Shown piece after piece: positions 1-64,000 of a DNA stretch of 64,000 bases (positions are counted from its first letter, which is position 1; every line of letters starts with the position of its first letter). The notes under the pieces are model-generated. The model searched no databases and was not told the DNA's origin. It saw only the letters and a list, made by a program, of their open reading frames with translations. The stretch is from Virgibacillus sp. AGTR (GTDB lineage: Bacteria; Bacillota; Bacilli; Bacillales; Amphibacillaceae): contig NZ_JAJERH010000009.1 of assembly GCF_016919725.2 (NCBI RefSeq), positions 1 to 64,000 on the forward strand. The letters run 5' to 3'. The position numbers and the translations under genes are program-made.

Positions 1-5
1 CAAAA

Positions 6-45
6 AACGAAAGGATAATTATTTTAAATTAATTATCCTTTCGTT
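6..45 (-). terminator. Rho-independent terminator of brnQ
   Basis: A perfect 15-bp inverted repeat (aacgaaaggataatt, 6-20, against 31-45) with a 10-nt loop. On the minus strand it is followed by a run of six T residues. It lies 59 bases past the brnQ stop. The T-rich sequence on the plus side means it could also work in the other direction for a gene outside the window. Confidence 0.85.
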
Positions 46-103
46 CTTTATTGTTTCTTCATTACATTTGTCTCCGTCTCTTAATCATACTTTATTTTTT
101 CGA

Positions 104-1459
104 TTATGCCTGAACAGTAGATGCTTTTTGCAATCGAAGAACAATGCCTGTAATAATTAGGACTATACATGCTGGGATTAGCCAGCCAAGACCTTCATTA
201 TATAACGGCAAAACTGTTTCGTAGAACGAAACAATGGGAATCATCCAGTTAAAGTAAGGAATACCTAATGATTCACAGAGCGATTTTAGTCCATCAATGC
301 TACTGATTAAAAATGTTACTGCAATTACCGAAATGTAGACAGATCTTCCATGGTAAAACAAAGGTGACAAGAATGCTAATAACATTAAGACGATCGCTAA
401 TGGATATAGGAACATCAGTACAGGTATGGAATAAGTAATAATATTAGTAAGACCAAAATTAGCTATTACAAAAGTTATCACTGCAAAGAATACAACAAAC
501 TTTTTATAGCTTATCCTTGGAAATAATGAATGAAAATATTCTGAACAAGCAGTTGTTAACCCAATGCTTGTCGTTAAACAAGCTAATGTAATAACAAGCG
601 CTAATAGAATCAATCCAAATGTTCCAAAATAATGTGTTGATGCACTACTCAATACAGGTCCACCATTATCAAATATTCCGTATATCTCTGTACTTGTAGC
701 TCCTAAATAAGCAATTCCAACATATATCGCTCCTAATAAAACAATAGCAACAGAACCAGACCTGGCCGTAGCTCTCAATATTTCTCGTTTAGATGTAATT
801 CCCAATGAACGAATAGCCTTAATCACGATAATTCCAAACACCAAGGAAGCAAGTGCATCCATTGTATTATAGCCCTCCAAAAATCCATTCAAAAAGGCAC
901 CATCTGCATATGCCTCCTGAGGAGTCTGTAAAGAACCCATTGGTTTGAAAATAACCATAGCAAGTAAAATCACAAGTAGTACCACAATGCCTGGCGCTAA
1001 AATCTTACCAACATAATCGACGATTTTTGCAGGATAAAGCGAAAAAAATAGGGTTATTGCAAAGAAAACGAGTGTAAAAATCATTAAACCACCTTGCTGG
1101 AATCCCTCGCTGATAAATGGTGAAATGCCAACATCAAATGCTACCGTTCCAGTTCTTGGTGCTGCAAAAAATGGTCCTATCGTTAGATATAATAGTGCGG
1201 TAAACATAACACCATAGATAGGATGAATTCTACCGGCCAAATCCTGAAGATTTTTGCTACCAGAAAAGCTCATAGCTAATATACCTAATAATGGTAAACC
1301 TACTCCAGTTATTAAAAACCCGATGACCGCTTGCCAAACATTAGCTCCAGCAAGTTGTCCAAGCTGAGCAGGAAATATTAAATTACCAGCTCCAAAGAAT
1401 AATGCAAATAACATTACACCTATGGCGGCATAGTTTGAAAATGATAATTTTTCCCTCAT
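104..1459 (-). CDS. brnQ: Branched-chain amino acid carrier BrnQ (LIVCS family)
   Basis: A 451-residue polytopic membrane protein that should import leucine, isoleucine and valine by sodium or proton symport. The N-terminus has the family pattern FALFFGAGNLIFPAQLGQ at about residues 18-35. About 12 hydrophobic segments cover the whole length, which is normal for BrnQ. The start is the ATG at 1457-1459, preceded by two tandem Shine-Dalgarno units. It is a single-gene unit, with its own promoter at 1549-1577 and a strong terminator at 6-45. No T-box or CodY-type box was recognised upstream. Family assignment is firm; which branched-chain substrate is preferred cannot be read from sequence. Confidence 0.93.
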   Translation of the reverse strand: MREKLSFSNYAAIGVMLFALFFGAGNLIFPAQLGQLAGANVWQAVIGFLITGVGLPLLGILAMSFSGSKNLQDLAGRIHPIYGVMFTALLYLTIGPFFAAPRTGTVAFDVGISPFISEGFQQGGLMIFTLVFFAITLFFSLYPAKIVDYVGKILAPGIVVLLVILLAMVIFKPMGSLQTPQEAYADGAFLNGFLEGYNTMDALASLVFGIIVIKAIRSLGITSKREILRATARSGSVAIVLLGAIYVGIAYLGATSTEIYGIFDNGGPVLSSASTHYFGTFGLILLALVITLACLTTSIGLTTACSEYFHSLFPRISYKKFVVFFAVITFVIANFGLTNIITYSIPVLMFLYPLAIVLMLLAFLSPLFYHGRSVYISVIAVTFLISSIDGLKSLCESLGIPYFNWMIPIVSFYETVLPLYNEGLGWLIPACIVLIITGIVLRLQKASTVQA

Positions 1460-1460
1460 A

Positions 1461-1492
1461 TATATGTCCTCTCCTATATATGTCCTCTCCTA
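1461..1492 (-). promoter_or_regulatory. Tandemly duplicated ribosome binding site of brnQ
   Basis: A perfect 16-bp direct duplication (1461-1476 and 1477-1492; minus-strand unit TAGGAGAGGACATATA) lies directly before the brnQ start codon. Each unit has a full GGAGAGG Shine-Dalgarno motif. Only the inner copy is at the correct spacing to the ATG; the outer copy runs into ATATAG and gives no start. Confidence 0.8.
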
Positions 1493-1548
1493 GAAGCAAA
1501 TTTTAATGTAAATGCCTTCCATCTATATGCAATATATCAATGGTGTTA

Positions 1549-1577
1549 ATCATACTATTTTTTTCTCTAACATGCAA
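1549..1577 (-). promoter_or_regulatory. Candidate sigma-A promoter of brnQ
   Basis: On the minus strand a TTGCAT -35 box (1577-1572) and a TATGAT -10 box (1554-1549) are 17 bp apart, about 90 bp before the brnQ start. The -35 box lies in an 11-bp direct repeat (atgcaatatat, at 1527 and 1572 on the plus strand). Confidence 0.6.
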
Positions 1578-1603
1578 TATATTACCTGGAATTTTTTCAT
1601 AAT

Positions 1604-1708
1604 TTAGATATATAATGTACTCAAAGATTGAAATTGCTTGACTACATCGTATTTTGTAATCTTCGCAGTAGTAGCGTTTAACTTTTCACCATACTCTCGC
1701 ACTAGCAT
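1604..1708 (-). other. Short open frame, possible gene remnant
   Basis: A 34-codon minus-strand frame beginning MLVREYGEKL and ending SLSTLYI lies in the gap before brnQ. It has no convincing ribosome site and the frame stays open upstream of the ATG, so it looks more like the C-terminal end of a lost gene than a working peptide. I do not recognise the family. The rest of 1500-1755 shows no gene. Confidence 0.2.
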
Positions 1709-1754
1709 TTTTAAATCTATGCTGGTTCAGATAGCCAAAACATAGCAATCTTAG

Positions 1755-1920
1755 AACAAAAGAACAAACGCCGGATTAGAAGCGTAGCGACTGGAGCGAG
1801 TCAACCGAGATAAAGGAATCACGGTGAGTTTGCTTGTAGATGATGACTTAGATTAGGGCGATTCGTGAAGTCGCCTGTTTCTGGGCGCTGGATCTGGACG
1901 CGGCTTAGACACGCCCATAT
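1755..1920. repeat. Intergenic repeat-like, GC-richer patch
   Basis: This gene-free stretch is richer in G and C than its surroundings and has repeated gcgactggagcgagtc-like words and a small hairpin (ggcga/tcgcc near 1858-1876). Similar patches are known as dispersed intergenic repeats in related Bacillaceae, by recollection and not by search. No second copy was found in this window, so repeat status is uncertain. Confidence 0.35.
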
Positions 1921-1958
1921 TTACCCACATGGGCTAATTTTCTAATTTCCTAGACTAT

Positions 1959-1986
1959 AAAAAAAGAGAGCGATGTTTTCGCTCTC
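1959..1986 (-). terminator. Rho-independent terminator of the bmrA-like gene
   Basis: A perfect 8-bp stem (gagagcga 1966-1973 with 1979-1986), 5-nt loop, then seven T residues on the minus strand. The stem ends 5 bases past the stop codon. Confidence 0.9.
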
Positions 1987-1991
1987 CACGC

Positions 1992-3731
1992 TTAACGATC
2001 AGCTAATTGCTGTTCGGCAAACTCTCTATATAAGGCATGTTGCTCCATAAGCTCCTGATGATTACCTATGCCAGTTATTTTTCCTTTTTCAATGAATACA
2101 ATTTTATCTGCATCAACAATTGTTGATAAGCGATGGGCAATAACAAAAGTCGTACGTCCCTTCATTAATCGCGTTAAAGCCTGTTGAACAATTCTTTCAG
2201 ATTGGCTATCAAGACTTGCAGTAGCCTCATCCATCATTAATATCTTTGGATCTCTTAAAAAGGCACGGGCAATATTAATTCGTTGCCTCTGTCCACCTGA
2301 TAGTTTTATTCCTCGTTCTCCTACTTTTGTATCTAACTGCTCGGGAAAATCAGCAATAAACTGATCTGCGTAAGCCATCGCAGTAACCGCCCAGAGCTGT
2401 CCATCCGATATATCTGATGCATTACTTAGGCCATAGGTTAAATTTTCTCTAATCGTTCCAGCCATCATTGCACTTTCCTGTGAGACATATCCGATCTGGC
2501 TACGCCAAGCTTCTAAGGATAAGTCCTGAATCGATGTATTACCAATTATTATTTCTCCTTCAGATGGCTGATAAAATCGTTCCAATAGCCCAAATAAAGT
2601 TGTCTTTCCTCCTCCACTAGGACCCGCAAAAGCTATCATTTCTCCAGGCTTTGCGGTGAAAGATATATTCTCTAACACCTGCTCGTTGTCATCATAGGCA
2701 AAGGTAACATTGTTTACATGAATCGTTTCATGTGTAATCTGCTTGTCAATCCCATTTTGACCAGCTTCTACCGATAGATCTAATATATCTATAATCCGTT
2801 CTGTCGCACCTTTTGCTTTTTGCAATTGAGTAAAGAACATAGCGAATGTCGTAATAGGCATTATAATTTGAAATAAATATAATAAAAACGCTACCAGCGA
2901 CCCCGTTGACATCGTTCCATTTGCTACTCTTATCCCACCATAACCGATAATAATGACAACTACAGCCATAATAATTAAGTACATTAATGGACCAATTAGG
3001 GCAAATATTTTTGATTCTCTTAAGCCATATGAAAATAATTTGCCGATTCCCTGCACGCCTTTTTGTTCTTCAAAGGATTCAGCAGTAGACGACTTCATTA
3101 AGCGAATCTCACTTAGAGTTTGTTGGATATTTCCTGTAAACATTGCTGTTTCATCTTGTAGACTACGGGAAATCTTCGCCATTTTACTGCCCAAAGGCAT
3201 CATAAGTAAGATGGTAATTGGAACAGCAATTAACATCATGAGTGTCATTTTCCAATCCATAATTAGTAGAATAGCAACTGCACCAATAATAGATATCAAT
3301 CCACTAATAAATTGTGGAAAATGCTGTGAAATCAAATCTTTTACTATACCTGTATCATTAACAACGCGACTTACCGATTCTCCACTATTCGTCTTATCAA
3401 AATAGCTAACTGGCATCCGAATCAGCTTCATCCACATTTGTTCCCTTAGACGAGCAACAATTCGCTGTCCTACTGCTGTAAGTAAATACGTTGATATGCC
3501 ATCAATGACTGCTTGTAAAATAAATACAAGCCCAATAGCCACAATCAATAGCATACTCATTGATTCGATAGAGAACCCATCCACTAGTTCTCTAGTTAGC
3601 AAAGGAATACTCAATCCGACAAGTGTAGTAATTATACTTCCGATTAAGCCTATTGTAAGTGCAAGTCTTGGAATATTCGTAGATATAATTAAAGATATAA
3701 ATGGCTTTATCCCGTTTCGCTGTTTACCCAT
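1992..3731 (-). CDS. bmrA: BmrA-like multidrug ABC exporter (fused permease and ATPase)
   Basis: A half-transporter of 579 residues that should homodimerise in the membrane and pump amphiphilic drugs out using ATP. About residues 20-310 form a six-helix exporter domain with the family pattern PVSYFDKTNSGE. The ATPase domain follows, with Walker A GPSGGGKTT, signature LSGGQRQR, Walker B ILMMDEATAS and an H-loop AHRLST. It resembles B. subtilis BmrA/YvcC along its whole length, including the EQQL end. I place the start at the ATG at 3729-3731: the frame can begin 18 bases earlier, but the sequence aggggtcaagg precedes this inner ATG and its N-terminus aligns with BmrA. Confidence 0.9.
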   Translation of the reverse strand: MGKQRNGIKPFISLIISTNIPRLALTIGLIGSIITTLVGLSIPLLTRELVDGFSIESMSMLLIVAIGLVFILQAVIDGISTYLLTAVGQRIVARLREQMWMKLIRMPVSYFDKTNSGESVSRVVNDTGIVKDLISQHFPQFISGLISIIGAVAILLIMDWKMTLMMLIAVPITILLMMPLGSKMAKISRSLQDETAMFTGNIQQTLSEIRLMKSSTAESFEEQKGVQGIGKLFSYGLRESKIFALIGPLMYLIIMAVVVIIIGYGGIRVANGTMSTGSLVAFLLYLFQIIMPITTFAMFFTQLQKAKGATERIIDILDLSVEAGQNGIDKQITHETIHVNNVTFAYDDNEQVLENISFTAKPGEMIAFAGPSGGGKTTLFGLLERFYQPSEGEIIIGNTSIQDLSLEAWRSQIGYVSQESAMMAGTIRENLTYGLSNASDISDGQLWAVTAMAYADQFIADFPEQLDTKVGERGIKLSGGQRQRINIARAFLRDPKILMMDEATASLDSQSERIVQQALTRLMKGRTTFVIAHRLSTIVDADKIVFIEKGKITGIGNHQELMEQHALYREFAEQQLADR

Positions 3732-3811
3732 TACCTTGACCCCTATCATAAATACATTCCATATATTCTTTTATTATAAAGGAAAACAGGAATTAATACA
3801 CCGTCCACCCA

Positions 3812-4056
3812 CGAATAAAGTGAAACTTCTGCGTGGAATGTATCGCTGCTTAGGCATTCCTTATCCGGCTGGAACAACACGAGTCCGAAGATCCCTTGGT
3901 AACGTATGTTTCTTTACTAAGTTAGCTGAGGCAATGGACGCGGAAAAAAGTATATGTTCATGTTTCTGCGATAATACTCCTATTGATACTTCGCTTTCCG
4001 TGGAGAAGGCTTCGGCAACGATACATCACACAACGTATCCACATTTTTTTTATCTT
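3812..4056 (+). repeat. Family II dispersed structured repeat, copy 1
   Basis: The core on the plus strand is CCGAAGATCC, a stem (cTTGGTAA / TTACTAAG) with a loop of about 11 nt rich in T, then TTAGCTGAGGC. The right flank, ending gcgataatactcctattgat, matches the flank of copy 4 in reverse complement. Outer ends form an imperfect inverted repeat (gtatcg near 3840, cgatac near 4018). The 5' end begins ataaagtgaaacttc, the opening of family I, so this copy may be a chimera. The ORF across it is accidental. Confidence 0.75.
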
Positions 4057-4067
4057 TCGGCTTTTAA

Positions 4068-5672
4068 TTAACCCTCTATATCCCGTTTCTGATAGCCTAT
4101 AAAACCAATGGTGGTGCATGCAAAAGCTATTACCGTCAATATGAAAATGGCCATTATATTCATGTCCTCTACTGGTATTTGTGGTACATGACCAAATGGG
4201 GAAAGGTTGCTCATCCAATCGGGAAATTGCATTAAATTACCTAAATAAACTACAATAAACGAATAAATTAAGTAACCCCATATCCAACTACTCCCATTAG
4301 GGAACAGTCCAATAAGCAATACTGTAAAACCAATCATTACCCACATGGCAGGTAGATAGACCATTGCTGCACGATAAACAACTCCTAAATCGATTCCTCC
4401 ATCAATGGAGGCTGTTGCTAAAGACCATAGTCCAATTGCCGCTAATGAAAGCATCCCAAATGAAACAAGCATCGCTATCACCCATGAACTACCTATTAAA
4501 CGAGTACGCGAAATAGCCCGACTTAATAAATGCTCCGTGCGCCCCTTCTTCTCTTCCCCCATTAACTTTAGTATTGCCATTAACGTTGGAATGGTACTCA
4601 TCATAGCAAGGACACTCATCAGCATGGTAATAAACTGTTCCGTAAGCGAAAATCCCTCCACTGGGGTTAACATTTGCTTCATCATTTCCACATCCTCAAA
4701 GAACGTATCTAAATCCCCCAGAACAGAACCATATGATGCTCCAATTACAAACATACCAATTGCCCATGCGATTAAGCCAGTACGTTGAAGTCGAAATATT
4801 AATCCGAATGGACTTTGTAAAAAGAAGGATGCACGCCTCTTTCCTGGTTTAGCAGGAAGAAAACCAGAGTCTAAGTCCCTTATCGCATTTAAATAAAGTG
4901 CCAATATACATAGTATAAACGATACACCAACTGTCAATAGAATGGGCCACCAATAATTATTAACATAAACCTGTGTACCTAAAATCCACCCTAACGGTGA
5001 GACCCATGATAATGCTTCACTACTAACGTCACCAATAGCACGTAGCATATAGGAAGTTCCTAATACGAAAAAAGAAAAACCAATTACACCACGAGAGTTT
5101 TCGGACAGTTGTGCAAAAACTGCTGTTATGGCTGTGAAAAAGAAACCAGCTGCTCCTAAGCCAGCTCCATATAACAAAGACCCTGCTAAGTCCATACTTT
5201 CTATTCCCAATGATGCTAGACCAAAGCCAATAATAAGCGCTAGTAAAAAATTCGTCATAAAAACTACACTAAGTGTGGCAAGCAAATTAGATAACCGTCC
5301 AGTCGGAAGGGAACGGACCATCTCTATGCGGCCTTCTTCCTCATCTGCTCGAGTATGTCGTGCTACCAAAAGAATGCTCATAATTGCTACTGTTATCGCT
5401 GTAAATAAAAGCATCTGATGTGCCATCATAGCTCCAAATGTATAATCTTCTAACCCATATCCTTTTCCCACCATGGCTGTCATTGCTGGATTTAACATTG
5501 TTTCAGCTATTGCTTGACGATCTGCCTTTGTTGCGTATAGATCAGTAAAAGAAATGGCAATCATCAACGTTACAGTTACTAATGAAAGCATCCAGACAGA
5601 GATACGCAACCGATCACGACGGAGGAGAAAGCGTAACAGTCTTCCTGTATTTTTTGTGAATTGGCCAGCCAT
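4068..5672 (-). CDS. ABC-2 type exporter permease (tetronasin/antibiotic export type)
   Basis: A 534-residue integral membrane protein with about 12 hydrophobic helices in two similar halves, each beginning with a short arginine-rich cytoplasmic stretch (LLRFLLRRDRLRIS near residue 12; FGLIFRLQRTG in the middle). A family motif TRADEEEGRIEMVRSLPTGR sits near residue 110 and is echoed by EEKKGRTEHLLSRAISRTRL near 370. It overlaps the ATPase stop by one base (TAATG), so the two are translationally coupled. It should form the channel of an exporter with that ATPase; the substrate is unknown, but a TetR regulator next door suggests a toxic compound or antibiotic. Confidence 0.85.
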   Translation of the reverse strand: MAGQFTKNTGRLLRFLLRRDRLRISVWMLSLVTVTLMIAISFTDLYATKADRQAIAETMLNPAMTAMVGKGYGLEDYTFGAMMAHQMLLFTAITVAIMSILLVARHTRADEEEGRIEMVRSLPTGRLSNLLATLSVVFMTNFLLALIIGFGLASLGIESMDLAGSLLYGAGLGAAGFFFTAITAVFAQLSENSRGVIGFSFFVLGTSYMLRAIGDVSSEALSWVSPLGWILGTQVYVNNYWWPILLTVGVSFILCILALYLNAIRDLDSGFLPAKPGKRRASFFLQSPFGLIFRLQRTGLIAWAIGMFVIGASYGSVLGDLDTFFEDVEMMKQMLTPVEGFSLTEQFITMLMSVLAMMSTIPTLMAILKLMGEEKKGRTEHLLSRAISRTRLIGSSWVIAMLVSFGMLSLAAIGLWSLATASIDGGIDLGVVYRAAMVYLPAMWVMIGFTVLLIGLFPNGSSWIWGYLIYSFIVVYLGNLMQFPDWMSNLSPFGHVPQIPVEDMNIMAIFILTVIAFACTTIGFIGYQKRDIEG

Positions 5673-6580
5673 TACACCGCACCTCCTGCTCCTATATTCG
5701 ATTTACCTTCATAATGTCTCATAAATAAATCTTCTAATGTCGGTGGAGCACTTTCTAATTTTACAATGCCAAATTGACTAATATAACGAATAACGGCATC
5801 CAACTCCTCCGTATCAACTTGAAAGGATATTTCACTCCCTTGCTCTTCAATGGCATGAACACCCTTTACTTCATCAAGGGAAGCAATGGACTGTTTGGTA
5901 GCAACTAACAAATTGGTACGTGTTAAATGGCGCATTTCACTTAGTGAGCCAGATTCTATAATTTCTCCTTGTCGAATAATACCAACACGATCACAAAGCC
6001 TTTCCACCTCAGATAAAATATGGCTAGAAAGCAGAACACTCTTCCCTGCATGCTTTTCTTCTAATATACAAGATTGAAATACCTGTTCCATTAATGGATC
6101 AAGCCCCGATGTCGGCTCATCTAAAATATATAAGTCTGCATCAGAAGAAAATGCGGCAACCAAAGCAACCTTTTGCCTATTCCCTTTTGAATACGTACGA
6201 CATTTTTTAGTTGGGTCCAATTCAAACCGCTTAATTAGTTCTTCTCTACGATTTTTATTATTGCCACCGCGAAGTTTAACAAACAGATCAATAACCTCTC
6301 CACCCGTTAAGTTTGGCCACAAGTTCACATCACCTGGAACATAAGCAATTCGCTTATGGATTTCTACAGCCTCTGACCATGCATCCTTCCCAAAAATCTG
6401 TACGTTGCCTTTCGTTGCCTTTAATATTCCTAATAATATGCGAATCGTTGTTGACTTCCCAGCTCCATTCGGCCCAATAAATCCGTAGACTTCTCCTTCA
6501 TTAACTTCTATATTTACACCATCTAGCGCCATAAACTTACCAAATTTCTTTGTTAAATTCGATGTTTTCAATACAGGCAT
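5672..6580 (-). CDS. ABC exporter ATPase partner of the ABC-2 permease
   Basis: A 302-residue nucleotide-binding subunit. Walker A GPNGAGKST is at about residues 36-44, Walker B LYILDEPTSGLDP at about 156-168, and the H-loop SSHILSEVE at about 185. The signature is degenerate, YSKGNRQKV instead of LSGGQ, which is common in this drug-export subgroup. The C-terminal 90 residues form the usual regulatory tail. The ATG is preceded by taagggagg at good spacing. It leads a two-gene operon controlled from the divergent region shared with a TetR gene. Confidence 0.9.
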   Translation of the reverse strand: MPVLKTSNLTKKFGKFMALDGVNIEVNEGEVYGFIGPNGAGKSTTIRILLGILKATKGNVQIFGKDAWSEAVEIHKRIAYVPGDVNLWPNLTGGEVIDLFVKLRGGNNKNRREELIKRFELDPTKKCRTYSKGNRQKVALVAAFSSDADLYILDEPTSGLDPLMEQVFQSCILEEKHAGKSVLLSSHILSEVERLCDRVGIIRQGEIIESGSLSEMRHLTRTNLLVATKQSIASLDEVKGVHAIEEQGSEISFQVDTEELDAVIRYISQFGIVKLESAPPTLEDLFMRHYEGKSNIGAGGAV

Positions 6581-6608
6581 TCTTCTTCCTCCCTTACCCT
6601 TCTCTCGA

Positions 6609-6682
6609 ATTATGAAATATTTTAACTTATATATTTCATAATATATATTTAAAACCTCTTTTGCAATAACTTATGAAATATA
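6609..6682. promoter_or_regulatory. TetR-type operator overlapping the exporter promoter
   Basis: A perfect 12-bp inverted repeat, ATTATGAAATAT (6609-6620) and ATATTTCATAAT (6631-6642), with a 10-bp spacer, plus a third half-site TTATGAAATATA at 6671-6682. On the minus strand a promoter for the ATPase gene fits: TTGCAA (6666-6661), 17 bp, TATTAT (6643-6638). The -10 box lies over the right arm, so a bound TetR would block it. Confidence 0.7.
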
Positions 6683-6734
6683 TTTATTGTTTTATTACAT
6701 ATTTTTTATTAAACTTAAAATGAGGTGAGATTAG

Positions 6735-7322
6735 TTGGACGGTTTTAAACGAAGACGGGAGTTAAAAAAATCACATATTTTAGAGGCGGCCTTAAGTTTA
6801 TTTATGGATTTCGGTGTACAAAAAGTCGCTATTAAGGAAATAGCTACAAAAGCAAATGTATCTCAGGTAACGATTTATAATTATTTTGGCAGCAAGGATA
6901 ACCTTGTCCAAGAAGTAATTAAACATTATATAAATAAAGCATGGTGGGAATTTGAAGAATTATTTAACAGCGATTTACCTTTCCATGAAAAAATAAAGGG
7001 GATTATTTTTGCGAAAAAGGAAACAGCCCAGCATATACATTCTAATTTCTATGACGTCATTATGAAAGAATATGCAGCTGGAACTAGTTATGTTGAAGAG
7101 TTGTATCAAAAAAAGGCACTGCCTAAAATGATGGCTTTATTTGATGAAGGAAGGCGTGACGGATTTATCGATCCTAACCTATCAAATGAGTCACTTCTAA
7201 TGTATTTACAAATATTTAAAGAAGCTATGCAGCGTGAGGATATCTATAAACAAATACTGCCGATGACCGAGGATATTGTAAAAATCTTGTTTTATGGAAT
7301 TGTTGGAAAAGGGGAATCTTGA
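6735..7322 (+). CDS. TetR/AcrR-family repressor, divergent from the ABC exporter
   Basis: A 195-residue regulator with a typical N-terminal TetR helix-turn-helix (residues about 10-56: ILEAALSLFMDFGVQKVAIKEIATKANVSQVTIYNYFGSK, split here across the helices) and a variable ligand-binding C-terminus. It begins with TTG at 6735-6737, preceded by gaggtgag at 6-bp spacing. It is transcribed away from the exporter operon and the inverted repeats between them are its likely operators, so it should derepress the exporter when a substrate binds. The ligand is unknown. Confidence 0.88.
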   Translation: MDGFKRRRELKKSHILEAALSLFMDFGVQKVAIKEIATKANVSQVTIYNYFGSKDNLVQEVIKHYINKAWWEFEELFNSDLPFHEKIKGIIFAKKETAQHIHSNFYDVIMKEYAAGTSYVEELYQKKALPKMMALFDEGRRDGFIDPNLSNESLLMYLQIFKEAMQREDIYKQILPMTEDIVKILFYGIVGKGES

Positions 7323-7382
7323 TTTTTTTGAGATGCAGCCAGAGCTAAGGCAGCCCTGTGCACTAAATAGATTATACTCACA

Positions 7383-7482
7383 TATAAAGTGAAACTTCAA
7401 TCAGTGGGGGTTTTGTTTATCCCCCCAAATATTCACTTTATTACTTGAAGTGTGGGACTTACTGTCAGTTATATGCGGGAGA
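7383..7482 (+). repeat. Family I structured repeat, copy A (internally deleted)
   Basis: It starts tataaagtgaaacttcaatc and has the 5' hairpin arms gtgggggt and atcccccc. It then jumps to the 3' part (attcactttattacttgaag, then ttactgtcagttatatgcgg). About 80 bp of the middle is missing relative to copies C, E and F. Confidence 0.8.
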
Positions 7483-7517
7483 ACTAGAAAGAAAAAGATG
7501 TTTGAAACGTATAGAAT

Positions 7518-7565
7518 AAAAAGGATGGTCCGTCTACTCTTACGGAAAAAGTGACGGATCCTTTT
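7518..7565 (-). terminator. Terminator of the downstream TetR gene
   Basis: The arms aaaaggat-gg-tccgtc (7518-7534) and gacggatcctttt (7553-7565) form a stem with a 2-nt bulge. On the minus strand the stem is followed by cctttttatt. It lies about 100 bases past the stop of the TetR gene at 7665-8264. Confidence 0.6.
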
Positions 7566-7664
7566 CTAAATTTCAGTAATAATTCTTGAGAAACGTTTTT
7601 TGACAACCTGAAGGAAATCCATTCTTTCCTACTACCTCCAATAATATTCTTAAAAAGAGAAGGT

Positions 7665-8264
7665 TTACGAAGTCCCATACTGCAGCTTAAATCCCTCAAC
7701 GAAATATGAAATTACTTTCATTATTTCATCCAACGAACCCTCGTGCTCTGGCATTTGAGCAATCCATAATGCAGATTCATTTAATGCACCTGATAAAGAG
7801 TGGGTCATCGCTTCCACTGAAACTGGCTTGAAGCAATTACTTCTTTGCATAAGGTCAAGTTGTTCATGTAACAATCGCATCGAGCTTTGTCTATCCATCG
7901 ATCGCCAAACTTCCCAACCTACAACTGCCGGACCATCAATGAGTAATATTCGTTTATTTTGAAGTTCAACAGCAGCTGTTACAAATGCTTTACACCCTAA
8001 TAATAGTTGCTCCCACAAATCATCACTTTTTCTAGCATCTCGTTCGATTTGATCAGCAACCTCTTTTTGTACTGTAATTAATACTGCTTCAAACAGACCT
8101 TGCTTATTTTTAAAGTGATGATATAAAGCACCACGAGTTAGATTTGCTTCCTTTGCAATTTCCTCTAAAGAAGCACCTTCATATCCATGCTTAGTAAAGT
8201 GTTTTCTCCCAACTTCGATCAAGTTGTGTATTGTGTTCATTGCTTCTTCTTTATTTCTTCTCAT
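7665..8264 (-). CDS. TetR/AcrR-family transcriptional regulator
   Basis: A 199-residue repressor. The helix-turn-helix is at about residues 12-58 (GYEGASLEEIAKEANLTRGA then LYHHFKNKQGLFEAV). The C-terminal ligand domain has WEVWRSMDRQSSMRLLHEQL, a pattern seen in a widespread Bacillus TetR subgroup. The ATG at 8262-8264 overlaps the stop of a 57-codon upstream frame (ATGA), so translation may be coupled. A later ATG at residue 9 is a second possible start. A perfect 21-bp palindrome upstream of the neighbouring glyoxalase-fold gene is its probable target. Confidence 0.88.
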   Translation of the reverse strand: MRRNKEEAMNTIHNLIEVGRKHFTKHGYEGASLEEIAKEANLTRGALYHHFKNKQGLFEAVLITVQKEVADQIERDARKSDDLWEQLLLGCKAFVTAAVELQNKRILLIDGPAVVGWEVWRSMDRQSSMRLLHEQLDLMQRSNCFKPVSVEAMTHSLSGALNESALWIAQMPEHEGSLDEIMKVISYFVEGFKLQYGTS

Positions 8265-8434
8265 TCGTTATTTACTCCCATCCTTCTCCGTTCAATCTGT
8301 ATTTTCTCTTTCTCAACAAGCATGATAGCCTGTTGATCATTTTGTTTTCTTAATAAAACGTAATCCATGTTATAAAAACCACTTAAAATGAGCTTTATTT
8401 CTACCTTTTCTTCTTGAGCTTGAAGCCAATCCAT
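8261..8434 (-). CDS. Small hypothetical protein coupled to the TetR gene
   Basis: A 57-codon frame starting MDWLQAQEEKVEIKLILSGF and ending with the lysine/arginine-rich KEKIQIERRRMGVNNE. Its TGA overlaps the ATG of the TetR gene by four bases (ATGA), the usual sign of translational coupling. The ribosome site is weak. It begins 5 bases after the stop of the dead gene upstream, so it could also be a remnant. I do not recognise the family. The charged and hydrophobic pattern suggests a short strand-helix fold. Confidence 0.4.
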   Translation of the reverse strand: MDWLQAQEEKVEIKLILSGFYNMDYVLLRKQNDQQAIMLVEKEKIQIERRRMGVNNE

Positions 8435-8439
8435 ACCAT

Positions 8440-8712
8440 CTATTTTTCTTTTGTTAAATCATTAATATTTGCCACAGACTTTCTAACATATAAAGAAGGA
8501 TCGTTAATCAGAAGTTCCAATAAACATAAATTATTCAATGGATTACCAATATTGGTTTCAATTTAATGGTTGAAGTGAGGGTCTTACTACCAGTTATATG
8601 CGGGATAAATAACTGTTCTTCAAATAATGGGGAGTACGGTTTGATCAAATCAGTCAGACGCTTGGCTAAATCACTGGAAAATGAATATTTTAAAGCAATT
8701 GTATGAACATCC
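8440..8712 (-). pseudogene. Broken DNA-alkylation-repair-like (AlkC/YhaZ, HEAT-repeat) gene
   Basis: Two minus-strand fragments flank repeat copy B. The upstream one (about 8612-8712) reads HTIALKYSFSSDLAKRLTDL, followed by IKPYSPLFEEQLF. The downstream one (8440-8545) reads LELLINDPSLYVRKSVANIN and ends at TAG. NDPSLYVRKSVAN is the typical HEAT-like motif of AlkC-type alkylpurine glycosylases, which continue well past it; here the frame stops about 10 residues later. The middle of the gene (over 200 residues) is gone and a family I repeat remnant occupies the junction. The C-terminal match is clear; the N-terminal assignment is weaker. Confidence 0.55.
8546..8609 (+). repeat. Family I structured repeat, copy B (3' part only)
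   Basis: It holds the 3' portion: ccaatattggtttcaattta, then gttgaagtgagggtctta and ctaccagttatatgcgggat. It lies at the junction of the two fragments of the dead alkylation-repair-like gene. Confidence 0.75.
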
Positions 8713-8714
8713 TT

Positions 8715-9149
8715 TCACTCTTCATTCCATATCTGTTGCTTATACAGTTTCGTCTCTTCTGCAGAAGGAGGAATGACTGTTATTACATCAATTAATATAC
8801 CATTTGGGTCTTCTGTAATAAAATGTCTTTGCCCAAATTCTTCGTCACGGAGTTCCTGTATCAATGGAAGTTTTAACTCAGTAATAAGCCTGTCATAAAT
8901 AATATCTACATCCACTACCTCAAAATTTAAAATTATTCCCTGTACAGATTTTCGATATTCCTCTGGAATTGTTGTGTGGGTAGCATTTAATATGGCTAAT
9001 TCATACGTTAGTGAATTCGAAACCCGTTTTAAACTAGTATACCAATCTGCTTCGTACACCACCTCAAAATTAAAATAGTTTTGGTAATAGGTGGAACTTA
9101 TCTCCACTTGATCTGTCATGATAACTGGATAAAAACTCGATACCCGCAT
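8715..9149 (-). CDS. Glyoxalase/bleomycin-resistance (VOC) fold protein
   Basis: A 144-residue vicinal-oxygen-chelate family protein with two beta-alpha-beta modules. The C-terminal metal-ligand region reads [20 protein letters not shown]. The start is the inner ATG at 9147-9149: ggagg is 6 bp upstream of it, while it touches the outer ATG at 9155. It lies just behind a perfect palindromic operator, next to a TetR gene, so it is probably induced by the ligand of that regulator. Whether it binds metal, detoxifies an aldehyde or sequesters a drug cannot be told from sequence. Confidence 0.8.
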
Positions 9150-9182
9150 AAACATCCTCCTATATCATTTTTTTACATCTTA

Positions 9183-9203
9183 ACATACATACAGTATGTA
9201 TGT
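9183..9203. promoter_or_regulatory. Perfect 21-bp palindromic operator (TetR type)
   Basis: ACATACATAC-A-GTATGTATGT, two perfect 10-bp arms around one base, 34 bp upstream of the glyoxalase-fold gene. Palindromes of this ATACATAC type are typical of TetR-family operators. The nearest TetR gene is the one at 7665-8264. Confidence 0.75.
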
Positions 9204-9410
9204 AAACGAGAAATAAAGTGAACCTTCAAAATTAATAAAATACTATTTTTATCCCAATCGGAAGAAAATATAGTACATACTATATGTTAGTAACAGGTCT
9301 AACGTATTAATAAACGACGTGCTTTACCTCCGTATCGTTTATCTGATCTAGGTTCTCCTATACCAAGTAAATTTCTCAAATATACTGGATAACATTAAAA
9401 GAACGAAAAA

Positions 9411-9439
9411 TTGATGATATCCGTTTTTTTCATTATACT
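9411..9439 (+). promoter_or_regulatory. Sigma-A promoter of the rib operon
   Basis: TTGATG (9411-9416), 17 bp, TATACT (9434-9439), 26 bp before the GTP cyclohydrolase start. There is no room for, and no sequence of, an FMN (RFN) riboswitch between this promoter and the gene. The 9204-9410 stretch before it holds only a possible degenerate family I fragment (aataaagtgaaccttcaa near 9212). Confidence 0.7.
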
Positions 9440-9465
9440 TAGTGGAAATGAAAGGAGATTACAAA

Positions 9466-10221
9466 ATGGAACAAATAAAGCTTAAATCTGACGTTTTTTC
9501 TATTTTGAAGGATAAAATTCAACTCATACAAAAGAATGAACGTGCTATATATTTAGTTGGACCAATTCAACTACCTGTAAATCTAGATGGAGAGACAACT
9601 GTATTCCAGTGGTATTGCTGGCTAAATTATGATCAAATTACAGAGGACTATGAAGAAATCATTAAAAAATTAGCTTCCTCTAATTTGGCTGACTTCCAAC
9701 AATCCAGTGTTTTAGTATATGGGGATTTCGCTAATGCTGAAAATGCCTTAATTCGTATGCATTCCATCTGTCATACTGGCGATATTTTTGGAAGCAAACG
9801 CTGTGATTGTGGCTTTCAATTAAAGGAATCCATGAAGCGAATTAAAGAAAATGGTGCAGGCGCACTATTCTACTTATCGAACCATGAAGGAAGAGGAATT
9901 GGCTTATTTAGTAAAGCAATGGCTTACCTCCTTCAAGAAAACGGCTATGATACCGTTGAAGCCAATGAAGCTCTTGGTTTTGTTAATGACTCTAGAGATT
10001 ATGATGACGCTATTCTAGTCTTGAAAAAATTACGTAACAAATCAGTTACCTTAATTACAAATAACCCGAAAAAGCTTGAAGCGTTAGAAAAAGCTGGGCT
10101 ACCAGTCTCAGGGAGAACCCCATTATGGGGTGATGTTTCTGAATACAACCGTAAATACTTACAAACGAAAGTGACAAAGTCAGGGCATTTGCAAGCAGAG
10201 GGGAATTGCTTCAATGACTAA
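9466..10221 (+). CDS. ribA: GTP cyclohydrolase II (stand-alone RibA-type)
   Basis: Converts GTP to 2,5-diamino-6-ribosylamino-4-pyrimidinone 5'-phosphate with release of formate. The protein has 251 residues. The zinc site C-X10-C-X-C is visible (CHTGDIFGSKRCDCG), followed by the GTP-binding YLSNHEGRGIGL. Unlike the usual Bacillus RibA it has no dihydroxybutanone-phosphate synthase domain; an N-terminal stretch of about 90 residues of no recognised fold precedes the catalytic part. I start at the ATG at 9466, preceded by aaaggag; an upstream ATG lacks a ribosome site. Its last codons overlap the ribD start by 8 bases. Confidence 0.9.
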   Translation: MEQIKLKSDVFSILKDKIQLIQKNERAIYLVGPIQLPVNLDGETTVFQWYCWLNYDQITEDYEEIIKKLASSNLADFQQSSVLVYGDFANAENALIRMHSICHTGDIFGSKRCDCGFQLKESMKRIKENGAGALFYLSNHEGRGIGLFSKAMAYLLQENGYDTVEANEALGFVNDSRDYDDAILVLKKLRNKSVTLITNNPKKLEALEKAGLPVSGRTPLWGDVSEYNRKYLQTKVTKSGHLQAEGNCFND

Positions 10222-11320
10222 TCATGAATTTTATATGGATATTGCATTAAACAACGCCCGAGCTACGAAAGGACAAACGGACCCAAACCCTCTAGTGGGG
10301 TCCGTCATTGTTAATCATAATCGAATAGTTGGCCTAGGCACGCATTTGCAAGCTGGGGAGCCACATGCGGAAATTCATGCATTGCGAATGGCTGGAGAGC
10401 AGGCAAGGGGTGGAACGATTTATGTTACACTTGAACCATGCTCACACCATGGTCGAACAGGTCCTTGTGCCGAAGCAATTGTACAAGCAGGGATTAAAAA
10501 GGTTGTTATTGCAACCCTAGATCCAAATCCAATTGTTTCTGGAAATGGAGTTTCTATTTTAAAAAAAGCAGGTATCGAAGTGGAAATCGGTATTCGTGAA
10601 GCAGAAGCAATTAAAATGAACGAAGTATTTAATACGTATATTGTACAAAAGAGACCTTTTATTACTTTGAAAACTGGAATCACTTTAGATGGAAAAGTTG
10701 CTAGTCATACGCTTAGCAGTAAATGGATTACATCTGAAGAAGCCAGGAAGGATGTTCATCAACTACGAACCGAACATATGGCGATTCTTACAGGAATAAA
10801 TACCGTATTAAAGGATAATCCCGCGCTAACAGCAAGGATTCCAAATGGTCGTAACCCTCTAAGAATTGTTATGGATTCTTCCTTGAGAATTCCTTTAGAT
10901 TATCAGATTGTTCAGGATAAGCAGGCAAACACTTGGATTTTTACAACCAAAAATCATGATAGACATAAGCGAAAAGAATTAGAAGGATTTGGTGTTACTG
11001 TTATTAACACAGGCGATTCAACCGTTGTTGATCCAGGGAAAGTCATAACATATCTAGGGGAACATGGTATATCATCATTACTAATTGAAGCTGGAGGAGT
11101 AATCAATGCCTCCTTTATTGAAAATAGATTGGTAGATAAAACGATTATTTATATGGCTCCAAAATTAATCGGTGGAAAACATGCTCCAACTTTTCTTGAA
11201 GGGACTGGCATAGATAAGATGGAACATGCAATTGAACTGAAGGATATAGAAATAACACAGATTGGTAAAGACTTTAAATGGACGGGATATCCTGCCTACA
11301 GGGATATGAGGGATGTATAA
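10214..11320 (+). CDS. ribD: Bifunctional riboflavin deaminase/reductase RibD
   Basis: Deaminates the product of GTP cyclohydrolase II, then reduces the ribose side chain to ribityl. The protein has 368 residues, the normal length. The N-terminal deaminase domain has the zinc motifs HAE (in AGEPHAEIHAL) and PCSHHGRTGPC. The C-terminal reductase begins at RPFITLKTGITLDGKVA near residue 148. The overlap with ribA and a 1-base overlap (TAATG) with the next gene show a tight operon. No ribE or ribH follows, which is unusual for Bacillus rib genes. Confidence 0.93.
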   Translation: MTNHEFYMDIALNNARATKGQTDPNPLVGSVIVNHNRIVGLGTHLQAGEPHAEIHALRMAGEQARGGTIYVTLEPCSHHGRTGPCAEAIVQAGIKKVVIATLDPNPIVSGNGVSILKKAGIEVEIGIREAEAIKMNEVFNTYIVQKRPFITLKTGITLDGKVASHTLSSKWITSEEARKDVHQLRTEHMAILTGINTVLKDNPALTARIPNGRNPLRIVMDSSLRIPLDYQIVQDKQANTWIFTTKNHDRHKRKELEGFGVTVINTGDSTVVDPGKVITYLGEHGISSLLIEAGGVINASFIENRLVDKTIIYMAPKLIGGKHAPTFLEGTGIDKMEHAIELKDIEITQIGKDFKWTGYPAYRDMRDV

Positions 11321-11892
11321 TGAACTTTGGATTTGATATTGATGATACGTTACTTAATTTACGAGAACATGCCTTTAACTTGTATAGAGAGAAATTAAAT
11401 AAACATGTACCTATTAAGGAATTCTATCGTTTAACCAGGGTAGAAATTCACGAACCTTTTGGACTTACAGATAAAGAAGGAAAAGAATTGTGGAGAAGCT
11501 CGTTAGAATCTATTTATTATACGGATTGTCCTATCTTTCCAGGAGCATTAGAAACAGTAAAATGGCTTAAGCGTGAGGGACATGATATATATTATATTAC
11601 CGCCCGTCCTTCTCAACATGGCGAACGAACAAAAAAATGGTTAAGCGAACGTGATTTCCCTATCGATGATGGTAACTTTTATTATGGAATGAAGGATCAT
11701 GAAAAAATAACCATCATTAACGAATTAAATCTCGATTACTACGTAGATGACAAGCCAACTGTCCTTAAGACATTGTTAGATAGTGACACAACGCTTCTAT
11801 TAAAAGATCAGTCCTATAATAGGAATTTTACAGAGGCTATTCGACTATATGATTGGTACGAATTGAAGGAGTTATTGGATACACTACCGTAA
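11320..11892 (+). CDS. HAD-superfamily 5'-nucleotidase (YqfW/NT5C-like)
   Basis: A 190-residue phosphatase. Motif I is DIDDTLLNL at the very N-terminus, motif II is in YITARPSQH, and the late acidic motif is YYVDDKP. The start is the ATG inside TAATG at the ribD stop, giving direct coupling. The family contains 5'(3')-deoxyribonucleotidases and YqfW. Its position as third gene after GTP cyclohydrolase II and RibD suggests that it dephosphorylates 5-amino-6-ribitylaminouracil 5'-phosphate, a step known to be done by HAD phosphatases in other bacteria. That role is an inference from context. Confidence 0.82.
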   Translation: MNFGFDIDDTLLNLREHAFNLYREKLNKHVPIKEFYRLTRVEIHEPFGLTDKEGKELWRSSLESIYYTDCPIFPGALETVKWLKREGHDIYYITARPSQHGERTKKWLSERDFPIDDGNFYYGMKDHEKITIINELNLDYYVDDKPTVLKTLLDSDTTLLLKDQSYNRNFTEAIRLYDWYELKELLDTLP

Positions 11893-11936
11893 ATTTATAC
11901 GAGGTACACTCACTGTCGCTATAACGCTTTTTTACA

Positions 11937-11965
11937 TTGATCGTGATGAAAAAAAATGATAAAAT
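11937..11965 (+). promoter_or_regulatory. Candidate sigma-A promoter before the small ORF and ridA
   Basis: TTGATC (11937-11942), 17 bp, TAAAAT (11960-11965). It would drive a transcript with about 85 bases before the 21-codon frame at 12058 and then the RidA gene. Confidence 0.55.
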
Positions 11966-12057
11966 TCATTTAGAAGATTGATCAATAATTAATTATACAT
12001 TTCGATTACGATATAGCAAACATCGAACTTGTCAGTAAAGAAAGGAGTATGCATATT

Positions 12058-12123
12058 ATGAAGAAAAGATCACTTGAATTTTTATCTTTAGGATATGGAT
12101 ACTCTACTGCTGTTTTTTTCTAA
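12058..12123 (+). CDS. Putative 21-residue peptide upstream of ridA
   Basis: An ATG-to-TAA frame beginning MKKRSLEFLSLGYGYS and ending TAVFF. It has a good ribosome site (gaaaggag about 10 bases upstream) and a promoter about 95 bases earlier. The basic start and aromatic, hydrophobic tail would suit a leader or signalling peptide. It could equally be the surviving N-terminus of a deleted membrane protein. It is too short for family recognition. Confidence 0.35.
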   Translation: MKKRSLEFLSLGYGYSTAVFF

Positions 12124-12206
12124 GATACATTTCCTAGGGTGGAGTGTGTCTAAATGCCTTTTAGAGAAAACTGCAGATACTAATAAACATGACGAGGTCG
12201 ATAAAA

Positions 12207-12602
12207 ATGAAAAATAAAATAACTAGAAAAAACCCAGCAAACATGCCGGAACCAGTCGGTAATTACACTCATATAACCAAAATACCTAGGAACTCGGAAC
12301 TTTATGTAAGCTCCGGACAGGTCGGAGTAGATCAGAATGGTTCATTCCCAGAAAGTTTGAACGCACAGATTAACAATACATTTCATAACATTAAAACATT
12401 ACTAGAATCTGAACAGCTAGAAGCAAATAATATTATAAAAGTAAATGTTTGGGCAACTGAAAAAATTGATTGGGATTACCTGTATTCCGAATGGGGAGAA
12501 TTATTCGGTAACAATTACCCTGCAATGACTATCGGGTACATTACAGAATTAGGTTTGCCAGAAATAAAAATAGAACTAGAAATTTGGGCAGCTAAAGTAT
12601 AA
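12207..12602 (+). CDS. RidA/YjgF-family protein
   Basis: A 131-residue protein of the RidA (reactive intermediate/imine deaminase) family, which hydrolyses enamines and imines made by PLP enzymes. Visible features are the SSGQVGVDQNG strand near residue 33, the long helix with NNTFHNIKTLLE, and EIKIELEIWA at the C-terminus. The catalytic arginine of canonical RidA near residue 105 is not obvious (NYPAMTIGYI instead of a P-x-R-pattern), so it may be a RidA subgroup with another activity. The ATG at 12207 is preceded by gaggt at 8-bp spacing; an upstream in-frame ATG has no ribosome site. Confidence 0.82.
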   Translation: MKNKITRKNPANMPEPVGNYTHITKIPRNSELYVSSGQVGVDQNGSFPESLNAQINNTFHNIKTLLESEQLEANNIIKVNVWATEKIDWDYLYSEWGELFGNNYPAMTIGYITELGLPEIKIELEIWAAKV

Positions 12603-12627
12603 AAATAACGACACACTTCATTCTTGC

Positions 12628-12671
12628 GAACCCCCTTTTGAAGAATTATCTCAAAAGAGGGTTCCTTTTAT
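12628..12671 (+). terminator. Terminator of ridA
   Basis: Stem gaacccccttttga (12628-12641) against tcaaaagagggttc (12651-12664), with a 9-nt loop and the T-rich tail cttttatatt. Confidence 0.8.
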
Positions 12672-12742
12672 ATTAAACTATAAAGGATCATCTCATTAAT
12701 CATTATTACAAAAGGGTGATCCGAAACTAGTACGAGATACTG

Positions 12743-14455
12743 CTATAACAAATTCCTCTCTAATTCTTTCATTTCATAGAAGTATCCACGCTTATCCATT
12801 AGCTCCGTAAAGGTTCCTTTTTCTACTACTCGTCCTTGATCCATCACAATGATTTGATCCATACGTTCCATACCAGTTAAACGATGACTGATCAAAACAA
12901 CTGTATCATCTGCTGCTTGTTGAAAAAGGTGGTTATATACAATCTGCTCTGTTACAGCATCAAGTGAAGAAGTAGGTTCATCCAACAACCAAAAACATCC
13001 CCTTTTAAGCATTGCTCTTGCAATTGCTAATCGTTGTTTCTCTCCGCCAGATAAATTTTCTCCTTTTTCAAATACATGACTATCTAAATCAAAATGATCT
13101 AATTGAACTTTCTTAAGCATGGCATGCATCTCATTCTCTGTTACTCCATCATTCGCTAATTGCAGATTATCTCTAATCGTACCATAAAAGAAATGATTTT
13201 CTTGGAGAACGACACTTGCAGCCTCCCAGATACTCTCCTGTTGGATCTGGTCGAAATTCGTATTATTCATGGATAGTTTACCTGTATCTGTCGTGACCAA
13301 CTTTAATAGTAGCTGTAGTATGGTTGATTTTCCGGAACCACTTGGACCAACTATTGCTGTTTTGGAACCAGCTGAAAGCTGCAAATCTACTTCATGTACA
13401 GCTGGTCGCCCTTCATTTAAAAACGTATAGGATACACCTTTCATGTTGATAGTAGGTGCAGTTACGATTTGCTGAAATAAACTTGATTCCACCATTTTTT
13501 TATCCTTTTTCTCAACTATAGAAAATAATCGATTCGCTGCTCGTCTACTATCATTAAAATGAATCGGAAATACAGCCATGGGTGATACATCTTCAAATAC
13601 AGTAATAGAAAGCATAACCAACATAGCTAATAACACACCATCTAACTGTCCTTGCCCAATCAAATAGGCGCCAACAGCCAAAACGCTCCACGTTACCAGT
13701 AATGAAACAAAATTATTAATTGACTGATTATACAAGGTGTTAATCCCCTCATGCTCCTGTTCCATGATATAAGTATTAGATGTCTCTAAAAGTTGATTTC
13801 GCTTATTATCCATTTGCTGATAAATTTTCAAATCACGAAATCCATACAGAAACTCGGTTACTTCTGTTGATAACTTTGCTCGCTCATCTCGTACTTGGCT
13901 GTTGATTGTTTGTTGACGTATAGCAAAAATAGCAGGTATTACAACTGCTGTGAGTAATAGTCCAATGAACAGAATAATGGCTATATGGATAGAGTAAAAG
14001 CATGTAAAGAAAATTGTGCTAAGAAACACGAGCCCTAAAACAATTGGTGGGTAGACCACACGCAGGAAGAAATTTTGTAGACTCTCTACATCCCCAACAA
14101 TTCTTGCCAAAAGATCCCCACTACGATACTTATTAAATATACCCGGTGCTAATGGCTCTAATTTTTGATAAAAAGTCATTCTCAAATTACTAAGCATCGT
14201 AAATGTACCCCGATGGGAAACAAACCGTTCTCCATATCTACTGAACGCTCGAATAAAACTAAGCAATTTTACAGAAGCAATCAGAATCATTAACGTATAA
14301 AACGGCGGCTGTAATGCTGCTTTTGAAATTAAATATCCGCTAGCCGAGAACAGTAATACCGTAGCTAGACCAGCAATAAACCCTAAAAAAATGGAAAGGA
14401 GAATATCTCTTTTTTCCTTCATCATAAGCCTGGTCACAATTACTAGATCTCTCAT
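12743..14455 (-). CDS. cydC: CydC subunit of the thiol-reductant ABC exporter for cytochrome bd assembly
   Basis: A 570-residue fused membrane and ATPase protein that with CydD forms a heterodimer needed to assemble cytochrome bd. About residues 15-300 hold six helices with the CydC pattern SRYGERFVSHRGTF. The ATPase part has Walker A GPSGSGKST, signature LSGGEKQRLAIARA and Walker B WLLDEPTSSLDA. It overlaps the preceding cydD by 4 bases (ATGA) and is the last gene of the operon. In B. subtilis naming this position is called cydD; I use the TIGRFAM/E. coli naming. Confidence 0.9.
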   Translation of the reverse strand: MRDLVIVTRLMMKEKRDILLSIFLGFIAGLATVLLFSASGYLISKAALQPPFYTLMILIASVKLLSFIRAFSRYGERFVSHRGTFTMLSNLRMTFYQKLEPLAPGIFNKYRSGDLLARIVGDVESLQNFFLRVVYPPIVLGLVFLSTIFFTCFYSIHIAIILFIGLLLTAVVIPAIFAIRQQTINSQVRDERAKLSTEVTEFLYGFRDLKIYQQMDNKRNQLLETSNTYIMEQEHEGINTLYNQSINNFVSLLVTWSVLAVGAYLIGQGQLDGVLLAMLVMLSITVFEDVSPMAVFPIHFNDSRRAANRLFSIVEKKDKKMVESSLFQQIVTAPTINMKGVSYTFLNEGRPAVHEVDLQLSAGSKTAIVGPSGSGKSTILQLLLKLVTTDTGKLSMNNTNFDQIQQESIWEAASVVLQENHFFYGTIRDNLQLANDGVTENEMHAMLKKVQLDHFDLDSHVFEKGENLSGGEKQRLAIARAMLKRGCFWLLDEPTSSLDAVTEQIVYNHLFQQAADDTVVLISHRLTGMERMDQIIVMDQGRVVEKGTFTELMDKRGYFYEMKELERNLL

Positions 14456-16185
14456 TCAGCCTTCCCTCCCCGTTGTACAGATACCATTGTTCGGTATCCG
14501 GGAACCGTTTGTACTAATTGTTCATGTGTTCCTTCTGCAATAAGCATTCCATCATCAAGAAACAGGATCTTATCCGCATCTTTAATCGTGTGCAATCGAT
14601 GAGCTACTGTAATAATCGTGGCGGTTCTCGCAAGCTTTTCAATGGAAGACTGCAAGATTCGTTCTGTCTTTAAATCTAATCCAACGGTCGGTTCATCAAA
14701 TAGTACAATAGATGGTTGCTTTAAAAAGGCTCTTGCTAAGGCTAGACGTTGCTTTTCTCCCCCAGACAAGCCTCTTCCACCTTCTCCTACTACTGTGTCA
14801 TAGCCATGCTCAAATGAAGCGATTGTATCCGAAATACCTGCCTGTTCTGCTGCTTCTTCTATTTCTTGTTTTGTTGGTTGTTGATGGTTACTTCCAATAG
14901 CAATATTATCTGTAATTGTCCCCGAAAAAATATATGGATCCTGTGAAATATAGCTAAGTCTATGAAACCAGTCTTCCTCTTTATATTTAGTTAAAGGCAC
15001 ACCATCAATAGCTATACCACCTCCGTGCGTTGGGATAATACCTGCAATCATATGCAAGAGCGTCGTCTTTCCAGATCCTGTTTTACCAACAATCGCATTC
15101 TTGGTTATTGGTGAAAAGCTTGTATTAATTTGTCTTAATGCAAATTGATCTTCTCCATATTGAAAGCCCGCATTTATTAATTCCAGTTTTACTGGGATAT
15201 CTGTTTTCGGAATCGGCTTATCTCCCCAGTGAACAGCTGGTCCATCCACTAACTCTTCTTCAATTTTTCTTATAGCTCCCATACTGCTTCTTCCATTATG
15301 GAAAGCCGTTCCTAGCTCACGTAGTGCTGTGAAAAATTCAGGAGCTAGTACGAGCACGTAAAATGCCGTAAAAAAAGATATTCCATCAAAAATAATTAGT
15401 TGCAGCGCAACTTCCAATGCGATGATCCCGATTGCCAACATAGAAATCAGCTCTAACATAAAAGATGATGCAAAGGCTACTTTTAAAATATCCATCGTAG
15501 CATCCCGAAACCCTAAACTGCTTTGTTGAATAGCTTCTTTTTGCTGCTTAGCTTTGCCAAATAATTTTAGAGTAACAAGACCTTGAAGCGTGTCTAAAAA
15601 CCGACCTGAAAATACAGCCAATTTCTCCATTTGTTCTTCTGACTTTTTCTTTGTTTGCATCCCAATTATAACCATGAATAATGGGATAAATGGGAATGTA
15701 ATAAGCATAATTAAACCAGTATTTACATGCTGGGTAAATACAACTATTAATATCATAACTGGAATAATTGAAGAGCGAATCACTTGAGGGATATATTGAC
15801 TAAAATAGCTATCTATCTCATCAGTGGCGTCCATGGTGACACTAACCTTTTGACCTGCCTGCCCCTTAAGTGAAGCCTGAACAGGGTTTTCTGTATAATT
15901 CGCAAGCAATATATATCGAAAATATCTTTTTGCATTTGCTCCCAGTCGAACACCGACCCTACCGCTCAGGTAAGTAAACATAGTCCTTACGAAGAGAATG
16001 ATGAGTAATCCTCCCAATAATGGGAGGATTTCTCGAAAGGTTAGATCATCCAGAAAGACACCATCGATTATGCTGACGAGTAGATAAGCTTGTCCAATAA
16101 TTGCTCCACCCGTTATGAAAGCAAACACCAATAAATAGATCATGCTAAATTTTTTGCTATTTAAAAATTCTTTTACATCGCGCAT
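14452..16185 (-). CDS. cydD: CydD subunit of the thiol-reductant ABC exporter
   Basis: A 577-residue exporter half. The membrane domain contains the CydD hallmark LVLAPEFFTALRELGTAFH near residue 280. The ATPase has Walker A GKTGSGKTT, signature LSGGEKQRLALARA and Walker B IVLFDEPTVGLD. It pairs with CydC; the E. coli complex moves heme and thiols and is essential for bd oxidase. It begins 37 bases after cydB with cagga-type Shine-Dalgarno sequence. B. subtilis literature calls this gene cydC. Confidence 0.9.
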   Translation of the reverse strand: MRDVKEFLNSKKFSMIYLLVFAFITGGAIIGQAYLLVSIIDGVFLDDLTFREILPLLGGLLIILFVRTMFTYLSGRVGVRLGANAKRYFRYILLANYTENPVQASLKGQAGQKVSVTMDATDEIDSYFSQYIPQVIRSSIIPVMILIVVFTQHVNTGLIMLITFPFIPLFMVIIGMQTKKKSEEQMEKLAVFSGRFLDTLQGLVTLKLFGKAKQQKEAIQQSSLGFRDATMDILKVAFASSFMLELISMLAIGIIALEVALQLIIFDGISFFTAFYVLVLAPEFFTALRELGTAFHNGRSSMGAIRKIEEELVDGPAVHWGDKPIPKTDIPVKLELINAGFQYGEDQFALRQINTSFSPITKNAIVGKTGSGKTTLLHMIAGIIPTHGGGIAIDGVPLTKYKEEDWFHRLSYISQDPYIFSGTITDNIAIGSNHQQPTKQEIEEAAEQAGISDTIASFEHGYDTVVGEGGRGLSGGEKQRLALARAFLKQPSIVLFDEPTVGLDLKTERILQSSIEKLARTATIITVAHRLHTIKDADKILFLDDGMLIAEGTHEQLVQTVPGYRTMVSVQRGGKAE

Positions 16186-16222
16186 TATTTAGCTCCTGTT
16201 CAACAGAATCTTTTGTAGCTCC

Positions 16223-17236
16223 TCATTTCTTTCCCTTCACATAATCTGCATTAAATAAGAATAAGCGCATGAGTAAAATTAGCGAAGGAATTAGCAAAAA
16301 TAAGCCTAAGATAAATACGACAATCAATGCAATCCCTGTTGCTTCATGCGTCGCATTTTCGTAAATCGTAATATAAGGATCCAAAATATATGGAAGATGA
16401 CTAGCACCATATCCAAAAAAGGCAAAGAAGAATTGCAGCATCACACTTATAAATGCTAATCCATAACGTTTTCCTTCATAAATTAACCACATGGCAATCA
16501 TAAAGAACCCAACGGATAGACCGAACATCCACCACAAATCAAACATATTCTGATAATGACGTTCATTATGCTGACCTAAAGCAATAAATGTAGTCAGCGC
16601 AGCAATAATGGTCGGTGTAGCCCAGAATAATGCGTATTTACGAACAAGCTTTAACGCTGCCTGGTCGTTCGCCCTTGCTGCATAAAATGTTAGAAACGCT
16701 GCGCTAATAAATAGCACGGATACAATAGCAAGAAATACAACGCTCCATGAATAAGGACTTGTAAATAATGCAAGATAGTCTAAAGAAACAACACCATTCT
16801 CTTCTAAAATAAAACCACCTTCAGACATCGTTAGAGCAGTAGATAATGATGCCGGAATTAATAAACCCGTTGCTCCATATAAGAACATATACACATTGCT
16901 TTTTTTAGATCCGTAATTTTCAAAGGCATAAAAGGAGCCACGTATGGCTAGCAATATTATAGCAATACTTCCTGGAACTAACAGTGAAGTTCCATAATAG
17001 TAAGCCGAGTCAGGGAAGAACCCGACGATGCCCACAAAGAAAAAAACAAAGAATACATTGGTTACTTCCCAGACAGGGGACAGATATCTTGAAATCAATT
17101 GGTTGATAATATGATCTTTTTTTGTGATTTTTGCGTAATACGCAAAAAAGCCAGCGCCAAAATCGACAGATGCAACAATAAGATAACCATATAAAAAGAT
17201 CCACAATACGGTAATCCCAATTATTTCATAACTCAT
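16223..17236 (-). CDS. cydB: Cytochrome bd oxidase subunit II
   Basis: A 337-residue membrane protein with eight to nine helices. It supports the heme subunit CydA in the quinol-oxidising terminal oxidase. The N-terminus has DFGAGFFAYYAK, the family form of the conserved DxGxG start. It overlaps the cydA stop by 4 bases (ATGA). Its length matches the B. subtilis protein (338). Confidence 0.92.
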   Translation of the reverse strand: MSYEIIGITVLWIFLYGYLIVASVDFGAGFFAYYAKITKKDHIINQLISRYLSPVWEVTNVFFVFFFVGIVGFFPDSAYYYGTSLLVPGSIAIILLAIRGSFYAFENYGSKKSNVYMFLYGATGLLIPASLSTALTMSEGGFILEENGVVSLDYLALFTSPYSWSVVFLAIVSVLFISAAFLTFYAARANDQAALKLVRKYALFWATPTIIAALTTFIALGQHNERHYQNMFDLWWMFGLSVGFFMIAMWLIYEGKRYGLAFISVMLQFFFAFFGYGASHLPYILDPYITIYENATHEATGIALIVVFILGLFLLIPSLILLMRLFLFNADYVKGKK

Positions 17237-18585
17237 GTGTTATCACCCTTTTCTATCGTCGGGTATTTCTTCTCTAGTTCTTCTTCAGCCGGATTATTTT
17301 TAAAAAGCTTCCTTAATACAATAACACCTAGTACTCCTAATACGATATATAATCCAAGAAATAGTAGAAACATCAAACCTACATATGGAGATGTCGTTGC
17401 CGCATCCTCTACTAACATATAACCCCGTAATATCCACGGCTGTCTGCCTTCTTCTGCAAATATCCAACCGAATTCAATAGCGAGCATCGCTAATGGTCCA
17501 CTAGCTACGAGTAGCCATAGCATCCATTTATTATGTTCATTCCACCGTTTAATTTTCCACGATAAAATATATAGTAAGGACACTCCTAATAAGAAGAATC
17601 CGATTACCACCATAAAGTCAAACATATAGTGAATCCATAAAGGTGGACGTTCCTCTTCAGGGAATTCTTCAAGTCCGGTTACCTCACTCTGAAAATCCCC
17701 ATAAGCTAGGAAACTTAAAAGCCCAGGGAAACGAAGTACACCAGCAGGTGTATTCTCATCACCTAACCAACCAAACAGGACAAGATCTGCTCCTTCCTCT
17801 GTTTCAAAATGCCATTCTGCAGCTGCCAATTTTTCGGGCTGATGCTCTGCCAAAAATTTTGCGGACACATCTCCAGCAATTGCTGTCAAAATTGAAAAGA
17901 GAAAGGTTAATGTAACCGTTAATTTTAGTGCTTTTTTATGATATTCTGTTCTTTTCTTCCGTAGCATACTGAATGCAGCGATTGCTGCAAGAATTGCAGC
18001 CACTGTCAAATAAGCAGAAGTTAAAACATGAAATACCTTTGAAGGCATAGCAGGATTAAACATAGCATCGATTGGATTTATGGCCGCAAAACCACCTGCT
18101 CCTGTCGTAAAGCCTTCAGGTGTATTCATAAATGCATTTACTGAAGTAATAAATACAGCAGAAAGTGCACCTCCAATTACAATTGGAAGAGAAAACCACC
18201 AGTGGGTCATCGGATTTTTAAATCGATCCCACGTATAAAGGTATATTCCTAAAAAGATGGCTTCAAAGAAAAATGCAAATACTTCCATAAAAAGCGGTAA
18301 GCTAATAACATTTCCAGCTACTTGCATAAATTGCGGCCAAAGCAATGATAGCTGGAGTCCTATAGCTGTACCTGTTACAACACCAATTGCTACAGGAATA
18401 ACGAATCCGCGTGTCCAGCGCCGTGCTAGCATTGAATAGTGTGGATCATTCTTTTTAATTCCAATAAATTCAGCAATAGATATCATTAATGGTACTCCGA
18501 CACCAAGAGTAGCGAAGATAATGTGAAATACGAGTGTTAGTGAAGTTAAAAGTCGACTCACTAGCACCGGATCCATATCCATCAT
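17233..18585 (-). CDS. cydA: Cytochrome bd oxidase subunit I
   Basis: A 450-residue heme protein that oxidises quinol and reduces oxygen to water with high affinity. Visible features are the N-terminal heme-ligand region LVFHIIFATLGVG, a short Q-loop (GWLGDENTP region), and the conserved GRQPW motif in FAEEGRQPWILRGYM. The short Q-loop is the Bacillus-type form. The ATG is preceded by aaaggagg. It leads the cydABCD operon. The 330-base upstream region has a promoter and an unexplained inverted repeat, described separately. Confidence 0.93.
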   Translation of the reverse strand: MMDMDPVLVSRLLTSLTLVFHIIFATLGVGVPLMISIAEFIGIKKNDPHYSMLARRWTRGFVIPVAIGVVTGTAIGLQLSLLWPQFMQVAGNVISLPLFMEVFAFFFEAIFLGIYLYTWDRFKNPMTHWWFSLPIVIGGALSAVFITSVNAFMNTPEGFTTGAGGFAAINPIDAMFNPAMPSKVFHVLTSAYLTVAAILAAIAAFSMLRKKRTEYHKKALKLTVTLTFLFSILTAIAGDVSAKFLAEHQPEKLAAAEWHFETEEGADLVLFGWLGDENTPAGVLRFPGLLSFLAYGDFQSEVTGLEEFPEEERPPLWIHYMFDFMVVIGFFLLGVSLLYILSWKIKRWNEHNKWMLWLLVASGPLAMLAIEFGWIFAEEGRQPWILRGYMLVEDAATTSPYVGLMFLLFLGLYIVLGVLGVIVLRKLFKNNPAEEELEKKYPTIEKGDNT

Positions 18586-18729
18586 AATTCGGTTTTTCCT
18601 CCTTTATTCATGCAAGCTCTCAACTTGCTCAGTACTGATCAAGCGAATATCTATTCATACACATCCTTATCCTTAGACTGATTTAAGCATGTTATTGTTA
18701 TCCACTTTACTGCTAGTATAAACTATACT

Positions 18730-18759
18730 TATATAGAAAAAAGATGATTACCATGACAA
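18730..18759 (-). promoter_or_regulatory. Candidate cyd operon promoter
   Basis: On the minus strand TTGTCA (18759-18754), 18 bp, TATATA (18735-18730). This leaves a leader of about 140 bases before cydA. An AGTATA-AAC-TATACT palindrome (18715-18729) lies just downstream of the -10 box. Confidence 0.45.
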
Positions 18760-18790
18760 AACATTGACAAACCAAAGACAAAATTATGTC

Positions 18791-18823
18791 TGTCTACATT
18801 TAGATAATTCCCTATTGTAGACA
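18791..18823. promoter_or_regulatory. Inverted repeat upstream of cydA
   Basis: TGTCTACA (18791-18798) and TGTAGACA (18816-18823), perfect 8-bp arms with a 17-bp spacer, about 30 bp upstream of the -35 box. A smaller AGACA/TGTCT pair precedes it. It does not match the TTGTGA/TCACAA form of Rex sites that controls cydABCD in B. subtilis, and no good Rex site was seen in 18586-18860. Confidence 0.45.
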
Positions 18824-18864
18824 AATTACACCTCAAACTGAGATTTTTCATTGCAAAAATGATG

Positions 18865-18899
18865 AAAAACCCCTACACACAAGTTAAATGTATGCAGGG
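18865..18899 (-). terminator. Terminator of the glycosyltransferase gene
   Basis: Arms at 18871-18880 and 18890-18899 form a 10-bp stem with two G-U pairs. On the minus strand it is followed by gtttttc. Confidence 0.65.
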
Positions 18900-18916
18900 A
18901 ATCAATAGTTCATAGC

Positions 18917-20011
18917 TTATTTTAACTCCTCTTTATCTAAGCGCTGAAAGAATTTTTCATTATGAAGTACTTGTGAATTGGTTGGATTATATTTTTTTGT
19001 TATGACATGATTATGATAGGCATCTTTTTTATTCCCTAATTGCCAGTTACAATAGCACATCTGTAAATGAGGATACCAAGTGGAAAATGCTGTATTTGTA
19101 AATCCGCTATCATTTTCAGGTTCTAATGTAAGTGCCAAAGCATACCAAATATTTGCCTTTTTGAATAATCCGTTTTCTTTAAAATGGTCCCCTACCCTAC
19201 ATGAAACCTCAGGGCGCGGCAAGTCAAATTTTAATGTTTGTAATAAAGCCTCCAATTCTTTATCTGACTCCTGTTTCGCTTTAAAACAGTCAGCCATATA
19301 GATGCATGCACGTATTTCATCCTCCACCCATCCTTGCTTTGTATTTAAGAAGCGCTGATAGTACGTAATTGCCTCATCTATTCGCCCGTGATCCTTTAGC
19401 TCATTAGCATAGTAAAACATATCCCTTGGAGTAAACGCTTTGCCCTTTTCCAATTGCCTTTCATAAATTTTTAAATTGCGATCCCCCTTGTTCGAAGTAT
19501 TATTCTTCTCATATTTCCGGTGAGTTACAGCTATTTGTGAAGGAATAATATTTCCGCCTACCTGTAAATACTCATGGACTACTCCAAACCATTTAAATTG
19601 ATTACTTCTTTTTACAAGCCGATTTCTTCGATATTTAAAAGTAGGATTTCCTTGTTCATCAAATGCAGTGTGATAATACATGGAAACTGCATCTATGCCA
19701 TCATGGAGCTCTTTTTTTAGTTCTTTTAACTTTTCCATATCCTCAGGAAGCAAAATATCATCTGCATCTAACCACATGATAAAATCCTTCGTTGCATAGC
19801 TAAAGGCTTTATTCCGTGCAGCTGAGAAGTCTTCGATCCATTCAAAATCATAGACTTTGCTTGTATAGCTGGAAGCTATCGCTTTAGTATTATCCTTTGA
19901 TCCAGTATCTAGAATAATTATTTCGTCACAGACCGATTCCACACTTCTTAAGCATTGTTCTAATATTTCTTCTTCATCCTTTACTATCATGCATAAACTA
20001 ATTGTTTTCAT
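18917..20011 (-). CDS. GT2-family glycosyltransferase with TPR repeats (SunS-like architecture)
   Basis: A 364-residue cytoplasmic enzyme. Residues 1-100 form a GT-A nucleotide-sugar domain: SLCMIVKDEEE, DTGSKDNT and the metal-binding LDADD. Residues about 180-364 form tetratricopeptide-like helices (RDMFYYANELKDHGRIDEAI, KANIWYALAL). This domain order is shared by SunS, the S-glycosyltransferase of sublancin, and by many uncharacterised Bacillus proteins. No cysteine-rich glycocin precursor was found nearby, so a housekeeping or cell-surface role is as likely. The acceptor is unknown. Confidence 0.85.
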   Translation of the reverse strand: MKTISLCMIVKDEEEILEQCLRSVESVCDEIIILDTGSKDNTKAIASSYTSKVYDFEWIEDFSAARNKAFSYATKDFIMWLDADDILLPEDMEKLKELKKELHDGIDAVSMYYHTAFDEQGNPTFKYRRNRLVKRSNQFKWFGVVHEYLQVGGNIIPSQIAVTHRKYEKNNTSNKGDRNLKIYERQLEKGKAFTPRDMFYYANELKDHGRIDEAITYYQRFLNTKQGWVEDEIRACIYMADCFKAKQESDKELEALLQTLKFDLPRPEVSCRVGDHFKENGLFKKANIWYALALTLEPENDSGFTNTAFSTWYPHLQMCYCNWQLGNKKDAYHNHVITKKYNPTNSQVLHNEKFFQRLDKEELK

Positions 20012-20163
20012 TCATTTCACCACCTTATCTAGCTACCATTACTATATGATTTATATCCATGCAATTGTTCATAACGCTCCTACAGCATCTAATACTTTCA
20101 TTCTCAGAATTTCTGTTATATTCTATAAGAAGAACGAAGAATCTTAAGTTTGGGGCGATATAA

Positions 20164-20961
20164 ATGACAATGAAAAAAACCTTAACTCTTGCTGGCTCTG
20201 ATTCTAGCGGTGGTGCTGGAATTCAGGCGGATCTGAAGACATTCCAAGAGCATGATGTTTACGGTATGACAGCACTTACCTCAATCGTGACAATGAATCC
20301 TGATGGTTGGAGCCACCATGTTTCACCCATTGATGTTAATATTGTAGAAAAGCAATTGGATACCATTCTATCCGTTGGCGTTGATGCTATGAAAACGGGT
20401 ATGCTAGGTTCTGTTGATATTATTGAATTAGGTGCAAGAAAGATTGAAGAATATCAACTGCGTAATTATGTTCTTGATCCTGTGATGGTATGTAAGGGAG
20501 ATGACGAGGTCCTTCAGCCAGAGAACACGGACGCAATGCGCGAACTTTTACTACCACATGCAATTGTCACAACACCAAATTTATTTGAAGCAGGACAACT
20601 TGCACAAACAGGACCGATTAAAACAGTTGATGGTATGAAAGAGGCTGCTGTAAAAATCCATGAACTAGGTGCTAAAAATGTCATTATTAAAGGTGGAAAA
20701 GCATTTGATTACGAAAAAGCGTTAGACCTTTTTTATGATGGAAACTCCTTTACACTTTTGGAAAAGGATAAGATTAATACAACTTATAATCATGGTGCTG
20801 GTTGCACATTTGCTGCTGCTATTACAGCAAATTTGGCTAAAGGAAAATCCGTTGAAGATGCTGTCAGAGATGCAAAGGACTTTGTAACAGCAGCAATTAC
20901 TTCTGGATGGAAATTGAATGCATATGTAGGACCGGTTATGCATGGAGCCTATAATAAATAA
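20164..20961 (+). CDS. pdxK: Pyridoxine/pyridoxal kinase PdxK (ThiD-like fold)
   Basis: A 265-residue ribokinase-fold enzyme that phosphorylates vitamin B6 vitamers for salvage. The glycine-rich start LAGSDSSGGAGIQADLKTF and the anion-hole motif NHGAGCTFAAAI (near residue 208) are clear. It resembles B. subtilis PdxK rather than ThiD, e.g. DPVMVCKGDDEVL. It is a single gene with gggg at 8-bp spacing before the ATG and a strong terminator behind. A hydroxymethylpyrimidine kinase role cannot be excluded. Confidence 0.88.
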   Translation: MTMKKTLTLAGSDSSGGAGIQADLKTFQEHDVYGMTALTSIVTMNPDGWSHHVSPIDVNIVEKQLDTILSVGVDAMKTGMLGSVDIIELGARKIEEYQLRNYVLDPVMVCKGDDEVLQPENTDAMRELLLPHAIVTTPNLFEAGQLAQTGPIKTVDGMKEAAVKIHELGAKNVIIKGGKAFDYEKALDLFYDGNSFTLLEKDKINTTYNHGAGCTFAAAITANLAKGKSVEDAVRDAKDFVTAAITSGWKLNAYVGPVMHGAYNK

Positions 20962-20970
20962 TGTAATAAA

Positions 20971-21005
20971 AATGCCATGGAGCTACTAGTCTCCATGGCA
21001 TTTCT
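20971..21005 (+). terminator. Terminator of pdxK
   Basis: A perfect 12-bp stem aatgccatggag / ctccatggcatt (20971-20982 and 20991-21002), 8-nt loop, followed by T-rich sequence. Confidence 0.88.
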
Positions 21006-21124
21006 TGTATTCCATTAAGTCTATAGCGTAATTAAAGTCATCCATGCCAACAGACAATTTGGAATAAACTATAACTGACTATTAAATAGATTGAGCATAA
21101 TCAAGGCTACGCTCCCTGAAATTT

Positions 21125-21238
21125 TTAGTTACTTTCTATATCTATAGCTATATCGATCGATTCATCTTCCACGTTAATTGTTTTCATGGTGTCTTTTTTT
21201 CCAAATTCCATTGACTTTACCAATAAATTTCTTTCCAT
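21125..21238 (-). CDS. Small hypothetical ORF behind the T-box leader
   Basis: A 37-codon frame (MERNLLVKSMEFGKKD, ending in a run of acidic residues IDIAIDIESN). It is the longest frame on the minus strand between the T-box at 21363-21640 and the pdxK terminator. The frame stays open upstream of the ATG with no other start, and only a gggg sequence is near the ATG, so it may be a gene remnant. I do not recognise it. The rest of 21003-21360 shows no gene. Confidence 0.25.
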   Translation of the reverse strand: MERNLLVKSMEFGKKDTMKTINVEDESIDIAIDIESN

Positions 21239-21362
21239 AATTCCCCGAAATTGACATACTTTTATACTAATTACCGGAAGTACGATCCACCTCAAAATCC
21301 TCCACCCACTCCATTTGAATGATTACTATTATACGGTTCGTATCGTCATCCTTTTATATACA

Positions 21363-21640
21363 TAAAAAAACCCGCCCCTAGATAGGGACGAGTTTCCACC
21401 CGTGTTACCACCCTGATTCCAGATAATGTATATGCAATACAATTATCTAGCACTCATCAACGTACTATCATACGCGCCCCTTTTAACGGCGGGTCCCCGG
21501 GAAAACTTAAATGAATATTCAGCCTTCCTTCTCAGAGAGGATATTCAGCATAATGGGAACATTGGCTTGCAGCAAATCACCAACTCTCTAAAGATCCACA
21601 TTTATACCTACTCATTCTCGTCAACGAATGTAACCGTTTG
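21363..21640 (-). ncRNA. T-box leader (tRNA-sensing), candidate tyrosine specifier
   Basis: On the minus strand a complete T-box leader is visible: Stem I with the AGTA motif, then GAA-TAT at 21546-21541 in the register used by the known Oceanobacillus glyQ T-box (GAA-GGC), the T-box AGGGTGGTAACACGGG (21414-21399), and an intrinsic terminator (21363-21394) ending in a run of T. TAT specifies tyrosine; the TGGT bulge fits a tRNA with discriminator A, as expected for tRNA-Tyr. One-base register error would give ATC (isoleucine). No sizeable gene follows. Confidence 0.85.
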
Positions 21641-21654
21641 TTTATAATATGCTT

Positions 21655-21683
21655 AGCATAAAGTAAAGCGTTCCTAATGTCAA
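21655..21683 (-). promoter_or_regulatory. Promoter of the orphan T-box leader
   Basis: On the minus strand TTGACA (21683-21678), 17 bp, TATGCT (21660-21655), just before the T-box Stem I. Confidence 0.75.
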
Positions 21684-21722
21684 ACATATTTACGGTTTCA
21701 TACAACTGGTTCCATACTTGGA

Positions 21723-21912
21723 ATAAAATGAAACTTCCATCCTTGGGGATTTTTGTTTATCCCCCACGGTTTGGTAGTACCACAAGGGTATGACCTAAAG
21801 GCTTTTGAATCAATCGGACATTTACTGGCAGCCTATCCCTCGCTTACCAATAATTGTTTCACTTTATTGCTTGAAGCTGGAATCTTACGGCCGCTTATAT
21901 GTGGAATAAATC
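21723..21912 (+). repeat. Family I structured repeat, copy C (full length)
   Basis: A full-length copy from aataaaatgaaacttccatc to ttatatgtggaataaa. It contains the core ggtagtaccacaagggtatg and the ttgtttcactttattgcttg segment. Both hairpins are partly decayed here (ctggcag faces cggccgc), so it looks like an older copy. It lies between the T-box promoter and the esterase gene. Confidence 0.8.
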
Positions 21913-21926
21913 TAACTATCGTATGC

Positions 21927-22739
21927 TTAACCTGAATGCATATGTAAAAACCTTATTGCTCTACTTATCACAGTTGGTACAACGGATACATGATTCTCAT
22001 CCGTCAATTCATAAAATACCGTTGTTAATCCTTTTGATCTTAGCTCTTCCAGTCGAATAGCGAGATCACGTGCATCATTTACCATATGATCTTTTTCTAA
22101 TTCACCAACAGCAAGAAACACCCGCTTTTCACTTATATCGGTATTAGCGGCCCAGTTCTTTACTAGCTCCAATATGACGCGATTTCCCCACCATATTGAA
22201 GGACTTGTTATCATAAAGGTTTGAAATGCAGACGTTCCTGAAAATAAAACATACAATGCAAATAATCCTCCCAAAGAATGACCAAATAATGTTTGTTTCT
22301 GTCGATCAATGGAAACGTGTTGCTCTATACATGGCTGTAATTCCTGCGTAATAAAATGAAAGAACTCCTCTGCTCCACCATTTTCAGACCATGCACTACC
22401 ATCAGGCTTGGGTGGTAAATTTTCCACAGAAGTAGGTGGCGTAAAATCGTACACTCTAAATTCAGATGCAAAAGCGGCATCAACCGGATAACCAATGCCT
22501 ACAATAACAGCCGGAATCACTTTTGTTTTTTCTGATCGAGCAGATTGTACTTTCACCGTCTCATGAAATGTATGAAAAAAAGCATTCCCATCCAAAACAT
22601 AGATAATTGGATAACCAGATTCCGGAGCTGGCTGTTTTGGTATAGAGATGTAAATATCGTATCGCCTACCGTACCTCGAAGTCATCGACCATTTCTCTGC
22701 TCCAGATGTAATTACAGGCGATGTTTTATATTCTTTCAA
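21927..22739 (-). CDS. Siderophore esterase (BesA/IroE-like alpha/beta hydrolase)
   Basis: A 270-residue cytoplasmic hydrolase likely to open the trilactone ring of imported ferric siderophores such as bacillibactin so that iron is released. The nucleophile elbow is GHSLGG (Ser near residue 153), with SPSIWWGN behind it and a late His in DENHVSV. It is the last gene of an iron-siderophore operon, 22 bases after the ATPase gene. Family resemblance is clear; the exact siderophore is not known. Confidence 0.85.
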   Translation of the reverse strand: MKEYKTSPVITSGAEKWSMTSRYGRRYDIYISIPKQPAPESGYPIIYVLDGNAFFHTFHETVKVQSARSEKTKVIPAVIVGIGYPVDAAFASEFRVYDFTPPTSVENLPPKPDGSAWSENGGAEEFFHFITQELQPCIEQHVSIDRQKQTLFGHSLGGLFALYVLFSGTSAFQTFMITSPSIWWGNRVILELVKNWAANTDISEKRVFLAVGELEKDHMVNDARDLAIRLEELRSKGLTTVFYELTDENHVSVVPTVISRAIRFLHMHSG

Positions 22740-22761
22740 CCTATTTCCCCCTTACATTTAT

Positions 22762-23550
22762 TTATGCTTGTATACTATCATATCCAAAACATACTGGGGA
22801 ATTATCGTATGGGTCTATCATTACTCTTGCATCAATTTCAAAGACTTCCTTTAATACTTCGTTTGTAATGATATCTGAAGGACTTCCAACAGAAATAACT
22901 TCACCAGACTTCATTGCCACAATCTCATTTGAAAACCTAGCAGCATGATTAATATCATGTAATACCATTACAATTGTACAACCATGCTCTTTATTAAGCC
23001 GTTGTACAATCTGTAGGACTTCCAATTGGTGAGCTAAATCAAGGTACGTTGTCGGTTCATCTAGTAATAGTACTTCCGTTTCCTGAGCTAGTGCCATCGC
23101 CAACCAAACCTTCTGCCTTTGACCACCTGATAGATTACCTATTTTACGGTCACGGAAGGATGTAGTGGAGGTAATATCCATTGCCCATTCAATAACCTTA
23201 CGATCTTCCTTTGTTAATTTATTGACATTTTTCCGATGTGGATAACGTCCATATGTGATAAGCTCTTCCACCTTCAGTTCACCAGGGGCAGTAGGATTTT
23301 GCGAAAGCATAGCTAGATGTTTGGCAATTTTCTTTGTTGGTATATGATTAAGTTCTTTGCCTTGTAAGAATACTTTTCCATTACGCTGCTTTAAAATTCT
23401 TCCCATTGTTTTTAATAAGGTTGATTTCCCACAGCCATTTGGTCCAATAATTGTCGTGATTTCACCAGTCTTCACCTGTAAATGAAGATCTCTGAACACC
23501 GTATGTCTTTCATAACCAGTCTCCAATGCCTCCGCCTGCAAAATACTCAT
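22762..23550 (-). CDS. Ferric-siderophore ABC transporter ATPase (FhuC/YusV type)
   Basis: A 262-residue ATPase. Walker A is GPNGCGKST, signature LSGGQRQKVWLAMALAQ, Walker B VLLLDEPTTYLD. It belongs to the iron-siderophore/B12 importer group and should energise the two FecCD permeases encoded just before it. The start is the ATG at 23548-23550, preceded by gggagggg; the longer frame upstream runs through the permease gene in another phase and is not real. Confidence 0.92.
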   Translation of the reverse strand: MSILQAEALETGYERHTVFRDLHLQVKTGEITTIIGPNGCGKSTLLKTMGRILKQRNGKVFLQGKELNHIPTKKIAKHLAMLSQNPTAPGELKVEELITYGRYPHRKNVNKLTKEDRKVIEWAMDITSTTSFRDRKIGNLSGGQRQKVWLAMALAQETEVLLLDEPTTYLDLAHQLEVLQIVQRLNKEHGCTIVMVLHDINHAARFSNEIVAMKSGEVISVGSPSDIITNEVLKEVFEIDARVMIDPYDNSPVCFGYDSIQA

Positions 23551-23564
23551 TTGCCTTCCCCTCC

Positions 23565-24587
23565 CTATGTTTTCGTTTTTACTAATAAATATAGAAAATA
23601 CGGTACACCGATAATCGATATCACGATACCAACAGGCAACTCTGCTGGGGCAAAAACCGTTTTTGCTATAAAATCTGATACGATGACAAGTAGTACACCA
23701 AGTAATCCACATATAGGAATCACATATCTATGCTGTAGTCCAACGAGTCTTCTTGCTATATGTGGAGCCATAAGCCCTACAAAACCTATACTTCCAGATA
23801 CAGAAACACAAGCGCTGACAAGAGCAACACTACTTATTAGAAGTAGTATTTTCTCTTTCTCTACGGAAACACCTAAGCTTTTTAAATTTGATTCTTCTAA
23901 TTGAAATAAATCTAATAAATAAGCCTTTTTATAGATGATTGGGATAAATAAAATAATCCAAGGAATCATAGATAGAATATAAATCCAATTAGCGTTGTAT
24001 ATTGTTCCAGAAATCCATACCGTTGCCATCTCAAAGTCAGATGCTTTCATTTTTAACGAAATATAAAGGGAAAATGCTCCAAAACCTGATCCAATAGCTA
24101 TTCCCGTAAGCAGAAGACGTTGGGAATCTAATTTTCCATTTTTCCAAGCGAAGAGAAAGATAATCGTAGCCGCTATAAGACCACCAATTAACCCAAAGAG
24201 TGGCTGCATCATAATAGCTAACAATCCCGTATCCGTTATCTTATCTTTAAAGAAAAACATAAACAATACAATCGCCGCTCCAGCACCGGCATTTATACCA
24301 AGTATCCCTGGGTCAGCTAAACCATTTCTAGTAATCCCTTGAATAACTGCACCAGCTATACCGAGTCCAAACCCAACTAAACCAGCAATAACAATTCGTG
24401 GTAGTCGAAAATCAAAAATAACTAAATCATAATCTTCTGTAGGGTTAATACGTAAAATGGTTCGAAAAACATTTGATACCGTAATATCAAACGATCCATT
24501 TGTAATGCTTATGTAAATCGCCACTAATATCGAAACTGAAATAAGCAATAATGTTGTAATATATCGACGTCTATCTGCTTTATGCAT
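23565..24587 (-). CDS. Iron-siderophore ABC permease, FecCD family (second permease)
   Basis: A 340-residue permease with about ten helices. FecCD motifs are visible: RLPRIVIAGLVGFGLGIAGA near residue 60 and GFVGLMAPHIARRLVG near 270. It resembles FeuC/YfhA. It overlaps the first permease by 8 bases and forms a heterodimer with it. Confidence 0.9.
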   Translation of the reverse strand: MHKADRRRYITTLLLISVSILVAIYISITNGSFDITVSNVFRTILRINPTEDYDLVIFDFRLPRIVIAGLVGFGLGIAGAVIQGITRNGLADPGILGINAGAGAAIVLFMFFFKDKITDTGLLAIMMQPLFGLIGGLIAATIIFLFAWKNGKLDSQRLLLTGIAIGSGFGAFSLYISLKMKASDFEMATVWISGTIYNANWIYILSMIPWIILFIPIIYKKAYLLDLFQLEESNLKSLGVSVEKEKILLLISSVALVSACVSVSGSIGFVGLMAPHIARRLVGLQHRYVIPICGLLGVLLVIVSDFIAKTVFAPAELPVGIVISIIGVPYFLYLLVKTKT

Positions 24588-25587
24588 GCTTCTCTCCTCC
24601 CCTACTACGAATTAAATAAAGGAAGAAAGGGATTCCAATAAAAGCAGTGATAACACCAATTGGCGTTTCAAACGGATAATTGATAAATCTACTTAACACA
24701 TCACATAACGCCAAGAATCCGCCGCCAATTACGCCAGCACAAGGAATGATCCAGCGATAATCTATACCAACTAAGAATCTAGTGATATGAGGAATGATTA
24801 GACCTACAAAACCTATCTTTCCAACTAGTGCTACGGCGGTACCTGTCAGCATAACAACAGCTATAACAGTCATCGCTTTAACAAGCTTCGTTCGTTGTCC
24901 CAAGTTAACAGATACGTCTTCACCTAATGACAAGATAGTAATTGATTTTGCTAAAAATATAATGATCAAGATTCCTACTATGCCAAAAGGAATTGCGATT
25001 TTTAACATGGATGGATCAATCTGATGAAGTCGTGCATTATACCAAAAGCTCACATTTTGCGACACTTGAAAATAGGTGGAAATGGCCGATGATATACTGC
25101 TTAAAAACGTACCAATAACGGTGCCAATAATAGCTAATCTCACAGGTGACAACCCATTCCGTAAAAGTGAACCAAAGCCAAATACAATTCCTGCTCCTAA
25201 TAAGGAACCAAGCATAGAATAAAGGATCATTTGTAACGATGACATACCTGGCATCCACACCATACAAATAGTGATTACAAAAGCTGATCCATCGGTAACT
25301 CCCATAATGGAAGGGGATGCAAGATAGTTTCTTGTCATCCCCTGCATAACCGCTCCCGATATCGCTAGAAAGGCACCTACTATTAATGCACCAAGAGCTC
25401 TAGGTATACGTGACGCTATGATTATTGCATGATCGACATTTTCTGGATCATAGTTAATAATTGCATCCCAAACGGTAGTTAAAGCAATCGATTTTGTCCC
25501 CAAAACCACTGATAAACAAGTAATAAGTATAATCCAAAGGGGTGCAGTCATTAATATAACTACGTGCACTTTATTTGTTTTTCCCAT
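24580..25587 (-). CDS. Iron-siderophore ABC permease, FecCD family (first permease)
   Basis: A permease of 335 residues, FeuB/YfiZ-like, with SRIPRALGALIVGAFLAISG and GFVGLIIPHITRFLVG. It is the first gene of the operon, behind a Fur box about 150 bp upstream. I use the ATG at 25585-25587; an in-frame TTG 9 bases earlier has aaggtg at closer spacing and is an alternative. No substrate-binding lipoprotein gene is present in the operon or anywhere in the window. Confidence 0.9.
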   Translation of the reverse strand: MGKTNKVHVVILMTAPLWIILITCLSVVLGTKSIALTTVWDAIINYDPENVDHAIIIASRIPRALGALIVGAFLAISGAVMQGMTRNYLASPSIMGVTDGSAFVITICMVWMPGMSSLQMILYSMLGSLLGAGIVFGFGSLLRNGLSPVRLAIIGTVIGTFLSSISSAISTYFQVSQNVSFWYNARLHQIDPSMLKIAIPFGIVGILIIIFLAKSITILSLGEDVSVNLGQRTKLVKAMTVIAVVMLTGTAVALVGKIGFVGLIIPHITRFLVGIDYRWIIPCAGVIGGGFLALCDVLSRFINYPFETPIGVITAFIGIPFFLYLIRSRGGEKHA

Positions 25588-25735
25588 AACTTCCAACGCA
25601 CCTTATGCTTTATTCGACTAAATCTACTATATAGCTTCTTCATAGACTGACCAGTATTTTCTTCTCAGTAAATAATAAGAAAATAGGATCAGGGTTACTT
25701 TCTGCTAATTAGATTATTACCCACACTATATAATT

Positions 25736-25750
25736 GAGAATGATTATTAA
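25736..25750. promoter_or_regulatory. Fur box upstream of the siderophore operon
   Basis: TGAGAAT-G-ATTATTA matches the 7-1-7 Fur consensus TGATAAT-N-ATTATCA with two changes. It lies 149 bp before the first permease, in a gene-free region. Confidence 0.7.
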
Positions 25751-25924
25751 TTTCATTTAAAATGATATGGGATTAACCCCCTTTTGTCAACTGATTTTTA
25801 ATAAATATGACTCCATTCCATATTAATGGACAACATAATGAGAAATAAAAAAAACGGAGCAAAATTTGCTCATTCCTTATCACTAAATGCTCAGATTTAC
25901 GCTTCCTCTAGTAGCTATTATGGA

Positions 25925-26110
25925 ATAATAGCTACTGCTTGACCACCACTCCGGCTGCCCACTTCCCTTTCCGTGGGGTTTGTCCTTCAGCTAACTTTTT
26001 TAGCAAAACCCGCTCAAAAAAGTGGATCTTCAGGTCAAACATTTCCCACAGGAGTTGAAGTGGCCGGCCTTCGCTATTATCAGGCTCTACAACGCTAGCA
26101 TGAAGTAACA
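25925..26110 (-). repeat. Family II dispersed structured repeat, copy 2
   Basis: The minus orientation matches copies 1 and 3. Plus-strand landmarks are tcagctaacttttttagc, cAAAAAAGTGGATCTTCAGG and an outer pair ttccgtgggg / cccacagg. The core stem here is ACTTTTTT against AAAAAAGT, different in sequence from the other copies but still paired. An AGCAAA/TTTGCT hairpin with a T-run on the minus strand (25847-25869) lies beside it. Confidence 0.75.
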
Positions 26111-26195
26111 CAGCTGCTTTTATACTCACAGATAGCGATTTTCACTTTACCCATTGTAAAAAAAGTCAACCTATTTCTTATGACAAGAATTGTTG

Positions 26196-26345
26196 CACCT
26201 TCTCATAGCGGATACTAATTACGTAGACTCCTGCGGGAATTGCGCGAGCCGAAAATCCACTTTGCAACGTGTTCTTCTTTGCAAAGTTAGTTGAGGCCGT
26301 TCCCGCCGAAAGCGAAGTAATTAGTCGGAGCATTGCCAATATACA
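26196..26345 (+). repeat. Family II dispersed structured repeat, copy 3
   Basis: Plus-strand core CCGAAAATCC, stem aCTTTGCAA / TTGCAAAGt (around 26259 and 26280), then TTAGTTGAGGCCG. Flanking gactcctgcgggaa and ttcccgccgaaagcg form an outer pairing. It lies 90 bases from copy 2 in opposite orientation. Confidence 0.75.
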
Positions 26346-26413
26346 TCTAACATTCAAAATAACTACTTGGCTTAACGCAGTCATTGCACTGATTTTATAC
26401 TTTCTTAACTTAT

Positions 26414-26445
26414 AAAAAAGGATGAAGGTTTATACCCTTTCATCC
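26414..26445 (-). terminator. Terminator behind the CorB-like gene
   Basis: Stem ggatgaagg (26420-26428) against cctttcatcc (26436-26445), followed on the minus strand by six T residues. About 90 bases past the stop codon. Confidence 0.75.
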
Positions 26446-26535
26446 GCAGTCCGTTGAGATACTTTTCCCGTTCTTTTTATTCAAGGAGCGAAAAGCAATA
26501 TAGAATCTTCACCTTCCGCGAAGCAACACGTCAGC

Positions 26536-27141
26536 TTAACGTCTTTGCATATGTACTGAACGATTCTCCTTTTTCCAAATTGCAAATATACGTGTACAGG
26601 CTTTTAAGTAATACATCATTTTACCTGTATATAAAATAATATTCGTAGAATGATAGATCGCAAGCGTTTTACAAATTGCCTTTCCCCCTACTGTAAAAGC
26701 AGCGATAATACTTGTTAATACAACAGATATAATAATAAACCATATGGAACCTTCGGAAGTTTGAACCAGTTTAGCCAGTTGGAATACGACAGCCGTAGAA
26801 GCTGCCCCACTAACGATTCCTGAAATATCACCGACAACATCATTAAAAAGACTTGAAAATAAAGGGGCTTTCTTTGCAATAAATGCTGCTTCCTTTGCTC
26901 CCTTGACTTTCTTAGCAGCCATAGCATGAAAATGATTCTCTTGTGAAGTTGCTGCAGCTAAGCCAATCGTATCGCCAATAATTCCTATCATAATAAAGAC
27001 AAACACAATGAGTAGACTAAGAAATAATCCTGAACCTTCTTGAAATAATGTTGAAATCAACGCAAACAAAAAAGCCATTCCAAATGTTAAAAAGCTAATA
27101 TTACTACTCCATTGCAGTGATTCACGCATAAGCCTGAACAT
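26536..27141 (-). CDS. CorB/DUF21-like integral membrane protein
   Basis: A 201-residue protein with about four membrane helices. It resembles the membrane half of CNNM/CorB-type (DUF21) magnesium/cobalt transporters, e.g. GDTIGLAAATSQENHFHAMA and the helix with IAAFTVGGKAICKTLAI, but it lacks the CBS and CorC domains. I start at the ATG at 27139-27141, preceded by aaaggag; the frame can be extended upstream through a structured leader, which is not credible as protein. A metal-transport role is an inference from the fold. Confidence 0.7.
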   Translation of the reverse strand: MFRLMRESLQWSSNISFLTFGMAFLFALISTLFQEGSGLFLSLLIVFVFIMIGIIGDTIGLAAATSQENHFHAMAAKKVKGAKEAAFIAKKAPLFSSLFNDVVGDISGIVSGAASTAVVFQLAKLVQTSEGSIWFIIISVVLTSIIAAFTVGGKAICKTLAIYHSTNIILYTGKMMYYLKACTRIFAIWKKENRSVHMQRR

Positions 27142-27184
27142 CTCAAATTTGCTCCTTTTTCTAATAAATTGCGGCAAAGGGGGC

Positions 27185-27265
27185 GCTCTTCCGGCTACCA
27201 CCCCGGAAGAGCAATTTGAAATACCTGAACTACCAATCATTAATTTGTCTCTAAGACAAATTAAT
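27185..27265 (-). ncRNA. Structured leader of the CorB-like gene, class unknown
   Basis: Two perfect hairpins lie 44 to 124 bases before the start codon. One is a 12-bp stem with 3-nt loop (27239-27250 with 27254-27265; arm ATTAATTTGTCT). The other is a 10-bp stem GCTCTTCCGG with 8-nt loop (27185-27194 with 27203-27212). Between them, minus strand, is gattggtagttcaggtattt. Neither hairpin is followed by a T-run, so they are not terminators. I could not match it to the M-box, yybP-ykoY, NiCo or fluoride riboswitch consensus. Confidence 0.5.
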
Positions 27266-27384
27266 TAACCTAAGAAACAAATATTTTATACAACTAATAA
27301 TGTTGCATATATGAAACTTATACTATTTTCAGAAAAAAAGCAAGCGTTTTAGCTCCTTTATTAAGAAAAAATCTTTCCACCTCT

Positions 27385-27516
27385 TTAAATAGAAACTTCA
27401 ATTAGTGAATTTTGTTTACCCCCCACTAATTGGTAGTACCACAAGGATATGACCTAAAAGCCCTAGAACCAACCGGACATATAACTGGCAGTTACTGCCA
27501 GTTATATGTGGGGAAA
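27385..27516 (+). repeat. Family I structured repeat, copy D (shortened)
   Basis: The 5' stem is CAATTAGTG / CACTAATTG, a different sequence from other copies but fully paired. The core taccacaaggatatgacc is present. The 3' hairpin is reduced to a perfect AACTGGCAG-tta-CTGCCAGTT, with the inner segment deleted. Confidence 0.8.
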
Positions 27517-27585
27517 ATTTCGTATTCCTCGGATTGCAGTTCGGAGTATCTTCATTTTTTATCTTTTAGACTAAGGCAACAACTC

Positions 27586-29880
27586 TTATCCATTGGCCAC
27601 TACATACGTATCCGTTTTAGCTTCATGGATAAACAAACACGGCTCAGCCGCTGTTACCATAACTAGCTCATGCATCGCACGTGTACAGGCTGTGTAAAAT
27701 ACTGTTCGGTCTGATTCCGTATAGTGATTCGTTGATGCATCTGGGATAATAACCGCATCAAATTCAATCCCCTTCGCTAGATAAACAGGTATAATAAGTA
27801 TTCCTTTCTTAAAGGAATATGTCTCCTCATCCACTCGAGTAACAGAAATAGATGGGCTGAGTAAGTTATAGATAGCCACACATTCATTTTTTGTTTTACA
27901 AATAAAAGCAATCGTTTCGTACCCAATTTTTAAAAGTTCATTTACTGAGGTAAGTAGGACCTCTTTTTCTGTCTTGTTAAGATACAGCAGCTTAGGTTTA
28001 TTTCCTTGCCTTTCAAATGGTTCAATTACTTCTTTTCCTGGAGCAAAACACGTTGTAAATTCAACAATCTGCTTGGTAGAACGATAACTTTTTGTTAATG
28101 TTATCCGTTCAGTATTATCCTCGCCCATTGCTTGTAGCGGATTATCCCTTGATGTATGGACATTAATTGCTTGATTGATATCCCCTAATAAAGTCATCCT
28201 CGTATAAGGGAACATATGCTTTATATAAGCAAATTGAAACTCGGAAAGGTCCTGTGCTTCATCCACGAATAAATGGCGAACAGCACGGTCTGTCTCATCA
28301 CCAAGGAGTTGACTTTTGAAGTAAGCGTATGGAGCAGCATCCTCCCAAGTCAAAAAGTTTTTTGATAAATTACTTGCCGTTTGGGAGGAAAATGACGTCC
28401 AGTCTTCTGGTAGCTCATCTGACTCCCAGCACGTGTAGAACCTCTTATAAGTAGCTAAAACGTTTACGAAGGCTAACTGTTTTATTTGCCTTTTTAATGA
28501 ATCGAACATCTTGGCTACTACAACCTTCCTTAATATTAACTCTTCATCAACTGCACTATCCCCATCCTGCTCCTGAGCTTCATAATACGCTTTCACATAT
28601 GCAGCTTTATCTAGCAGTCCTATTTTCTCTTCAACCCAATCTTTATTCAGTTCTTCTTTTTGAAATTGATAAAGCTCTTTCAATAGCCACTTAACGGTTA
28701 ACTCTATTCGATTTGGCAAGGATATATTTGGATCCATCGTATAGAAATATTCCTTCACCTTCTCCTTCGGTATTAAAATACGTTTACGAAATGAAATATT
28801 TTTAAATTGTACTCCTTCCGCATGAAGGTCAGCTATATATGCGTCAAGTAGATGCTTATATGCTATTGTTGATTTATATTTAATATTGTTTAATCGAAAA
28901 TGACGGTTAGCATCTTCTTGATAAGTGAGCAAATATTCCATTTGTGCAAAAGGAGATTCAATACTCATTGCCTCCCCAACCTTATCTTGTAAATAATCAA
29001 AAAAAGTTAATTGCTTCACATTAGTCTCTCCTAGTTCAGGAAGCACATTATTTATATAGCTCGTAAATAGTGGATTAGGTGAAAATAAAACCACATTCTC
29101 AGGGGTTAATTCACTACGATAACGATACATTAAGTATGCAATACGCTGTAGCGCTGCTGATGTTTTACCACTTCCAGCTACTCCCTGTACAAGTAAAAGC
29201 TTGCTCTTTTCATTGCGAATAATTTTATTTTGTTCTTTCTGTATAGTAGCAACTATACTTTTCATTGTAGAGCTAGCATTATTTCCCAACGCCTCCTGAA
29301 GCAGCTGATCTCCAATAGTCAATCCGGTATCGAACATTCCCTTTATTTCACCATTTCGTATAATAAATTGCCTTTTTAATGATATATTCCCCATCACCAT
29401 ACCATCCAACGTTTGATAGGCAGCTTTACCTAAGGTGTAATCATAATATAGGCTTGATATGGGTGCGCGCCAATCATAGATTAAGAAATCTTTCTCCTCT
29501 CTGTCCATAAGAGAGGAAATACCAATATATAGCTGTTCTGCTGTCTTTTCATCATCTTCTTTAAAGTCAATTCTTCCAAAATATGGGCTATTTTTTAATT
29601 GTTTTAGCGTTTGAAGTTCTTTAGCCATGCTTCCATGAATTTTTTCCTTTTGAGCTAATAGCTCAGCTTGTTGTTTGATGCTAGCTTCTGTTTCAATTAC
29701 ATCATCTGGTTCATCCAAGTTAACTGTCACATCGTCCCAAAATGTTTTACGAAGGTCGATAACACTATCTTTCAATTCCGAAGTCTTTGAAAGTAGTTTT
29801 TCTTCCTTTTTATAAATTTCTTCCATCACCTTTTCTACTCTTTGTTGCTCAACCACCCAATCACCATGTTTCGAACTCAT
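27586..29880 (-). CDS. helD: RNA polymerase recycling motor HelD
   Basis: A 764-residue superfamily-1 ATPase that binds RNA polymerase, pries open its channels and releases it from DNA. The N-terminal arm is a coiled coil (about residues 5-95) carrying KTFWDDVTVNLDEPDDVIET. Walker A is GVAGSGKTSAALQR near residue 230; the later helicase motifs are HLFVDEAQDLSEFQ, TLLGDINQAI and KSYRSTKQI. Length and sequence are close to B. subtilis HelD (774). Single gene. Confidence 0.95.
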   Translation of the reverse strand: MSSKHGDWVVEQQRVEKVMEEIYKKEEKLLSKTSELKDSVIDLRKTFWDDVTVNLDEPDDVIETEASIKQQAELLAQKEKIHGSMAKELQTLKQLKNSPYFGRIDFKEDDEKTAEQLYIGISSLMDREEKDFLIYDWRAPISSLYYDYTLGKAAYQTLDGMVMGNISLKRQFIIRNGEIKGMFDTGLTIGDQLLQEALGNNASSTMKSIVATIQKEQNKIIRNEKSKLLLVQGVAGSGKTSAALQRIAYLMYRYRSELTPENVVLFSPNPLFTSYINNVLPELGETNVKQLTFFDYLQDKVGEAMSIESPFAQMEYLLTYQEDANRHFRLNNIKYKSTIAYKHLLDAYIADLHAEGVQFKNISFRKRILIPKEKVKEYFYTMDPNISLPNRIELTVKWLLKELYQFQKEELNKDWVEEKIGLLDKAAYVKAYYEAQEQDGDSAVDEELILRKVVVAKMFDSLKRQIKQLAFVNVLATYKRFYTCWESDELPEDWTSFSSQTASNLSKNFLTWEDAAPYAYFKSQLLGDETDRAVRHLFVDEAQDLSEFQFAYIKHMFPYTRMTLLGDINQAINVHTSRDNPLQAMGEDNTERITLTKSYRSTKQIVEFTTCFAPGKEVIEPFERQGNKPKLLYLNKTEKEVLLTSVNELLKIGYETIAFICKTKNECVAIYNLLSPSISVTRVDEETYSFKKGILIIPVYLAKGIEFDAVIIPDASTNHYTESDRTVFYTACTRAMHELVMVTAAEPCLFIHEAKTDTYVVANG

Positions 29881-29916
29881 TTAACCAACCCCATTCAACT
29901 ATTTTACTCATTTGTG

Positions 29917-29945
29917 TTGACTTCACAAAAAATAATTGATATAAT
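29917..29945 (+). promoter_or_regulatory. Sigma-A promoter, long leader to the ECF sigma gene
   Basis: TTGACT (29917-29922), 17 bp, TATAAT (29940-29945), a near-perfect promoter. The only plus-strand gene downstream is the ECF sigma factor, about 230 bases on, so the transcript would have a long leader. Confidence 0.7.
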
Positions 29946-30070
29946 ATAATTGGATAAAAATATTGTATAAATTATTTTTTTGCATAGCCTGTTAAGCATA
30001 TCATGTTCTATTCATAGATGCAACAGGTGTTTTTGAATTACGTATTTCCCCATATTATCCTATTCATTGT

Positions 30071-30110
30071 AATACTACATAGATAGTATTCTTTTTTTTA
30101 TTTTTTTAAA
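30071..30110 (+). promoter_or_regulatory. AT-rich hairpin with T-run in the sigma gene leader
   Basis: AATACTA (30071-30077) and TAGTATT (30084-30090) form a perfect 7-bp stem with a 6-nt loop, followed by a long T-rich run. It resembles a weak intrinsic terminator inside the leader; it might also be an operator. Confidence 0.4.
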
Positions 30111-30182
30111 CTATCCGTATCCTTTTATGCCGTTTTTTCGTTAATACATGTGAAAGGGGAGATTGAAAAAGGAGTGTTTTCC

Positions 30183-30845
30183 ATGGATAACGATTTTCAA
30201 CAAGCTTGGAATAAGTGTGTAGCTTCTATTTGGAAGGCTTGTTTGCACTTCACACAGAACACCCATGATGCAGAAGATCTCATGCAAACAACTTGGGTAA
30301 AATCCTATGTGAATTGGAAGAAACATCAACCTACATCACTAAAAAAAGCTTATTTTTCTACAATTGCCAGAAACACATGGATTGATGAGCTACGTAAAAA
30401 AAAGCTACCAATAATCCCATACGAGGATTACGAAAAACAAATTGCCGATTCGACAAGTGATATACTTTCGCAAAATCTTGTGCATCTATTAAATCAGTTA
30501 GTATCCAAATTGACTATAAACCAACAAATCTTTTTCTTACTCGCAGATGTTTGTAAATGCAGCCTCAAAGAAATTGCTCAATTGACAAATGTAAGCATTG
30601 GAGCCGTTAAGGCAAATCTTTTTCGAGCACGACAAAAAGTAAAGGATGAGGTTCGAAAAAGTTTAGATTTTGATTCACCAATAGATGAAGATCAGGTGCT
30701 ACGTATCCAATTATACACCTATGCATTACAAAACGATGATGTTCAACTACTAGCAAACTTACTGACAGATAATGCTTCTGTTCGCGCCTTATATGCTCAA
30801 CGACAACATACACCAAATACCATGGAAAGTAAAATGGCTGCTTAA
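30183..30845 (+). CDS. ECF-type RNA polymerase sigma factor
   Basis: A sigma-70 family factor of 220 residues. Region 2 is at about residues 10-75 (HDAEDLMQTTWVKSYVNW, KKAYFSTIARNTWIDELR) and region 4 at about 105-155 (CSLKEIAQLTNVSIGAVKAN LFRARQKV). A C-terminal extension of about 60 residues follows, shorter than a full SnoaL-type domain. I start at the ATG at 30183, preceded by aaaggag. No anti-sigma gene is adjacent: helD lies upstream on the other strand and a ClpP gene is downstream. Its regulon is unknown. Confidence 0.85.
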   Translation: MDNDFQQAWNKCVASIWKACLHFTQNTHDAEDLMQTTWVKSYVNWKKHQPTSLKKAYFSTIARNTWIDELRKKKLPIIPYEDYEKQIADSTSDILSQNLVHLLNQLVSKLTINQQIFFLLADVCKCSLKEIAQLTNVSIGAVKANLFRARQKVKDEVRKSLDFDSPIDEDQVLRIQLYTYALQNDDVQLLANLLTDNASVRALYAQRQHTPNTMESKMAA

Positions 30846-30919
30846 CATATTTCTGAATAAGGAACAGCCTTTACCTCATTCAATTACTCCTCTTAAACGA
30901 TAAAGGCAGGTGTTAACGT

Positions 30920-31501
30920 ATGAACGTACCAATTCCTTATGTTGTAGAACAATCAGATCACGGAGAACGGAGCTATGATATTTATTCACGGTTATTAAAA
31001 GATCGTATTGTATTTATCGGTTCTGAAATTGATGATACACTCGCTAACGCAGTAACTGCACAATTACTATTTTTAGCATCTCAAGATCCAAAAAAAGATA
31101 TTTCAATGTACATTAACAGCCCAGGCGGTTCTGTATCAGCCGGTTTTTCGATTTTAGATACGATGAACCATATTAAACCTGATGTTCAAACTATTTGTAC
31201 AGGTATGGCAGCATCTTTTGGCGCCGTGCTACTTATAGGAGGAACAAAAGGGAAAAGAATTGCACTCCCTCACTCAGAGGTTATGATACACCAACCGCAC
31301 GGTGGGATGAAGGGCCAAGCCAGTGATATGAATATCTATGCTAATCGCATTATTAAGCAACGGCGAGAAATCAATCAATTAATTGCCGATCGTTCCGGCC
31401 AGCCATATGAAAAAATAGCACAAGATACAGAACGTGATTTCTTCATGAGCGCTAAGGAAGCAAAAGAATACGGTATTGTCGATACTATATTAGGAGCTTA
31501 A
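30920..31501 (+). CDS. clpP: ATP-dependent Clp protease proteolytic subunit, paralogue
   Basis: A 193-residue serine peptidase that forms the double-ring chamber used with ClpX/ClpC-type unfoldases. The catalytic triad is Ser99 (GMAASFGA), His124 (VMIHQPHGG) and Asp173 (DTERDFF). It differs enough from the main B. subtilis-type ClpP (for example [21 protein letters not shown]) to look like the second ClpP (ClpP2) found in several bacilli. It sits 74 bases after the ECF sigma gene in the same direction, so the two may be co-transcribed. Confidence 0.92.
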
Positions 31502-31536
31502 TTTGGAAAACACTTTTCGATGGGGAACACATTCCT

Positions 31537-31674
31537 ATGAAACGGTATTACGGATCATTATATATTAACATTACTCAAAAGGGTGCGAGTGAACGAAGCT
31601 CCAAACGATATGAATCGGAAGATACGAAGTTATTTCCAGAAAGTCGTTCGAACCTTTATCGTTCATTTTTTTGA
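31537..31674 (+). other. Short open frame after clpP, doubtful
   Basis: A 45-codon frame (MKRYYGSLYINITQKG, rich in Ser, Arg and Tyr). Its ribosome site is poor and the composition is unlike its neighbours. The 31502-31871 gap otherwise holds a hairpin with arms ggggtgactc and gagtcatccc (about 31729-31775) that might end the clpP transcript. Confidence 0.2.
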
Positions 31675-31871
31675 AATGGTGATGATTCTCATCCTATGGA
31701 AAACACGTTAATAACGTAGAGGCATAAGGGGTGACTCCTGCGAAAATACAACACGAGTCATCCCTCTGCTATTTCCTTTTACGATGAAAGAATAACATGA
31801 TTACTAGGCTTTATATATACTAGTTTTTTTATCCCTCAGCTTGGGAGGAACCTTAAGCCGCTTTATTACAT

Positions 31872-33935
31872 TTATGCTTTTAATAATTTCGCATTAATTG
31901 CTACGATTATAGTACTTAAACTCATTAGCACTGCACCAACCGCTGGACTAAGAACAATTCCAATCGGCGCGAGCACGCCAGCAGCTAGCGGAATAGAAAA
32001 TATATTATAACCTGTTGCCCACCATAGATTTTGCACCATTTTTCGGTACGTTTTCCGTGATAAATCCATTAGTTCTACCACATCATTTGGATTACTTTTT
32101 ACAAGAACAACATCAGCAGTCTCCATAGCTACGTCTGTTCCTGCACCAATTGCAATTCCTAAATCCGCAGTTGCTAATGCAGGTGCATCGTTGACACCAT
32201 CTCCAGTCATAGCAACTTTCCAACCCTTTTCCTTAATTTTTTTCACTTGATTCGCTTTATCATCTGGCAATACTTCAGCATAAACCTCTTCTATTCCTAA
32301 TTGTTTAGCAACCCAATCTGCCACCTTCTGATTATCTCCAGTTAGCATAATAGAATGAATACCCTGTTTCTTCAACGATCTAACCGCCTCTTTTGCTGTA
32401 TCCCTTACCATATCAGCAAGCGCAATCATACCGATTAATTCCTCTTCAACCAGCACAAATACTACGGTCTTACCTTCTTCCGACATTTTACTAAACAGCT
32501 TCCGATCAAATGTTAGATAATTATCAAGTACATATTTGGGACTGACAACGTTAATCGTTTTGCCATCTACTTTTCCCTGAATCCCTTTGCCAGTAATCGA
32601 TTCAAAATCATTTACCTTGTTTAATGAGATAGCTTTATCTTTGGCTGCTCCAATAATTCCGGCTGCAATTGGATGCTCTGAATTCTGCTCAACACTCGCA
32701 GCATAAGCAAGTACCTCATCTTTTTGATACCCTTTATCTGCAATAATATCTGTAACGCCAAATTCTCCCTTGGTTAACGTACCAGTCTTATCAAAGACAA
32801 CCGCATTTAAATTCCTTGCACCTTCAAAGTTAGCTTGATTACGAATGAGTAGCCCCTTTTTTGCAGAGATGGATGTTGAAACTGCAACGACTAAAGGTGC
32901 AGCTAGCCCTAAAGCATGTGGACAAGTAATAACCATAACCGTAACCATTCGCTCAATGGCTATATCATAAGAGTACCCAAGCAGCAGCCAAATAACTAAT
33001 GTAGCTAACCCTGCAAATAAGGCAAGATAAAATAACCATTTGGCAGCTCGATTAGTGAGATCCTGCGTTTTCGATTTTGATTCCTGCGCTTCTTTCACCA
33101 TCGTAACAACTTGAGATAAAAATGACGCTTCTCCCGTCTTCTCCACTTGAATAGTTAGCGACCCTTCTTTATTTACAGAACCACCTATTACTTCGTCACC
33201 TTTTACTTTTTCAACGGGTACTGACTCACCAGTAAGCATGGATTCATCTACTGCAGATTTTCCATCAAGGATGGTACCGTCTACGGGTATCTTTTCTCCA
33301 GGCTTAACAAGTACACGATCACGACTTGCCAATTCAGACAATGGTACATCTTCTATTTCATCATTTTCATCTAGTTTATGTGCTTCATTAGGCATTAACT
33401 TGACTAATTGCTCAAGAGCATTGGACGCGCCCATCACCGAACGCATTTCTACCCAATGACCAAGTAGCATGATATCAATTAATGTTGCTAACTCCCAAAA
33501 GAAGTCTTTACCTTCCCAACCAAAGACCGTTAGAGAGCTATACCCGTAAGCAACTAAAATGGCTAAGCCAATAAGCATCATCATTCCAGGATTACGATCT
33601 TTTAATTCACGGATGCCACCTGTGATAAACGGCCAACCGCCATAGAAGAAAATAACTGTTGCTAGCGCAAATAGAATATATTGATCAGATGGAAATCGCC
33701 AATTCACACCAATAAATCCCTGAATCATTGGAGATAACACTAGAATTGGAATAGTGATAATCAATGATATAAAAAATCGTTTCTTAAAATCATTTACCAT
33801 GTCACCGTGGTCATGATGACCGTGATGGCTGTGCTCTTCATGATGATGCTTGTGCATGTGCTTATCTTGATTGCTTTCTCGATCTACATGTGTATGATGA
33901 TGCTCATGATTATGGTGTTGATGTTTTTGTTTCAT
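31872..33935 (-). CDS. copB: Copper-translocating P-type ATPase CopB
   Basis: A 687-residue P1B-type ATPase that exports copper. The N-terminus is a histidine-rich metal-binding tail (about 17 His in the first 45 residues) in place of CxxC domains. The transmembrane metal site is CPH ([13 protein letters not shown]), the CopB-type signature. Further motifs are TGES, phosphorylation site DKTGTLT and GDGVNDAP. A CsoR-type operator lies 56-73 bp upstream. It is transcribed alone; its neighbours suggest a copper-handling region. Confidence 0.93.
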
Positions 33936-33990
33936 AAAATACCCTCCTCACTCTTATCATTTGCTTAGTTATTATTTCCAATACAAATAT

Positions 33991-34008
33991 ACTATACCCC
34001 CCTATAGT
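33991..34008. promoter_or_regulatory. CsoR-type copper operator upstream of copB
   Basis: ACTATA-CCCCCC-TATAGT, a perfect palindrome around a C6 (or G6) core. It closely resembles CsoR operators in bacilli (TACCCC/GGGGTA type). No csoR gene is in the window. Confidence 0.7.
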
Positions 34009-34029
34009 AATTGTAAAACCATAAAAATA

Positions 34030-34050
34030 ATCCCGCTAAAAAAGCGGGAT
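34030..34050 (-). terminator. Terminator of the flavin monooxygenase gene
   Basis: Stem ATCCCGC (34030-34036) with GCGGGAT (34044-34050), followed on the minus strand by tatttttat. Confidence 0.85.
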
Positions 34051-34074
34051 AACCATGTTTCAAATTATCTTTTG

Positions 34075-35586
34075 TTACTGCTTGGCATGGAACGGAGTAA
34101 TACCCCAGTTATCAAGGTATTCCTGTAATCGTTGTATATCCTGATAGGAATGAACGAGACCAATATGACCATCCGGACGAAGCAAATACATCGCTTCTTT
34201 CTGTAATCCTTTTTGCTCCGCAATTGAATCAAAACTAAAAGTATGAAGAGGTAATCCACGCTTCTTACAAAAATTCAATAATTGAGCAGAAGCTGACCCG
34301 TATACGTGAACCTGCCAATCCATGGTTTGTAATGTTTGATAGTTATCTCCAGTAAATGGAAGCCGTTGTCCTGACTCTACTCCCATATACTTGCCACTAC
34401 TTAGTGGACTTTGAGTGTATTCAATTTGCGTTTGTGAAATAATTTTAAATAGCTGCTCTTTAATACGCATGGAATGATCTACAAGGGGTATAAGCCTTGG
34501 GACAATTTGTTTTCGTAATAATCGATTGATAAAACTGCCAGAAACCACACTTGTAAAAGCACGATCCGTGGTATTTACCAAGCGTTCGGCAAAAGCCCTC
34601 CGCTCTACTTCATACGAATGAAGTAACTCTTCCTTCGCCTTTCCGTGTACGACAGAAGCAAGCTTCCAGCCGAGATTAACCGCATCGCCAATTCCAGTAT
34701 TCATTCCCTGACCACCAGCAGGAGAGTGAATATGTGCAGCATCACCGACAAGAAATGCTCTACCCTTAGTAAAATGACTAGCGACCCTATGATGAACGTT
34801 ATATGTAGAAAACCAATTAACCTGTTTTATGTCCAACTGATAAGCCTCTTCCATGAAGGATACTAGCTTATCAACATCGTCACGACTATTAACAAGCTGT
34901 TTTGGAAATATACCAATCGCCCTCGTTGTATTCTTACTACGAACAGGTAAAAGTACAACAAATTCCTCTCCTCTAAAACAAAGCGATATTCGTTGCGAGT
35001 CTATCGGTCTACCTGTAGCTTTAATATCCATGACGTAAAATAGCTGTTCGTAAGTTCCCCCAGGAAAATCTGCGTTGATTTGATGCCGAACTGCACTTCC
35101 AGCACCGTCACAACCACAGATATAAGCAAATTCTTCTTCCAAAGCATGACCAGCCTGAAGCATTTTTGCTTTTACACATTTTTGATCTTCTTGAAAAGAA
35201 AGAAGCTCTGTGTTCCAGTCGACAGTTATACCAAATTCGTTTAGTTTTTCAAGAAGTAGTTTTTCATGCTCATCCTGCGGAAAACTGTATGGAGATGTAA
35301 ATGGGCTTAACCCTGTTCCTAAACTACCAACATGCATACGAGCTCTTTTTTTCCCATCCACATGTAGCTGCATTTCCTTTATTTTAATACTTTCATTAAT
35401 GATTGCACCGGAAATGCCAAGCTGATTGTAAAACTCTAACGTTCTAGGCATCACGGCCATTGCCCTAGAAGAAGTACCTGGTCCATCTGCTTTGTCAATA
35501 ATTTTAATTGGAACCCCAAACTTAGTCATACTTAAAGCCAATACAAGTCCTGTTGGACCCGCACCGACAATCAAAACAGGATTCAT
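34075..35586 (-). CDS. FAD-dependent aromatic monooxygenase (group A)
   Basis: A 503-residue flavoprotein. It has the dinucleotide motif GAGPTG at residues 8-13, DGAGSAVR near residue 165, and the FAD-ribityl motif GDAAHIHSPAGGQGMNTG near residue 285. The C-terminal thioredoxin-like domain (about 400-503) is typical of phenol/pentachlorophenol hydroxylase-like enzymes (PheA/TfdB). It should hydroxylate an aromatic substrate with NAD(P)H and oxygen. The substrate is unknown; Rifampicin- and tetracycline-inactivating enzymes belong to the same group. Single gene. Confidence 0.87.
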   Translation of the reverse strand: MNPVLIVGAGPTGLVLALSMTKFGVPIKIIDKADGPGTSSRAMAVMPRTLEFYNQLGISGAIINESIKIKEMQLHVDGKKRARMHVGSLGTGLSPFTSPYSFPQDEHEKLLLEKLNEFGITVDWNTELLSFQEDQKCVKAKMLQAGHALEEEFAYICGCDGAGSAVRHQINADFPGGTYEQLFYVMDIKATGRPIDSQRISLCFRGEEFVVLLPVRSKNTTRAIGIFPKQLVNSRDDVDKLVSFMEEAYQLDIKQVNWFSTYNVHHRVASHFTKGRAFLVGDAAHIHSPAGGQGMNTGIGDAVNLGWKLASVVHGKAKEELLHSYEVERRAFAERLVNTTDRAFTSVVSGSFINRLLRKQIVPRLIPLVDHSMRIKEQLFKIISQTQIEYTQSPLSSGKYMGVESGQRLPFTGDNYQTLQTMDWQVHVYGSASAQLLNFCKKRGLPLHTFSFDSIAEQKGLQKEAMYLLRPDGHIGLVHSYQDIQRLQEYLDNWGITPFHAKQ

Positions 35587-35684
35587 CTTCGTCTTCCTCC
35601 CTTAAAATAGCACCTTATAATCTAGTCATACCTTCACATCCATGTCACCTTGTACCGCTAATAATCAATATAGCTAACGATACA

Positions 35685-35862
35685 TTGAAACTTCAATCAG
35701 TGGGGGTTTTGCTGTCCTCAACTGCTTGTTCGTACCACAAGGGTATGACCTAAAGCCTTTGAACCAATCGGACATTTACTGGTAGTCGATCCCCCACTTA
35801 TCCATATTGGTTTCACTTTATTGCTTGAAGTGGGGCTTACTGCCAATTATATGTGGGATAAC
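35685..35862 (+). repeat. Family I structured repeat, copy E (full length)
   Basis: It starts ttgaaacttcaatcagtggg, has the core cgtaccacaagggtatgacc, and shows the 3' hairpin clearly: CCCCACTT facing AAGTGGGG, plus AACCAAT facing ATTGGTT. The 5' right arm is degenerate (gtcctcaactgc). It ends atgtgggataac. It lies between the monooxygenase gene and a broken phosphotransferase gene. Confidence 0.8.
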
Positions 35863-35874
35863 CGTCTACATGCT

Positions 35875-36459
35875 TTAAATCAGGAAGCTCCCATATCGAC
35901 TCATAACCCTTCCTAAACTTAATGCAGAAGAATTATCTAGAACGTATTCCAATCCAATAAAGTCTAAATCTCTTGGTGCAATAGGCATAAGCCTCTGTAC
36001 GAATTAAACCTGTTATACCATTCTTAACAGCTAAAAATTGCATTGGAACAAAAATTGCTGATACTAATAAATTTTTGCCAATCTTTTTCCAAGACCTTGT
36101 AGCACAGCAGGAGGTCGTTCAACAAACGATTCAAGCGTTTTCCCTTCCAGCTTCTCTACGACTACGAATTCTCTATTAAACGATTTCCCCTTATGAACAA
36201 CCCTTGGTCAGGAAGTTAGATTATTTAATGTATTATTTATACGTTCTAAGGAAAATACGTTTCTTGGATCAATCCCAAATATTCTTTTACATTTCCACCC
36301 AAAATCATTACTCTGCTCATCTACCATTCTCGTAATACGTACAACCACTGCCTGACGCTTCGTTTGCACAAACGAAACATCACTTGCCTGATCTTCGTAG
36401 CTAGGCGTTAATTTAGTAATATATTGAATTGGCTCATGAAATAAGTATTGTAAGTACAT
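35875..36459 (-). pseudogene. Broken APH-type phosphotransferase gene
   Basis: The first 83 codons (ATG at 36457-36459, preceded by aaagga) encode an intact N-terminus containing VVVRITRMVDEQSNDFGWKC. An in-frame TGA at 36210-36208 interrupts it. The same frame continues with REFVVVEKLEGKTLESFVER, a kinase hinge pattern of aminoglycoside/choline-kinase-like phosphotransferases, then is lost near 36065. A shifted frame resumes as APRDLDFIGLEYVLD and stops at 35875. At least one nonsense change and one frameshift, with the catalytic loop missing, mark it as dead. Confidence 0.7.
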
Positions 36460-36540
36460 CAATTTTCCTTTCTATACAATCCTATTTCGATAGCTGTACT
36501 AATTTTTCCTGCTTTGATGCAGAGACATGATTTTAACTAC

Positions 36541-37158
36541 CTACTCTACTATCGCTTGTTTTGTAGGATTACGACTAAATTCAAATAGGGTTTTAACTTG
36601 ATCTACGGTATTTCGACCGACAGAAAGAACTGGCAGCTGATCCTCTGCGAAAAAGTCTATCCCTTTCGTTTCAATACCAGTACTCTCCTCTCCACCAACA
36701 ATTTCACAACGAATAAATAGTTTATAATAGTGATAGGGTTGTGGCGGATGAGAGTGCTTATTCATATCTAACAACGCAAGCAATTTTGTTGGCACGACAT
36801 GATACCCTGATTCTTCCCATATTTCCTTCACAATGTTCTCATTAGGTGATAACCCCACTTCGCAAAAGCCTCCAGGCAGTGACCATTTATCATCCATTTT
36901 TTCTCTAACCATTAATATTTTTTCTTCTTTAAATACTGCACCCCTCACATCAAGTTTAGGTGTTTGATATCCTTTTTCATATGCAAATAAGTTCGATAAT
37001 TGCTGCATCTCTATTTCCGAATAACTCTCTATTATTTCTTTACTTATTTGCTGTAGCTCTTCATAGCGCTCTCGATCATATATATCCTTCGTGAAAGTTA
37101 AACCAGCTTGGGATATAGATTGTAATCTTCTTGCCCAATCTAACCATTGGTAACTCAT
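36541..37158 (-). CDS. Nudix hydrolase with N-terminal Nudix_N domain
   Basis: A 205-residue hydrolase of nucleoside-diphosphate-linked compounds such as ADP-ribose or FAD. Residues 1-65 match the small Nudix-associated N-terminal domain (YQWLDWARRLQSISQAGLTF). The Nudix box is GFCEVGLSPNENIVKEIWEE then SG, with the usual Arg of REUxEE replaced by Lys (KEIWEE). That conservative change probably keeps activity. Single gene; the substrate is unknown. Confidence 0.85.
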   Translation of the reverse strand: MSYQWLDWARRLQSISQAGLTFTKDIYDRERYEELQQISKEIIESYSEIEMQQLSNLFAYEKGYQTPKLDVRGAVFKEEKILMVREKMDDKWSLPGGFCEVGLSPNENIVKEIWEESGYHVVPTKLLALLDMNKHSHPPQPYHYYKLFIRCEIVGGEESTGIETKGIDFFAEDQLPVLSVGRNTVDQVKTLFEFSRNPTKQAIVE

Positions 37159-37348
37159 CGGAACCTCTCTCCTCTATTCATCCATTTCCTTTTCTACAGT
37201 TTATCAAAATAACAAATCCTTGAAAGGAATTTGTTTATTATATAAGAAGTTGGGCAACGTAAGTGTTAGTGATGAAATAACATGATGAACTTAGCTAGAG
37301 AATTTACTGCGATCCATTCTCTAATTTCATCTTTAGGAGGTAAAAATA

Positions 37349-37672
37349 ATGGGGCATGAACAGCATCAGGAGCTTATTCGCGCATTACATGAATGCATGA
37401 CAGCATGCAATCATTGCTATGACGCCTGCTTGCAGGAGGAAGATATCAAAATGATGACCAACTGTATACGTTTAGATCGAGAATGCGCAGATATTTGCAG
37501 CTATCTGGAGCAAGCAATCTGCAGAGGGACACCATTTTCTGCTGCGTTAACCTCTGTCTGTGCAGAAATTTGCGAAGCCTGTGGAAACGAATGCAAAAAG
37601 CATGCACACGATCATTGTCAGAGATGTGCAGATGCATGCTTTGCATGTGCGGATGCTTGTAAATCAGCTTAA
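37349..37672 (+). CDS. Four-helix-bundle copper-binding protein (DUF326/Csp-like, YhjQ type)
   Basis: A 107-residue protein with 17 cysteines spaced along four helices (for example CMTACNHCYDAC, CAEICEACGNEC, CADACFACADAC). This is the pattern of the cytosolic copper storage proteins (Csp) and B. subtilis YhjQ, which hold many Cu(I) ions in the bundle core. There is no signal peptide, so it is cytosolic. A strong aggaggt site precedes the ATG. Copper genes on both sides support the role. Confidence 0.85.
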   Translation: MGHEQHQELIRALHECMTACNHCYDACLQEEDIKMMTNCIRLDRECADICSYLEQAICRGTPFSAALTSVCAEICEACGNECKKHAHDHCQRCADACFACADACKSA

Positions 37673-37695
37673 AGAAGAATGCTAATTTAAAGACA

Positions 37696-37924
37696 AGAGG
37701 CTGGGACAAAACACAACTTCTTTACTCAAAATACGAATTAATCAATAGGAGTATTATCGCTGCACCGTGAAAATATACGCGCTTTCCGCGGCACGGCCTC
37801 AGCTAACTTGGTAAAGAAAAACACGTTACCAAGTGGATCTTCGGACACGTGCTTATATCAGGTGCTAAATGAATGATTCTAATCAAAAAACGGACGATAA
37901 TTAATTCTTTTGTCTCAGTCTCCT
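37696..37924 (-). repeat. Family II repeat copy 4, inside an inverted-repeat element
   Basis: Ends are inverted repeats: agaggctgggacaaaa (37696-37711) and ttttgtctcagtctcct (37908-37924), pairing with two G-U. The inside carries the family II core in minus orientation: cctcagctAACTTGGTAA and TTACCAAGTGGATCTTCGG. The unit resembles small palindromic elements with GAGGCTGGGACA ends known in Firmicutes. Confidence 0.75.
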
Positions 37925-37983
37925 ACTTCGCTCATTTATCACTTCAAAGTTATATGCTTAGTCCAACTCCTATTTACATCTAC

Positions 37984-38658
37984 TTAATCTTGAACCACCC
38001 ATTTATAACCTACCCCCCAAACAGTCTGCAAATAGTCATCTATGGAAAACCCAGCCTGTCTTATTTTTTCACGCATATTGCGCACATGAGAATCAACGGT
38101 CCTTCCTTCCGTATCGGAATGATAACCCCAAATTAATTCAATAAATTGCTCCCGTGTAAATACCTTATTAGGGTGTTTCATTAAGTGACCAATCATAAAA
38201 AATTCTTTGGGCGTCAGCTTAATCACCTGATTACCATAGCTTAATTCAAACCGTTCCTCTTCCCAGCGTAGACCATCAACCTCTATTACATTTTTTGGTA
38301 CTGTACGACGTAATAACGCTTCTATTCTAGCTAATAACTCCTGTGCATTAAAGGGCTTTGTTACATAATCATCAGCTCCTAAACGAAGCCCTCTAACAAT
38401 ATCCTCTTGCTGATCTCGTGCAGTTATCATGATAATCGGTATATCAGAAAATTTTCTGATAGATTGGCAAAGCTCCCAACCATCTACCTCAGGCATCATG
38501 ATGTCCAACAGAATAATATCAAAATTTTCTTTTTCTAAATGCTCTAGTGCCTTTGTAGCATCTTGCGCCTTTGTACAGATATATTTGTGTGGCTTCAAGT
38601 ACAACGCTAATAAATCCAACATCCTTTGTTCATCATCTATTAAAAGTACATTCTTCAA
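37984..38658 (-). CDS. OmpR-family response regulator
   Basis: A 224-residue two-component regulator. The receiver domain has the acidic pair IDDE, the phosphoacceptor Asp in DIILLDIMMPEVDGW, and the lysine in DDYVTKPF. The C-terminal winged helix spans about residues 128-224 (GRTVDSHVRNMREKI). The start is uncertain: a GTG at 38667 touches its ribosome site, so I use the TTG at 38658, 8 bases after aaaggg. It overlaps the kinase gene by 26 bases. Upstream direct repeats before the YdhK-like gene are a possible target. Confidence 0.88.
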   Translation of the reverse strand: MKNVLLIDDEQRMLDLLALYLKPHKYICTKAQDATKALEHLEKENFDIILLDIMMPEVDGWELCQSIRKFSDIPIIMITARDQQEDIVRGLRLGADDYVTKPFNAQELLARIEALLRRTVPKNVIEVDGLRWEEERFELSYGNQVIKLTPKEFFMIGHLMKHPNKVFTREQFIELIWGYHSDTEGRTVDSHVRNMREKIRQAGFSIDDYLQTVWGVGYKWVVQD

Positions 38659-40039
38659 TAACCTCACCCTTTGGTACTTTAATGATTACCTTTGTTCCAA
38701 CGTCTTGTTCACTGTATATTTGGATGATACCATCATGAGCCTCAACAATTTCTTTGGCAATGGCAAGACCTAATCCACTACCACCATTTTTTCGAGAACG
38801 GGATTTTTCAACACGATATAAGCGATCAAACACATAAGGCAAATCCGTTTTCGGTATGCCTTCACCTTGATCACGAACGATAATCTCAATATACCTATCA
38901 CTGTCCTTTACTTCTAGTTTAATTTCCCCACCTTTTACCGAATACTTGTTGGCATTATCTAAAATATTTAATAGAACTTGCTGAAAGCGATTTGGATCTA
39001 TGTAGCATGAAATATGATTGGGACAACGTACAAACAGCGCGACATCTTTTTTCTCTAGCACAGGTGTTATGAAGTCGACAATAGATGTTACAAGCTGCTT
39101 TAAAAAGACTTTCTCACGCCTTATAGGAAAAGAATGTTGATCCATTTTCGCTAATTCAAATAAATGTTTGATTAAAATAGATAGGTTTTCCGTCTCTTCA
39201 CGAATAATACTAATATATTCTTTTAAATCTGCATCTGTTAACGCCTGACTATAAACTATATCCGCATACCCTTTCATATACGTTAGTGGTGTCCGTAATT
39301 CATGAGAGATGCTTGCTAGGAATTCATTTCTTTCATTCTTCAACCGGTCTAAATCATTGGATAAGCTTGTGATCGCCTGTGCTAATTCACCCAGTTCATC
39401 CCTTCTTTCTGTATGTAATCCAATAAAATGATTCCCTTCACTTAGCTGTTCTGTAGCACGCTTTATTTTCATCAATGGCAGTGTAATAAATCGAGAAAGA
39501 ATAAAAATGGTAATAATCGTTAAAACCACCGTAATGATACCAATAAATAAAAATTGATTACTTAAATGATCTAAGACCCGCTTGACTTGATTGGTATGAG
39601 CGAACATAAAAACATGCCCGCGATGCTCTTTATTTATCGTGATGGGACTATCCGTAGCAATAAACTGTCTATCCTTCCATCTGTCTTCAATGACAACACC
39701 TTCTGAAGGTATGGAATCATAGTTCGTACGCTCAATAACCTCTGTCATTTCCGACTGAACTGGATCTGAATGAACTAGAATCTTTCCTGCTTCATCAGTA
39801 ATGATAACGACAAACTCAGATGCAGATTCCATTAACCCAACGTGTTCAAGCGTTGTTGCCTCAAAGTTGTCCTCTAACACTTCACTATGTGTATTACCTC
39901 GTGCAAGTAAATTATTGATTATTTCTTCAATACGCTCACTGGCTAAATTCATGTAGAGAATAAAATAGAGCAAGCCTTCTATTATTAAAATAACGAAAAA
40001 GAAAAGCATACCTATTTTTAGAGAAAGCTTATTAACCAT
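38633..40039 (-). CDS. Sensor histidine kinase
   Basis: A 468-residue membrane kinase. Two membrane segments (about residues 8-28 and 165-185) flank an extracytoplasmic sensor of about 135 residues. HAMP, then the phosphoacceptor ISHELRTPLTYMKGYAD near residue 250, then the ATP site (NILDNANKYS, DQGEGIP, GGSGLGLAIAKEI). First gene of the pair with the response regulator. The signal is unknown; the surrounding copper-linked genes make metal or envelope stress a reasonable guess. Confidence 0.9.
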   Translation of the reverse strand: MVNKLSLKIGMLFFFVILIIEGLLYFILYMNLASERIEEIINNLLARGNTHSEVLEDNFEATTLEHVGLMESASEFVVIITDEAGKILVHSDPVQSEMTEVIERTNYDSIPSEGVVIEDRWKDRQFIATDSPITINKEHRGHVFMFAHTNQVKRVLDHLSNQFLFIGIITVVLTIITIFILSRFITLPLMKIKRATEQLSEGNHFIGLHTERRDELGELAQAITSLSNDLDRLKNERNEFLASISHELRTPLTYMKGYADIVYSQALTDADLKEYISIIREETENLSILIKHLFELAKMDQHSFPIRREKVFLKQLVTSIVDFITPVLEKKDVALFVRCPNHISCYIDPNRFQQVLLNILDNANKYSVKGGEIKLEVKDSDRYIEIIVRDQGEGIPKTDLPYVFDRLYRVEKSRSRKNGGSGLGLAIAKEIVEAHDGIIQIYSEQDVGTKVIIKVPKGEVIEECTFNR

Positions 40040-40243
40040 ATTAACCGCCTTTCAAAATCGGTAATAGCTGTATCTGTAATACAGTCTCTGTATACTTATT
40101 ATAATCTATAAATTTTTTCATTATATTACCTCCCCCATATATTAAACACTTCTATTCAGTGTATTAAAAAATTATTGATTTTCTGTGCAGACGAGCTATG
40201 CAGCTAATATTTTACATTTTTTGTATATAATATGTCATATAAA

Positions 40244-40260
40244 CTGCAAAAAATCTGCAA
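40244..40260 (+). promoter_or_regulatory. Direct repeats upstream of the YdhK-like gene
   Basis: CTGCAAA at 40244 and CTGCAAA at 40255, one helical turn (11 bp) apart, as in tandem half-sites of OmpR-type regulators. They lie 54-70 bp before the ATG. The same 274-bp gap also holds an ACAC/GTGT inverted repeat near 40145-40163 closer to the kinase gene. Confidence 0.4.
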
Positions 40261-40313
40261 ATTTACTGGGTAAATTAATAGAGACATATCACTAACAAGA
40301 AGGGGGTAGTCTC

Positions 40314-40898
40314 ATGAACAAGCGGAAATGGGGATTGGCAATTGGTATATTTATTGTAGCAATGACACTATCAGCATGTGGAAGTACACAGGAAAATAAC
40401 GATAGTCCTACTGAAAACGCGGATCCAGAAACGGAATCCGGATTAAGTGATCACGATCAAATGGAACATTCTAGCTCTGAATACGTACCAAAAGGCTTAC
40501 AAACAGCAAAAAACCCAACATATGAGGTTGGCAGCAAAGCAATAATTGAAACAGATCATATGGAAGGAATGAAAGGTGCTGAAGCAACCATTTCTGGTGC
40601 ATATGATACTACTGTATATACCATCACCTATACCCCGACTAATGGCGGAAAAAAAGTAGAGAACCATAAATGGGTGATACATGAGGAGCTAATGAACCCT
40701 GGAGCTAAGCGGCTGGAATCTGGATCAGAAGTAAAAGTAGAAGCTTCTCATATGAAAGGAATGGATGGAGCTACTGCCACCATCGATTCAGCTAAAGATA
40801 CAACTGTATACATGGTTGATTATATATCTAACACAAGTGGTGAAGAAGTTAAAAACCATAAATGGGTAACTGAGGATGAGCTTTCTCCCGCCAACTAA
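40314..40898 (+). CDS. ydhK: YdhK-family (DUF1541) lipoprotein, CopL-like
   Basis: A 194-residue lipoprotein. The signal ends at the lipobox LSAC (Cys near residue 22). After an acidic, Ser/Glu-rich linker come two tandem DUF1541 repeats of about 60 residues: DHMEGMKGAEATISGAYDTT and SHMKGMDGATATIDSAKDTT, each ending near NHKWV. CopL proteins of this family bind copper at the cell surface in staphylococci. The His-Met-x-GM motifs in each repeat fit Cu(I) binding. A strong aagggggt site precedes the ATG. It is divergent from the two-component system. Confidence 0.85.
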   Translation: MNKRKWGLAIGIFIVAMTLSACGSTQENNDSPTENADPETESGLSDHDQMEHSSSEYVPKGLQTAKNPTYEVGSKAIIETDHMEGMKGAEATISGAYDTTVYTITYTPTNGGKKVENHKWVIHEELMNPGAKRLESGSEVKVEASHMKGMDGATATIDSAKDTTVYMVDYISNTSGEEVKNHKWVTEDELSPAN

Positions 40899-40936
40899 AG
40901 AATCACGTACCTATTAAATAAAATTACCATATGTAA

Positions 40937-40971
40937 AATAAGATTCAGCAGATAAACAGCTGAATCTTATT
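40937..40971. terminator. Bidirectional terminator between ydhK and the next gene
   Basis: A perfect 13-bp stem (40937-40949 with 40959-40971; arm aataagattcagc) with T-rich sequence on one side and A-rich on the other. It serves the convergent genes on both sides. Confidence 0.88.
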
Positions 40972-40984
40972 TGTTATATTGTTA

Positions 40985-41194
40985 TTAGTTAAACCAAGCC
41001 TTATCCAATTGTTGATAATAATCATCCAGTTCCTTCTTTAACCGATAATAGATGATTCTTTCCGAGATATTCAAGACTTCTTCATTACCGTTTGCTTTAT
41101 CGACTTTAAGCTGATATGGCGTAATTTCTCTTAATAACCGGATAAATCGATAATAATCTGTTGTATCAAAAACGAACTTCATTTGTTTCTCCAT
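40985..41194 (-). CDS. Small conserved-looking hypothetical protein
   Basis: A 69-residue protein (MEKQMKFVFDTTDYYRFIRL start, DDYYQQLDKAWFN end), rich in Tyr, Lys and Asp, with no membrane segment. Predicted two helices with a charged middle. The start is the second of two in-frame ATGs, 7 bases after aaggag. It has its own ribosome site and terminator, so it is probably a real gene. I do not recognise the family. Confidence 0.6.
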   Translation of the reverse strand: MEKQMKFVFDTTDYYRFIRLLREITPYQLKVDKANGNEEVLNISERIIYYRLKKELDDYYQQLDKAWFN

Positions 41195-41310
41195 TACCAT
41201 ACTCCTTATTTATCAACCAATTCTTTCTTCTATAGTAAAAGGAACATATGGAACTGTTGTGTAATTCATATGGAATTTATGTGGAGATTCTAAAATTTCA
41301 TTTCTTTAAA

Positions 41311-42543
41311 CTAACTAATTGCATCCTTATCTAGCTTATAAAATTGTCTTTTTGAGGATTTTAAAACAACAGAGCAAATTATTAACCCAAGTACTAATAA
41401 AACGATAGATCCAGTTATCATCACTGGTCGAATTGCAATTAACTCTGCTATCAAACCAAAAGCTCCTGTCAAAAAAATAATAAAAAAAGCTTCTACTATA
41501 CTAAATATACTACTAAATCTACCCATTAAATCAACTGGTACATTATTTTGATAAAAGGTCATGAAACCTGTGTTAGCAAAAGATAGTGCAAACATGATGA
41601 CGAAAAAACCTATAGCAGCCATACCATAATTAGTTGAAAAAGCAAAGATAAGATAACCGATGGCAGTGACCAAAACTCCTAAACCTATTAAATAATAATT
41701 TTTCACCCAGTTCGCTATTACACTATTCACGATTGAACCAATAATAAATCCGACACCAGCTATACTTACAAGTAAACCATATTCACTCTCACTAAAAGAC
41801 AACGCATCTGTCGCCAAAGCAGCTTCTAATGAGTCAATAGCAGTCATCAAAACAGTAACCCCACTAAACAGCAAATAAACAGTAACAATGTACATCGATG
41901 TCTTACTAAAAGTCACAACTGTTTTCCAATCTGATTTAATCATTTGCCATGATACACTAGCTACCTCTGGGTTATTTTTCGCATCAACATTAGGTAATAT
42001 TAATAAGATTACTGCTGATAGTAGAAGAAAAACACCATTTAAATGAATAGCTAAAAAAGGTGAACCCAGCAGAAATAGCAATCCAGCTATCGACGGTCCA
42101 AGTAAAAATCCACAAGACGAGGTAAAATTTCTTAATGCATTAAAGCGTTGTCGATTCTTTTTAGGAATTAACTTCGTAAAGTAAACCATTGATGTATGAC
42201 CGAAAATAGAATCTGCAATATTAATGACAAAAACGATTCCATACATAATCCAGAGCTTGGATATAAAGGGAAGTATTAAAATCAATATCCCTCTACATAT
42301 ATCTAAATTAATCATTAGCTTCCGTTTGTTCAGACGATCAATATAACTACCCGCCCAAAAACTTGAAAAAATAGAAGCAATCGGTTTTAGCATATATAGA
42401 ATTGAAACGGCCAATGGTGAACCTGTCCATTCAAGCACAATTAAATTAAGTGCAATTAAATATATCCAGCCACCAAGATTCGATATACCTATACCTAACA
42501 ATAGTAATAAAGGATTCCTCCATTCACGCAACGCAACCACCAT
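41311..42543 (-). CDS. MFS transporter controlled by a T-box leader
   Basis: A 410-residue major facilitator with 12 predicted helices. The loop 2-3 motif is degenerate (AGSYIDRLNKRKLM). It belongs to the enterobactin-exporter/macrolide-efflux-like group (MFS_3/YfmI-like), normally exporters. The ATG is preceded by ggggggatt. The only promoter seen upstream belongs to a T-box leader (42656-42981), followed by a second terminator hairpin, so expression should depend on an uncharged tRNA. An amino-acid-related substrate is therefore likely but unproven. Confidence 0.8.
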   Translation of the reverse strand: MVVALREWRNPLLLLLGIGISNLGGWIYLIALNLIVLEWTGSPLAVSILYMLKPIASIFSSFWAGSYIDRLNKRKLMINLDICRGILILILPFISKLWIMYGIVFVINIADSIFGHTSMVYFTKLIPKKNRQRFNALRNFTSSCGFLLGPSIAGLLFLLGSPFLAIHLNGVFLLLSAVILLILPNVDAKNNPEVASVSWQMIKSDWKTVVTFSKTSMYIVTVYLLFSGVTVLMTAIDSLEAALATDALSFSESEYGLLVSIAGVGFIIGSIVNSVIANWVKNYYLIGLGVLVTAIGYLIFAFSTNYGMAAIGFFVIMFALSFANTGFMTFYQNNVPVDLMGRFSSIFSIVEAFFIIFLTGAFGLIAELIAIRPVMITGSIVLLVLGLIICSVVLKSSKRQFYKLDKDAIS

Positions 42544-42571
42544 TTTGAATCCCCCCAGTTTTATTTAAAAC

Positions 42572-42634
42572 AAAAAAAGTGGCAGTGCCTCCGCTAGCTT
42601 AAAACTTTAAAGAACTTCTAAAATACAGGCACTG
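42572..42634 (-). terminator. Second terminator hairpin between T-box and MFS gene
   Basis: CAGTGCCT (42583-42590) pairs with AGGCACTG (42627-42634) around a 36-nt loop, followed on the minus strand by cactttttttg. It lies between the T-box terminator and the MFS ribosome site, with no promoter after it. Confidence 0.55.
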
Positions 42635-42655
42635 TAACTAAACTCTGATGTAAAT

Positions 42656-42981
42656 AAAAAATCTCACCTCCCAAGACAGTCATCTTGGGGGCGAGATTTG
42701 GAATCCAAAATCGCGGTGCCACCCCATTTTATTCCTGTGTCGCCACAGAAATCTTATCAAGTACGGCAGCTAAACAACATAGCATGCTTATACCCTATCC
42801 CTATAACGGGAGATCCCGTCACACGATCCTTTCCTATAATAAAAAAATAGGAAATTCCCATGCGCAGCTCGGAGCCTTGTTTCAATGGACTCGATACTCC
42901 TTCGTTTTCAGCTAAGCGAAAGGTCTCTGTATAAGCTCTTATCCATCTACTCTTCTCATCATTGCCTTTATATAAAATATT
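42656..42981 (-). ncRNA. T-box leader upstream of the MFS gene
   Basis: On the minus strand: Stem I with AGTA (42951-42948), GAA-ACA (42883-42878) in the specifier register, the T-box GGGGTGGCACCGCG (42725-42712) and a strong terminator (42657-42699) ending in a T-run. The register, compared with the Oceanobacillus glyQ T-box, gives ACA (threonine). However, the TGGC bulge calls for a tRNA with discriminator G, which fits asparagine (AAC, one base off) better. The amino acid is therefore unresolved. Confidence 0.88.
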
Positions 42982-42987
42982 TCTATT

Positions 42988-43016
42988 ATCTTACTGAATT
43001 ATAGAGGCTTTGTAAA
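42988..43016 (-). promoter_or_regulatory. Promoter of the T-box/MFS transcript
   Basis: On the minus strand TTTACA (43016-43011), 17 bp, TAAGAT (42993-42988). The rest of the gap to ktrB (43017-43159) shows no gene. Confidence 0.6.
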
Positions 43017-43159
43017 TACTTCACGTTAAGAAAATGAATGACTTACAAATTCCTGTCCTTTCATTTTCCTTTCACAAAAAGTGAGTAGCGTTCTCTTCAA
43101 TTCAAGAAAAACCTTGGTTACTAAATAGCTAAAAGGATTTTCTAACTCTCATAATAAGC

Positions 43160-44515
43160 TTAGCCGGTAAACACATCTTCTGCTGGGTAACGAATGGATG
43201 ATTTCTTTCTTTGTCTAGCGAATACAAATGCCAGCGTTAATGGTCCGATTCGACCAATAAACATCATTATGATAATGACACATTTTCCAAATGATGTTAA
43301 ATCACCTGTCAACCCCATCGACAAACCTACCGTACCAAAAGCGGAAATGACTTCAAATACAATTACTAGGAACGGTGCTTTCTCCGTAATGCTTAATATA
43401 AAAACAGCGACAAAGATTACTAATATACTAATAATCATTATCGATAAAGCACGTAAAATAACATGTGGCTTAATGGTTCGATCAAAAGCCGTTGTCTCAT
43501 TCTTTCCTCTTAAGTAGGACAACGTTGCTAAAATCATTACGATAAAGGTGGTTACCTTAATACCACTGCCTGTTGAACCACTACCAGCTCCAATAAACAT
43601 GAGCATCATTAACACTAAAATAGATGGTACAGTCATTTCAGCAATATCCAGTGAATTAAAACCTGCCGTTCTTGGAGTAACTGCTTGAAAATAAGATCCC
43701 CATAGCTTATCCATTAACGGTAGATTACCAATTGTAGCTGGGTTGGAATACTCTAACACAAATAAAGTAAATAATGCTACGATATTGATGATCAATGTTC
43801 CAACAATCATTAGCTTCGAATGTAAGGATAATTTCTGAAAACCCTTCTTATCCCATATATCCACTAGCACCGTAAATCCAAGTCCTCCTGTGATAAATAG
43901 TCCTGTTATAACAACATTAATCATAGGGTCCCCCACAAATGAAGAAAGACTATCAGACCATAAAGAAAAACCTGCATTATTAAAGGCGGATATGCTATGA
44001 AAAAGGCTTTGATGTAAACCTTGCTCCCAGCCGAATTCTGGAACCCAACGAATCGTTAGCAAGAGAAAGGCGATAGCCTCAATAGAGATAGAAAATATAA
44101 ATAATAGCTTCACTAATCGAAGTAGTCCTCCTAGCGATGTTTCATTTAAGCTTAATGATTCCTGTGTTAGCTTTCGTTGATGAAGTCCGACTTTTTTTCG
44201 AAGCATCATTAATATTAAAACAGAAAATGTCATTAATCCTAAGCCACCAATTTGCATGAGCGTCATAATAACCAGCTCTCCAAAAATGGTAAAAGCATTT
44301 CCGGTATCCACAACGACTAAACCTGTCACAGTAATAGCTGATGTAGCAGTAAACAAGGCATCTAACCAGGATATCGGAACTTCAGTTGCTATTGGCGTTT
44401 TTAAAAGTACCGTGCCAATGATGATAAATACCAAGAATCCCAACGCCAGAATTTGCGGTGGACTTAAATGAATAATACTACCTCGCAGCGGATGTAACGA
44501 AATGATTTTCCTCAT
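43160..44515 (-). CDS. ktrB: Potassium uptake membrane subunit KtrB
   Basis: A 451-residue channel-like transporter of the Trk/Ktr/HKT family with four M1-P-M2 repeats. Selectivity-type loops are visible as TVTGLVVVDTGNAFT, SAFNNAGFSLW, TPRTAGFNSLD and SAFGTVGLSMGLTG, each with the critical Gly. It imports potassium with sodium, gated by KtrA. It starts 3 bases after the ktrA stop. Confidence 0.93.
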   Translation of the reverse strand: MRKIISLHPLRGSIIHLSPPQILALGFLVFIIIGTVLLKTPIATEVPISWLDALFTATSAITVTGLVVVDTGNAFTIFGELVIMTLMQIGGLGLMTFSVLILMMLRKKVGLHQRKLTQESLSLNETSLGGLLRLVKLLFIFSISIEAIAFLLLTIRWVPEFGWEQGLHQSLFHSISAFNNAGFSLWSDSLSSFVGDPMINVVITGLFITGGLGFTVLVDIWDKKGFQKLSLHSKLMIVGTLIINIVALFTLFVLEYSNPATIGNLPLMDKLWGSYFQAVTPRTAGFNSLDIAEMTVPSILVLMMLMFIGAGSGSTGSGIKVTTFIVMILATLSYLRGKNETTAFDRTIKPHVILRALSIMIISILVIFVAVFILSITEKAPFLVIVFEVISAFGTVGLSMGLTGDLTSFGKCVIIIMMFIGRIGPLTLAFVFARQRKKSSIRYPAEDVFTG

Positions 44516-44518
44516 CTT

Positions 44519-45181
44519 CTACATACCTCTATTTTCAAATCGTTTAATATCATTCTTATGTCCCATTACAACCAATATATCATCTTGATATATGAAATCG
44601 TTTGGTAGTGGTGATATATTTACTTCATCTCTTCGCTTTACTGCTAAAATTGTGCAGCCATATTTTTTCCTGACATCAAGCTGTACAAGTGTATTATTAC
44701 TAATTTTTTTAGTAGCTACTAATTCCACAATACTATATTCCTTCGACAGTTCAATATAATCAATTATTTTTTCAGAATCAAGTTGGTGAGCAATCCGCAT
44801 GGCCATCTCTTTTTCAGGCTGTATAATACGGTCTGCTCCAATCTTTTCTAATACTTTAAAATGTTGTATATTTTGCGCTTTAACCCACACCTGCTTAATA
44901 CCCATTTCCTTCAATAACAATGTACATAAAATGCTTGGTTGAATATGCTCGCCTATGGCTACAATCGCAAAATCAAAATTTCGAAGACCAAGTGATTTTA
45001 ACATTCTTTCATCTGTTGCGTTAGCCACTGCAGCATGAGAAGAAAATTCCTTAAGCGAATCGACAATAGACTCATTTGCATCAATAGCTAATACCTCATG
45101 TCCTAATTGATATAATTCTTTGCATACGTTGCTGCCAAATCTCCCTAGACCAATGACTGCAAATTGTTTCCTTTTCAACAT
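44519..45181 (-). CDS. ktrA: Potassium uptake regulatory subunit KtrA (RCK domain)
   Basis: A 220-residue cytoplasmic gating protein. The N-terminal Rossmann (RCK_N) part has GLGRFGSNVCKEL and the acidic AIDANE; the RCK_C domain (about 135-220) can bind c-di-AMP. It forms an octameric ring on KtrB. It resembles B. subtilis KtrA (YuaA), and like that gene it has a c-di-AMP riboswitch upstream, so c-di-AMP may act on both mRNA and protein. Confidence 0.93.
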   Translation of the reverse strand: MLKRKQFAVIGLGRFGSNVCKELYQLGHEVLAIDANESIVDSLKEFSSHAAVANATDERMLKSLGLRNFDFAIVAIGEHIQPSILCTLLLKEMGIKQVWVKAQNIQHFKVLEKIGADRIIQPEKEMAMRIAHQLDSEKIIDYIELSKEYSIVELVATKKISNNTLVQLDVRKKYGCTILAVKRRDEVNISPLPNDFIYQDDILVVMGHKNDIKRFENRGM

Positions 45182-45354
45182 TCATCCTTCTTTCTCTATA
45201 TCCTTTATGTAAAACCCATTCGCTGTCACCTCAAAAGGATGTTCAAAGCTTGATTAAATCAGTTTGTTACTTCATAAGTGCTGAAGAAGCACAAAGCATA
45301 TACAACATAGATTCTATTTATCATCGCTGTTTGAACATACAATACGTTATCAAC

Positions 45355-45556
45355 GAAAAAAAGACCATTACAAACAGAATGGTCTAAAGGATGACCCTTG
45401 GACCTTTCTCCCCAGATTTAACAAAACGCTTACGAGGTTAGCTGTCGGATTAGGGACTGAGAGTATCCCTTCTTAACTAGTAAGATTCACCCCAAGACAG
45501 GAATTTATCCTATCAAAAATGGTTCCCCCGCTCAAAGGATTCAGCGAATAAAAGGC
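45355..45556 (-). ncRNA. c-di-AMP riboswitch (ydaO-yuaA type)
   Basis: On the minus strand the conserved core is readable: CGCTGAATCCTTTGAGCGGG, then GGAACCA, GGGGTGAATC, and CAGCTAACCTCGTAAGCG. The expression platform is a terminator with a perfect 8-bp stem (agaccatt 45362-45369 with 45378-45385) and a T-run ending at 45355. High c-di-AMP should favour termination and lower KtrAB. The 45182-45354 stretch between it and ktrA shows nothing else recognisable. Confidence 0.93.
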
Positions 45557-45607
45557 ATTAGGATATATTAATTTTCCACCTAATATAAATCATAATAGAT
45601 ATGTTAT

Positions 45608-45636
45608 AATCTACGCCGATTATAAGGTGTTGTCAA
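45608..45636 (-). promoter_or_regulatory. Promoter of the riboswitch-ktrAB transcript
   Basis: On the minus strand TTGACA (45636-45631), 17 bp, TAGATT (45613-45608), about 50 bp before the riboswitch core. Confidence 0.65.
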
Positions 45637-45717
45637 TAGAATTTTTGAATGTCATCGCAATAAAAATTACCGATCATTTAAACTTGAACAACTCAAGAAA
45701 TCATATAGATGGATTTA

Positions 45718-47817
45718 TTATTTTGCATTCATTAACCGTAATGAATTTAACACAACAATAAGCGTCGCTCCCATATCCGCAAATATCGCAATCCACAGAG
45801 TCAACCAGCCTGGAATAACTAAAAGCAATGCAACTAATTTTAAAACGAAAGCGAAGATTATATTTTGTTTAATTATCTTCAACGTTTTTTTGCTTAACGC
45901 CATTGTATAGGGAAGCTTATCTAAATCATCCGACATCAACGCAATATCTGCTGTTTCCAATGCTGTATCTGTTCCTGCCCCGCCCATAGCAATACCGATA
46001 TTAGCTGCTGCTAATGCGGGAGCGTCATTAACACCATCACCTACCATTGCAACACTTCCATATTGCTCACGAACCTGCTTAATCGCTACTAGTTTATCTT
46101 GAGGCATAAGTTCTGCTTTTGTCTCTGTTATACCAATTTGTTGAGCAATAGCTTTTCCGGTAGCTTGATTATCACCTGTTAGCATTACCGTACACTTGCC
46201 TAATTGAACAAGTCTTTCAATGATGGAAGGACTGTCTTTTCGTATTTGGTCGGCAACAGCGATTAATCCTTCAATCCTCGCTGGTGTTCCAAGTAGCATA
46301 ACTGTTTTTCCTTCTGATTGGAGTTGTTGGATTTTTTGTTCTGTCTCAACTACTGGTAGCTTTATCATATCTTTAAATAAAGCTGGACTACCTATTATAT
46401 ATTGCTTACCTTGGACTACTGCTCTTGCCCCTTTTCCAGTAAACGATCGAAAATCAGTTGCATCCCATGTTTCTACCCTTTCTTCCTTCGCCTTACGTAT
46501 AATCGCTGAAGCAAGCGGATGCTGCGAATATGATTCAATCGCCGCTGCAAATGCAAGCACATCACCATCAGTCATGGCTCCAATTGATACTACTTCTGTT
46601 ACGACAGGTTTCCCTTCTGTAAGTGTACCAGTCTTATCAAAAGCAATTACTTGGAGTTTACCGGCCTCTTCTAGATGAATACCGCCTTTTATTAAAACAC
46701 CTTTACGGGCTGCATTACCGATTGCTGTTACAATTGCTACTGGTGTTGATATAACTAATGCACATGGACAACCTACAACAAGGACTGCTAAACCACTGTA
46801 TATCCATTCTGACCATACCCCTCCAAATAATAATGGAGGTACAATAGCAATTAGCAATGCAATAATAAGAATTACTGGAGTGTAATACCTCGCAAATCGG
46901 TCAACAAACTGTTGGGACGGAGCACGCTCTGCTTGTGCCTCCTCCACCAAATGAATAATCTTGGCAATTGTTGTATCTTCTGCAAATTTTGTTACGCGAA
47001 TTTCCAGCGACCCTTCTTCATTTAACGTACCTGCGAATACTTCCTCTCCAACTGATTTATATACGGGTATCGATTCACCCGTTATAGCAGCTTGATTAAT
47101 GGATGATTCTCCCGATACTACTTCCCCATCCATAGCAATCTTTTGTCCTGGTTTAATAACCATAATATCACCAATCTGCACATCCTCAACATCTATTTCA
47201 ATCAAGGAGCCTCCACGTTTAATAGTAGCACGGTTAGGAGCAATATCCATTAGTGATTGAATGGATTTCCTTGCTTTATCCATTGAATATCCTTCTAGCG
47301 CTTCACTTAAAGCGAAAAGAAAGACAACAACGGCACCTTCTGCCCACTCCCCAATTATGGCTGCACCAATAATAGCGACTGTCATTAATGTCTTCATATC
47401 AAATTGCAGCTTGACAAGATTTTTAAATCCAATTATGAATAAATGATAACCACCGGTTAAAATCGCTACAGCGAACATTCCAACAGTTAAAGGGTTGTTT
47501 TCTCCTAGCTGGAAGAACAGTGTATATCCGATAATTGTAAAAAGCAGAGAAAGCATAGAGGCTATATTGTCACGTTTTTTCCAGAACGGCCGTTTGGGTT
47601 TCGTTCGTTGTCGCTCTGGGTATAATTTAATCCCATCGAACGCCCCTGCTTTTTCTAATTGCGCAATAGAAGCTGCTCCTTGTACCGTAATTTTGGATGC
47701 ACCAAAATTAAGCTGCACATCATCTACACTATCAATAGCACGAATATTCTTTTCGAACTTTGCGGCACAATTCGTGCAGGATAAGCCTTCTAAACGATAG
47801 ACCTGTTTATTCTCCAC
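45718..47817 (-). CDS. cadA: Cadmium/zinc/lead-exporting P-type ATPase CadA
   Basis: A 699-residue P1B ATPase. One heavy-metal domain with [11 protein letters not shown] at the N-terminus, transmembrane metal site CPC ([11 protein letters not shown]), DKTGTLT phosphorylation site, HP locus SQHPLASA and GDGVNDAP. This is the ZntA/CadA form exporting divalent metals. I place the start at the GTG at 47817, with aaggtg 6 bases upstream and homology beginning there ([11 protein letters not shown]); an ATG at 47838 lacks a ribosome site. Either start overlaps the end of cadC. Confidence 0.92.
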
Positions 47818-48193
47818 TTCCAACACCTTCTTTTGCATGCACAATAGCAATTGTTACTAATTGATGAATATGTTCATCCTCCAACGAATAAAAAACCAAC
47901 TTTCCTTCTTTCCGATATTTTGCTAATCCCATATTCCGTAATAGCCTTAAATGATGAGAGGCTGTTGCCTTAGTACAGCCTATGATATGAGCAACATCAC
48001 AAACACATAATTCTTTTTCTAGTGTAAGTGCATACGCAATTTTTAAACGTGTTGCATCAGCAAGTGCTTTAAAAATCTGCTCCACGCCTTCTACTTTATT
48101 TATTTTTGGCTGCATTCGATTTACCTTATCCTCATCAAAACAAAACGTTTCACATGTATCATTAGTGGAATTTACACGTTTTTCCGTAACCAT
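47807..48193 (-). CDS. cadC: ArsR/SmtB-family metal sensor CadC
   Basis: A 128-residue winged-helix repressor. The metal-binding Cys residues expected in CadC are present: the N-terminal [11 protein letters not shown] and the alpha-3 [10 protein letters not shown]. The recognition helix is [18 protein letters not shown]. Metal binding releases it from the operator at 48208-48223 and turns on cadCA. The start is the ATG at 48191-48193, preceded by gaggtg; the longer upstream frame runs into the operator. Confidence 0.92.
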
Positions 48194-48207
48194 TAAGAAC
48201 ACCTCAT

Positions 48208-48223
48208 TCAAATAATCATTTGA
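48208..48223. promoter_or_regulatory. CadC operator
   Basis: TCAAAT-AATC-ATTTGA, a perfect 6-bp inverted repeat 15 bp upstream of cadC. It resembles the staphylococcal cad operator (TCAAATAAATATTTGA). Confidence 0.75.
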
Positions 48224-48349
48224 TTGTTTGACTATAGTGTATGGAAACAATACCTGTTTTGTCAATTATACTTTTTAACAATTTTTCATAAAGTATTTGA
48301 CAACTTTGTGAACAAGGTGAATAATATAAGTATAAGGAGGATGAGCGAG

Positions 48350-48595
48350 ATGGAAATAAATGAAAAAATGCTAAATGCCGTTAAGTACGTAGGGGCAACT
48401 GTATTATTCATTGGAATTGCACTATTTGCATATGGATTTTTCGTAAGCGGATACAGTGTGGTTACCGGCATTGGCATTGGCACAATCATGGGGGCAGTGT
48501 TTATCTTTCTAATGGGTATATTCTTCGTAGCAACAGAAGAAGTAATAAAGAAACGAACAAAGAAGATCGAGATTAGTAAATCCTACCATAAATAA
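48350..48595 (+). CDS. Small two-helix membrane protein, unknown function
   Basis: An 81-residue protein with two hydrophobic helices (about residues 13-35 and 41-62) and a strongly basic C-terminus (KKRTKKIEISKSYHK), so the tail is probably cytoplasmic. The ATG at 48350 lies 9 bases after aaggagg; an ATG nearer the ribosome site is too close. It has its own terminator. I do not recognise the family. It is divergent from cadCA. Confidence 0.7.
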   Translation: MEINEKMLNAVKYVGATVLFIGIALFAYGFFVSGYSVVTGIGIGTIMGAVFIFLMGIFFVATEEVIKKRTKKIEISKSYHK

Positions 48596-48623
48596 AAGGA
48601 GTGTCTATCATGACACTCCTTTT
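48594..48623. terminator. Bidirectional terminator between the small gene and qoxD
   Basis: A perfect 12-bp stem aaaaggagtgtc / gacactcctttt (48594-48605 with 48612-48623) with a 6-nt loop and T-rich flanks on both strands. It can end both convergent transcripts. Confidence 0.88.
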
Positions 48624-48691
48624 ATAGTTATAACTGATTTTTTAGGCACCTGATCTACCCTAATATGCTCAGGTATCAATAGCCGTTATTC

Positions 48692-48976
48692 TTATACATA
48701 ACCCCAAATCATTGCCAATAGCGTACCAAATACCGTAAGTACAGCAATGATAATACCGTAGTACACACTTGTATAAATCGCACCTTTATCTTCAGATTCA
48801 CCAGCGTGCATAAATACGACTAATTGCAATGCTGCTTGGGCAAATGCGGTAATAAGCAGGATCGTCAACCCAAGAGCAAATGACATATCCAAGATATATA
48901 CTAACAGCGCGACGCTAGTCAAAATCAACGAGAAAACAAAGCCCATCACATGCTTAATCGGGAATAATTCTTTCAT
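48692..48976 (-). CDS. qoxD: Cytochrome aa3 quinol oxidase subunit IV
   Basis: A 94-residue protein with three helices, typical of the small subunit IV of heme-copper quinol oxidases (LVVFMHAGESEDK in the second loop). It follows qoxC with no gap. It is the last gene of qoxABCD. Confidence 0.92.
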   Translation of the reverse strand: MKELFPIKHVMGFVFSLILTSVALLVYILDMSFALGLTILLITAFAQAALQLVVFMHAGESEDKGAIYTSVYYGIIIAVLTVFGTLLAMIWGYV

Positions 48977-49570
48977 TTACATCATTCCTTTCAAATAAAC
49001 GAAGCTGAATATAAAAATCCAAACAACGTCTAGGAAATGCCAGTAAAGAGAGAAAATAAATGATTTATTAGCTGTTTCTGGAGTCAGTCCTCGTTTAATC
49101 ACTTGAATCATTATCATAATTCCCCAAAACAACCCAAATGTTACGTGCGCGCCGTGTGTACCTAATGTCGTTAATAAAATAGATGTGAATGCACTAGTCT
49201 GTATACCAGCACCTTCATGGACATAATGAATAAACTCATACACTTCAAAGCTCAAGAAAGCAGCACCAAGTACTAATGTAATGATGAAAAATGTCATCAT
49301 TGCTTTCTGTCTACCGAGACGCATAGCATGAACACCTAAACCAATTGTAAAACTACTAGTTAATAATAGAAGCGTTTCTGCAAGAACTGGGGAGATTTCA
49401 AATATCTCGGCACCTGTTGGTCCAGCTCCTGTACGACCTTCCAACGTAAAATAGGAAGCAAATAGTGTTCCAAACAACATGATTTCTGCTCCAATAAATA
49501 TCCAGAAACCTAATATATTCATACGTCCTTGCTCTGTACTATATTCAAGCGGTTGCGTGTTATCCTTATT
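48977..49570 (-). CDS. qoxC: Cytochrome aa3 quinol oxidase subunit III
   Basis: A 197-residue protein with five helices ([34 protein letters not shown]). I place the start at the ATG at 49568-49570, which overlaps the qoxB stop by 5 bases (ATGAATAA). A longer frame upstream only reads through qoxB in another phase. It helps stabilise the catalytic subunit. Confidence 0.92.
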
Positions 49571-51518
49571 CATTTCTAGCACCCCGCAATTCCGATTCAG
49601 TTCTTTCAATTTCCGCAACGGAAATATGATGCCCATGATCTTTCTCAAATGAGCGATGAAGCATACATGCAAATATACCAATCAATGAAACTACCGCTGT
49701 AATCCACATGCTAAATACAAAGGCAAATCCAAAGATGAAGAAAAACACACTCATAACAAATGGTACACCACTATTATTAGGCATATGAATTTCTTTATAT
49801 CCACCTTTAAATAATGTATGACCATTTTTCTTGGAATCCCAGAATGCCTGACTAGAATTTACTTGTGGTGTAATGGCAAAGTTGTACTCAGGTACTGGAT
49901 TATGTGTTGCCCATTCTAATGAACGTGCATTCCATGGATCATCGCCAATATCTCTTGATGCATAACGTGTACTATAGTAAATATTGTATACAATGAGGAT
50001 AAACCCAACTGCAAGACCTAAAGCTCCAATGAATGAGAGCATATTCCAAAATCCGAAGCCAGTAGATTCAGAGTACGTGTACATACGACGAGCTTGCCCA
50101 TCTAATCCAGAAATAAACATTGGGAAGAAGGCAAGGCAAGTTCCGCCAGCAATAAAACCAAACGCCCATCTACCAATTCGTTCATTTAACATAAACCCAA
50201 ACATCTTCGGCCACCAGTACGTAAGACCAGCAATCATCGCAAAGACAACACCAGGTATAATTACTAAGTGGAAGTGTGCTACTAAAAACATCGTATTATG
50301 ATATTGATAATCAGCAGCTGACATTCCAAGCATTACACCGGTCACACCACCTATGGTAAAGATCGGAATAAACCCTAACGAATACAACATAGGTACAGTA
50401 AACTGAATTTTTCCTTTCCACATGGTTAACAACCAGTTAAAGATCTTAATTCCAGTCGGGATCGCAATAGCCATAGTAGTAATGGAGAAGATACTATTAA
50501 CCATTGCTCCTTGACCCATTGTAAAGAAATGGTGTACCCATACGACAAAGGAAAGTAAGGAAATAATGACCATGGAAGCGACCATGGAATTGTAACCATA
50601 TAAATTCCTTCGAGAGAAAGTAGAGATTACCTCACTATAAATACCGAAAGCTGGCAGAATCAAAATATAAACCTCTGGATGTCCCCAAACCCAAAACAGG
50701 TTAGCCCAGAGCATATCCATTCCGCCATCTGTCGTTGTAAAGAAATTCGTTGCAAACAAACGATCCATAGTTCCCATCGCTAATGCAACGGTAAGAACTG
50801 GGAAGGCAAATACAATAATGACGTTTGTAATTAACCCTGACCATGTAAACATCGGCATTTTCATAAGCGTCATACCAGGTGCACGCATTTTAAGGATCGT
50901 CACAATAAAGTTAATACCTGTTATTAACGTACCAAGCCCGGATATTTGCAGAGCTAGCATGTAATAATTTGTCCCGACAGACGGACTTAGCTCATCTCCA
51001 GCAAGTGGAAAATAAGACGTCCAACCTGAGCTTGGTGATCCACCAATGACAAAGGAAAGGTTAAATAACATTGCACCCATAAAGTACAGCCAAAAACTAA
51101 CTGCATTTAATCGAGGAAAAGCAACATCCCTTGCACCAATCTGTAACGGTATAACAAAGTTCATTAATGCAATGATAAATGCCATTGCCATAAAGATAAT
51201 CATAACGATGCCATGTGTGGTGAATATTTCATTATAATGCTGCGCGTCCAGCAGTGCGTTCTCTGGAACAGCTGTCTGTGCTCGCATCATTAATGCATCT
51301 ACCCCACCTCTAAATAGCATTAGCAAGGCGGATATTAAATACATAATTCCAATTTTTTTATGGTCAACGGTTGTAATCCATTCCCGCCATAGATACCCCC
51401 ATTTTTTAAAATAGGTAAGACCAACTACGATTGCTATTGAAGTGAGGACAATAGCAACCATAGCAGCATATATCGCAGGACTTGGATGTGGGATCATAAA
51501 ACGTTCAAAAAAGTCCAT
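49566..51518 (-). CDS. qoxB: Cytochrome aa3 quinol oxidase subunit I
   Basis: A 650-residue catalytic heme-copper subunit with about 14-15 helices. Heme and CuB ligands are in [36 protein letters not shown] and [13 protein letters not shown]. The K-channel and cross-linked Tyr are in [10 protein letters not shown]. It reduces oxygen with electrons from menaquinol and pumps protons. ATG start with a good ribosome site. Confidence 0.95.
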
Positions 51519-51557
51519 TTTTCTTACTCCTTTCCGGATAACCCGATGTACTAAATC

Positions 51558-52532
51558 TTAATGATGATCTTCTGTGTGCTCATTTGTCTCATCTGCATGA
51601 CCGGAATCCGAATTGTGTTGTTCATGTTCATCCTGCTCTACACTAGAATCACCTTCATGTTCACTATGATCATCTTCCGAGGTAGAACCATGATTATGTC
51701 CACCATGATGACCTTCTGGCGGAGGCATAAATTCTAGGTGAGTTCCAGTAAATGTTAATTGACCCAGGTGCCCTGGCTCCAGCAATTCATCAAATTTATC
51801 TTCAGTAAGTGGGTCTGCAGTTTGTTTAACTTCATCAACCCATTCATCAAATTCTTTTTGAGGCATTGCTTCTACACTAAATGTATTCTCAGCGAATCCT
51901 TCACCACTAAAGTTTGCATTTCTACCCATATATTCACCTGGTACATCTGCACCTAAATGAAGGGTAGTAATCATATCAGACATAGCATATTTTTGACCAC
52001 CAAGTTGTGGTATCCAAAAACTAGTTATCGGCCCATATGAATAGAGTCTAAATTCAAGCGGTCTATCTGTTGGTACATATAGATAATTTACTGTTTCAAT
52101 GTCCTGTTCAGGATAACTAAAATGCCATTTCCAATCGGATGAAGATGCATATACAACTAAAGGTTCATCATTCTCGTATCCTTCTGGAGTTGCTTCCACT
52201 TTGTAGTTACTCTGGACGGAGATAATGGATAAAACAATTACAATTAGTACTGGAATCCCTACTATTAGTGATTCAACAATAATATTTCCTTTAATATACG
52301 GTGGTTCATATGAATCTGGTTGTTTAGATGCACGATATTTAAATAGTATATATACTAGCATTGCAAATACTACAATTACGATCACAGCCATAATTGCTAT
52401 TGATATCCAAATGACATTGGCTTGTGTTTGCGCCTGTGGCCCTTTTGGATCCAAAACTAACAATGGCTCACAACCTGTTAGCACCGCTAATAATGTGAAT
52501 AGCGATGCTAGTATCGCCCATTTAATCTTCAT
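51558..52532 (-). CDS. qoxA: Cytochrome aa3 quinol oxidase subunit II, with His-rich tail
   Basis: A 324-residue lipoprotein (lipobox LTGC, Cys near residue 20) with two helices and a periplasm-side cupredoxin domain. It lacks the CuA cysteine pair, so it belongs to a quinol, not a cytochrome c, oxidase. The last about 52 residues, from GHHGGHNHGSTSEDD on, are very rich in His, Asp and Glu, unlike the plain tail of most QoxA. The start is the ATG at 52530-52532, preceded by ggggaggg. It leads the operon. Confidence 0.92.
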   Translation of the reverse strand: MKIKWAILASLFTLLAVLTGCEPLLVLDPKGPQAQTQANVIWISIAIMAVIVIVVFAMLVYILFKYRASKQPDSYEPPYIKGNIIVESLIVGIPVLIVIVLSIISVQSNYKVEATPEGYENDEPLVVYASSSDWKWHFSYPEQDIETVNYLYVPTDRPLEFRLYSYGPITSFWIPQLGGQKYAMSDMITTLHLGADVPGEYMGRNANFSGEGFAENTFSVEAMPQKEFDEWVDEVKQTADPLTEDKFDELLEPGHLGQLTFTGTHLEFMPPPEGHHGGHNHGSTSEDDHSEHEGDSSVEQDEHEQHNSDSGHADETNEHTEDHH

Positions 52533-52666
52533 AAAGAGATACCCTCCCCTGCATGTTGTTGATATGAAATGTATTGAAATATTTTTGTTACATACTTCAC
52601 AAAATCCATTCATCTATCTTAATACCATATACGGTGAAAAACAATAGAATGTGCTGGTTGTCAGAA

Positions 52667-52702
52667 AATGTTCACGGAGTTTGGTACAAAAAAATGAACA
52701 TT
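52667..52702. promoter_or_regulatory. Inverted repeat between qoxA and the AraC-type gene
   Basis: AATGTTCA (52667-52674) and TGAACATT (52695-52702), perfect 8-bp arms, 20-bp spacer, 135 bp upstream of qoxA. It may be an operator for either divergent gene. No clear promoter was identified in 52533-52863. Confidence 0.4.
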
Positions 52703-52863
52703 AATTGAATAAAATATGTCAATACGTAAAAGGAAATATTAAGTTACCTTCTCTTTCCTAGCTAAGCTAGCATGGAACTATATAGAGATACGGTATATAA
52801 TAAAGCAAAATCGAATCATGAAGTTGTCCTATCTGCGAATTATTCCTTAGAGAGGGAAATAAC

Positions 52864-53673
52864 ATGCGAAATTATTATCCTTTACAACCACCAATCTTTG
52901 AAAAGAGCCTAGGAAACCCAAACTATCAATATCAAGAATATTTACCTAGTAAGCTTTTATCTGATTATGTTGTATGTTACTGGTCTGTCCATTACCATCC
53001 GTTAGATACCTATCCATTACATCGAATTGTTCCAGACGGCTGTATCGATATTATATTCGACCTTCAATCAACTTCCTTAGCAAAGGGCTCCTTTGCTGTC
53101 GGCTTAATGACCACATTTGAAACAATGAAACTCAGGCAAAAACAAAACCTGTTAGGAATTCGTTTTTATGCAGATACGGCACGCCGATTTATTATGTATC
53201 CTCCCGCCGAATTAATGGATACCCAAGTACTTCTTGAGGATATATGGGGGCAGGAGGCTTCGCTTTTGCAGGAAGATTTGCTATTGTCGAAAAACCTTCC
53301 AGAGAAAATTAACAAAATTGAAATGAAGTTAGTAAAGCTTTTATCAAAAAATACACATCGCACAGATTTATTACTAGAAACAAGTATGCAATACTTGTTT
53401 ACAAATCTGGGTATCTTCCCCATACGCACACTAGCAGAAAAGACCCATTTTAGTGAAAGAACGATTAGAAGGGTCTTCAAGAAGGAATTAGGTGTCAGTC
53501 CTAAAGCATTTTCTAATATTATTCGATTTCAAAGTTCATTAAAAGAACTACATGATAATCCCTCATCGTTATCTAACATAGCAGCAAATTATGGTTATTA
53601 CGATCAATCGCATTATATTCATCAATTCAAACGTCATTACGGCCAGTCACCGAAGCAGATTCTATTAAAATAA
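52864..53673 (+). CDS. AraC-family transcriptional regulator
   Basis: A 269-residue regulator. The N-terminal half (about 1-150) matches the DUF6597-type sensor found in such proteins (VVCYWSVHYHPLDTYPLHRI, VPDGCIDIIFDL). The C-terminal half has two helix-turn-helix motifs (FSERTIRRVFKKELGVSPKA; YYDQSHYIHQFKRHYGQSPK). The gagaggg site precedes the ATG. Its stop codon lies at the very edge of family I repeat copy F, so the repeat may have supplied the stop. Target and ligand unknown. Confidence 0.88.
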   Translation: MRNYYPLQPPIFEKSLGNPNYQYQEYLPSKLLSDYVVCYWSVHYHPLDTYPLHRIVPDGCIDIIFDLQSTSLAKGSFAVGLMTTFETMKLRQKQNLLGIRFYADTARRFIMYPPAELMDTQVLLEDIWGQEASLLQEDLLLSKNLPEKINKIEMKLVKLLSKNTHRTDLLLETSMQYLFTNLGIFPIRTLAEKTHFSERTIRRVFKKELGVSPKAFSNIIRFQSSLKELHDNPSSLSNIAANYGYYDQSHYIHQFKRHYGQSPKQILLK

Positions 53674-53857
53674 AGGAAGACTTCAATCCTTGGGGATTTT
53701 ATTTATTCCCCAAGGATTGGTAGTACCACAAGGGTATGCCCTAAAGGCTCTAGAACCAATCGGACATTTACTGGCAATTGATTCCACACTTAGCCTTATT
53801 GGTTTCACTTTATTCCCTGAAGTAGGGGGCTTACTGCCAGTTATATGCGGGGTAAAA
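53671..53857 (+). repeat. Family I structured repeat, copy F (full length, best preserved)
   Basis: Starts at the AraC stop (taaaggaagacttcaatcc). The 5' hairpin is a perfect 12-bp stem, CAATCCTTGGGG / CCCCAAGGATTG. The core is tggtagtaccacaagggtat. The outer 3' hairpin pair TGGCA / TGCCA is kept. Ends ttatatgcggggtaaaa. Confidence 0.85.
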
Positions 53858-53944
53858 CTTAGATTCGATTGTCCGTTTTTTACAATAACGTACATTCATT
53901 CTTATGCTATTATGTGTTTACCACAATATAAAGGAGTGAACACG

Positions 53945-54859
53945 ATGACAAAAAAAATGGATATAAGTTCTTTCAAGCTCGCTCAACATTTCATGAAAAA
54001 TCATGCAAGACCACTTGAACGAGCACTTTATGAATACGAGTTTGAAGCTACTAATTATAAAAAAGCACTCCAAGAATTAATTGCTTTTCAAAATCCAGAT
54101 GGAGGTTTTGGTCATGGACTGGAACCAGATCTTCGCTGTAATGAATCCTCTGCATTAGCAACGACATATGCACTTGGAATACTTGGGGAATTACCTGCAT
54201 TCGAGGAAAAAAAGAATGTTGTTTGCCAAGCACTTGACTACTTTATCACTTCTTATCAAGATGATCATACGGGATGGGATATAATTCCAGTCGAGGCAGA
54301 GCGATCCCCACGTGCAATCTGGTGGCAATATGGTGTATTCTCCGACAATTGGGGTAATCCAAATGCAGATATTGTAGGTTTCTTCATACAATATCGGGAC
54401 CTAGTAACTTACGAAAAACTTGATATGCTCATTGATTATGCAATTCAGCATTTATTAGAGACCTGTGATTTAGCAGAGATGCATGAACTTTTCTGTTACC
54501 TTCGCTTATACGAACAGCTTAAGCTAAATACGAAGAAACGTACAAAAATCGAGGATAGGCTACAGCGCTTTATTAATAATTGTGTCATTGCAGATCCTGC
54601 AAAGAGAGAAGGATATGTGGCAGGACCATTACAAATTATTGATTCGCCCAAATCAACACATTATCGTAAATTCGCCAATATACTTCCAATGGAACTAGAT
54701 CATCTAATAGGTCAACAGGCAACCGATGGCGCATGGGCACCTAACTGGGAATGGCACCAATATGAAAACGATTGGCCCATAGCAGAAAAAGAATGGAAAG
54801 GCATACTCACATTACAAGCATTACGAATATTAAGGAATTTTAAGTATCTTCCTATATAA
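53945..54859 (+). CDS. Alpha/alpha-toroid (prenyltransferase/terpene-cyclase-like) protein
   Basis: A 304-residue protein with repeats resembling the barrel of squalene-hopene cyclases: FQNPDGGFGHGLEPD near residue 50 and QATDGAWAPNWEW near residue 260. It lacks the DXDD acid motif of true cyclases and is half their length, so the enzymatic role is unknown. Aaaggag precedes the ATG at 53945. The frame extends upstream through repeat F only by chance. A glyoxalase gene follows after 21 bases, suggesting a small operon. Confidence 0.72.
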   Translation: MTKKMDISSFKLAQHFMKNHARPLERALYEYEFEATNYKKALQELIAFQNPDGGFGHGLEPDLRCNESSALATTYALGILGELPAFEEKKNVVCQALDYFITSYQDDHTGWDIIPVEAERSPRAIWWQYGVFSDNWGNPNADIVGFFIQYRDLVTYEKLDMLIDYAIQHLLETCDLAEMHELFCYLRLYEQLKLNTKKRTKIEDRLQRFINNCVIADPAKREGYVAGPLQIIDSPKSTHYRKFANILPMELDHLIGQQATDGAWAPNWEWHQYENDWPIAEKEWKGILTLQALRILRNFKYLPI

Positions 54860-54880
54860 TTTGTTCTGGAGGTAGGAAAT

Positions 54881-55315
54881 ATGAAACCATCTATAACTGT
54901 TCTTACATTGGGCGTAGATGATCTAGAACGCTCACTTCAATTCTATCGGGACGGCCTTGGACTACCTACAGAAGGCATTGTTGGTAGTGAGTTTGAGCAT
55001 GGGGCAGTTGCTTTTTTTGAATTGCAGGCAGGAATAAAGCTCGCTATCTGGAAACGAACGGATATTGCACACGAAGCCAAGATAGAACTAGGTGAACCGA
55101 GTTCAACAGAATGTACAATTGGACATAATACTAAAAGTCGTGAAGAGGTTGATGAAGTTATGGAACAAGCTAAAAATGCAGGTGCTATCATAACAGACCC
55201 TGCTCACGATACATTTTGGGGTGGTTATTCTGGTCACTTTCAAGATCCTGATGGGCACCTTTGGGAAATTGTTTGGAATCCAGCATGGGAATTGGAATAT
55301 AACCGATATGAGTAA
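54881..55315 (+). CDS. Glyoxalase (VOC) family protein
   Basis: A 144-residue protein with paired beta-alpha-beta modules: LGVDDLERSLQFYRDGLGLP at the N-terminus and FWGGYSGHFQDPDGHLWEIV at the C-terminus. The HFQDPDGHLWE motif carries the usual late His and Glu metal ligands. It follows the toroid-fold gene closely with tggaggt before the ATG. Substrate not known; likely lactoylglutathione-lyase-like in fold only. Confidence 0.83.
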   Translation: MKPSITVLTLGVDDLERSLQFYRDGLGLPTEGIVGSEFEHGAVAFFELQAGIKLAIWKRTDIAHEAKIELGEPSSTECTIGHNTKSREEVDEVMEQAKNAGAIITDPAHDTFWGGYSGHFQDPDGHLWEIVWNPAWELEYNRYE

Positions 55316-55391
55316 ATTTATGGCAGAGCTAAGAGCTGTCCAATGACAGCTCTATACCTAAACATGAAATTATTCCTTTCCGTGTGCATTC

Positions 55392-56258
55392 TTAAATTTC
55401 AGTGGCATCATTAGGCAATTTCTTTACATGTTGTAGAAATTCGAGCACTTGTTGTGCTTCTTGACGAGGATATGTAAAATCATATACGTTTGCCACCAGC
55501 TGTGATGTTTTTTCAAACAACTCACACATCACAAACAATGCTCGCCAGCATGAATCATTGTTCCCTTCAGGATATGTTTGTAATAACTGATACCACGTAT
55601 CTTCCTGCAAGTATCGCTTTAAATATTTACCGTTTTTTCCAACACTTATCTTAAAGTTTGTTTCTATTCCGACATGCCACTCTAACATTTTACGTAGCAT
55701 CGATCGAACAAGATTCATATGATCCATCGCATAAAGCATTTCGCAACGCCATAACCCTTTTGCCACATAAGTTGTTACCCACCAAAATTCGTTGCAACAG
55801 TCAGCGAAGAATGCAGCTGTTGGTGGCTTTACCCAATAATCCTGATCGGTTGGAAATGGTAGTTCTGAGATACGATTATCTTTATCTAACACTATCTTCG
55901 TTAACGAATCTTCATTTAGATAAATTTCCATCTCCTCAATGGGTACTAATGTAAGATCAATTCGATTACCATCGGTAAATAACATTAAATAGGAAAATCG
56001 ATTTCCCAATTCTGGAGGAAACAGCTTCATATCTTCAGGTGTTTGCATAATTATCCGTTCACCAAACACATCAATCCAACCTGTGTCTTTCATAAAAGAT
56101 TGTATGTCATTTACTAAAAAAGCAATATCATAATCCATAAATGGATCGACTGGTGCATTCGCATTTGTACGCGAACCATTCATTCCTACAGCACGTATAC
56201 GATTATCCGCTTTAGCAACAGCTAATACTAGATTCATTATTTGATCCACAGAACGCAA
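55392..56258 (-). CDS. aadK: Aminoglycoside 6-adenylyltransferase (AadK-like)
   Basis: A 288-residue nucleotidyltransferase that adenylylates streptomycin at position 6. The nucleotidyltransferase motif is GSR..NA with the metal-binding Asp pair in DPFMDYDIAFLV, and the third Asp in RIDLTLVP. The C-terminal helical domain has CCNEFWWVTTYVAKGLWR, typical of AadK/Ant(6). The length matches B. subtilis AadK (284). Chromosomal copies like this give low-level resistance. A short 9-bp hairpin (55332-55353) lies behind it without a clear T-run. Confidence 0.9.
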   Translation of the reverse strand: MRSVDQIMNLVLAVAKADNRIRAVGMNGSRTNANAPVDPFMDYDIAFLVNDIQSFMKDTGWIDVFGERIIMQTPEDMKLFPPELGNRFSYLMLFTDGNRIDLTLVPIEEMEIYLNEDSLTKIVLDKDNRISELPFPTDQDYWVKPPTAAFFADCCNEFWWVTTYVAKGLWRCEMLYAMDHMNLVRSMLRKMLEWHVGIETNFKISVGKNGKYLKRYLQEDTWYQLLQTYPEGNNDSCWRALFVMCELFEKTSQLVANVYDFTYPRQEAQQVLEFLQHVKKLPNDATEI

Positions 56259-56397
56259 CTTATCTCCTCCATTCTAAAATACTTTAAGTATAACATCTTT
56301 CGTTTAAATAGTTAGAAAATATGGAAAAAAGAAGTTTAGTAGTGGTATAATAGTCTCAGTTTAATTTTTTGGATTCTATCACTCGGAGGTACATAAT

Positions 56398-57339
56398 ATG
56401 ATCGAAAAAGTAAACAGAGCAAAAGAAATACTAAACCAAGTTATTATCGGACAAGAAAAAGTCGTTCATCTTATCTTTGTTTCATTATTGGCAAAGGGAC
56501 ACATCTTGCTGGAGAGTACGCCTGGTTCTGGTAAAACAAAACTTGCTAAGTCCTTTTCCAAAATAAGTAATGTGGATTTCAAGCGTGTTCAATTTACCCC
56601 AGATGTTTTGCCTAGCGACATTACTGGTATCCAATTCTTTAATCCAAAGTCACAGTCATTTGAAATGAGGATTGGCCCCATCCAGACTAATGTATTACTA
56701 GTGGATGAAATTAATCGTGCCACTCCTCGTACGCAATCAAGTCTATTGGAAGTCATGGAAGAACAACAAACAACCATTGAGGGAGAAACCATTCATATAA
56801 ATTCTCCTTTTCTCGTAATTGCAACACAGAATCCAATTGAATCGAATCAAGGTACTTTCCCGTTACCCGAGGCCCAATTAGATCGTTTTTTAATGAAGAT
56901 TCCTTTACAATACCCAACAGCAGATCAGGAGAAAAGCATTTTGTCTACAAATCAGTTGAATGACCCAATTGACAATATTCAACCGTTGTTACAAGCAGAA
57001 GAAATAATTAAGATGCAACGGGAAATTATGCACGTAGAAGTATCAGATGTCGTGAAGGATTACTTATTAGAGATTATTCAGGAAACGAGAACCCACCCTG
57101 ATAGTATACTAGGTGCAAGCACACGTGGAGCACTAGCCTTTATGCGAGCAGCCCAAGCACATGCTTATTTACAAGCTCGAAATTTTGTTAATCCTCAGGA
57201 TATAAAAGAGTTGGCACCATATATACTTTCACATCGAATGATGCTTACACTAGAAGGATCGATTAAAAAATCTAGCCAAGATGTTCTGTACGAAATCTTA
57301 GGACAGGTTAAAGTACCTGTGGAATTGGAGTCTCACTAA
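56398..57339 (+). CDS. MoxR-family AAA+ ATPase
   Basis: A 313-residue chaperone-like ATPase. Walker A is ESTPGSGKTKLAKS, Walker B NVLLVDEINRATPRTQSSLL, sensor 1 VIATQNPIES and sensor 2 near LGASTRGALAFM. MoxR proteins usually act with von Willebrand or DUF58 partners to insert cofactors or mature complexes. It leads a three-gene cassette and has cggagg before the ATG. A TATAAT at 56346-56351 is a possible -10 box. Confidence 0.9.
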   Translation: MIEKVNRAKEILNQVIIGQEKVVHLIFVSLLAKGHILLESTPGSGKTKLAKSFSKISNVDFKRVQFTPDVLPSDITGIQFFNPKSQSFEMRIGPIQTNVLLVDEINRATPRTQSSLLEVMEEQQTTIEGETIHINSPFLVIATQNPIESNQGTFPLPEAQLDRFLMKIPLQYPTADQEKSILSTNQLNDPIDNIQPLLQAEEIIKMQREIMHVEVSDVVKDYLLEIIQETRTHPDSILGASTRGALAFMRAAQAHAYLQARNFVNPQDIKELAPYILSHRMMLTLEGSIKKSSQDVLYEILGQVKVPVELESH

Positions 57340-57341
57340 TT

Positions 57342-58541
57342 ATGCAATGGCAAATAAACACTACTGATAACAAAGTGAAAATACGAGGACTGTTAATTAT
57401 TTTAACTCTCATACTGGTTATCCTAAGTGTTTGGATAAAACAGCCTTTTATCTTCATGTTCGCTGGAATGATCTTATTGCTTATCTTTCTCGGATTGATC
57501 TATGATAGGAATATTGCAAAGGGACTTATCATAGAGAATCCTAAAAGAACACTCCGCTTAACAGAGGGAGAAGAAGCCACTATTGAAATTGTACTAAAAA
57601 ACAAGTCTTTCCTTCCCTATTTTAACGGTACATTCGAGATGCAAACAAACCAAAAGGTAGCTGGAACAAACAAGGAAATAGCAGCAGAAAGAATGAGACG
57701 CATTTCCTTTCGTGTGCCCTTTGTATTAAAAGGGAAAAGTTCTGTTAAGCTAGCTATACCGATTAAAGCGATGGAACGTGGTGTCACAGGTGTTTCTAAT
57801 GTTGGTATCGTATTTCCTCACCTCCTGAATTTTGAAGCTATACACTTGACGTACCTTCAAAAATATCAAACAGAGATTATTATCTATCCAACCCCATTGC
57901 CCGTACATGGAATGGAAAGCTTTAAACAGATGACATTCGGAAACCAGGCGACCTTATTGTCGCCATTTGAGGATCTCCTTCACCCGCTCGGCACTAGGGA
58001 TTATATACCGTCAGATTCCTTTTCTCGAGTACATTGGAAGGCATCAGCCAAAAGAAACAAATTACAAACTAAAATATATGAACGCAACCGTAATATTTCA
58101 TGGACCATTTTTGTCAATATTTCCTTGACTTCGCAAATTGGCAATCGCTATACCAGTGGAGATCTAGAGTCCATCATTTCAAAAGCAGCTTTCCTTTGCC
58201 AAAGTATTACCGAGCAAGGGTATCCTTTCTCCATTTATATTAATTTGAAACAGTATGGGAATAAACCCTACCATGTTGAGTTAAATCAAGGTAATAATCA
58301 GCTAAAAAAAGTATGGGAAATGCTTGCCCGTGTAGATGGAGTAACTTCTAATATAATGAAAATGGAGGAAGTGCTGCATCAGGCTACAACAAAAATGGCA
58401 GATTCAAATTTAATTGTCTTCGTTGGTGAAATCACATCAGCTAGTGAATTACTCATTCGAAAATGGAATACACAAGGCAAGAGGTGTTATTTTATTGCAG
58501 GATCAGAGGAGAGTAACACCCTCCAACAAATTCCCAAATGA
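57342..58541 (+). CDS. DUF58 domain membrane protein
   Basis: A 399-residue protein with two N-terminal helices (about residues 15-55), a beta-rich extracytoplasmic or linker region, and the DUF58 core GTRDYIPSDSFSRVHWKASA near residue 225. It starts 2 bases after the moxR stop. DUF58 proteins resemble von Willebrand A domains and pair with MoxR ATPases. Confidence 0.88.
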   Translation: MQWQINTTDNKVKIRGLLIILTLILVILSVWIKQPFIFMFAGMILLLIFLGLIYDRNIAKGLIIENPKRTLRLTEGEEATIEIVLKNKSFLPYFNGTFEMQTNQKVAGTNKEIAAERMRRISFRVPFVLKGKSSVKLAIPIKAMERGVTGVSNVGIVFPHLLNFEAIHLTYLQKYQTEIIIYPTPLPVHGMESFKQMTFGNQATLLSPFEDLLHPLGTRDYIPSDSFSRVHWKASAKRNKLQTKIYERNRNISWTIFVNISLTSQIGNRYTSGDLESIISKAAFLCQSITEQGYPFSIYINLKQYGNKPYHVELNQGNNQLKKVWEMLARVDGVTSNIMKMEEVLHQATTKMADSNLIVFVGEITSASELLIRKWNTQGKRCYFIAGSEESNTLQQIPK

Positions 58542-58554
58542 GGGGTTTTAAAAC

Positions 58555-59763
58555 ATGTGGATAAAAACTAAAATGACAAAATACTATCAGTTATTCTATG
58601 AAGGAATTCTTTTGTACTTTATTTTAGTCCCTTTTTTTGTACAGTCTGCTTTTCCCGTCCCTTCATGGAGTTTCATTATTGCGGTAGTACTGCTCATCAT
58701 CATTCAGACTACACTTAGTAAATTTATGAACAATCAAATCTTCTTTATTGTTTCAATCAGTATAAACTGGGCAATATTAGTGTTGATATTTTCGTATCCT
58801 ATTTTAATTAGCCTTGCTTTTTCGCTATATATGACGTGGAGATTTTTCAAACATCAACAAGTCCCTGATGTACAAAACCAGATTCATATAATCACATGGT
58901 TAGCTTTCTTTTTTCTGATTGATTCCGTTTGGTTTTTTGACACTACTCACTTCTGGATGGCAGCTGTACTATTATTCATTCTAATTGCTGGGTATGTTTC
59001 AAGTCATATTCAAGCCAGTCAGCAGCAGTCCCTCAGTTCCTTACAATATATCGTCGGAATTTTCATTGCAATTTCAATCATCAGCGTTACCTTGTTCTTT
59101 ATGTTTTATGGAGTAGTACCAGTAATTAGCTTCCTTTGGTTTGGTATAAGCCAAGTAATTGTTTTCATCGGTACTATCTTCGCAAATGGTATAGACATAG
59201 CCGGATTCGACCCTGAATTCTTTCAAAACAACAAAAAAGAAAATTACGAAGAAATGGTAGCAAAAATGGCAGAAGAGGATAATCCGTTCGAAGCATTAAA
59301 AAATTTAGCAGCTGACGGAGGGCAATCATCTTACCCTTGGCTTTGGCTAATCGGCGTAACTTTGGGAGCAATTTTAGTTATTTCCCTGTTTTTATACTAT
59401 CGTAAGAAACCTGTTTTTACGTACAAACAGGAAAATATACCGCCGTTTACCTCCACTCCTTTAGATAGTAAAGAGAAAAATGCAAATAAAAAGAAAGGTC
59501 GATTTCTGACGCCATTTCGTACAAATTCACTTGATCAAGTTCGTCAGCAGATACTAAAATTTGAAAAAAAAGCACAGAAAAAAGGTATTGGAAGAAAGCC
59601 GACCGAAACAATCGAAGAATGGTTTCAACGTTTAGGCGTACAGCATGCACCACTTTATCTTTATCAAGCCGTACGGTATGGCGGTAATCATTTAACAGAT
59701 AAAGAAAGAAAAACATTTGAAGCGCATTTACAGAAGCTTCAATCAGATCTGGCTTTAGACTAA
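58555..59763 (+). CDS. Membrane protein with C-terminal DUF4129-like domain
   Basis: A 402-residue protein. About residues 15-215 hold six to seven helices; a further helix (about 263-282) precedes a basic cytoplasmic tail that ends in a DUF4129-like helical domain (KPTETIEEWFQRLG, YQAVRYGGNHLTDKERKTFE). Transglutaminase-like proteins usually sit in this third position, but the Cys-His-Asp transglutaminase core is absent and the loop between the last helices is only about 45 residues. It seems a shortened form. Confidence 0.8.
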   Translation: MWIKTKMTKYYQLFYEGILLYFILVPFFVQSAFPVPSWSFIIAVVLLIIIQTTLSKFMNNQIFFIVSISINWAILVLIFSYPILISLAFSLYMTWRFFKHQQVPDVQNQIHIITWLAFFFLIDSVWFFDTTHFWMAAVLLFILIAGYVSSHIQASQQQSLSSLQYIVGIFIAISIISVTLFFMFYGVVPVISFLWFGISQVIVFIGTIFANGIDIAGFDPEFFQNNKKENYEEMVAKMAEEDNPFEALKNLAADGGQSSYPWLWLIGVTLGAILVISLFLYYRKKPVFTYKQENIPPFTSTPLDSKEKNANKKKGRFLTPFRTNSLDQVRQQILKFEKKAQKKGIGRKPTETIEEWFQRLGVQHAPLYLYQAVRYGGNHLTDKERKTFEAHLQKLQSDLALD

Positions 59764-59787
59764 TCTTTGTCAACAATCTGTTTTGCA

Positions 59788-59960
59788 GCTCCTATAGGAA
59801 CAAAAATCGACAGAAACGAGTATAAAAGTGCCCAAACACAGCGAAGCGGTTCCGGAAATATACTTCGCATTCCTCTGGCGGCTGTCAGCCCTCCCCTTGC
59901 TAGGCAATACATCGCAAGCAGAAAAAAGCGCTCGTCTTTTCTAGGAGTCTACATATAGTT
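59788..59960 (-). repeat. Intergenic repeat-like sequence
   Basis: GC-richer patch with ctcctataggaac at one side and ctaggagtctac at the other and a cgaagcggttccgg word. It resembles the general GACTCCTG-type intergenic repeats of bacilli, by recollection. No other full copy is in the window. The rest of 59764-60183 shows no gene. Confidence 0.35.
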
Positions 59961-60183
59961 CCGGGCTAGTACATTGTGTTTTGGAATGGACCATTTTAGT
60001 TATGTCCCGTTCCCTTTTCAAAAAAAGCTGTTAAAATACTAGATTTGAATTGGTTATACACAAGCACTATTATTTTCTACAGTAAGCTCATGCTAAGGAC
60101 GACATCTTCTGCTTGCAAAATATTATTTTTCTGTTGCTTTCTACTTCTGATATGACTGGTTATAGCTATTGGTAGCCTTTAAA

Positions 60184-61263
60184 TTAACTATTATTTCTAT
60201 ATTCAGTTATACGAACATGGGGTGCTATGACATCTGGATAGAATGAATCTATGTCAAAAAGCTCTTCCAGATGATAGATTCCATTCAATCCTTTCATAGT
60301 GTATAGTTTTTCTGTAAGCTTAGCTGCTATCTTAGCAGTTAACAAAGCTTCTTGCCGACCTTGAATGCTACACTCCGCTTTCACTCTTTTACCACTAACC
60401 TCTCCAAATGCATCGATTTTCAATGCATATAACTCCTTTCCCCATCTGATTTTACTGAAAAGCCATACCATCACTTTTCGTATAGATTGATATTTTATTA
60501 AACGAAATATTCCTACTCGTTTAAGTAACATGATTACATACGTTATAACTTTGGAATCAAAGCATAGTCGAGTAGATACAGTGGGTATCTGCAAGGTATG
60601 AGGAAGGGAATTTTGATCTGAAAAATAAAAACGATATCCCTTTCTTTCTCCAAGCTCCTTACCAAAATATGTAGTTTTCCCACTGCTAAATGTGTCCACA
60701 TTGACCTTTTCCCAATTTGAATAAACCTGAAATCTTGTATTCAGATTATCTATTGTCCATTCAATCGCTGCCCTACCATGTCGATCTCCCAATCCTAGCA
60801 TGACATATATATCCATTTCCTCTGTATTATCTAGGTAGCTTTTTGTATGACGAGCTAATAGATTTGTAAGTCCTGGGGCTAAACCAACGCTTAACACTGC
60901 AGCTGTTTTATGATTCATTGCTTCTGTTTGTAGTTCTTCGATACGCGATAGGAATGAATGATTTGCAGAAATATCAATATAATCTACGTTATTTGCAAAG
61001 CAAGCCTGTATGAAACCTGTATCTTTTTGATCAAGGCACATTACTACTATCCTTACTGTTTCAAATAAATCTGATGGTAACGACTTTGTTATATCTAATT
61101 CAAGAGGTATCACCGAGCCATTTGTTGTACTGCAAAATTCTCTTGCTTTACTAAAGCTTCTTCCAGCGGCGATTACTTTGTCAGGATATAAATTCCCCAG
61201 CTGTTGGCAAATCAATCTTCCTACATGGCCATACCCACCTACGACAAGTATATGGTCCTTCAT
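60184..61263 (-). CDS. Saccharopine dehydrogenase-like NAD(P)-binding protein
   Basis: A 359-residue oxidoreductase-like protein. A Rossmann fold at the N-terminus has VVGGYGHVGRLICQQL, then AAGRS and LDITKSL; the middle has the family pattern AAVLSVGLAPGLTNLLARH. Such proteins act on amino acids, lipids or have no known substrate. It follows the EamA transporter gene by 31 bases, with aaaggaag before the ATG, and is probably co-transcribed. The pair may handle one compound: modify and export. Confidence 0.8.
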   Translation of the reverse strand: MKDHILVVGGYGHVGRLICQQLGNLYPDKVIAAGRSFSKAREFCSTTNGSVIPLELDITKSLPSDLFETVRIVVMCLDQKDTGFIQACFANNVDYIDISANHSFLSRIEELQTEAMNHKTAAVLSVGLAPGLTNLLARHTKSYLDNTEEMDIYVMLGLGDRHGRAAIEWTIDNLNTRFQVYSNWEKVNVDTFSSGKTTYFGKELGERKGYRFYFSDQNSLPHTLQIPTVSTRLCFDSKVITYVIMLLKRVGIFRLIKYQSIRKVMVWLFSKIRWGKELYALKIDAFGEVSGKRVKAECSIQGRQEALLTAKIAAKLTEKLYTMKGLNGIYHLEELFDIDSFYPDVIAPHVRITEYRNNS

Positions 61264-61294
61264 ATTGTTTCTTCCTTTCTCTTTTATAAAATGG

Positions 61295-62203
61295 CTAGAT
61301 ATGAATTACAATGAGTACTGTTCCAAGGAACATCATTGTTATGGTTATCCAAGTATACTTGGTAACTGAATCAATCCCTCTAAAAATTACTGTGGTTAGG
61401 AATATAGTTAGTATTGGTTCAGCAGCCGCAATAACACTTACATATGAAACCTGCATTCTTTGAGTTGCTAGGAAGAAGAACAACGGACCTATACTTGTTA
61501 ATACACCAGAAATAAGGTAGTAAGGATTAATTACCCTAACATTTTTCTTTATATTAGTAATAAACTCTCCACGAATGGATTGATAACAAATAACGAAAAC
61601 TAAAGAAGCCAGTGTCCCCACCCATACACCAAAAAAAGCATCATTCATTTCGATTAAACCTTGTTTTCTAATTCCTTGGCCAACTCCGAAGATCAAGGCA
61701 GAGAATACCGCTAATCCAAATCCCATATACGAATACCTTTTTGGATCGCGTTGGTGTTTCGATGCTTCTATCCTATTCAATCGAAACCCCTCATTTAATA
61801 CTCCCGCAAGTAATAGAACCATACCAATTCCCGGTAATAATGTAATCTCTTCATTAAGAAAAATGAGAGCAAATATAGTTGTAAAAATAGGAGTAGAATT
61901 TCGAATAGCAGAAGCCTTCGATGGACCAATATAGGAAATACTTGAAAACAATGTTAGCCTACCTATTCCAGTAGTACACAATCCCGCAAGTAAAAAGAAG
62001 AAGAAAGCTTCCCATGAAAAATGAAAGTCCCACCCCCTTAACCCCATTACAATGAAACAAAGAACACCTAATAAAATTACATTTATCAGAACTGTTATAA
62101 ACAAGCCGTTATCACTATGAGGAGCTCGCTTTATTCCTTTCTTTACAACTACATTGTTAACAGCAAACATAAAGGCTGATAAAATAGCAAAAATAACACC
62201 CAT
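61295..62203 (-). CDS. EamA-family (DMT) transporter
   Basis: A 302-residue ten-helix transporter made of two EamA repeats (about 3-140 and 155-300; SKASAIRNSTPIFTTIFALI in the first, YVSVIAAAEPILTIFLT in the second). Members export metabolites or amino acids. The start is the ATG at 62201-62203 behind aaaggagg; an upstream in-frame ATG lacks a ribosome site. A palindromic operator lies 75 bp upstream and shares its half-site with the MarR gene promoter. Confidence 0.88.
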   Translation of the reverse strand: MGVIFAILSAFMFAVNNVVVKKGIKRAPHSDNGLFITVLINVILLGVLCFIVMGLRGWDFHFSWEAFFFFLLAGLCTTGIGRLTLFSSISYIGPSKASAIRNSTPIFTTIFALIFLNEEITLLPGIGMVLLLAGVLNEGFRLNRIEASKHQRDPKRYSYMGFGLAVFSALIFGVGQGIRKQGLIEMNDAFFGVWVGTLASLVFVICYQSIRGEFITNIKKNVRVINPYYLISGVLTSIGPLFFFLATQRMQVSYVSVIAAAEPILTIFLTTVIFRGIDSVTKYTWITITMMFLGTVLIVIHI

Positions 62204-62277
62204 AGTATACTCCTCCTTTAAAAATAAGATTGAATTAAAAGACACACCATGTAGTCTTAAAATGGACCCGCAAGTTT

Positions 62278-62300
62278 TTTAGTTTAGCTTCTAAACTAAA
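62278..62300. promoter_or_regulatory. MarR-type operator upstream of the EamA gene
   Basis: TTTAGTTTAG-CTT-CTAAACTAAA, perfect 10-bp arms with a 3-bp centre. Its right arm is identical to 62832-62841 in front of the MarR gene. Confidence 0.7.
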
Positions 62301-62352
62301 TGTTTAAAAAAATTGCAATCAGCAGTTTTTGATTGCCACTGATTGCTCGTGA

Positions 62353-62814
62353 CTATTCACCATCATTTTCTTCGTTTAATATACTCGTAAATGTTTTTAC
62401 ACATTTTTCAAAAATGGCGATTTCGTCTGAACTTAATTGTTCTCTCAGCTTTCGATAAAAATTCTGATGCAGTCTCCTATGTGCCTGATATGCTACTACT
62501 CCCTTTTCTGTTAATGAAATCTCTACAGCCCTTGAATCCTCAGGGTGTGGGGTTCGACACACAATCCCCTTCTTCTCTAAACGCCCTACAACCTGTGTAA
62601 TTGCACCTTTTGTCACTCCCAGTCGATCAGCCAATTGACTCATTAGTATATTTCTGTCTTCTCCAATTGCATCTACTGCATGAATCTCACTTGGAGTCAA
62701 AGTACCCGCATCACTGAAGGTTCGAGGATTACGTTCCAGGCGTCGAAGTTGAAAGATTAACTTACCAATACTATGGCTACTATCCTCTAATTGCTTATAA
62801 TTATTATTCTTCAT
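62353..62814 (-). CDS. MarR-family transcriptional regulator
   Basis: A 153-residue winged-helix dimer. The wing and recognition helix are GEDRNILMSQLADRLGVTKG and AITQVVGRLEKKGIV, followed by the MarR signature HPEDSRAVEISLTEKG. I use the ATG at 62812-62814; an in-frame TTG at 62850 would include the operator sequence. The operator overlaps the start region, so it is autoregulated, and probably represses the EamA operon downstream. Confidence 0.88.
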   Translation of the reverse strand: MKNNNYKQLEDSSHSIGKLIFQLRRLERNPRTFSDAGTLTPSEIHAVDAIGEDRNILMSQLADRLGVTKGAITQVVGRLEKKGIVCRTPHPEDSRAVEISLTEKGVVAYQAHRRLHQNFYRKLREQLSSDEIAIFEKCVKTFTSILNEENDGE

Positions 62815-62819
62815 ACCAA

Positions 62820-62841
62820 TTAGTATAGATACTAAACTAAA
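62820..62841. promoter_or_regulatory. MarR autoregulatory operator
   Basis: TTAGTAT-AG-ATACTAA (62820-62835) is a perfect 7-bp inverted repeat, overlapped by a CTAAACTAAA half-site (62832-62841). It lies 6 bp before the marR start codon. Confidence 0.65.
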
Positions 62842-62973
62842 TAAATGCAACTATTACCCATAATTATATTTTTAAAGGTCATGTTAATAATCACAAAGTG
62901 AGAACCTAGTTTTTGTCTAGCCTATCTAACCTAAAACCCTAAACCAACGTCTCCCATAATACTACAACTAGGC

Positions 62974-63002
62974 TTGCGTTTGAGAACCAATCGTGGTAAT
63001 CT
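62974..63002 (+). promoter_or_regulatory. Candidate promoter of the ABC-F leader
   Basis: TTGCGT (62974-62979), 17 bp, TAATCT (62997-63002). It would start a leader of about 290 bases before the ABC-F gene. Confidence 0.45.
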
Positions 63003-63036
63003 GGATGTACTATGATTAAAGGAGTGAAGGTTATTT

Positions 63037-63075
63037 ATGTTTTTATCTGCTGTGCTTCAACTTGCTATTGCCTAA
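63037..63075 (+). CDS. Putative leader peptide of the ABC-F attenuator
   Basis: A 12-residue frame, MFLSAVLQLAIA, with ggagtgaagg before the ATG. It lies at the 5' end of a leader that has an alternative hairpin and an intrinsic terminator before the ABC-F gene. Short hydrophobic peptides of this kind serve as stalling sensors for ribosome-targeting antibiotics in other ABC-F and erm leaders. Confidence 0.5.
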   Translation: MFLSAVLQLAIA

Positions 63076-63192
63076 ATACGGGATACGTATGCCCATTTTT
63101 AGCAAGCCAATCGCAAGTTACAAGCAGCGGATAAACACCTGAACTCATTGGATAACCATGGTGTATACTTTTTAAGTATTTACCATTTATAC

Positions 63193-63233
63193 ACTGGGCA
63201 GGGCGTCCATACGCTCTGTCCAGTTTTTGTTTC
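63193..63233 (+). terminator. Terminator within the ABC-F leader (attenuator)
   Basis: ACTGGGCAGGGCG (63193-63205) pairs with CGCTCTGTCCAGT (63212-63224), two G-U pairs, 6-nt loop, then tttttgttt. It stands 66 bases before the ABC-F start. An upstream hairpin with arms tggtgtatactt and aagtatttacca (about 63160-63186) is separate from it, and the tail accatttatacactgg may compete. Confidence 0.8.
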
Positions 63234-63298
63234 TTATGGTATATCCCTCCTTGTACTTGCTGGCTTTTAGATAAAATTAACAAGGAGCGAAAGGTATT

Positions 63299-64000
63299 AT
63301 GAGTTTATTAGATGTAAATGCTTTGACACATGGTTACGGAGATAAAATAGTATTAAAAGATGTATCATTTCGCCTGTTAAAAGGGGAACATATCGGGTTA
63401 GTTGGACCAAATGGCGCAGGCAAATCTACCCTCTTTCAACTGTTAACTGGAGAATTAATTGCTGATGAGGGAACCATCGAATGGCATCCTAAAGCACATA
63501 TCGGTAATCTCGAGCAACATATTCATTTAACTTCTGGAACTAGTATTCGTCTATTTCTACAAGGAGCATTTCAAACATTATTTGATGCAGAGAAGGAAAT
63601 GGAAGACCTTAGTGAACAAATGGCGAATCCTCATACTGATAATTTGGATAACATATTGAAACGGTATAGTGAACTACAAACCTTGCTCGATCAACATGAT
63701 TTTTATACCATTCCAGCTTCTATCGAAGAAGTTGCTGCAGGACTCGGACTAACCCAATTAGGACTAGATAGAGATGTGAGTATGTTAAGTGGTGGACAGC
63801 GTACTAAATTATTACTTGCTAAGCTGCTTTTACAGAAGCCCGATGTACTTTTGCTTGATGAGCCAACAAACTATTTAGATACTGCACATATCGATTGGTT
63901 AACCAATTATTTACAAGCGTATCCCTATGCATTTATCCTAATCACACATGATACTCATTTTATGAATGAGGTCGTTCAGGTGATCTATCATTTAGAACAT
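63299..64000 (+). CDS. yfmM: ABC-F ATPase, YfmM-like (truncated by window end)
   Basis: The first 234 residues of an ABC-F protein, a soluble twin-ATPase that binds the ribosomal E site. It begins MSLLDVNALTHGYGDKIVLK. Walker A is GPNGAGKST, signature LSGGQRTKLLLAKLLL, Walker B VLLLDEPTNYLD and H-loop THDTHFM. It resembles B. subtilis YfmM through the whole visible part. The start has aaggagcgaaagg upstream. The attenuator-like leader suggests antibiotic induction. The second ATPase half lies outside. Confidence 0.92.
   Translation, partial: MSLLDVNALTHGYGDKIVLKDVSFRLLKGEHIGLVGPNGAGKSTLFQLLTGELIADEGTIEWHPKAHIGNLEQHIHLTSGTSIRLFLQGAFQTLFDAEKEMEDLSEQMANPHTDNLDNILKRYSELQTLLDQHDFYTIPASIEEVAAGLGLTQLGLDRDVSMLSGGQRTKLLLAKLLLQKPDVLLLDEPTNYLDTAHIDWLTNYLQAYPYAFILITHDTHFMNEVVQVIYHLEH

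Follow-up and report, generated by a model that had tools for sequence, protein, structure and literature searches.

IS200/IS605 elements move one folded DNA strand at the replication fork. Together with their derivatives, REP and PATE, they share hairpins beside the ends, lack of inverted repeats, a fixed landing site and a bias in replication strand with the repeat analysed here. The closest named element is bcr1 of the Bacillus cereus group. Okstad is said to have described, in 2004, a TTTAT motif at each bcr1 end, and the present element has ATAAA, which is TTTAT on the other strand, at both of its edges. The mobility of bcr1 is tied to a TTTAT motif (PMC6542083), bcr1 has a conserved fold and a length of 147–167 bp (PMC2267715), and, over all 18 bcr families, 84 of 165 and 62 of 155 repeats are transcribed in two B. 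cereus strains (PMC3446304).

The element, found in Virgibacillus and called family I, is comparable to bcr1–bcr3 as these sources (PMC6542083, PMC3446304, PMC2267715) describe them: short, dispersed, present in many copies, MITE-like, conserved in fold and tied to TTTAT in its mobility. Its module-free form of ~158 nt compares with the 147–167 bp given for bcr1 in PMC2267715; copies in the window are ~187 nt long owing to a module. We regard the element as a variant of the bcr1 kind and not as a proven member, the likeness being one of described features and not of bcr1 sequence. The original prediction knew of no named family that fits. This holds for Rfam, since no Rfam family, Bacillaceae-1 RNA (RF01690) included, reached its gathering score in the window copies, but it does not hold for bcr1, which resembles the element in its reported TTTAT-tied mobility.

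Copies in the window and the layout of the element

The window is the whole stretch of DNA that was analysed, 64,000 nucleotides of a Virgibacillus contig. Six copies, A to F, had been claimed in it by eye. All six were recovered by a covariance model (R1), all on the plus strand, which confirms the observation of a six-copy dispersed hairpin element; its interpretation is partly supported. A profile HMM bore out copies C, E and F as full length and A, B and D as truncated, and the coordinates first given for A, C, D, E and F were right to within about 5 bases. The full-length copies are F, with a TACC/GACC module (53670–53858, R1 E = 3.5e-47, HMM positions 1–187), E (35680–35864, R1 E = 3.2e-42, HMM 2–186) and C (21723–21912, R1 E = 1.1e-42, HMM 1–188); these three are rows of the R1 training alignment, which inflates their scores, and A, B and D, being outside it, are independent tests. 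Copy D (27385–27519, R1 E = 1.9e-25, HMM 3–110) has lost most of the interior of the long arm P4. Copy B (8543–8609) consists of the 3′ third only (HMM 121–187, E = 4.2e-12; R1 match at 8488–8611, E = 1.2e-5). Copy A (7384–7484) retains two ends with the middle missing (HMM 1–42 at 7384–7425 and 135–187 at 7432–7484; R1 match at 7307–7486, E = 1.9e-5). The window also holds a c-di-AMP riboswitch at 45412–45556 (minus strand) and, at a distance of 90 bases from copy C, a T-box leader at 21381–21633 (minus strand).

Among 172 copies chosen because both their ends are complete, ATAAA forms both limits of conservation. Between the two ATAAA lie hairpin P1, a slot, the linker GAACnAATCGG and P4, which has three helices; one copy is a scaffold of about 155–158 nt with a slot for a small module. 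In copy F, read on the plus strand, the left ATAAA at 53670–53674 (TTTAT on the other strand) marks the left element edge, in agreement with the conservation edge over the 172 copies. P1 occupies 53684–53719, where CAATCCTTGGGG (53684–53695) pairs with CCCCAAGGATTG (53708–53719), a pairing that covaries. The slot, delimited by sequence and by the length classes given below, extends over 53722–53756 and contains TACC/GGTA and GACC-type small hairpins. P4 and the right end follow at 53758–53856 and correspond to helices 2–4 of the 27-row alignment described below. The right end itself reads GTAAA (53852–53856), one substitution from the consensus ATAAA.

As originally observed, no terminal inverted repeats are visible, and the left ATAAAGTGAAAC and right GCGGGATAAA ends are not inverted repeats of each other. 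Classical MITEs with terminal inverted repeats are likewise small, non-coding, dispersed and extragenic, but the element has no such repeats and its site is fixed. A MITE of a DDE transposon was considered and rejected, terminal inverted repeats being absent from the element ends. By eye, ATAAAGTGAAAC may pair at long range with GTTTCACTTTAT inside P4 in Virgibacillus copies.

Compensatory changes had been proposed for the hairpins from the six copies. They were found in 13 of 34 predicted pairs, which change on both sides in 18 Virgibacillus copies. A mutual-information screen was dominated by two subfamilies (CTGGCAG/CTGCCAG versus GGTGCTG/CAGCACC) and was replaced by an alignment with one row per source. 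Its 27 rows come from 25 genomes, one plasmid and one prophage contig, with 25 of the 30 loci L214–L243 used and L237, L240, L241, L242 and L243 omitted by choice. Pairing was found in 93.4% of the cells and both-side changes in 24 of 32 pairs, for a structure that was drawn from one row and is favoured by that choice; none of 500 shuffles reached any of the observed values, and slid structures gave 7–11 pairs. Covariation, whose absence had been set beforehand as the refuting result, is therefore present. In P1, 11 of 13 pairs change on both sides in the same alignment. P1 is also found nearly unchanged (CAATCAGTGGG) across several bacterial families.

Single copies behave differently from the family. 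In the main stems of 180 mostly decayed Virgibacillus copies, A.C mismatches are about as many as G.U mismatches (149 versus 128 in P1, 80 versus 60 in P4b). Single copies therefore look neutrally decaying, and the compensation is one between source elements. The selection on base pairing that was first suggested would apply to the fold that source elements keep and not to each copy. Copies in a better state have more G.U than A.C mismatches on the covarying strand (33 versus 15, p = 0.013).

Slot contents and spread of the element

Over 204 paired copies the slot measures 8–12 nt in 49, 28–44 nt in 151 and more in 4, one of the last (L102) being a chance pairing of two neighbours. The core TACCACAAGGGTATG, earlier taken as the most conserved part, is indeed conserved; since 49 of the copies have the 8–12 nt slot, it is a module that can be absent: the ~158-nt form lacks it, and other sequences take its place elsewhere. 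Among relatives the slot is empty, carries the TACC/GACC module or carries the Rfam Bacillaceae-1 RNA. The latter occupies the slot at full model length and with 77.3 bits in an IMG/VR contig (L119, 9137–9203). In G178, a genome from another family of the same order, the Bacillaceae-1 motif lies in the slot of a ~222-nt class (8 copies read), and Rfam confirms it in L271 and L277, again at full model length. Membership in a known Rfam family had been named as a result that would speak against a new element; it fails for the window copies, and the family in question sits inside their relatives. Bacillaceae-1 RNA differs from the element in being a 67-nt module and not a whole element, in occurring in other settings outside the scaffold as well, and in its absence from the window copies. 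It is itself a dispersed multi-copy motif, present in 28 of 41 relatives of the Virgibacillus genome with up to 85 in one (L189, L195 and L196 are examples).

Some G178 copies hold a second structured module (GCGACAAGC...GACCTCGAGC) inside P4 (L277:2003–2357; L272 near 1491710–1491993), for which no Rfam match was obtained in L272 or L277. The layouts returned by a strict end search in pieces of G178 comprise 35 that lack both modules, 10 that carry Bacillaceae-1, 1 that carries the second module and 2 that carry the pair. They are not frequencies: some pieces overlap, so that two copies or more entered the count twice, and truncated copies and a few chance pairs are among the 35. The second module adjoins Bacillaceae-1 in another genome as well (L189). 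In three V. proomii loci (L056, L064 and L089) the slot is filled by arrays of ~60-nt hairpin-like units (CTTGTCCTTGAAAAAGAAGTACGC...).

The genome that contains the window has at least 149 matches to the full-length model and one fragment (150 of 1812 candidates scored); some of these matches are a shorter, ~160-nt form. A module-free scaffold model (R2), trained on 20 module-free copies, found the scaffold in at least 48 of 398 sampled Bacilli genomes and in 26 of 146 genera; the filters were stricter here and the candidates in each genome few, which makes the count a minimum. In contrast, bcr1 is described as restricted to the B. cereus group, and the genome studied here is a Virgibacillus. 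If our reading is right, a kind of element thus far described for that group alone is spread over Bacilli; if the element is homologous to bcr1, the restriction of bcr1 to the group falls. The sample of 398 contained no genome with a B. cereus 16S signature, and no B. cereus-group plasmid matched the element. Open-licence PMC literature yielded no earlier report outside the B. cereus group or with a link to Bacillaceae-1.

Close copies, in 69 stretches, come from records named Virgibacillus, Oceanobacillus, Amphibacillus and Aquibacillus, one "Roseburia sp." and one Bacilli assembly, and the genome studied here groups with Virgibacillus. The Roseburia record (Roseburia sp. 1XD42-34, L040, NZ_QWLJ01000001.1) carries the element under a name that is probably wrong. 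A plasmid record of Klebsiella grimontii (CP079755.1, 221561–221624) contains a 68-base match, at 81%, to the 5′ part of the scaffold, which may be due to transfer, contamination or chance. Contig L109 matched two phage records at 78% and L114 none, and the integrase of L116 matched at below 60%. In V. proomii, copies at different sites are up to 97.8% identical, a sign of recent spread.

Landing site and replication strand

No explanation by mobility had been found when the six copies were first described. This view does not hold: the element behaves as a mobile one, with filled and unfilled sites and with tandem arrays in which neighbouring copies have one ATAAA in common. Because this ATAAA is shared, a possible target remains at the end of every copy. 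Filled and unfilled sites were compared within another repeat, family II, of which 58 copies were recognised in 0.8 Mb of the genome of a relative, G005. The element is present at ATAAA in 11 of the 58; the unfilled copies read ATAAA in 27 cases, ATTTA in 15 and otherwise in 5. In 10 of the 11 filled sites, all of a single relative direction and two of them holding 97.8% identical elements, so that they may reflect few independent events, the right flank resumes as in unfilled copies. Filled sites are flanked on either side by ATAAA or a sequence one base away from it, and unfilled sites carry one; the second ATAAA could be a duplication or the element's own end. Family II is a few hundred bases long, begins with GAACAAAGGC and ends near TTTTATACTTTCTTAT (for example L136:5683 (−), L136:17301 (−) and L144:10269 (+)), and it also seems to follow the replication strand. 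None of 104 G005 copies of the element lay within an ORF of at least 100 aa found by a simple ORF caller.

The single plus orientation of the window copies, independent of gene direction, was borne out and proved to be part of a chromosome-wide replication-strand effect. Orientation against the direction of replication, a check proposed with the original prediction, was scored on the one-contig chromosome of G005. Among the matches listed, 134 of 150 follow the replichore, mostly on the minus strand up to ~1.9 Mb (66 of 71) and mostly on the plus strand beyond (68 of 79), with the split placed near the best fit, which slightly favours the count. Of the 20 pieces taken between 0 and 1.1 Mb, 19 have a positive GC skew, and all 20 pieces from 1.96 Mb onwards have a negative one. 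The polarity is similar across thirds of the copies ranked by score (47, 42 and 45 of 50). Copies in the lagging sense amount to 12 of 12 where both neighbouring ORFs are lagging, 50 of 59 where both are leading and 87 of 99 overall, so it is replication and not transcription that sets the orientation.

In the genome of the window, 116 copies share a contig with at least one other copy; 112 of them agree with the majority strand of their contig, and copies can thus mark replichore direction even in draft genomes. The ~160-nt class of G178 fits in 40 of 53 cases (p = 3e-4) and the short class in 17 of 19, and the 222-nt class alone has no strand bias (14 of 23, p = 0.40). The covarying strand is the lagging-strand sense, and its complement (5′-TTTAT CCCGC...CACTTTAT-3′) lies in the lagging-strand template.

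A model of movement and its alternatives

We hold with moderate confidence that Bacilli harbour a widespread family of mobile elements, non-autonomous and of the bcr1 kind, that family I is its Virgibacillus branch, and that the complement strand moves as single-stranded DNA at replication forks. The fixed 5-base site, precise joints, lack of inverted repeats, end-adjacent hairpins and tie to the replication strand point to one folded strand moving at the fork. The complement would move as folded single-stranded DNA and be attached on the 3′ side of a TTTAT that lies exposed in the template of the lagging strand. The joining enzyme would be supplied in trans, with the hairpins as its presumed signals, and copies would decay once inserted. 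If right, this fork model yields a landing rule that can be tested, namely TTTAT in the template of the lagging strand, with orientation set by replication; filled and unfilled sites offer a direct test of movement. The model would also account in part for the dispersed, multi-copy occurrence of Bacillaceae-1, an Rfam RNA whose role is unknown, and would point to a mobilising enzyme not yet recognised.

As the closest working model for this enzyme we tentatively take an HUH/Y1 enzyme like those of IS200/IS605, though we think it less likely than not. At E ≤ 1e-15, Y1 (PF01797) was found in 29 of the 48 genomes that have the element and in 147 of the 350 that lack it, among the 398 Bacilli (odds ratio 2.1, p = 0.02, uncorrected for kinship), a weak association. 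None of six matches listed, out of seven, in the genome of the window is an intact Y1 gene; five have internal stops and one covers 52 of 121 positions. A Y1 enzyme may have been lost there. G021, with at least 7 elements, has no match to PF01797 or to reverse transcriptase (PF00078). An autonomous copy, that is unpaired 5′ and 3′ ends enclosing a gene, was not found in 148 pieces totalling 1.9 Mb; the widest high-scoring pair of ends lies 2.4 kb apart in Amphibacillus (L079), and the ORFs between them are by eye not transposase-like.

A broader reading would see in the element a scaffold of folded nucleic acid in which two slots have exchangeable contents, A being empty or filled by Bacillaceae-1 or, in Virgibacillus, by TACC/GACC, and B being empty or filled by the second module. 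Its mover at replication forks would belong to neither the Y1 nor the reverse-transcriptase family, and Bacillaceae-1 would in part be cargo of the element. We think this conceivable but doubtful.

Somewhat less probable, and in our judgement unlikely, is that the fork model applies with a canonical Y1 transposase of an insertion sequence as the mover, so that the element is an ordinary IS200/IS605 derivative. Subterminal hairpins, missing inverted repeats, a fixed pentanucleotide and the lagging-strand-template bias all agree with such an origin, as does the weak genome-level association with Y1. Group A IStrons speak for this reading as well as for the fork model in general: they have an IS605-type part and land downstream of TTGAT, ATTAT or TTTAT (PMC4227781). 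Against a canonical Y1 mover stand the Y1 matches listed for the Virgibacillus genome, none of them intact, and the lack of any in G021; the element also differs from the IS200/IS605 family in having ATAAA on both sides. Moreover, G178 has an intact Y1 element whose two copies show where its ends lie; these differ from the ends of the scaffold element and, in our reading, adjoin TTGAT.

A tyrosine-recombinase-type enzyme might instead recombine folded single strands at TTTAT, somewhat like integron attC. The fixed 5-base site on both sides, the precise joints, the one-direction arrays and the strand bias would suit it, but the recombinase is purely putative and the comparison with attC is drawn from general knowledge; we consider it improbable.

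A shade less probable still is an RNA intermediate. Here the 3′ AUAAA of a transcript would pair with the 3′ TTTAT of nascent DNA at the fork, a reverse transcriptase would copy it, and the TTTAT end of the cDNA would pair again with the template, repeated rounds giving tandem arrays. The presence of ATAAA at both ends, common to neighbours in arrays, and the RNA-like modules, one of them an Rfam family, agree with this scheme. So does the slight G.U excess of better-kept copies, which suits folding of the covarying strand and not of the strand that moves in the fork model. However, most copies have their covarying strand directed opposite to the fork, and PF00078 had no match in G021 and G004 and only one, below the curated cut-off, in the copy-rich G003. 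The findings in G021 and G003 speak against mobilisation of an RNA by a retroelement, and no link between PF00078 and the element was seen in 41 genomes.

Finally, a host-serving structured RNA or polar chromosomal signal, with copies kept in one replication direction for the benefit of the cell, would account for the strong strand polarity and for a fold kept across many genera, but it is very unlikely given that copies decay with G.U about equal to A.C mismatches, that the best- and worst-scoring thirds are similarly polar, that three of the six window copies are truncated and that unfilled sites exist.
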